A stretch of 20,037 nucleotides of DNA, taken from positions 1-20,037 of IMG/VR virus record IMGVR_UViG_3300010153_002939; one strand, given 5' to 3'. This stretch comes from a virus. The notes beneath the pieces were generated by a model. The model worked only from the letters and a program-made list of their open reading frames with translations. It had not been told where the DNA came from and did no database searches. Each line of letters begins with the position of its first letter. The stretch's first letter is position 1. This document shows, in pieces, positions 1 through 20,037 of the stretch. A program made the position numbers and the translations under genes.

Positions 1-708
1 ATCGGATCCGTCAAACACGTATAGGATGTTATCTGGATCTTCTCGGTTCTCCAAGTCTTGCATGGCTGTATTGTATGCGTTGTCAATATCATCGCCTTTG
101 ATCATCTCGTAGTTCGTTGGTTCGTCGTTGAGCCAAGAGAATAACTCGTTATATCTGCCCCAGTATGTTCTCCACTCACCGAGCATCTGCTCATTGATAT
201 ATTCTTTTACAACCTCAACCTTCTCGGAAGGCACACCGGCTTTGCTCAGTGCCTTCAGTGCTTTCATAAATGTCTTACGCCAAGTGCCGGCGGGCTTCGC
301 CCACGCTTGCTTTATATTGTCTGCGACGAATGCGATCTTCTTGTTTTGCTCGATGGTTTCGTCGTCGTATGCTGCGCGCTTAAGCTCTATACCGGAAATG
401 CTGCGTAATGGCTCTATCGTGCGTGCTTGCACTGGGTTATGCGTGGCGCGTGGAAGCTGTATCTGATCTGGGAACATCCGCTCCATGAAGCTCAGCCAGT
501 TCTGTTGAGTGCTGTCAATGTAGCCGGGGTTGCCCAGTTTGTGTTCTTTCCAGTTATTGCCTGCGTACGTCTTTGACTTCTCGGAAGCATTCGGCATGCC
601 TTCCTCAATAAAATCAATAATGATCTCGGGCAACCCGATGTCTCGCAGCCCCTCTGTTAAAACTTCTTCCTGTAAATACTTAAACCAATTGCCTGTAGAA
701 ATGTCCAT
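1..708 (-). CDS. Unknown protein, possible virion component (C-terminus cut by window edge)
   Basis: The reading frame is open from an ATG at 708 to base 1, giving 236 codons with no stop, so the protein runs past the left edge. GGAG lies seven bases before the ATG. I do not recognise a family. The product looks soluble and mostly helical, rich in Trp, Lys and Glu, with no signal peptide or membrane segment. Residues 17-19 are Leu-Thr-Glu followed by Gly. T4-type prohead proteases cut after a [Leu/Ile]-x-Glu motif, often close to the N-terminus of proteins packed in the capsid. The acidic protein at 6887-7564 has the same LTE near its start. A capsid-targeted internal protein is therefore possible, but this rests on a three-residue motif. 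Confidence 0.8.
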   Translation of the reverse strand, partial: MDISTGNWFKYLQEEVLTEGLRDIGLPEIIIDFIEEGMPNASEKSKTYAGNNWKEHKLGNPGYIDSTQQNWLSFMERMFPDQIQLPRATHNPVQARTIEPLRSISGIELKRAAYDDETIEQNKKIAFVADNIKQAWAKPAGTWRKTFMKALKALSKAGVPSEKVEVVKEYINEQMLGEWRTYWGRYNELFSWLNDEPTNYEMIKGDDIDNAYNTAMQDLENREDPDNILYVFDGSD

Positions 709-749
709 GCTTAAACTCCGTCACTATAAATAGTTGTTTTTGTGGGTAT

Positions 750-1508
750 CTACACAAATGGTGAGGTCTTTAATAATTCTGCTGTATCTTTCCAGCTTTC
801 AACCTCGTAAACTGCTCCATTTGGGTGTTCCTTGAGCTTTTCCGCTAAAGGGTAATCATTACCGGGGAAAGGGATCCTGTCGCCCACAAAGTGAATCTGA
901 TTGTGTTCAAGGGCTTCTTTAAAGTACCTATTAATTATTTGAGATTTATCATTGCCTTTGTTAAAAATATCAATACTCACTGCACCGCCAATAACAAAGT
1001 CTAAAGTTTTGTATTTTTCTTTTAGTTTGCTTACAATTTCTTTCCGTTCTTCCTTCTCAGCATCCCACAATTCATATTTTTTGCGTTGGTCTTGGTTCGC
1101 GTTACGACCAACAATAGAAAAATTGATCATACCAACACGCTCTTCGTGATGGCGGCCGGTCTTTATTGGAAACTCTGATTTAGTTACAATTGAATCCAGT
1201 CTTCTATTAAGGTTCTTTGGAGAAACAAACTTATTTTCATAAACCAAACGCCACTCGTTAAAGCCAGTGCTGTTAACGGGTTCAGGTTTTTGTAGAAATG
1301 TATTCCCCATGCATGCAAAAACACCAGATGTTCTATCAACAACATCCATACCAACTTGGCCCAATATTCTCTCAAAAGTACCACCAGAAACAATATAAAC
1401 TTCTTTGTCTATCATCCATTTAAGGAATTGTCTCTGGAATGCAGGATCAATTTTTTGCTTGGCTACGGTCAAAGTGCCGTCAACGTCAAAGAGGTAAATA
1501 TCACTCAT
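750..1508 (-). CDS. Phosphomannomutase of the eukaryotic (HAD) type
   Basis: At 252 aa this matches the length of the HAD-type phosphomannomutases (PMM1/PMM2), which interconvert mannose-6-phosphate and mannose-1-phosphate in the cytosol. Visible family marks, in order: the nucleophile motif DVDGT with Asp8 and Asp10; SGG at 41-43; the sugar-phosphate-binding stretch RVGMINFSIVGR at 124-135, matching the RNGMLNVSPIGR type of human PMM2; the GGAVSIDIF stretch near 174-182; and GDRIPFPGNDYP at 209-220, matching the GDKTMPGGND type. The C-terminus (residues 238-247) keeps the DTAELL helix. Its ATG overlaps the end of the upstream cupin gene by four bases, so the two are probably translated together and may act in one mannose pathway. 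Most bacteria use an unrelated PMM/PGM family, so this type is uncommon in a phage-like context. A related HAD sugar phosphatase is the main alternative. Confidence 0.88.
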   Translation of the reverse strand: MSDIYLFDVDGTLTVAKQKIDPAFQRQFLKWMIDKEVYIVSGGTFERILGQVGMDVVDRTSGVFACMGNTFLQKPEPVNSTGFNEWRLVYENKFVSPKNLNRRLDSIVTKSEFPIKTGRHHEERVGMINFSIVGRNANQDQRKKYELWDAEKEERKEIVSKLKEKYKTLDFVIGGAVSIDIFNKGNDKSQIINRYFKEALEHNQIHFVGDRIPFPGNDYPLAEKLKEHPNGAVYEVESWKDTAELLKTSPFV

Positions 1509-1846
1509 CGCTCGTAGTCATCCGCGAGCCTAACAACATCACTAAGATGCGGCGTCGATACTTCCATTAACCTAACATATTCTTTACCGGCACCAAACCT
1601 GTGAACTTGGTTCGGCTTAATGTGCAGGACTTGGTTGACGTTATACTTTTGCGGAGGGTTTTCGTCATCATCCGTCCAGTTTAACAAAGTTCCCTCCAGA
1701 ACATATACTGTCTCTTCTTTCTTTTCGTGGTACTGAAGCGACAGCCGTTGCTTTGGCTCGATATGCAACATTTTTGCCACATAGTCTTCGGTTTCAGCCC
1801 ATATGTGCTCAAAGCCCCAGGGCTTTTCTACGATTCTTCTATTCAT
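1505..1846 (-). CDS. Cupin, mannose-6-phosphate isomerase type II-like
   Basis: This 113-aa single-domain cupin resembles the C-terminal isomerase domain of the bifunctional ManC/AlgA enzymes, which convert fructose-6-phosphate to mannose-6-phosphate. It opens with the typical KPWGFE (8-13). It carries a metal-binding pattern Gln38-x-His40 with Glu44/Glu45, the turn VLEGTL (49-54), and His82 in the second cupin motif. It closes with SDVVRLADDYER, like the DIxRxxDxYxR ending of that family. It lacks the nucleotidyltransferase half of ManC. It overlaps the phosphomannomutase gene by four bases, and together they would give fructose-6-P to mannose-6-P to mannose-1-P. The family is clear. The substrate is inferred, because small cupins of this kind can have other roles. 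Confidence 0.85.
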   Translation of the reverse strand: MNRRIVEKPWGFEHIWAETEDYVAKMLHIEPKQRLSLQYHEKKEETVYVLEGTLLNWTDDDENPPQKYNVNQVLHIKPNQVHRFGAGKEYVRLMEVSTPHLSDVVRLADDYER

Positions 1847-1847
1847 T

Positions 1848-2198
1848 TTATCTCCAAAATAATTGTATCCCTACGATCAAAAACGACAATAAAATGCATA
1901 ACATTGTTTTTGTTGTAAACATCGTCTCGTTCAACAGCCACCATGTCAACACAGGGAAAGTAAAGTAAGAAGCGCCAAAGCCAAGCATTCTGGCTGTCCA
2001 AGCTGCGTTCGTTGCATCAACCGCGATCTTCGTTCCATACCAGAACATAACACTGGCAGGGATTCCAAAAATTATAGCAGCATGAAATGGCTTGCCCTCC
2101 CACCAAGTCCAGATGTAATGTGAGTAACACTGAAACCAAACACAGGCCTGCGCTGTCGCAAAAAGTGCAAAAGTTTTAGCTAATTCAATAGTTGGCAA
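1848..2198 (-). CDS. Small four-helix membrane protein with TTG start
   Basis: The 116-aa product is very hydrophobic, with four likely membrane helices near residues 9-25, 40-58, 71-89 and 97-115, and Trp-rich turns. No enzyme motif is visible. The frame also allows a GTG start at 2225, which would add nine residues. I prefer TTG at 2198 because AAGGAGGT (2204-2211) sits five bases before it, inside the longer version's coding sequence. The TTG start gives a protein that begins MPTIELAKTF and drops a basic leader. It overlaps the upstream D12-like gene by 14 bases and ends one base before the cupin gene, so it belongs to the same transcript. The role is unknown. Overall shape fits small multidrug-transporter-like or EamA-half-like proteins, but I see no diagnostic motif. 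Confidence 0.8.
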   Translation of the reverse strand: MPTIELAKTFALFATAQACVWFQCYSHYIWTWWEGKPFHAAIIFGIPASVMFWYGTKIAVDATNAAWTARMLGFGASYFTFPVLTWWLLNETMFTTKTMLCILLSFLIVGIQLFWR

Positions 2199-2949
2199 GT
2201 ATAACCTCCTTCGCTGAATCTTCACGACTTGTGATTCTGCCGTATTGGTCTAATAAAATTGTTGTTGGAAAGTGTTGATACATTTTAATGATTCGTGGGT
2301 GGTAAACATAATCTAAAATTACTTTTTTGTCAAATGTTTTTAACTTCTCGCATAAATTAGCGTGGTGAACACGTGTTTCTTCAAAGCCTTTATTGATGCC
2401 ATCATCTAAAAAGTTATAGCTAAAACGACCTGCTGGGATGTAAATGTAGTCAGCATCAGTATCTTGAGTCACCGTATCAACAAAATCAATATCACCGTTC
2501 CAAGCAACGTCAAAATTAGTTTTTTTAAATCTCTTGATGTAGTTTATAGCTAATGGGTTAAAGTTTTTACTGTCAAGTATTCCAGATTGAATCATACCCT
2601 CCGAAGAACATCTGTTTAAGATAAAAAACATTGCAGCTCTAACTAAATGATCAGAAAACGAACGAAACCTAGTTTGATACACATCAAAAAGCTTTTCATC
2701 ATCAATGGGCCAAAAATGATTAACAGCATTAACAATAGTTTCGGGCGAATCAAACATGCTTCTCCAAAAATCGTAAATAACATAGCTAGTAGTATGACTG
2801 AGGACATGCCGGCCAGATACACCTAGATTTATCTCAGTATTTCCGCCATATAAAAGATAAGTATCGACTTTTGAATCAATAGGAATTATCTCTTTCAGCA
2901 AAGACAGAGATTTAGGAGAAAATCTTAAATCTTTAATCGGGGAATTCAT
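2185..2949 (-). CDS. Degenerate D12-class DNA adenine methyltransferase-like protein
   Basis: The 254-aa product follows the plan of D12-class (T4 Dam-like) adenine methyltransferases but has lost its key motifs. Residues 104-123 carry the family signature, with AAMFFILNR, Glu117-Gly118 and Ser122-Gly123, matching the A-x-FFFLNR-SFSG-SG type. An N-terminal LLYGG (32-36) followed by YVIYDFW (56-62) sits where motif I (FxGxG) and the cofactor strand should be. Where the catalytic DPPY is expected, after DADYIYI, the sequence reads IPAG (171-174). The later helix-strand with His195-His196 and VILDYV (210-215) also fits the fold. I infer a methyltransferase-like fold without normal catalysis. It may bind DNA or a partner, or modify something else. 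Start is ATG at 2949, overlapping the upstream gene by 17 bases. Confidence 0.65.
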   Translation of the reverse strand: MNSPIKDLRFSPKSLSLLKEIIPIDSKVDTYLLYGGNTEINLGVSGRHVLSHTTSYVIYDFWRSMFDSPETIVNAVNHFWPIDDEKLFDVYQTRFRSFSDHLVRAAMFFILNRCSSEGMIQSGILDSKNFNPLAINYIKRFKKTNFDVAWNGDIDFVDTVTQDTDADYIYIPAGRFSYNFLDDGINKGFEETRVHHANLCEKLKTFDKKVILDYVYHPRIIKMYQHFPTTILLDQYGRITSREDSAKEVILANY

Positions 2950-3610
2950 TTTCTTGAAGTTTGTTCTTTAAGCTTTCAAGCTTTGTGCCAAGATTGCGGA
3001 CATCAGTAAGATCAATATCATTAATTTCGGAAAGCATCCGGTGAGCATACTCCGGGGTCATTTTAGCTGGGTCTTGTTGTGACGTCAACTCCTGGATCTG
3101 TTGACTTACAGTCTTAATCCTGTCAACATCAATTTCCGTGCCTTCAGTACCTTGGTGTTGTTCCACTTGTTTCTGCGTTTTTAAAGGCGGCATAATATTT
3201 TGTATTTCTGGTTCGCTAGCAACGTCACCTTCAAGATTTGCAAAGCGCGCAAGTAAATCTTGTGCTTGCTCGGGCGTCAACGTGGAAGGATCAAAACTAG
3301 AAACATCTGGCACCTGCTGCGCAGCTAATTCCTCTGGTGTAGCAGATTGCCTCAGTTGATGTTGCTCTTGTTGGTACTGGACGTAGCCATCAATTATTGC
3401 GTGAACATCATCAAGCATCACATCAATACTCGCTAGTTCTTGCCTTAAGCCACTAATCTCATTAATGGTGTTAACAGTCATCAACGAACCCATATCTGGT
3501 ACGCTTGCGACAATGGAAGTGAGTCTAGATATGGACTTACCAAGAATTCTTGCTGTTTCCGGTGCAAGTTCGTTTTCATCAATTGTATATTGAAGTTTTA
3601 TTTTTTTCAT
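2933..3610 (-). CDS. Unknown helical, Gln/Glu-rich protein
   Basis: I do not recognise this 225-aa protein. It begins with a short strand-like stretch (KKIKLQYTIDENEL), followed by helices with coiled-coil potential around 40-90. A Gln/Pro-rich middle follows, with repeated STLTPEQAQ and MTPEYAHR-like helix starts, then a final helix near 195-220. No signal peptide, membrane segment, cysteine cluster or enzyme motif is visible. The ATG at 3610 has an AGAGG ribosome site. It sits one base after the previous gene ends and overlaps the D12-like gene, so it is part of the run that continues from groEL. A structural or scaffold role is conceivable but not shown. Confidence 0.78.
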   Translation of the reverse strand: MKKIKLQYTIDENELAPETARILGKSISRLTSIVASVPDMGSLMTVNTINEISGLRQELASIDVMLDDVHAIIDGYVQYQQEQHQLRQSATPEELAAQQVPDVSSFDPSTLTPEQAQDLLARFANLEGDVASEPEIQNIMPPLKTQKQVEQHQGTEGTEIDVDRIKTVSQQIQELTSQQDPAKMTPEYAHRMLSEINDIDLTDVRNLGTKLESLKNKLQENEFPD

Positions 3611-3611
3611 T

Positions 3612-3902
3612 TTATCCTCTTAAAATTTGTTTTTTAGTGTGCAGTGTTTGTTCAATAAGTTCAGGCGAGCCAATAACTACAATCTCGGTGCCTGTGTTTC
3701 CTTTATCAATAATCAGCTTGGAAAATCTGTGATTAATGTCCAACTCCTCGCTGATTAGTCCTTGTTCATTTATTGTCCGAAGGCGATGCTCTTCCCTGAC
3801 CATGACCACATGTTCAGGGTTAATAAAGACTTCGCGTAATGAATATTTCGCGTTGTTCGTAACAGCGCCAGTGCCGCAAACTTCTGTTAACCTAACTAAC
3901 AT
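3612..3902 (-). CDS. Small unknown protein, probable beta fold
   Basis: This 96-aa protein alternates hydrophobic and polar residues in several likely strands. It starts MLVRLTEVCG and has YSLREVFINPEHVVMVREEHR in the middle (residues 20-40), and RFSKLIIDKGNTGTEIVVIGSPELIE near the end. The pattern 'extended strand, INPEHVVxVRE, gap, strand with xxGxGTExxVxGxPE' recalls small FlbD-like proteins, but the match is too general for a functional call. The ATG at 3902 overlaps the previous gene by 11 bases, so the two are probably translated together. No catalytic motif, signal or membrane segment is seen. Confidence 0.75.
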   Translation of the reverse strand: MLVRLTEVCGTGAVTNNAKYSLREVFINPEHVVMVREEHRLRTINEQGLISEELDINHRFSKLIIDKGNTGTEIVVIGSPELIEQTLHTKKQILRG

Positions 3903-4101
3903 CAGTCACCATTGGGTATACATCCCTTATCTTTACATTCCATTTGCCATTATTAGCATAAACACGATAAATATATTGACTCAACGTGCTTAAATAAACG
4001 CCAGTAATTGGCCTTTCAGTCATTCGTAATCTCATTCCTCTGTCCGTTTCGCACCACAGTTCAACATCCTGTGGAATGTGTACTAGATCCCCTTGATTCA
4101 T
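3892..4101 (-). CDS. Small beta-barrel-like protein directly after groEL
   Basis: The 69-aa product starts MNQGDLVHIPQDVELW and continues through ITGVYL, YIYRVYANNGKW and KIRDVYPM, a strand-rich order like small SH3-type barrels. The frame extends upstream to 4158, but I choose ATG at 4101. GGAGG lies eight bases before it, and its last base is shared with the TAA of groEL, a TAATG overlap. The position made me consider a co-chaperonin (GroES-like). It is shorter than GroES (about 95 aa) and shows no glycine-rich mobile loop with a hydrophobic tripeptide, so I do not make that call. Function is unknown. Coupled expression with the chaperonin is likely from the overlap. Confidence 0.72.
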   Translation of the reverse strand: MNQGDLVHIPQDVELWCETDRGMRLRMTERPITGVYLSTLSQYIYRVYANNGKWNVKIRDVYPMVTDVS

Positions 4102-5678
4102 TATTTGTCCTCCGTCTGTATGATCGCATAACCAGTTGTAATCAGTGTGCCGGCACAACTAGCAGCGTTTTGAAGCGCCGTGGTTGTAACTTTAACAGGG
4201 TCAATGATACCATTTTCAAACATATTTGTTAATTTGTTATTTCTAAAATCCCAACCCATGCCATCTTCAGCGTTAATCACTGTGTTAATCAAAACATCAG
4301 GCGATTCTCCTGCATTCATAGCCATTTGCCTAAAGGGAGCTTTGCATGCTTCTGTAATTATAAGCATACCCAAATTTTGATCATCGTGGTTTGTTACAAT
4401 CTCAACATTTTTGCAAGCCAGAAGTAAAGCTGTGCCGCCACCGCCAACAATTCCGCTTTCCTGTGCAGACCTGACTGCCTCTAGAGCATCTTCAATTCTG
4501 TGTTTCCGTTCGATCATCTCAACTTCAGTAGAGCCGCCTACAGAAATGATAGCGACTCCCGATGATAGTCTAACTACGCGACCTTGTAAAACTTCTGCAT
4601 CTCCTAACGAACTGGTATCTTTTACCTGTTGTTTGATAGACTCAATGCGCTTATCAATCTCATTGAAATCACACTTTCCTCCTACAATCGTTGTAGAATA
4701 TTTGTTACTTTCTATAGCCCGAGCAGAACCCAGATCTGAAAGCTTTACGTCGGATAATTTTGTACCACTCTCTCTTGTGATAAATGTAGCACCCACAGAT
4801 AAAGCCAGATCATCCAGCAAGTGTCGGCGCTGTTCACCGTAGAATGGGGCTTTAATAGCAGCAATTTTTAAGGTACCGCGCATCGCATTCATGATCATGG
4901 CAGCCAGAGCTTGACCCTCGATGTCTTCGGCTACGATGATGAGAGGGCGCCCCTCGCGAGCAACCATTTCCAATAGTGGTAGGATCGGCTCAACTTGTGA
5001 AACTTTATAATCAGTAACCAAGATCAAAGGTTCTTCATACCCCATTGTGCTTCGTCGGTCATCAGTGATAAAGGCAGAAGCACAATATCCAGATTGAAAC
5101 TTAAACCCTTCTGTAACGTCAATTGATGTCTGCATCGAACGAGACTCTTCAATAGTTATAGAGCCATCTTCGCCCACCCTATCAATAGCAATAGTAACAA
5201 TACTTCCAATACTGGGGTCGTTATTGGCAGAAATCGTAGCAATGTGAGCGATGTCCTCTGCACTCGTAACCGGAGCGGCCATAGACTCCAAATTTTGGCT
5301 AATCTCTTGAACTGTAGCATCAATACCTCTCTTTAATTCAATTGGGGAAACACCTGAAGCAATATACTTCTGCGACTCATTAAGGATCGCGCGCGCTAAT
5401 ACGGTAGCCGTGGTGGTGCCATCACCTGCTGTGTTGTTCGTCTCAATGGCAGCTTGTTTGATAATCTGACAGCCCGCATTTTCAAAGGGGTCATCAAATG
5501 TTACAAAGTGCGCTACTGTTACTCCATCTTTAGTGATAAAGGGTGCTTTACCCTGTTCTTGCAAGATTACATTGCGGCCGCGCGGGCCGAGAGTCGACGC
5601 TACATTATCTGCTAGCGTGTTAACCCCATTAAGAATCTTTTCTTGCAAAGAAGTTTTGTTATCATATGCTCTACTCAT
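4101..5678 (-). CDS. groEL: GroEL-type chaperonin (Hsp60)
   Basis: The 525-aa protein matches group I chaperonins along its whole length (E. coli GroEL has 548). It has TLGPRGRNVIL (29-39), the DGVTVA motif with Asp51, and the ATP-binding GDGTTTATVLA (85-95) with Asp86. The equatorial RIEDALEAVRSA keeps the Asp equivalent to Asp398 needed for ATP hydrolysis, and SGIVGGGGTALL follows. It ends with an ALQNAASCAGTLITT stretch, but the usual Gly-Gly-Met tail is missing. It should form an ATP-driven folding ring. No groES is visible in the window. The gene has its own very strong promoter just upstream and an AGG ribosome site five bases before the ATG. Phage GroELs are known in some giant phages. 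Virion protein folding is the likely use, but that is inference. Confidence 0.95.
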   Translation of the reverse strand: MSRAYDNKTSLQEKILNGVNTLADNVASTLGPRGRNVILQEQGKAPFITKDGVTVAHFVTFDDPFENAGCQIIKQAAIETNNTAGDGTTTATVLARAILNESQKYIASGVSPIELKRGIDATVQEISQNLESMAAPVTSAEDIAHIATISANNDPSIGSIVTIAIDRVGEDGSITIEESRSMQTSIDVTEGFKFQSGYCASAFITDDRRSTMGYEEPLILVTDYKVSQVEPILPLLEMVAREGRPLIIVAEDIEGQALAAMIMNAMRGTLKIAAIKAPFYGEQRRHLLDDLALSVGATFITRESGTKLSDVKLSDLGSARAIESNKYSTTIVGGKCDFNEIDKRIESIKQQVKDTSSLGDAEVLQGRVVRLSSGVAIISVGGSTEVEMIERKHRIEDALEAVRSAQESGIVGGGGTALLLACKNVEIVTNHDDQNLGMLIITEACKAPFRQMAMNAGESPDVLINTVINAEDGMGWDFRNNKLTNMFENGIIDPVKVTTTALQNAASCAGTLITTGYAIIQTEDK

Positions 5679-5700
5679 TAATACCTCAAGTTATACCATA

Positions 5701-5729
5701 ATTATATCTCAATACTTAAAATTTGTCAA
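5701..5729 (-). promoter_or_regulatory. Consensus sigma-70 promoter of groEL
   Basis: On the minus strand TTGACA lies at 5729-5724 and TATAAT at 5706-5701, with exactly 17 bases between them. Both hexamers are perfect. It begins just after the clpP-like stop codon and sits 22 bases before the groEL ATG, giving a very short leader. Imperfect symmetry around the -35 is described in a separate entry. Confidence 0.88.
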
Positions 5730-5734
5730 GTATT
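5711..5734. repeat. Inverted repeat across the groEL promoter -35 region
   Basis: AATACTT at 5711-5717 and AAGTATT at 5728-5734 are perfect 7-base inverted arms separated by 10 bases, flanking and overlapping the -35 hexamer. It is not the CIRCE element known from bacterial groE genes. It could be an operator, but the local AT richness makes chance possible. Confidence 0.4.
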
Positions 5735-6397
5735 TTATATAATAATATCTGCAATTCCGTGTTCAACTGCTTCTTCAGCCGAAAGATAGATGTTAACTTT
5801 TTCATTTAACATCTTAGTTAATCTTTTTCTAGAGAGTTTGGTGTTGTCAACAAGAGCCGAAACGTAGTCATCTTGCAGTTGTTGGATTGCCTCTAATTCA
5901 TTTGTTAAATTTGGCAAAGAGCCAGCAGTGCCACCCATCACATTGTGAATCATAACTCTGCAGTTTTTGCCAATCTTACGTTTGCCCTTGGAACCAGCCG
6001 CTAAAAGTAATACTCCGGCCGACATAACTTTGCCTAAACCTATTGTATGTATTTCTGTGTCTTCTTTGACCACATTCATCAAGTCATAGAGGGCGAACAT
6101 ATCGTCTGCGGAACCGCCATACGTAGATATATAAAACTCAATAGATTTTTTATCTTCTTCTTTCTTTTGAATTTTGTTAGACTCATTCATATAAATTAGT
6201 GATTGGCATATTTCTGCAATCTTTTCTTGCTCAACATCGGAAAAGAGTCCAATAACCCTTAAATCTAATTCCATTGGCGATGTCGAGGCGCCGGCTAAAG
6301 CATCAGGATCTAGTAAAATTATTCTATCTCCCATATTTTCTGACTCCGCGCCCTCACTTATTTTTTCTTGAATTTTCTTTATTATCTTGTTTAACAT
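5735..6397 (-). CDS. ClpP-like serine peptidase (S14) with Asn in place of catalytic Asp
   Basis: This 220-aa protein shows the ClpP fold. It has the strand and turn FYISTYGGSADDMFALYDLM (88-107), the nucleophile motif KVMSAGVLLLAAGSKGKR with Ser126, and RVMIHNVMGG with His151. The final part is YLSAEEAVEHGIADII (204-219). In E. coli ClpP the third catalytic residue, Asp185 of the precursor, precedes RFLSAPEAVEYG; the aligned residue here is Asn202. Listeria ClpP1 has the same Asp-to-Asn change and works best with a second ClpP. The first 45 residues form a charged extension unlike the normal propeptide. It lies directly upstream of the groEL promoter. Roles to consider are a maturation protease for virion proteins or a subunit that mixes with the other ClpP-like protein at 13265-13870. 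No ClpX/ClpA partner is visible. Confidence 0.88.
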   Translation of the reverse strand: MLNKIIKKIQEKISEGAESENMGDRIILLDPDALAGASTSPMELDLRVIGLFSDVEQEKIAEICQSLIYMNESNKIQKKEEDKKSIEFYISTYGGSADDMFALYDLMNVVKEDTEIHTIGLGKVMSAGVLLLAAGSKGKRKIGKNCRVMIHNVMGGTAGSLPNLTNELEAIQQLQDDYVSALVDNTKLSRKRLTKMLNEKVNIYLSAEEAVEHGIADIII

Positions 6398-6408
6398 TTA
6401 AATACCCC

Positions 6409-6816
6409 CTATGATAAAAATGTTTGGGCAATTTTTTTATTTGAATTTAAAAAAGCCATTGCTGTTTCCCAATCTTCAAACTCCAGCACTGGTTTGAAGT
6501 AATCAGGATGCATTGCAATTATTACTGCAATGCTCCTATTCTTAAATAGTTGCATCTCTTCTTCATGAAGCTTCTCAATCTTTTTATAAACATCATCTTC
6601 AGGGGTAACGCCACATTTGAGCAACGCGCCAAGTTTCTGGGTGCCGGCATAGCTATGCTCTTCAACGCATTTTATAAGTATTGATAGACCTACAATGTGT
6701 AAAACTTTTAATAATCTTACAGAAATTCTAGTAGATTTAACAAAATAAAAAGTTTGGCAGGTAACATATCCAAAGATAAATGTCAAAAAATAAAGCGCAT
6801 ACTGCTCAAAGCTCAT
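6409..6816 (-). CDS. Small protein with N-terminal membrane anchor, function unknown
   Basis: The 135-aa protein has a hydrophobic N-terminus (residues 5-25, aromatic-rich, with FIFGYVTCQTFYF) that fits a membrane anchor. A second moderately hydrophobic stretch lies near 36-49. The rest is helical and charged, with three cysteines (20, 50, 68) and a KIEKLHEEE helix. No family is recognised. It is the first gene after a consensus promoter at 6855-6883. Its ribosome site is weak (GGGA before the ATG), and it ends 11 bases before the clpP-like gene, so the two probably share a transcript. A membrane role early in infection is possible, judging only from the anchor and the host-type promoter. Confidence 0.75.
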   Translation of the reverse strand: MSFEQYALYFLTFIFGYVTCQTFYFVKSTRISVRLLKVLHIVGLSILIKCVEEHSYAGTQKLGALLKCGVTPEDDVYKKIEKLHEEEMQLFKNRSIAVIIAMHPDYFKPVLEFEDWETAMAFLNSNKKIAQTFLS

Positions 6817-6825
6817 AAAAATCCC

Positions 6826-6857
6826 AAAAAAATAACCACCGGGTTACGATGGTTATT
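6826..6857 (-). terminator. Rho-independent terminator overlapping a promoter
   Basis: On the minus strand AATAACCA (6857-6850) can pair perfectly with TGGTTATT (6838-6831) across an 11-base loop, followed by a run of seven T (6832-6826). It lies after the acidic virion-type gene (which ends at 6887) and would stop its transcript. The first arm overlaps three bases of the -10 of the next promoter. RNA started at that promoter therefore lacks the arm and escapes the hairpin. Confidence 0.75.
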
Positions 6858-6883
6858 ATAGCAAACAAACAATTGTTTGTCAA
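6855..6883 (-). promoter_or_regulatory. Consensus sigma-70 promoter for the 6409-6816 gene and clpP-like gene
   Basis: On the minus strand TTGACA is at 6883-6878 and TATAAT at 6860-6855, exactly 17 bases apart. TGC directly before the -10 makes it an extended -10 as well. It sits between the stop of the acidic gene and the ATG at 6816, with an expected leader of about 30 bases. Confidence 0.9.
6865..6880. promoter_or_regulatory. 16-bp perfect palindrome inside the promoter spacer (candidate operator)
   Basis: ACAAACAATTGTTTGT reads the same on both strands. It fills most of the spacer between -10 and -35 and overlaps three bases of the -35 hexamer, a classic place for a repressor site. No other copy was noticed at the other three promoters. 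Confidence 0.6.
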
Positions 6884-6886
6884 GCT

Positions 6887-7564
6887 TTACTTGTTAGTAA
6901 GGCGAGTAAAAATACGTTCAGCAAGTTGGTCGACCATTTCTTGCTTCTTGTTTTCACCTTGCAAGCGTGCTGCTACACGACGAGATACTTCATTAACAAT
7001 ATCGTCTGTGTTGTTTTCCATGTATCTAGCTCCAGGCTCATCCTCGCCTGCATCGTCCATGGCCATATCATCAGCAGCATCTGGTGCGGCTTCATCTCCC
7101 AAGTCATCACCTCCTGCCGGGGAATCCACATCGTCATCCATCTCCATATCATCCATGCCGGCTTCAGGCTCCGCGGGGCCGTCGTCCATCTCAACATCAA
7201 TGCCTACTAGGTCAGCAAGCTTTTGTACAAGATCCATGAATTGATCTTCTTTATCTCCACCCATCTCAGCACCCATGTCGCCCATGTCGCCCATGTCAGC
7301 GTCCATATCACCCATGTCAGTGTCCATGTCGCCCATATCGGCAGCCATGTCACCCATATCGGCGGCCATGTCGTCCATATCAGCACCTCCGACCTCAAGG
7401 TCGTCGGGGCCGGCGGCGTCTTCCTCTTCTTCAGGTGGAAGTTCTTCTTCCTCCTCGATGGTGGGAGTCCATTCGTTTAATCTCGCGGACCCGATGGGGC
7501 CTAAATCAGCGAGCTTCATGAAGCTGCGAATTTCAGCCTCGGTTAAAAGTGTCTTGCGAGCCAT
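6887..7564 (-). CDS. Acidic Met-Gly-Asp-repeat protein, probable virion or capsid-internal protein
   Basis: This 225-aa protein is extremely acidic. After an N-terminus MARKTLLTEAEIRSFMKLAD comes a Glu-rich stretch (37-48). A block of seven-residue repeats of the DMGDMAA/DMGDMDT type follows (about 62-103), then another Asp-rich part. The C-terminus is basic and helical, VSRRVAARLQ to RLTNK (193-225). The LTE at residues 7-9 fits the [Leu/Ile]-x-Glu cleavage rule of T4-type prohead proteases, and the 'LTE, short helix, FMKLA' start looks like that of phage structural proteins. A DNA-mimicking acidic protein is the main alternative. Start is ATG at 7564 with AAGGAG upstream. No consensus host promoter is seen in front, which fits a late gene. 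Low sequence complexity limits certainty. Confidence 0.72.
   Translation of the reverse strand: MARKTLLTEAEIRSFMKLADLGPIGSARLNEWTPTIEEEEELPPEEEEDAAGPDDLEVGGADMDDMAADMGDMAADMGDMDTDMGDMDADMGDMGDMGAEMGGDKEDQFMDLVQKLADLVGIDVEMDDGPAEPEAGMDDMEMDDDVDSPAGGDDLGDEAAPDAADDMAMDDAGEDEPGARYMENNTDDIVNEVSRRVAARLQGENKKQEMVDQLAERIFTRLTNK
7298..7381 (-). repeat. Four 21-bp coding repeats (seven-residue Asp-Met units)
   Basis: Within the acidic protein gene, residues 62-89 are four seven-residue units (DMDDMAA, DMGDMAA, DMGDMDT, DMGDMDA), encoded by imperfect 21-base repeats. A shorter DMGDMG run follows to about 7256. Third-position differences between units show the repeat is not a very recent duplication. 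Confidence 0.8.
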
Positions 7565-7634
7565 TGTAAATTCTCCTTAAATTAAACTCATTGTTAAATA
7601 GTAGTCATTATTGATAAAAGACACAAAATGTTCG

Positions 7635-7883
7635 TCAATCAGCAAGATCACTTTTCTTTAACTTGTAAAGTGCTTTCTTTTCTATTTGTTTAACGCGCGC
7701 AAAAGAAATGCCCAAACGTGCAGCAGTCTCGCGAAGGGTTAAGTTGCCGTTTTTAAACACGGTTATCAGAACACAATTGAATTCTTCGGGGTAATCAATA
7801 AAGTGACGGCAATCTTGTTTCTTGCACGACGACTTCTTCTTCATGCACGCTTTGGAGCACAATTTTAAACCATCTGTTCTCAT
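7635..7883 (-). CDS. Cys-rich small protein with sigma-70 region 4-like helix-turn-helix
   Basis: The 82-aa protein has two parts. Residues 9-37 contain five cysteines (9, 13, 20, 25, 37) around CRHFIDYPEEFNC, possibly a metal-binding knuckle. Residues 48-77 read LTLRETAARLGISFARVKQIEKKALYKLKK. This closely follows sigma-70 region 4.2, which reads TLEEIGxxxGVTRERIRQIExxALxKL and binds the -35 element. Regions 2 and 3 are absent, so it cannot be a full sigma factor. It could redirect host RNA polymerase as a co-activator, or be a stand-alone DNA-binding regulator of late genes. It lies directly before the probable virion gene. Its ATG overlaps the previous gene's TGA by four bases. Confidence 0.82.
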   Translation of the reverse strand: MRTDGLKLCSKACMKKKSSCKKQDCRHFIDYPEEFNCVLITVFKNGNLTLRETAARLGISFARVKQIEKKALYKLKKSDLAD

Positions 7884-8221
7884 AACTCAGGGAACTCCTC
7901 GGCAATTAAATCAAATACATCTTCCACTTCATCATCTGAGAGAGAGAAATCCTTAATGATTTGCTTGCCTTTATCAATCATTTTGTTTGTTTTAACAATT
8001 CTTTCTTTATTCATTTTTTTCTTCTCTGATATATGTTGCTGTATAAATGAGAGGATTAATTCGTCGTCATGGTTTACAGCATCAATGACGGCTTTAAAAA
8101 ATTCTGACTGGGTGAGAGCATTGTGCCTCAATCTTACAATTAATTTTGCGTGCTCATGATCGGTGACCTTAAAAACTATTCTTTTTACGTCATTGCCATA
8201 GTCAGTAAAATTTTTGCTCAT
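7880..8221 (-). CDS. Small unknown protein, possible ribbon-helix-helix
   Basis: The product (113 aa from ATG at 8221) begins with a strand-like RIVFKVTDHEHAKLI. This is followed by LTQSEFFKAVIDAVN, an order seen in ribbon-helix-helix DNA-binding proteins (strand, then two helices). The C-terminal half is a long charged helix with DFSLSDDEVEDVFDLIAEEFPEL. Two GTG codons lie at 8227 and 8224. I prefer ATG because AGGA sits seven bases upstream and the ATG shares one base with the guaB/guaC-family stop (TGATG). Together with the next gene, a sigma-region-4-like protein, this may be a regulatory pair. No enzyme motif is present. The ribbon-helix-helix idea is tentative. Confidence 0.75.
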   Translation of the reverse strand: MSKNFTDYGNDVKRIVFKVTDHEHAKLIVRLRHNALTQSEFFKAVIDAVNHDDELILSFIQQHISEKKKMNKERIVKTNKMIDKGKQIIKDFSLSDDEVEDVFDLIAEEFPEL

Positions 8222-9267
8222 CACCACTTCCTAGTATTGATATGTGTCCTGCTTTCTCCTAAACCAGCCGCAGTCTGTCTAACAAAAATTGCTTTAGACT
8301 GTAGCTCTTTTAGGCTATAAGCACCTGAGTATGAGAAGCCACTTCGCAGTCCCCGTTCAACATCTTGTAGAATATTCGCGACTTTTCCACGATAAGGAAC
8401 TTGGCTTGACACTCCTTCAAACGATGAGTACTTGCCTCTCCAGCTCATTTGAGCTTCTTTGGAAGCCATGCCTCGGTAAGACTTAAACTTAATTCCGTTC
8501 TCTCCCTCAAACACATTTCCTGGTGTCTCAGTGGTTCCTGCCAGCAGGCTACCACACATAACAGCGTCAGCGCCGGCAGCAAGCGCCTTAACAATGTCTC
8601 CGGAGTTACGGATCCCACCGTCAGCAATGATAGCAACATCGCGATCAGTTTTAGAACACTCAAAAATAGTCTGCAAGCCTGGAAGGCCATGGCCTGTTTG
8701 GACTCTTGTTGAGCAGATAGAACCGCCGCCAATATTACATCGAACAGAGTTGGCACCCCAGTCAGATAGATCATTGACCCCTTCCAAAGTCGCAACATTT
8801 CCAGCCATAATATGAAAATCACTAGTTAAGCTGCGTACGCTCTCAAGAGCCTCTTTCATCAAAATATGATGGCCGTGGGCCACATCAATACATAGAAAGT
8901 CAACGCCGGCACTAATCAAAGCGGTTGCTCGCTCAAGAAAGTCGCCTGAAATGCCTATCGCTGCACCGATACAAGGTACATTGTTGCCGGCGAATTCATA
9001 TGCATTTACAACTTCCAAAACTTGTTCTTCAATGGTGTTGTAACGGTGGACGATACCGGCCCCACCGTGTATACTAATTGCAGCTGCCATGCGGCCGCCG
9101 GTAATTGTGTCCATTGGTGAGGAAAAGATTGGCAAGGTCAGCGAAACGCCATTTCCCAAGTTGCTGCCTATATCAATATCCTTTCGCGAACGAATTTCCG
9201 AATATTGTGGCTGCAACAGCACATCGTCATAAGTTAGTGCTGCGCTGTTTTGTTCACTATTTCTCAT
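8221..9267 (-). CDS. GMP reductase / IMP dehydrogenase family enzyme without CBS domains
   Basis: The 348-aa TIM-barrel protein shows TYDDVLLQP (12-20), the purine loop GGGSICSTR with catalytic Cys185, ADGGIR (216-220), GSLLAG and YRGMAS (264-269). It lacks the CBS pair of most IMP dehydrogenases. Its length equals that of GMP reductase (E. coli GuaC, 347 aa). DVAHGH at 128-133 is closer to the DVANGY of GMP reductases than to the DSSQG type, and the flap (about 280-292) is short and lacks the Arg-Tyr of IMP dehydrogenase. The end, GLGESRTHI, is more IMPDH-like. I lean to GMP reductase (GMP to IMP, NADPH-dependent), with IMP dehydrogenase as the alternative. Either would shift purine nucleotide pools during replication. 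It overlaps the upstream gene by 11 bases. Confidence 0.9.
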   Translation of the reverse strand: MRNSEQNSAALTYDDVLLQPQYSEIRSRKDIDIGSNLGNGVSLTLPIFSSPMDTITGGRMAAAISIHGGAGIVHRYNTIEEQVLEVVNAYEFAGNNVPCIGAAIGISGDFLERATALISAGVDFLCIDVAHGHHILMKEALESVRSLTSDFHIMAGNVATLEGVNDLSDWGANSVRCNIGGGSICSTRVQTGHGLPGLQTIFECSKTDRDVAIIADGGIRNSGDIVKALAAGADAVMCGSLLAGTTETPGNVFEGENGIKFKSYRGMASKEAQMSWRGKYSSFEGVSSQVPYRGKVANILQDVERGLRSGFSYSGAYSLKELQSKAIFVRQTAAGLGESRTHINTRKW

Positions 9268-9622
9268 CTTTCTTCGCCTCTCTCTTTTTACGTGAGGTGG
9301 TGCGCTTAAGAGCGCGCTTCATAGTAGGCGAGTTTTCAGCCGTGACAGTAGCAAACTCATCCTCACTCACTGGACGGCTCTCGCTTGGCGCTGGTGTGGG
9401 GGCCGGTGCCGGGGTTGGCCGCGGAACAAAGTGTGTCTGCAAGGAGCCATATGCCTCTTCACATTCTGAAAGGCCCTTGGCATGCCTAATTATCTCTGCC
9501 ACATATTCAGTATGATCTGAAATTGCTGTGGGGTTGTTTATCAAAATTTCAATTGCTCCGTAATGCTCGGTAGCTTTACCTTTTAACTGAAGCAAGGCAG
9601 CTTCTAAATTCTTTAGCGACAT
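9257..9622 (-). CDS. Unknown protein with Pro/Ala linker and basic tail
   Basis: This 121-aa protein has three parts. The first is a helical N-terminal half (1-65) with a conserved-looking ALLQLKGKATEHYGAIEILI start. The second is a Pro-Ala linker (about 68-80, RPTPAPAPTPAPS). The third is a short tail ending in a dense Lys/Arg run (KRALKRTTSRKKREAKKDEK). The basic tail could bind DNA or RNA. No known family is recognised, and no membrane or export signal is present. AGGAG lies five bases before the ATG. It is placed between thioredoxin and the purine enzyme in the same transcript. Confidence 0.75.
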   Translation of the reverse strand: MSLKNLEAALLQLKGKATEHYGAIEILINNPTAISDHTEYVAEIIRHAKGLSECEEAYGSLQTHFVPRPTPAPAPTPAPSESRPVSEDEFATVTAENSPTMKRALKRTTSRKKREAKKDEK

Positions 9623-9630
9623 ATTTTCTC

Positions 9631-9996
9631 CTATTTGTATTGCTCGATAAATTTTCTTAATTGTTTCTCATGATACCACATATCTTCATTTGGTGGTTTT
9701 GGATCAGGAACGAACTTTATGCGTGTATTCACGCCACCAGTTCTAACATGGCAGATAGTTGGCACGCCCTCAAACCCATATTTTGCCTCAAGTTCATCGC
9801 CGCCATGCTCCATGTTATATGCATAGAACAGGATATCTTCATGTTCTTCAGATATGTCCCGGTAGACTGGCGCCAACGAGTGACACATATGGCAGTGGGT
9901 ACCATAAAATTTAATGACTACCGAATGTTCCTTTAAAATTTCACCGTCCATTATCATTTCTAAACTTTTTCTATCAATCCTCTTTATGTTTGACAT
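9631..9996 (-). CDS. Thioredoxin-fold protein with CHMC active site
   Basis: The 121-aa protein has the thioredoxin order: strand VVIKFYG, then the redox motif Cys35-His-Met-Cys38 at the helix start (CHMCHSLAPVYRDI), then ILFYAYNM, then GVPT with the expected cis-Pro79. This replaces the usual CGPC with CHMC, which should raise the redox potential, and adds a longer C-terminal part (DPKPPNEDMWYHEKQLRKFIEQ). There is no signal peptide, so it acts in the cytosol. A phage thioredoxin could support ribonucleotide reduction or, as host thioredoxin does in T7, a polymerase, but no such partner is shown here. It overlaps the zinc-ribbon gene by 23 bases. Confidence 0.88.
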   Translation of the reverse strand: MSNIKRIDRKSLEMIMDGEILKEHSVVIKFYGTHCHMCHSLAPVYRDISEEHEDILFYAYNMEHGGDELEAKYGFEGVPTICHVRTGGVNTRIKFVPDPKPPNEDMWYHEKQLRKFIEQYK

Positions 9997-10231
9997 TGCT
10001 TAAAGCCTCCTTGGTCTTTTTAATACAGTCAGGGCAAAATAGTCTTACAACTTCTTGTTTAACAACGACTGACCATGATTGTACCATATCTTTATCTTTC
10101 TTGTCAAATTCTTTCTGACAAGCACCACACTGCCGCGGCAGCTTTCCAAACTGGGAAATTTTTTGCGCGAGGTTTTCGGTGGTTTCTTTTCCCATATACT
10201 TGTTCATCGCGCGGCGCTGTTTGCGGTTCAT
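9974..10231 (-). CDS. Small zinc-ribbon protein
   Basis: The 85-aa protein has a basic start (MNRKQRRAMNKYMGK) and two Cys pairs, Cys35-x2-Cys38 and Cys66-x2-Cys69, which together can hold one zinc ion in a treble-clef or ribbon fold. The C-terminus is Lys-rich. It has no catalytic motif and is probably nucleic-acid or protein binding. Its ATG overlaps the stop of the Dam-type methylase by four bases, so it belongs to the DNA-modification operon. Phage genomes often carry such orphan zinc proteins, and their roles are mostly unknown. Confidence 0.78.
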   Translation of the reverse strand: MNRKQRRAMNKYMGKETTENLAQKISQFGKLPRQCGACQKEFDKKDKDMVQSWSVVVKQEVVRLFCPDCIKKTKEALSNVKHKED

Positions 10232-10701
10232 CGGTTCATAGCTCCGAATATCTGTTGCCTGTAGGCACCATCAAATACAACTACTGCTGATGGGAATGGT
10301 GCGGAGTTGGCGGAATCTCCAAACTTAAGGCGCCCTTTGACAAAGTATACTTCGTCGGCTTTCATGACATATTGGTGCCAATACTTTGTATCGGTGCGGG
10401 CTGGAATCAGCATGACTACTCGGGTACCCTCACTGCGAGTTTCTTCGTAAGCCTTCTTGATCCAGCTCTCAATCCCGCGGCCATATGGCGGGTTAATAAA
10501 GCAAGTAAACCCCTCCCAACTTTTTGAAAGGCCATCCTCAGCCTCCGTAAAAAAGTTTGCGCACTTGGTATTGCTAGGATCTGCGCATGGATCTAAATCA
10601 AATGGGCCAAAGCGCCAATTTAGCTTATCAAAAAATTCTTGTGGGGTTGCCCAGTTTCCTGTCTTGGAACTGAACATGGTTAATTGTGTTGTTTTATTCA
10701 T
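10228..10701 (-). CDS. dam: Phage-type DNA N6-adenine methyltransferase
   Basis: This 157-aa protein matches the phage Dam family (Pfam PF05869, from family knowledge). It has WATPQEFFDKLNWRFGPFDLDPCA (17-40), CANFFTEAEDGLSKSWEG (47-64), the catalytic NPPYGRG (70-76), VVMLIPARTDTKYWH, and the closing GRLKFG with APFPSAVVVF. The catalytic NPPY is intact, so it should methylate adenine in DNA. The target site is not readable from sequence, though several members modify GATC. It directly follows a second methyltransferase with a four-base overlap, so it belongs to the restriction-modification transcript. It could protect phage DNA from host enzymes or mark it for packaging or transcription. Confidence 0.93.
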   Translation of the reverse strand: MNKTTQLTMFSSKTGNWATPQEFFDKLNWRFGPFDLDPCADPSNTKCANFFTEAEDGLSKSWEGFTCFINPPYGRGIESWIKKAYEETRSEGTRVVMLIPARTDTKYWHQYVMKADEVYFVKGRLKFGDSANSAPFPSAVVVFDGAYRQQIFGAMNR

Positions 10702-11594
10702 TTGTTATCCTTATTGTTGATTGGAAAGCCATCTTTAGTCAATAAATTACCCATATTAACATAATCTTGATTGACGTCAAACGCTATCCATTTTAGTTGT
10801 TTTTGTTGACATACATACCCCTCGCTCCCAGTCCCAGAGAAGGGAATAACAACAGTAGAGTTATCTTTGTTTATACAAGCGTCCAAGAGCTTCTGTGTCA
10901 ACTTCAGAGGCTTCTGGGTGGGGTGTTTAATACCATCTGCAAAATTCATCTTCTTAGCTTGCTTGTTTGTATACAGCTTTTGCATCGATGGGGAGTACAC
11001 ATAACGCTCAGAAACGCCACTACCCCCTGCGAGTGACGAAACTTTAATAACATCACGCGGCAAAGCACCCTTATCGTTAACCTTATATGTAGTTTCAATA
11101 TCTTTGCCTTTGGTGTTAAAGCGGCCGGTACCGGGCGGCCTTTTTCGTTTGCCATCTGAGTAACCTTTCACAAAATTTTCTGTGTACGGCTCTCTAACAT
11201 CGTCTCTATTGAATATTCTGTTCTCTTTATTCTTCCAGACACATAAAATGGATTCATGGCTGCGTTGCCAAAAGTTTAACGAAGGTACTGTCTTGTTAGT
11301 ATAGTGCCACACAAGCCAGCGATAAGGCAAAGTCAACTCAACAGAAAGAAATGCCAGAATCTCGCTGAACCCGTAGATATACATCGTTCCTGATGGAGCT
11401 AGAACCCTTTCACATTCAGTTAACCAGTCCTTACACCACGACACATAGTCCTGTATCTCTCTGCTAGTCTTATTGTTGCCGAAGTCTTTGCCGATATTAT
11501 ACGGCGGATCAACAATCAGACAATCAACAGAGTCAGATTCAATTCGTGCAAGACCGTCAATACAGTCAAGCAGATTAACTTGATTCCACTTCAC
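10698..11594 (-). CDS. Beta-class site-specific DNA methyltransferase of a restriction-modification pair
   Basis: The 298-aa protein shows catalytic motif IV, DPPYNIG (Asp29-Tyr32), near the N-terminus. The cofactor motif VIPFSGTG (249-256) follows close to the C-terminus, after HPTQKPLKL, which fits motif X just before it. This order, IV then target-recognition region then X and I, defines the beta class of amino-methyltransferases (N6-adenine or N4-cytosine). The middle, with a basic KRKRPPGTGRFNTKGK stretch, should be the recognition domain. Start is GTG at 11594, overlapping the TGA of the endonuclease (GTGA), so the two are translated in coupled fashion. It should protect the site that the neighbour cuts. 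The site itself is unknown. Confidence 0.92.
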   Translation of the reverse strand: MKWNQVNLLDCIDGLARIESDSVDCLIVDPPYNIGKDFGNNKTSREIQDYVSWCKDWLTECERVLAPSGTMYIYGFSEILAFLSVELTLPYRWLVWHYTNKTVPSLNFWQRSHESILCVWKNKENRIFNRDDVREPYTENFVKGYSDGKRKRPPGTGRFNTKGKDIETTYKVNDKGALPRDVIKVSSLAGGSGVSERYVYSPSMQKLYTNKQAKKMNFADGIKHPTQKPLKLTQKLLDACINKDNSTVVIPFSGTGSEGYVCQQKQLKWIAFDVNQDYVNMGNLLTKDGFPINNKDNK

Positions 11595-12217
11595 TCAGAC
11601 CACTCCTCAATTGGCTTTACGAAAGGCAAATTGATGAGCTTTTGAAACTTACTAGATCCTGCCAACATATAGTCATCATTGTAGCCCCCTTCGCCGCCCT
11701 GCTGACGAGAAAATAATCTAGATTCTCTATTGGGGCCGGCCATGTAGCGAACAAAGTCCGCCTTATGCATCCAGAACATTCTTAGTTCGGGGGGCTGGGC
11801 GCTGGGGTGAGGCCATAATACATTAGGGTTATCCAAAGATGGATTGACCCCACAAAAAATTAATCGCGCCCAATCTTTTTTTTCTGCTATATGGTTGAAA
11901 GTGAATTGATCGGGATTAATCATCTTTCTGCCTTTGTATGGCCCATTGCGATTCTCTTTTGGAGAATTGGCGACACTAAATTTGATTTCCGTTTTGATGT
12001 CATCAAATATTCTATCATGGCCCGGGTTTTCGGGCAGCCGAACAGTGCAACCTTCGTTACTCATATGTAGCTCTACCGCCATTTCGCCATATACACCCTT
12101 GTTCTTGGTGCTTAGGCCAACATATTTCTCAATAGGTGTTCCAACCCAATTATTATGTTGATTATTGGTAAGAAAGTTAGTCAATGTGTGGTGCTCAAAT
12201 AATGCTGCGGCCATCAT
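11591..12217 (-). CDS. Type II restriction endonuclease-like protein, PD-(D/E)xK fold
   Basis: The 208-aa protein has an endonuclease core: GEMAVELHM with Glu45, GHDRIFDD with Asp69, and TEIKF with Glu77-x-Lys79. This spacing fits the E-D-ExK metal site of PD-(D/E)xK nucleases. It lies between a small upstream gene and a methyltransferase, with four-base overlaps on both sides, which is the main reason to call it a restriction enzyme. The C-terminal half is Trp/Met- and Gly-rich with FSRQQGGEGG, probably DNA contacts. I do not recognise a named enzyme. In a phage it might cut host or rival DNA while phage DNA is methylated. A non-specific or nicking nuclease is the alternative. Confidence 0.78.
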   Translation of the reverse strand: MMAAALFEHHTLTNFLTNNQHNNWVGTPIEKYVGLSTKNKGVYGEMAVELHMSNEGCTVRLPENPGHDRIFDDIKTEIKFSVANSPKENRNGPYKGRKMINPDQFTFNHIAEKKDWARLIFCGVNPSLDNPNVLWPHPSAQPPELRMFWMHKADFVRYMAGPNRESRLFSRQQGGEGGYNDDYMLAGSSKFQKLINLPFVKPIEEWSE

Positions 12218-12468
12218 TGCTCTTCCCCGACACCAGAGATTAATGTGAAATTATCTACAATTTCTTCAATATCAATCTTTTGTTTAAAAAGGCGATATGC
12301 CTTTACTGCTGCACGAATCTCATCCGTGTTGAGCCACCCGTTCTCTCGGAACTCAGAACGCAGTTCGCGCTTTTGTTCCTGGTAAGGTTCGATGCATTCT
12401 TCAATAGCCGCCAGTGAGCGAATGTACTCCTTGACGTATTGTTTCTTTTGGTCTTGTGTTGTAGCCAT
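12214..12468 (-). CDS. Small helical protein leading the restriction-modification operon
   Basis: This 84-aa protein is almost all charged helix. Its layout, a helix with EQKRELRSEFRENGWLNTDEIRAAVKAYRL in residues 31-60, recalls GapR/DUF2312-like DNA-associated proteins, where a coiled coil is followed by a 'GxxxxEIRxAVxxxRL' helix. The similarity is in layout only and I do not assign the family. It starts at ATG 12468 with a strong AGGAGG site and is the first gene after the promoter at 12493-12521. The next gene, the endonuclease, overlaps by four bases. It sits where some restriction-modification systems have a controller gene, but it shows no helix-turn-helix. Confidence 0.78.
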   Translation of the reverse strand: MATTQDQKKQYVKEYIRSLAAIEECIEPYQEQKRELRSEFRENGWLNTDEIRAAVKAYRLFKQKIDIEEIVDNFTLISGVGEEQ

Positions 12469-12492
12469 TATAGCCTCCTTGTTTACTCTATT

Positions 12493-12521
12493 AATATAGC
12501 AAGGGAGGGCTTGACTGTCAA
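12493..12521 (-). promoter_or_regulatory. Near-consensus sigma-70 promoter of the restriction-modification block
   Basis: On the minus strand TTGACA is at 12521-12516 and TATATT at 12498-12493, 17 bases apart. TGC just before the -10 adds an extended -10. It fills the gap between the J-domain gene's stop and the ATG at 12468. Confidence 0.85.
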
Positions 12522-12522
12522 G
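12510..12522. promoter_or_regulatory. 13-bp palindrome over the -35 hexamer (candidate operator)
   Basis: CTTGACTGTCAAG has perfect 6-base arms around a central T and contains the whole -35 hexamer of the restriction-modification promoter. Such symmetry on a -35 could bind a dimeric repressor or controller protein. Part of it comes free from the TTGACA itself, so it is tentative. Confidence 0.45.
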
Positions 12523-12525
12523 TAC

Positions 12526-13224
12526 TTATTCGACGTGAACTTTAAAAACTTGGTATATAAAATTTTTCATCAGTTTTTGCTTTTCATCTTCAGTTTCACA
12601 TTCCGCGTATTTGTAATTGTAGGTCATCTTTTCCTGTTGTATACTAGAATCCAATTCTTGAATTTTAATCTTCATCCATCTGTTTTGTTGTTTGTAATTC
12701 TTCGGTGTTCTCACACCAAACCTGTCAGAAAGTTCAAGAAGAAAATAGTAACGTTCTTCTTTTAATGCCGCTTGGGCTTCTTTAAACAACTCAAGCCTCT
12801 CGGCTTTTTCGTCGTCAGTCAATCCTTGTGACCGGTCAGGGTGTAAATACAGGGCAATCTTTTTAAACAATTTTGCAAAAGACTCATATAATTCACGGCC
12901 GTCTTTCTCTATCACTTCGTCTGCGGATACAGGCTCTGGTGTATTGTGATATAAAACCAAGGCTCCGTCGTCGTCAATCTCGCTTTCAGGTAGTTGCAGA
13001 ACCTCAGCGTTTTCGTGCTCTTCTATCTTGATTGTTTGCGCTGCCAATAAGTTTCTATTTAAATCAGCAAGATCAACCTGCTTTTGTTCACAAAAATCTT
13101 CAAGGTACATTTGAAATTCTTGAGCATGTGAAGAATTTATATCTTCAATAAACTCAAGTTCGCTATGTTTAAACTTTAACTCATTTAAAGTTCTTTTCCA
13201 TCTTAATAGATTCGATGCGCGCAC
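12526..13224 (-). CDS. J-domain (DnaJ-like) co-chaperone protein
   Basis: The 232-aa protein carries a J domain in its middle, about residues 110-170. The helix LYESFAKLFKKIALYLHPDR holds the diagnostic His-Pro-Asp at 128-130, followed by DDEKAERLELFKEAQAALKE, which resembles J-domain helix III. J domains stimulate the ATPase of Hsp70 (DnaK). No DnaK is in the window, so it would act on the host's. The flanks (1-105 and 175-232) are coiled-coil-rich and unlike the Gly/Phe and zinc parts of DnaJ, so they may bring a specific client. Start is GTG at 13224 with GGGGGA six bases upstream. It lies between a ClpP-like protease and the restriction-modification promoter. Confidence 0.82.
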   Translation of the reverse strand: MRASNLLRWKRTLNELKFKHSELEFIEDINSSHAQEFQMYLEDFCEQKQVDLADLNRNLLAAQTIKIEEHENAEVLQLPESEIDDDGALVLYHNTPEPVSADEVIEKDGRELYESFAKLFKKIALYLHPDRSQGLTDDEKAERLELFKEAQAALKEERYYFLLELSDRFGVRTPKNYKQQNRWMKIKIQELDSSIQQEKMTYNYKYAECETEDEKQKLMKNFIYQVFKVHVE

Positions 13225-13264
13225 GCTATATCCCCCGATAACTTAATTAGTCAGGGGTGACGAC

Positions 13265-13870
13265 CTATTTGAAATTAAATTTTATTTCTGTGGTTATTCT
13301 CATTTCTGGTACGTGCAATTTATTGGCTAGTTTGTGCTTCTTACACTCGTCTGCTTCTAAAAACCAATCGGCATGACCCTTATCGTGAACGATATCAAGA
13401 AAATAGTCTTTGTGGTGGCCACAATTTTCTGCCATCATGGTGTATATTTTTTGATTTAAGCGATCAGTTTCTTCGGCAGATGCCTTGATCTCTTCAACCT
13501 TGCCCCAACCCATTGAACTTACATCATGAATCATCACAGTAGCATCAGGATCCATATATCTATGTCCCTCGGCGCCGAAACTGAAGAGTATCGCACCGCA
13601 AGACATAGCCTTGCCTTGTACTATCGTAGCTACAGGAATTTTTGAATGCTTGATATCGGAAATCATGGACATTAGGCTGTAAACCTGACCCCCATAACTG
13701 TCAATGATAACTGGCACGATGGGTTGCCCAGTATTCTGTGCTTTTCTTATCAGTGCAGAAAAACTCTTCGCAGATGACTCATCAAATTTGCTAACCCTTA
13801 TAATGATCGGCAGATCATCAATTAGTTTGGGTTCCTTTAGCATTGGGCTGAATGTTTTTATAAGGTTCAT
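13265..13870 (-). CDS. ClpP-like serine peptidase (S14) with complete catalytic triad
   Basis: This 201-aa protein has the ClpP order. It shows PVIIDSYGGQVYSLMSMI (53-70), QGKAMSCGAILFSFGAEGHR with Ser90, and VMIHDVSSMGWG with His115. DWFLEADECKKHKLANKL gives Asp168 at the position of the ClpP catalytic Asp. Unlike the other ClpP-like protein, all three residues are kept. It is distinct in sequence from that protein and lacks a normal propeptide. It follows dnaE by seven bases and is probably on the dnaE transcript. It could be the working half of a mixed ClpP ring, hijack the host ClpX/ClpA, or mature virion proteins. Confidence 0.9.
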   Translation of the reverse strand: MNLIKTFSPMLKEPKLIDDLPIIIRVSKFDESSAKSFSALIRKAQNTGQPIVPVIIDSYGGQVYSLMSMISDIKHSKIPVATIVQGKAMSCGAILFSFGAEGHRYMDPDATVMIHDVSSMGWGKVEEIKASAEETDRLNQKIYTMMAENCGHHKDYFLDIVHDKGHADWFLEADECKKHKLANKLHVPEMRITTEIKFNFK

Positions 13871-13877
13871 AACATAA

Positions 13878-16800
13878 TTATCCTAATAGTTTAAATGTCT
13901 TCCAAAGAGCGTAGGTGGAGAACCCCCATTGCTCATCGTATTTAAGCTTGGCCATGTACGGCCTATTAATAAATATCTTGTCTTTCTCCGGACGCACTCC
14001 CCAGCATCTAATTTTTTCAGTTTCGTTGTTAGAATCAATAACTTCAACAATCCAATAGTTCTTGCCATTCTTGGTTTTCTTGGCGACGATCTTACGAGGA
14101 ATAAACCAGCAAACACACAAGTCGGGATCAAATTCTGATATTGGCGGAATGTACTTCTCACGGAGTCTGTTGATAGTATCGGTACTAATGACTAGGTTCA
14201 TTGGGAACACGCCAGTCAACTCTGTTTTAAAATGAATAATCTCCTCCTCTGTAAAGTCGCCTTCCTTGCGGTAAGCGTCAATGTTTTCATTAAACTTCTT
14301 CTTGTTCTTCGGCCGGTCAACGACCGCTGCAGACCAAAAGTGTTTACGACCTGTAAAGCGGTCATCGACCAATCCGTCCATAGCGCCGGCGCGACACAAG
14401 GCATCTAGTGCTTTCTTGTTAAGTTTGGAATATGTTATTTCTTCACGAAATAGCAGATCTTCAATATCATAGAAAGGCCGATGGTCCAATATTTGTTCAA
14501 GAGCAGAATCACCGAAGCCTTTAATGGAGGTGAGCGGCTGGATGAGGGTCTTGTTGTCCTCTGCTATCTCCCAAACACGGCCCGACTTGTTAAGGTCAAC
14601 CGGTGCAATATTGTAGCCAAGTGACTTGGCAATATTAATTGCTTTTTCTTTTCTTGTTTCTGGTTCCTTGTCCAAGAAGGCGGCGGTCCACTCGGCTTCG
14701 TAGTAGTTCAAAAGCCATGCACACTGATAAGAGATTACGCTGTAAGACACAGCATGAGACTTGTTGAATCCGTATCCGGAGAAGTACTCAAACTTGTCCC
14801 AAAGCGCTTGGGCCTCGTCTCGGTCAATATCTTTAGCTACACATCCCTTAATAAACTTATCATGCAGCTTACCTTTAACAGAACCTTTTCCTGTTCCCTT
14901 CTTTGTTAGCACCTTGCGAAGCATGTTGCCCTCATCGAGCGTCAAGCCACCAAGCTTGTGGGCAAGCAGGGCGATTTGCTCTTGAAAGATCAGGAATCCA
15001 AAGGTCTCTTCAGTGATCTCGCGAGCTTCGTCAGAAAGGTACTTGATATAGTGCGGGTGACTCTTGGCCTCCACATAGTCAGCGTCAACGCCAGCGGACA
15101 ATGGGCCAGGACGGAAGATGGAAGTAACCGCTGACACATCAATAATATTGCGAGGCTTAACCCTCGTACAGAATCCTTGAGCACCGCTTTCAGTGAATTG
15201 GAACACCCCAGCCCACTTGCCGGCATGAAAAATATTCTCGTACACATTCTGGTCTTCAAGATCGATGATGTCAGGATGCAAATATTTATTATAGTAATCT
15301 CGTACCTGTGTAAAGGTAGGTTCTTCTACTCCATAATGACGACGAAGAATATGTTGAATACAAACCTCCATCATCTTAAGAGTCGCCAAGCCTAACAAAT
15401 CAAACTTAATGAAACCCATTGGTTCCAAGTGTCGCACGTTTTGACCTTCTGACCACGGCGTTTGTCTCACTCCGCCTGAATTAATAAGGGGCATGCTCTT
15501 GTCTAAGTCTTCTGCAATCACAACGCCGCCGGCATGTCGTGAACACGACCGAACTTGACCAACAAGACCCTGAACGTGAGATCTTACCGCCGGATATGTA
15601 TTTAAAAAGTTTTGCAGCGAAGGAGAGAACTCCATGACTTCCTGCCAAGTTGGAGCGTAGATACCGGCTTTGATGCCGTGCTTTTGCTTAGCAAGAGGTG
15701 TCGCCTCTTTAATCATAATATTCGTAACGTTGTTTACTTCTGTAAAGGGGATGTCATACAATTTTGAGATGTCCTTAACGAGCGAACGAAGTTGCAAAGT
15801 ATTCCAATTGGAGATAGGTGCGACCACATTCTCTCCCCACATCTCAACCAAGCGTTCCTTTAGGACCATCGGGTCTGATACATCATAGTCGATGTCAGGA
15901 TAATCGGTGGCGTCAGAACGCAAGAAGCGAGAGAACAGAAGACCGTGCTTAATTGGGTCAATCTGTGTGATCCCAAGCGCATAGGCCACCAAGGAGCCTG
16001 CAGCAGAGCCGCGGCCCGGGCCGGCCAACATCATGTCATTCGTGACATCCACAATGGCTTTCATAGTAAGAAAGTATTTGGAAAAGCCACGGTCATCGAT
16101 AACGTTTAATTCTGTGCGTAGGCGATCAGTATATTCCTTGTTGGTGTGCAATCCATAAGTCTTAAGACCTTCTAGCGCGTAGTTAACCAAAGCTTGCGTA
16201 GCTGTAAAGCCAGCAGGCACAACGAATTCGGGAAGGCGTACCGTATTGTCAGGAAGAAACGACTCAATTCTTTCATGGGCAATTCTATGTGTCTCTTCAA
16301 TACTTTTCAAGACTACATTATCATCATATTCAAACCCTGTAGATTCTGAATACTCTTTGTAGCTTTCCCAGATTTGATCACCGTTCTTGGGATACAGCTC
16401 ATAACCTATTTCCGTGACGTCATCGGGAAGAAACGAATCTGAATCTTCTGCCCACTTCGGCTTCCCTTTGCCAAGCCAACCCAAACGCTTGTAGAGTTCC
16501 CTATCTTTCCAAGCATCGGGGCCGGGGTAGTGGCTGTCTGCGGTGGTGATCAACCCAACGCCTTTCTCTTGTGCCGTCTGGATAACGTACTGATTCAATT
16601 CATGTTGCTCTTTAATGTTGTTCCATTGAATCTCAGCGTACCAGCGGTCACCAAAAATATCTACCATGTTTTCAGTAGTCTCTCTCATCGCCCCTAGGAC
16701 AGCCTCTTCGCCCTCGGCCCGGTTCTCCCAGTAGTTGCCAGCATAAACGCCGCCTAGGCACGCTGACGCAGCGATAATACCCTCATTATACTTCTTCAAG

Positions 16801-17312
16801 AGAGCGTAATCAATACGCGGGTATCGGTAAAAGTTTTCAGGCTGATAAGACTCTGAGATAAGCTTGAACAGATTGTTGAGACCCGTCTGATTCTGTGCTA
16901 ACAGAACCAGATGGCGCCGCCGGCGTAGGATGTCTTGAGTCTTCTTGCTGTTGCCTTCGTCCTCAACTGTTGCACCTGATTGGGCATCTTTCTTAATGCT
17001 CTTGGCGCGCTTCTTATCGACCATGGCCTGCTCATAAGCCTCGCGCCATTCAGCGATAGACGGCGTGAAGTAAGCCTCACACCCAAAGATAGGCTTAAAC
17101 TCTTTGCCTTCTGACTGCATCTTCTTGGCATGCAAAACCTGATATGCTAAACCATTCATATTACCATGGTCGGTGAGAGCTAAAGCATCTGAACCGTTTT
17201 GATAAGCGAAATCCATATGATCTTGTGGAAAGCCGATAGCATCAAAAATTGAGCCGGCTACTGAATGGGCGTGGAGCCCTACGAATTTAATGTTGGAATC
17301 TTTTCGATTCAT
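13878..17312 (-). CDS. dnaE: DNA polymerase III alpha subunit (C-family), with intact PHP domain
   Basis: The 1144-aa protein is a full-length DnaE-type replicative polymerase (E. coli 1160). An N-terminal PHP domain (1-270) keeps the likely metal ligands His14, His16, Asp48, His49, Glu79, His134, Cys185, Asp259 and His261, so it could be a proofreading nuclease, unlike the degenerate E. coli PHP. The polymerase core shows GPGRGSAAGS (431-440), YPDIDYD with Asp473 and Asp475, HAGGVVIA (593-600) and KFDLLGL with Asp638, giving the three catalytic aspartates. Later come the GVFQF, RPGPL and GYGFNKSHAVSYS finger motifs, a helix-hairpin-helix (SIKGFGDSAL) and an OB fold near the C-terminus. ATG at 17312 has AGGAGGT six bases upstream and overlaps the previous stop. 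A promoter lies just before it. It replicates the element's own DNA. Confidence 0.97.
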   Translation of the reverse strand: MNRKDSNIKFVGLHAHSVAGSIFDAIGFPQDHMDFAYQNGSDALALTDHGNMNGLAYQVLHAKKMQSEGKEFKPIFGCEAYFTPSIAEWREAYEQAMVDKKRAKSIKKDAQSGATVEDEGNSKKTQDILRRRRHLVLLAQNQTGLNNLFKLISESYQPENFYRYPRIDYALLKKYNEGIIAASACLGGVYAGNYWENRAEGEEAVLGAMRETTENMVDIFGDRWYAEIQWNNIKEQHELNQYVIQTAQEKGVGLITTADSHYPGPDAWKDRELYKRLGWLGKGKPKWAEDSDSFLPDDVTEIGYELYPKNGDQIWESYKEYSESTGFEYDDNVVLKSIEETHRIAHERIESFLPDNTVRLPEFVVPAGFTATQALVNYALEGLKTYGLHTNKEYTDRLRTELNVIDDRGFSKYFLTMKAIVDVTNDMMLAGPGRGSAAGSLVAYALGITQIDPIKHGLLFSRFLRSDATDYPDIDYDVSDPMVLKERLVEMWGENVVAPISNWNTLQLRSLVKDISKLYDIPFTEVNNVTNIMIKEATPLAKQKHGIKAGIYAPTWQEVMEFSPSLQNFLNTYPAVRSHVQGLVGQVRSCSRHAGGVVIAEDLDKSMPLINSGGVRQTPWSEGQNVRHLEPMGFIKFDLLGLATLKMMEVCIQHILRRHYGVEEPTFTQVRDYYNKYLHPDIIDLEDQNVYENIFHAGKWAGVFQFTESGAQGFCTRVKPRNIIDVSAVTSIFRPGPLSAGVDADYVEAKSHPHYIKYLSDEAREITEETFGFLIFQEQIALLAHKLGGLTLDEGNMLRKVLTKKGTGKGSVKGKLHDKFIKGCVAKDIDRDEAQALWDKFEYFSGYGFNKSHAVSYSVISYQCAWLLNYYEAEWTAAFLDKEPETRKEKAINIAKSLGYNIAPVDLNKSGRVWEIAEDNKTLIQPLTSIKGFGDSALEQILDHRPFYDIEDLLFREEITYSKLNKKALDALCRAGAMDGLVDDRFTGRKHFWSAAVVDRPKNKKKFNENIDAYRKEGDFTEEEIIHFKTELTGVFPMNLVISTDTINRLREKYIPPISEFDPDLCVCWFIPRKIVAKKTKNGKNYWIVEVIDSNNETEKIRCWGVRPEKDKIFINRPYMAKLKYDEQWGFSTYALWKTFKLLG

Positions 17313-18196
17313 TTTAATACCTCCTGAGTATTACATAGTATAGCGTGCTTGTGCGGTGCTGTCAAGTTATCTGAAGGTCTTTGTATAAAATTGTCACTCG
17401 CCATAAATTGCCTGTATCCATCCCAATCGCCGGTATCCCAAAACCAGTCTAATTCATGAATTTTTGAGTTGGCTTCGTCAACTTGTGAAAAGACAGTCTT
17501 TATATCAAAACTTCTTGCTGACCACCTTTCATTAATTGGTAATTTTTTGGATGGATATTTTTCGTGATCTTTAGTATTATAATAAGTTTTTGTTGTCTCA
17601 GAATTCACATGCCTTCTGCATTGCTTGAAGTCCTCACCAAACATGGTGAATGGTAAGTATTTGTTATCTTTCACTGTCTGTCCCTCGTGGGACAAAAAGA
17701 AGTTATTTTCATGATGCATGATATCGGACCTCATTGAACGCAACGAGTATATGTTGAAAGCAGAATGAGGGAAGGAGACATAGTATTTTTCTGGCACTAC
17801 CCACTTTGACAATCTTGATGCGACATACCATGCAGAGTGCATGCCATAGAGGGCTGACCAGCCATATGAATCACGACGATCTCTGTCTTTCGGGTGGACA
17901 GGGACATAATAAATTGGAATTTCTTTTCTTTTATCTTTATAGAATTTTTCTTTGCGATAATAATACACCGGATCATAAGTCCATTCTCCAATTGTCTTCC
18001 TAATAATTGGGGCCATGTCATCGTTGGCCACAATCCAAATAGTCTGGCAGCCAGCGATGGCGCACTCAAATATCGACTTCTGTATCATAGAAAATCCTTG
18101 ATCTATCGGCAACAAACACCACGGATACTTGACGTCAAATGTGTCCTCAAAATTCGCAAGGGGTATGATCCCTGCCATGTGTATGTGTTTGCTCAT
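17309..18196 (-). CDS. Nucleotidyltransferase-like protein (possible sugar-nucleotide enzyme)
   Basis: The 295-aa protein begins like sugar-phosphate nucleotidyltransferases: GIIPLAN at 9-15, then YPWCLLPIDQGFSMIQKSIFECAIAGCQTIWIVAND (24-59), matching the 'PK-hxP-G-PhhxxxhxxhxxxGhxxIhhV' pattern. The usual GxGTR nucleotide loop is replaced and the PK lysine is Trp26, so activity is uncertain. The rest (80-295) is aromatic and basic and shows no known domain. It overlaps the next upstream gene and dnaE by four bases each. With the mannose enzymes at the left end, it could complete a nucleotide-sugar route (mannose-1-phosphate to GDP-mannose). That link is 16 kb away and is inference only. Confidence 0.6.
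   Translation of the reverse strand: MSKHIHMAGIIPLANFEDTFDVKYPWCLLPIDQGFSMIQKSIFECAIAGCQTIWIVANDDMAPIIRKTIGEWTYDPVYYYRKEKFYKDKRKEIPIYYVPVHPKDRDRRDSYGWSALYGMHSAWYVASRLSKWVVPEKYYVSFPHSAFNIYSLRSMRSDIMHHENNFFLSHEGQTVKDNKYLPFTMFGEDFKQCRRHVNSETTKTYYNTKDHEKYPSKKLPINERWSARSFDIKTVFSQVDEANSKIHELDWFWDTGDWDGYRQFMASDNFIQRPSDNLTAPHKHAILCNTQEVLK
17337..17365 (-). promoter_or_regulatory. Sigma-70 promoter of dnaE inside the preceding gene
   Basis: On the minus strand TTGACA is at 17365-17360 and TATACT at 17342-17337, with a 17-base spacer. It lies within the last codons of the nucleotidyltransferase-like gene, 25 bases before the dnaE ATG, so dnaE can be expressed apart from the upstream genes. Confidence 0.82.
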
Positions 18197-19044
18197 AGGT
18201 GTTTTAAATATTTTTTATATAATCTTGATTTTTCAGAAATTTGAGAAATCATTTCTTTTTGACTCGGAATCTCAAGTTCTATGTCGTGCTGGTCCACACA
18301 CGAGGTCGGCGCAAAGAGTTGTTTAGTTCTGTTGATTGTTGAAGTTTTGAACTTGTAGTGTTTTGGGCGTCCATTGTGGTCATAGCCATTAAGCAGGCCT
18401 CGCATTCCCCTGCCTTCCATTTCTTTAACAACTTTAAAGCGTGCCATTGTTTCAGAAAGGCCAAACTCTTCAAGCTCATCATCATCAATAAAAGAAACTG
18501 CACATGCATCCTTTACTTTGGTGTTGCCGCATATTCTATCGGAAGAATAAAACCATATTTCTTTAACAAACTTATCTTCTGTTTCAATAAAATCAATTTC
18601 ATGTTTCCCGCCACTATTAAAAGCTATCCAATCGTAACAAACGTATTTTTTGTTCTTTGGCTTTTGTGTAAAGTCGTGTAATTTATCAAAATAAACATCA
18701 CAAATTTTAGAATATTCGTTAAAACACTGAAAAGAGTTGACATAATGTCGTATGTTTGTGCAAAGACCTGCTAGTGGAGCCAAGCCATCTAAAGAAAGCA
18801 GAAAAAGCATTCTTTCCCAGAGCAAATCTTTTGGCATGCCAGTAAACTGGTCGCCCTTAAAAGTACTTAAGACATTTTTTTGTCTGGGTAGCTTCAGGCT
18901 ATCTAGATCGGCTTCTGGTGTCAAGTAATCAAACCTAAACGGCCGCTGAGGTTGGTCAAAAAAAATAGGGTAATGGTTAATAAAAGCGAATAGAACTGCG
19001 TCAAAACTGCTACCCAAAACAACATCGCGATAACTTGTTCTCAA
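18193..19044 (-). CDS. Unknown protein paired with the nucleotidyltransferase-like gene
   Basis: I do not recognise this 283-aa protein. It starts with MRTSYRDVVLGSSFDAVLFAFINHYPIFF-type sequence. The 'DVVLGSSFDAVLFA' stretch resembles the first strand and glycine turn of a Rossmann or FAD fold, though one glycine of the GxGxxG is missing. The middle is aromatic with many charged residues, and the C-terminus is Lys-rich. No signal or membrane segment is visible. The start is TTG at 19044 with AAGG upstream, overlapping the previous TGA (TTGA). The four-base overlap with the nucleotidyltransferase-like gene suggests the two act together. A nucleotide-sugar or glycan function is a guess. Confidence 0.72.
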   Translation of the reverse strand: MRTSYRDVVLGSSFDAVLFAFINHYPIFFDQPQRPFRFDYLTPEADLDSLKLPRQKNVLSTFKGDQFTGMPKDLLWERMLFLLSLDGLAPLAGLCTNIRHYVNSFQCFNEYSKICDVYFDKLHDFTQKPKNKKYVCYDWIAFNSGGKHEIDFIETEDKFVKEIWFYSSDRICGNTKVKDACAVSFIDDDELEEFGLSETMARFKVVKEMEGRGMRGLLNGYDHNGRPKHYKFKTSTINRTKQLFAPTSCVDQHDIELEIPSQKEMISQISEKSRLYKKYLKHL

Positions 19045-20037
19045 TCTTCCCTTCTGAGACCAAGTGTCATTAGTGCAGCCATAAAGACAACATACAAGCT
19101 GCCGCGGCTTCTTAACACACTGTTACACCCCGCGGGATCCTTCGGACTCGGACTCCCTGTGTTTTCAGTGAACTCAAACGAGTCTCCGGTATCTGTATCT
19201 TCTTCGTGTTCCGAGCCTGTGTCTTCCACTTCTGGAGGCTCTCCGGAGTCTGTGACAACTGGTTCTTCTTCGTCATCAGGCTCATCGGCAGGAATAAAGA
19301 ATGGTTGCGAGATCACCAAATCACTCAGGGTCACCCCAAGTTCGTGATGAAAGGGATCATACCAGCCAGTATCAAAGTTTCCCACAAAGTTTAACTGATC
19401 TATCATAAAGGGCATACCTTCTTCTACCTGAACACTCAAAAAGTATTCATGATATGCTGACTGTGTTTCTCTGGCTCCAAGGTTTAGATACATGTCCCAC
19501 GCCATTAGATCAGCGCGTCCATCAACAAACACATCCCACTCATAGAGAGTGACTTCGTATTGAGTCTGCACTGAGTATTCTGACGAATGATAACCCTTTA
19601 CTTGGAGGTTACCGGCAGCTTGCATCTCAGTGCCCTCTTCCTCGATCTTATATTCTCCGTGAGCCATCACAGCGCCCTCGGAATCAGAGCCAATACCATA
19701 TGCGTTCTGAAATGTTACTTGTCCATAAGCATCAATGCCATATGACTCAAACGGAACAGACCAATCCCAGCGGAAGGCGCCCTGTTCGCGCTCCACATCG
19801 GTCATGGCCTCTACACTTAGAACGGGATGTTCACCCCAATCACTCCACTCGTCTGCCCATAGCTTACATTGTGCTCCTCTTGCCCAATCCCAGGGTGCGT
19901 AGTAGCAGTCATGTCCCGGTGTAACCCGTGTTTTGATGACGGCAACATAAAAATCTGTACCCCTATCAATCGACGATTGGAACCAGAAAAATTCCACAAT
20001 GGCATCAATGGTGTTATCATAAACATCCGAGTTCCCA
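19041..20037 (-). CDS. Surface or secreted protein with acidic linker and MYXO-CTERM-like tail (N-terminus cut)
   Basis: The frame is open past a GTG at 19997 to the right edge, so the gene is cut at its 5' end. I see at least 331 residues. The main part is Trp/Tyr/Gly-rich and probably beta-stranded, with cysteine in HDCYYAPWDW and ARGAQCKLWADEW. Then comes an acidic disordered linker rich in Asp-Glu-Thr-Gly (PDDEEEPVV, EDTGSEHEEDTDTGD). It is followed by AGCNSVLRSRG, a 15-residue hydrophobic stretch (SLYVVFMAALMTLGL) and RRED. The order Cys, hydrophobic stretch, Arg-Arg matches the tripartite MYXO-CTERM type of C-terminal sorting signal known in Myxococcota. It therefore looks exported and anchored. 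Any signal peptide would lie outside the window. No family is recognised. It overlaps the next gene by four bases. Confidence 0.75.
   Translation of the reverse strand, partial: GNSDVYDNTIDAIVEFFWFQSSIDRGTDFYVAVIKTRVTPGHDCYYAPWDWARGAQCKLWADEWSDWGEHPVLSVEAMTDVEREQGAFRWDWSVPFESYGIDAYGQVTFQNAYGIGSDSEGAVMAHGEYKIEEEGTEMQAAGNLQVKGYHSSEYSVQTQYEVTLYEWDVFVDGRADLMAWDMYLNLGARETQSAYHEYFLSVQVEEGMPFMIDQLNFVGNFDTGWYDPFHHELGVTLSDLVISQPFFIPADEPDDEEEPVVTDSGEPPEVEDTGSEHEEDTDTGDSFEFTENTGSPSPKDPAGCNSVLRSRGSLYVVFMAALMTLGLRRED

What the first reader, a model, noticed from the sequence alone, without database searches (positions are those of the whole stretch)
10228..12468. Four-gene DNA-identity operon: small leader protein, endonuclease, beta methyltransferase, Dam
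The genes overlap by four bases each and share one promoter. The endonuclease is translated before the methyltransferase, which would be risky for a normal restriction-modification system. This suggests that phage DNA is already protected on entry, or that the nuclease is delayed or aimed at host or rival DNA.
Basis: partly seen in the sequence, partly recalled or inferred. Interest (0 to 1): 0.55.

Follow-up and report, generated by a model that had tools for sequence, protein, structure and literature searches.

The report
Phage restriction-modification operon, likely cutting TCGA
A virus of bacteria carries a DNA-cutting enzyme and a protective partner that probably act on the four-letter site TCGA, and most of the relatives examined that keep the cutter without the partner beside it have almost no TCGA left in their own DNA, as if the cutter were a weapon against other DNA.

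Summary
The genes are real: leader (12468-12214), PD-(D/E)XK nuclease R (12217-11591), beta-class methyltransferase M (11594-10698) and Dam (10701-10228), each overlapping the next by 4 bases behind a conserved promoter; the run continues past Dam. R is phrog_6927, found only in viruses here; 37 of 37 aligned members match a PADLOC restriction-enzyme model, and an MTase lies just downstream in 74 of 86 loci. Inferred target: TCGA. (1) M's cellular relatives sit beside TaqI-family (TCGA) nucleases. (2) TCGA is the window's most depleted palindromic tetramer (27 seen, 52.7 expected). (3) Six of nine carriers of R without an adjacent MTase have purged TCGA: 0/330 in all of phage S-SSM4, 0/88, 0/73, 0/85, 3/226, 0/92; 12 R-less cyanophages keep 64-90%. 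A divergent R group has purged TTAA instead (0/590). Exceptions: ACG-2014f and two fragments. Best reading: a virus-borne type II R-M system whose nuclease attacks non-self DNA, with self-protection by methylation or by loss of sites. No cleavage or methylation was measured.

The parts
12493..12521 (-). sigma-70-type promoter-like site TTGACA-17-TATATT, extended -10
   Evidence: 11 of 12 matches; TTGACA and the -10 core invariant in 6 of 6 aligned viruses
12474..12480 (-). ribosome-binding site AAGGAGG, 5 bases before the leader ATG
   Evidence: read directly from the sequence
12214..12468 (-). leader protein, 84 aa, helical, function unknown
   Evidence: pLDDT 82; no Pfam match for the window protein, none in NCBIfam or PADLOC, no phage tblastn match, no PDB Foldseek match with E<=0.001
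11591..12217 (-). R: PD-(D/E)XK-type endonuclease, phrog_6927; catalytic candidates E45, D68, E77, K79
   Evidence: the four residues invariant in 9 of 9 and 37 of 37 sequences; pLDDT 91.5; 37 of 37 match PADLOC REase_II at E<=0.1, best 4.1e-13; the window protein 3.4e-5
10698..11594 (-). M: beta-class amino methyltransferase (DPPY ahead of FSGTG), inferred partner of R, inferred target TCGA
   Evidence: cellular relatives with TaqI-family genes in the same locus
10228..10701 (-). Dam-type N6-adenine MTase, inferred target GATC; optional part of the module
   Evidence: searches (PF05869, 115 bits against cut-off 28.1; TIGR01712, 94.4 bits, below its cut-off 97.05; 58% to 936-group phage methylases), PMC4190342 (passages)
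9974..10231 (-). small Cys-rich protein (looks Zn-binding by eye) overlapping Dam by 4 bases; same place in L008-L010, L012, L013; directly after M in L019 and L020
   Evidence: no family above cut-off

Best explanation
The operon is a virus-borne type II restriction-modification module plus an independent Dam. R is a PD-(D/E)XK endonuclease that cuts unmodified TCGA. M is its amino methyltransferase for the same site and protects the virus's own DNA. Dam separately marks GATC, probably against host GATC-cutting enzymes. R and M are made from a host-sigma-70-type promoter with coupled translation. R's use is offensive: it cuts DNA lacking the virus's mark (host chromosome or a competing phage). 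In several relatives without an MTase beside R, protection comes instead from removal of TCGA from the viral genome; a divergent R group has done the same for TTAA. Shown: genes, order, promoter conservation, fold prediction and invariant catalytic candidates, distribution in viruses only in the collections searched, R-M adjacency, TCGA/TTAA purges. Inferred: nuclease activity, both specificities, the target of the attack, timing.
For: R: 37 of 37 aligned members match PADLOC REase_II PDLC03515, best 4.1e-13; model pLDDT 91.5; its leading structural matches are nucleases (NhoI/Eco15I Z 8.3-9.1, I-Ssp6803I 8.9, Hjc 8.0, HinP1I, PvuII, EcoRV); E45, D68, E77, K79 invariant in 37 of 37. Pairing: a recognised MTase starts near the end of R in 68 of 86 loci, in 4 more another MTase-like ORF follows, in 2 an HNH-like gene sits between: 74 of 86. 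Target of M: 28 of 78 cellular M relatives have a TaqI-family gene in the same locus; all 9 viral M lie on one side of a 100/95 branch where 25 of 34 cellular rows do. TCGA in the window 27/52.7, lowest of 16 palindromic tetramers; codon shuffle 26 against 63.6+-6.6. R without adjacent MTase: S-SSM4 0/330, S-SSM6b 0/88, G012 0/73, G016 0/85, G017 3/226, G015 0/92. 12 R-less cyanophages 0.64-0.90. Recorded-host controls: S-SSM6b (0/88) and R-less Syn19 (120/144) and S-SSM7 (97/116) on WH8109. Divergent R: TTAA 0/590 in S-SSM2 and 0/586 in S-ShM2 (WH8102) against 564/636 in R-less S-SSM5 (WH8102).
Against: Of nine sets with R and no adjacent MTase, three are not purged: ACG-2014f 151/190, G027 25/50.9 and G026 10/38.5. 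ACG-2014f has other MTase genes, none shown to be TCGA-specific. The purged ones are not free of MTases either: S-SSM4 and S-SSM6b carry a PF01555 and a D12 MTase away from R, G017 a D12. TCGA is already below expectation in R-less cyanophages, and other tetramers are purged without R (CCGG 0 or 1 in 11 of 12 R-less cyanophages, CTAG 0/159 in S-SM2), so a purge alone does not prove R specificity. Sets with R and M range from 0.05 to 0.82, so M does not simply relieve depletion. The purged carriers are three or four lineages. The fold alone does not separate a restriction enzyme from a Holliday-junction resolvase or a modification-dependent enzyme. No biochemistry.
Confidence: 0.72

Rival explanations
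1. R is a DNA-repair or recombination nuclease (Holliday-junction resolvase type) of the same fold, and its MTase neighbours are incidental.
For: Archaeal Hjc-type structures score Z 5.6-8.0 against the model, close to the best rows.
Against: 37 of 37 members match a type II REase model; an MTase follows R in 74 of 86 loci; a resolvase would not explain the loss of one palindrome per R subgroup (TCGA or TTAA).
Confidence: 0.08
2. The TCGA/TTAA purge answers host R-M systems, and R is a bystander acquired later or aimed elsewhere.
For: Avoidance of host R-M sites is widespread in phages (PMC6286503, passages seen). CCGG is 0 or 1 in 11 of 12 R-less cyanophages and CTAG is zero in S-SM2. Three of nine sets with R and no adjacent MTase are not purged.
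Against: R-less phages recorded on the same hosts keep TCGA (Syn19, S-SSM7 on WH8109) and TTAA (S-SSM5 on WH8102). Among all 4-mers, TCGA is the one purged in the five R+ sets scanned and not in six R-less ones; TTAA likewise for the divergent group.
Confidence: 0.12
3. An exclusion module: the phage keeps other phages out of its infected cell and does not attack the host chromosome.
For: Marseilleviruses: their R can cut rival genomes and does not degrade host DNA (PMC7253447, passages). The window phage retains TCGA sites with M present.
Against: Nothing here separates rival from host DNA as target; chloroviruses are thought to use R on host DNA (PMC7019647, passages). It is a sub-case of the best explanation.
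Confidence: 0.35
4. R is a modification-dependent nuclease like NhoI/Eco15I (BisI family) that cuts methylated sites.
For: NhoI and Eco15I are tied for the best structural Z, 8.3-9.1.
Against: An MTase beside R in 74 of 86 loci would then mark the virus's own DNA for cutting; the Z values are tied with other nucleases and resolvases.
Confidence: 0.05

Closest known systems
Type II R-M operons with R first (EcoRI, Eco29kI)
   Same: R and M as separate adjacent genes, R first, one operon (PMC3874152, passage).
   Different: There controlled by inner and reverse promoters with antisense RNA; here virus-borne, in a long gene run, with an R family found only in viruses in the collections searched.
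TaqI-type TCGA R-M systems
   Same: M's cellular relatives (38-53% identity) often have RE_TaqI genes in the same locus; the inferred site is the same.
   Different: R is not recognised as RE_TaqI (Pfam). That TaqI's own MTase is of another class (gamma) is recalled, not from a call.
Chlorovirus and marseillevirus R-M systems
   Same: Viral R and M genes adjacent; R thought to act on host DNA (chloroviruses) or shown able to cut rival DNA (marseilleviruses) (PMC7019647, PMC7253447, passages).
   Different: Viruses of eukaryotes. Here tailed phages; some relatives without an adjacent MTase show loss of sites instead.
Phage orphan Dam MTases (M.Phi93DAM of lactococcal phage Phi93)
   Same: The window Dam is 58% identical over residues 9-144 to a methylase of phi93 and other 936 phages. 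M.Phi93DAM methylates GATC and blocks DpnII (PMC4190342, passages).
   Different: Sits in an R-M gene run rather than the packaging module. That the phi93 hit is that very gene is inferred from product and position.

Membership tests
Type II restriction-modification system | separate R and M genes next to each other | tested here: met
   MTase downstream in 74 of 86 loci
Type II restriction-modification system | R has a nuclease fold and intact active-site residues | tested here: met
   predicted fold and conserved E45/D68/E77/K79; REase_II model 37 of 37. Activity itself not measured
Type II restriction-modification system | R and M recognise the same site | tested here: inconclusive
   M to TCGA by TaqI-family genes near its relatives; R to TCGA by site purge in six of nine carriers without adjacent MTase; both indirect, and they agree
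Type II restriction-modification system | R cuts unmodified and spares modified DNA | not testable with these tools
   needs enzyme assays
TaqI (RE_TaqI, PF09573) endonucleases | R matches the RE_TaqI model | tested here: not met
   no Pfam match for the window R at E<=1; RE_TaqI is not among the 13 families matched by any of 37 members at E<=1
C-protein-controlled R-M | small HTH regulator gene before R/M | tested here: not met
   the window leader has no Pfam match at E<=10 and no HTH family is among those of six members; none in NCBIfam or PADLOC
GapR/DsbA-like DNA-binding proteins (leader) | sequence or fold match | tested here: inconclusive
   idea from memory and PMC7824862 (passages); no Pfam match, no significant fold match
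PF05869 phage Dam | match above Pfam cut-off and NPPY motif | tested here: met
   115.1 bits against 28.1; NPPY read in the sequence. TIGR01712 94.4 bits is just under its cut-off 97.05
Holliday-junction resolvase (Hjc type) | fold and branched-DNA activity | tested here: inconclusive
   fold similar, Z up to 8.0; activity not testable
BisI-family modification-dependent endonuclease | cuts only modified sites | not testable with these tools
   structural Z 8.3-9.1, tied with other nucleases
Chlorovirus-type R-M | R packaged in the virion | not testable with these tools
   no proteomics at hand for these viruses

The most novel reading that the evidence does not exclude
A family of viral restriction enzymes can live as solitary weapons: the phage carries the cutter without a partner beside it and is safe because its whole genome has been emptied of the site (TCGA in one branch, TTAA in another). 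The window shows the other state of the same switch, with the cutter kept beside a methyltransferase and sites allowed. Loss or gain of M and purge of sites trade off along the family.
Probability: 0.65. Interest if true: 0.82.

Novelty: new variant of a known kind. Interest (0 to 1): 0.72.

Why it matters
It gives a concrete, testable specificity (TCGA, TTAA) to a viral gene family listed as unknown (phrog_6927). It turns the question of what phages do with restriction enzymes into a cheap test in isolated cyanophages (S-SSM4, S-SSM2, P-SSM7). If true, site avoidance in phages is not only a reply to host restriction; it can be the price of carrying one's own restriction enzyme without its methylase. 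It may also yield TCGA and TTAA cutters unrelated to TaqI.

Tried and rejected
Leader protein: looked for as a C-protein, GapR/DsbA relative or nuclease inhibitor. Pfam for six members, NCBIfam and PADLOC, PHROGs (best 0.021 to a holin family, not credible), tblastn in phages and a PDB fold search gave nothing usable.

R outside viruses: none found by a pattern scan of 84,980 cellular genomes (99 stretches matched a pattern, none a relative; patterns are short, so distant relatives can be missed) and none in plasmids by tblastn. PDB by sequence: no relative (two chance matches at E 0.79 and 1.6, none). PDB by Foldseek: none at E<=0.001, best 1.5e-3 to I-Ssp6803I. In the BFVD viral library the best match is the S-RIM14 homologue.

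GATC: no depletion in the window (71 against 75.5). Taken as neutral about Dam.

Other targets for M (ATGCAT from a sub-cut-off NCBIfam match to NF008572, GAATTC from M.RsrI) were considered and dropped: these specificities are recalled ones of distant relatives; in the window ATGCAT is not depleted (9 against 5.1) and GAATTC (6 sites) is not among the ten lowest 6-mers.

Literature: 10 searches, some with capped lists (25 of 32, 15 of 57, 15 of 27 and 20 of 37 papers shown). None of the titles shown is about these cyanophage enzymes or about solitary phage restriction enzymes protected by site loss. The library lacks most subscription journals and all bioRxiv preprints, so absence is weak. 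PMC6286503 deals with host-encoded R-M in the passages seen, and its main text holds neither 'cyanophage' nor 'TCGA' nor 'TTAA'. In PMC12707154 the terms on phage-encoded restriction gave nothing to the point.

Class comparison: no-adjacent-MTase 9 sets, R+M 23 sets, R-less 12 sets; Mann-Whitney p 0.0009 (first against R-less), 0.00009 (R+M against R-less), 0.010 (first against R+M). Rows dropped before it: G003 (taken from a contig whose R is a copy of G002's) and G029 (L049-type MTase beside R, 4/53.1); the divergent-R phages were compared for TTAA, not TCGA. Rows within a class are partly sisters (S-SSM4/S-SSM6b; G016/G017), so the p-values are only indicative. D12 MTases were sought in 11 R-bearing records only, not in the R-less ones.
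Full report
WHAT IS THERE. The window is a 20,037-base virus record; the genes of this run lie on the minus strand. The four reported genes are at the stated coordinates and overlap by exactly 4 bases each. A promoter-like site TTGACA-17-TATATT with extended -10 lies at 12521-12493; its -35 and -10 core are the same in the six viruses aligned (window, L008, L009, L019, L021, L026). Other promoter-like matches lie inside M and the gene after Dam, and the scanned region has 14 such sites against 8.8 +- 3.1 in shuffles, so a single promoter is likely but not shown. The co-directional run goes on through a small Cys-rich gene, a thioredoxin (PF00085), a short unknown gene, an IMP dehydrogenase (PF00478), another unknown and a sigma-70 region 4 protein at 7635-7883 (PF04545), so 'four genes' is a cut, not a natural boundary. 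Window against L014 dN/dS: R 0.10, Dam 0.08, leader 0.03, Cys-rich gene 0.20; for M synonymous sites are saturated, with pN 0.125 against pS 0.755. All look kept by purifying selection.

WHAT THE PROTEINS ARE. R (208 aa) has no Pfam match but matches phrog_6927, unknown function, at 3.7e-38. tblastn finds it in 24 phage records, 23 of them named cyanophage, Synechococcus or Prochlorococcus phages; S-BM3's copy is annotated restriction endonuclease, T4-GC_685. A profile-guided scan of viral contigs gave 179 loci, of which the best 80 were kept. All 37 of 37 aligned members match PADLOC REase_II PDLC03515. AlphaFold2 with 37 sequences gives pLDDT 91.5, with E45 in a helix, then D68, then a strand with E77-x-K79. 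These residues are invariant in 37 of 37 and in the 9-sequence set with S-SSM4, ACG-2014f, S-BM3 and S-SSM2. VIA-align's leading rows are nucleases (Eco15I/NhoI 8.3-9.1, I-Ssp6803I 8.9, Hjc 8.0, HinP1I, DpnI, PvuII, EcoRV), which I know as PD-(D/E)XK enzymes; these Z values are tied or middling and say fold, not function. M is PF01555 with DPPY ahead of FSGTG, the beta order. Dam is PF05869, 58% identical to methylases of 936 phages including phi93. M.Phi93DAM methylates GATC and protects against DpnII (PMC4190342, passages).

R AND M TRAVEL TOGETHER. Among 86 loci (L002-L007, L014-L093), a recognised MTase starts between 150 bases before and 200 bases after the end of R in 68; among distinct R sequences 44 of 58. 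In four more (L049, L051, L054, L060) an ORF with an MTase-like PPY motif follows (L054 scanned: Methyltransf_15 7.5e-6, PF01555 2.5e-5 below cut-off). In L031 and L033 an HNH-like gene sits between R and an M whose match is split over two ORFs. That is 74 of 86; 12 have no MTase there. The criterion looked downstream of R, so 'R first' in these 74 is by construction; in the 12 others no match to the three MTase queries was seen anywhere in the locus. On the R tree the partner type follows clade: window-type M, P-SSM7-dam1-type M, the L049-type MTase, or none; 'none' needs 5 changes, at least 2 forced by starred branches, and several long branches make places unsure.

WHICH SITE. (a) M phylogeny. 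Of 78 cellular M relatives examined (80 loci kept of 555), 28 have a gene like the TaqI family and 23 a gene of another, unnamed family in the same locus (PF09573 confirmed by Pfam in the 4 members scanned). All nine viral M, the window's included, lie on one side of a branch supported 100/95 where 25 of 34 cellular rows carry a TaqI-type gene; the tree is unrooted. TaqI cuts TCGA (established knowledge). (b) Site count. In the window TCGA is the lowest of 16 palindromic tetramers: 27 seen, 52.7 expected by a maximal-order Markov model; under codon shuffling 26 against 63.6+-6.6. (c) The natural experiment. Viruses with R but no MTase beside it, observed/expected TCGA: S-SSM4 whole genome 0/330; S-SSM6b 50 kb 0/88; G012 0/73; G016 60 kb 0/85; G017 160 kb 3/226, the three sites within 862 bases; G015 0/92. 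Twelve R-less cyanophages (R absence checked over whole records; 50 or 100 kb counted) have 0.64-0.90. Twenty-three sets with R and M range from 0.05 to 0.82, none zero. In a scan of all 4-mers in five R+ sets without adjacent MTase, TCGA stands alone at 3 of 648 expected; next is CCGG at 0.23, which is 0.10 in the six R-less phages of that scan. (d) A second specificity. S-SSM2 and S-ShM2, with a divergent R (A3 profile E about 1e-25), keep TCGA (394/511, 391/511) but have 0/590 and 0/586 TTAA; S-RIM14 (100 kb) 0/339; these three are one species. R-less phages keep TTAA at 0.68-1.04. S-BM3 has the same R type plus a PF01555 MTase that S-SSM2, S-ShM2 and S-RIM14 lack and keeps 58/374 TTAA in 120 kb. 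(e) Recorded-host controls. S-SSM6b (TCGA 0/88) and R-less Syn19 (120/144) and S-SSM7 (97/116) are recorded on WH8109; S-SSM2 and S-ShM2 (TTAA 0) and R-less S-SSM5 (564/636) on WH8102. That argues against a host R-M system as the cause.

RESULTS AGAINST. ACG-2014f has R, no adjacent MTase and 151/190 TCGA in 100 kb. It carries one PF01555 and two D12 MTases and, by eye, two further ORFs with NPPY, so a trans-acting M is possible but not shown. G027 (25/50.9; 36 kb) and G026 (10/38.5; 12.8 kb) are also unpurged; no PF01555 gene was found in either fragment. So three of nine such sets are exceptions. S-SSM4 and S-SSM6b carry a PF01555 MTase away from R; S-SSM4's is 83% identical to P-SSM7 dam2, and R-less P-SSM2 has an 81% relative, so it is not taken as R's partner. 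A D12 MTase is present in 8 of 11 R-bearing records, S-SSM4, S-SSM6b, G017 and ACG-2014f among them. G029, with the L049-type MTase next to R, is nearly purged (4/53.1). Sets with R and M are more depleted than R-less ones (p 0.00009): either M does not fully remove the cost of R, or lineage plays in. Purges of other tetramers occur without R (CCGG in 11 of 12 R-less phages; CTAG in S-SM2).

HOW IT PROBABLY WORKS. After injection the operon is read from a host-type promoter. R is translated first, then M through overlapping codons. This order is normal: EcoRI and Eco29kI share it (PMC3874152), and melbournevirus transcribes R before M (PMC7253447). Incoming DNA made in a previous infection would already carry M's mark, so R is harmless to it (inference). 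R then cuts unmarked TCGA in host or rival DNA. Some relatives without M reach the same safety by having no sites. Which DNA is the main target cannot be told from sequence. Chloroviruses are thought to use R on host DNA (PMC7019647); marseillevirus R can cut rivals.

NOVELTY. Virus-borne R-M is known. New here: a site assignment for a viral R family of unknown function, and the trade-off between keeping M and purging the site. In ten searches of an open-access library I saw no report of this (call numbers and limits in Tried and rejected). Interest 0.72.

Noticed in passing
L099, L110, L126, L131, L162, L168 and others (23 of 78 M relatives): A second gene family of about 170-205 aa ('YRLTPRM...') sits near cellular relatives of M; the five members scanned (L110, L126, L131, L162, L168) have no Pfam or PADLOC match at E<=0.01. 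A likely unnamed restriction-enzyme family, perhaps also for TCGA.
   Followed up: partly
R-less cyanophages, L247-L276, L333-L338: CCGG is 0 or 1 in 11 of the twelve R-less cyanophages, and CTAG is 0/159 in S-SM2: other near-complete site purges whose cause is unknown.
   Followed up: no
G017 (L285), positions 70681-71542: The only three TCGA sites in the 160 kb counted lie within 862 bases, which may mark a recently acquired or variable segment.
   Followed up: no
L031:4604-5221 and L033:2738-3355: An HNH-like gene (PF01844 0.0015, below cut-off; L031 scanned) sits between R and M, a possible homing endonuclease; the M match beyond it is split over two ORFs.
   Followed up: partly
L019:3544-4008, L021:3528-3986, L026:5406-5936: A gene that looks like dUTPase (recognised by eye, not tested) lies between leader and R (L019, L021) or after M (L026).
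   Followed up: no
window 19041-19997: A long protein with an acidic, DTG-rich linker and a C-terminal hydrophobic stretch, reminiscent (from memory) of surface proteins of marine Myxococcota-like bacteria; no Pfam match at E<=0.01. A possible host clue.
   Followed up: partly
window 4101-5678, 5735-6397, 13265-13870: GroEL-like and two ClpP-like proteins (recognised by eye, not tested), with a DNA polymerase III alpha relative at 13878-17312.
   Followed up: no
window 7635-7883: An 82-aa sigma-70 region 4 protein (PF04545, 1.4e-10), a possible phage transcription factor at the end of the same gene run.
   Followed up: partly
G004, G006, G008, G009, G027: GGCC is also strongly depleted (0 in G004 and G027; 0.20-0.24 of expectation in G006, G008, G009), suggesting a further R-M pressure.
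   Followed up: no
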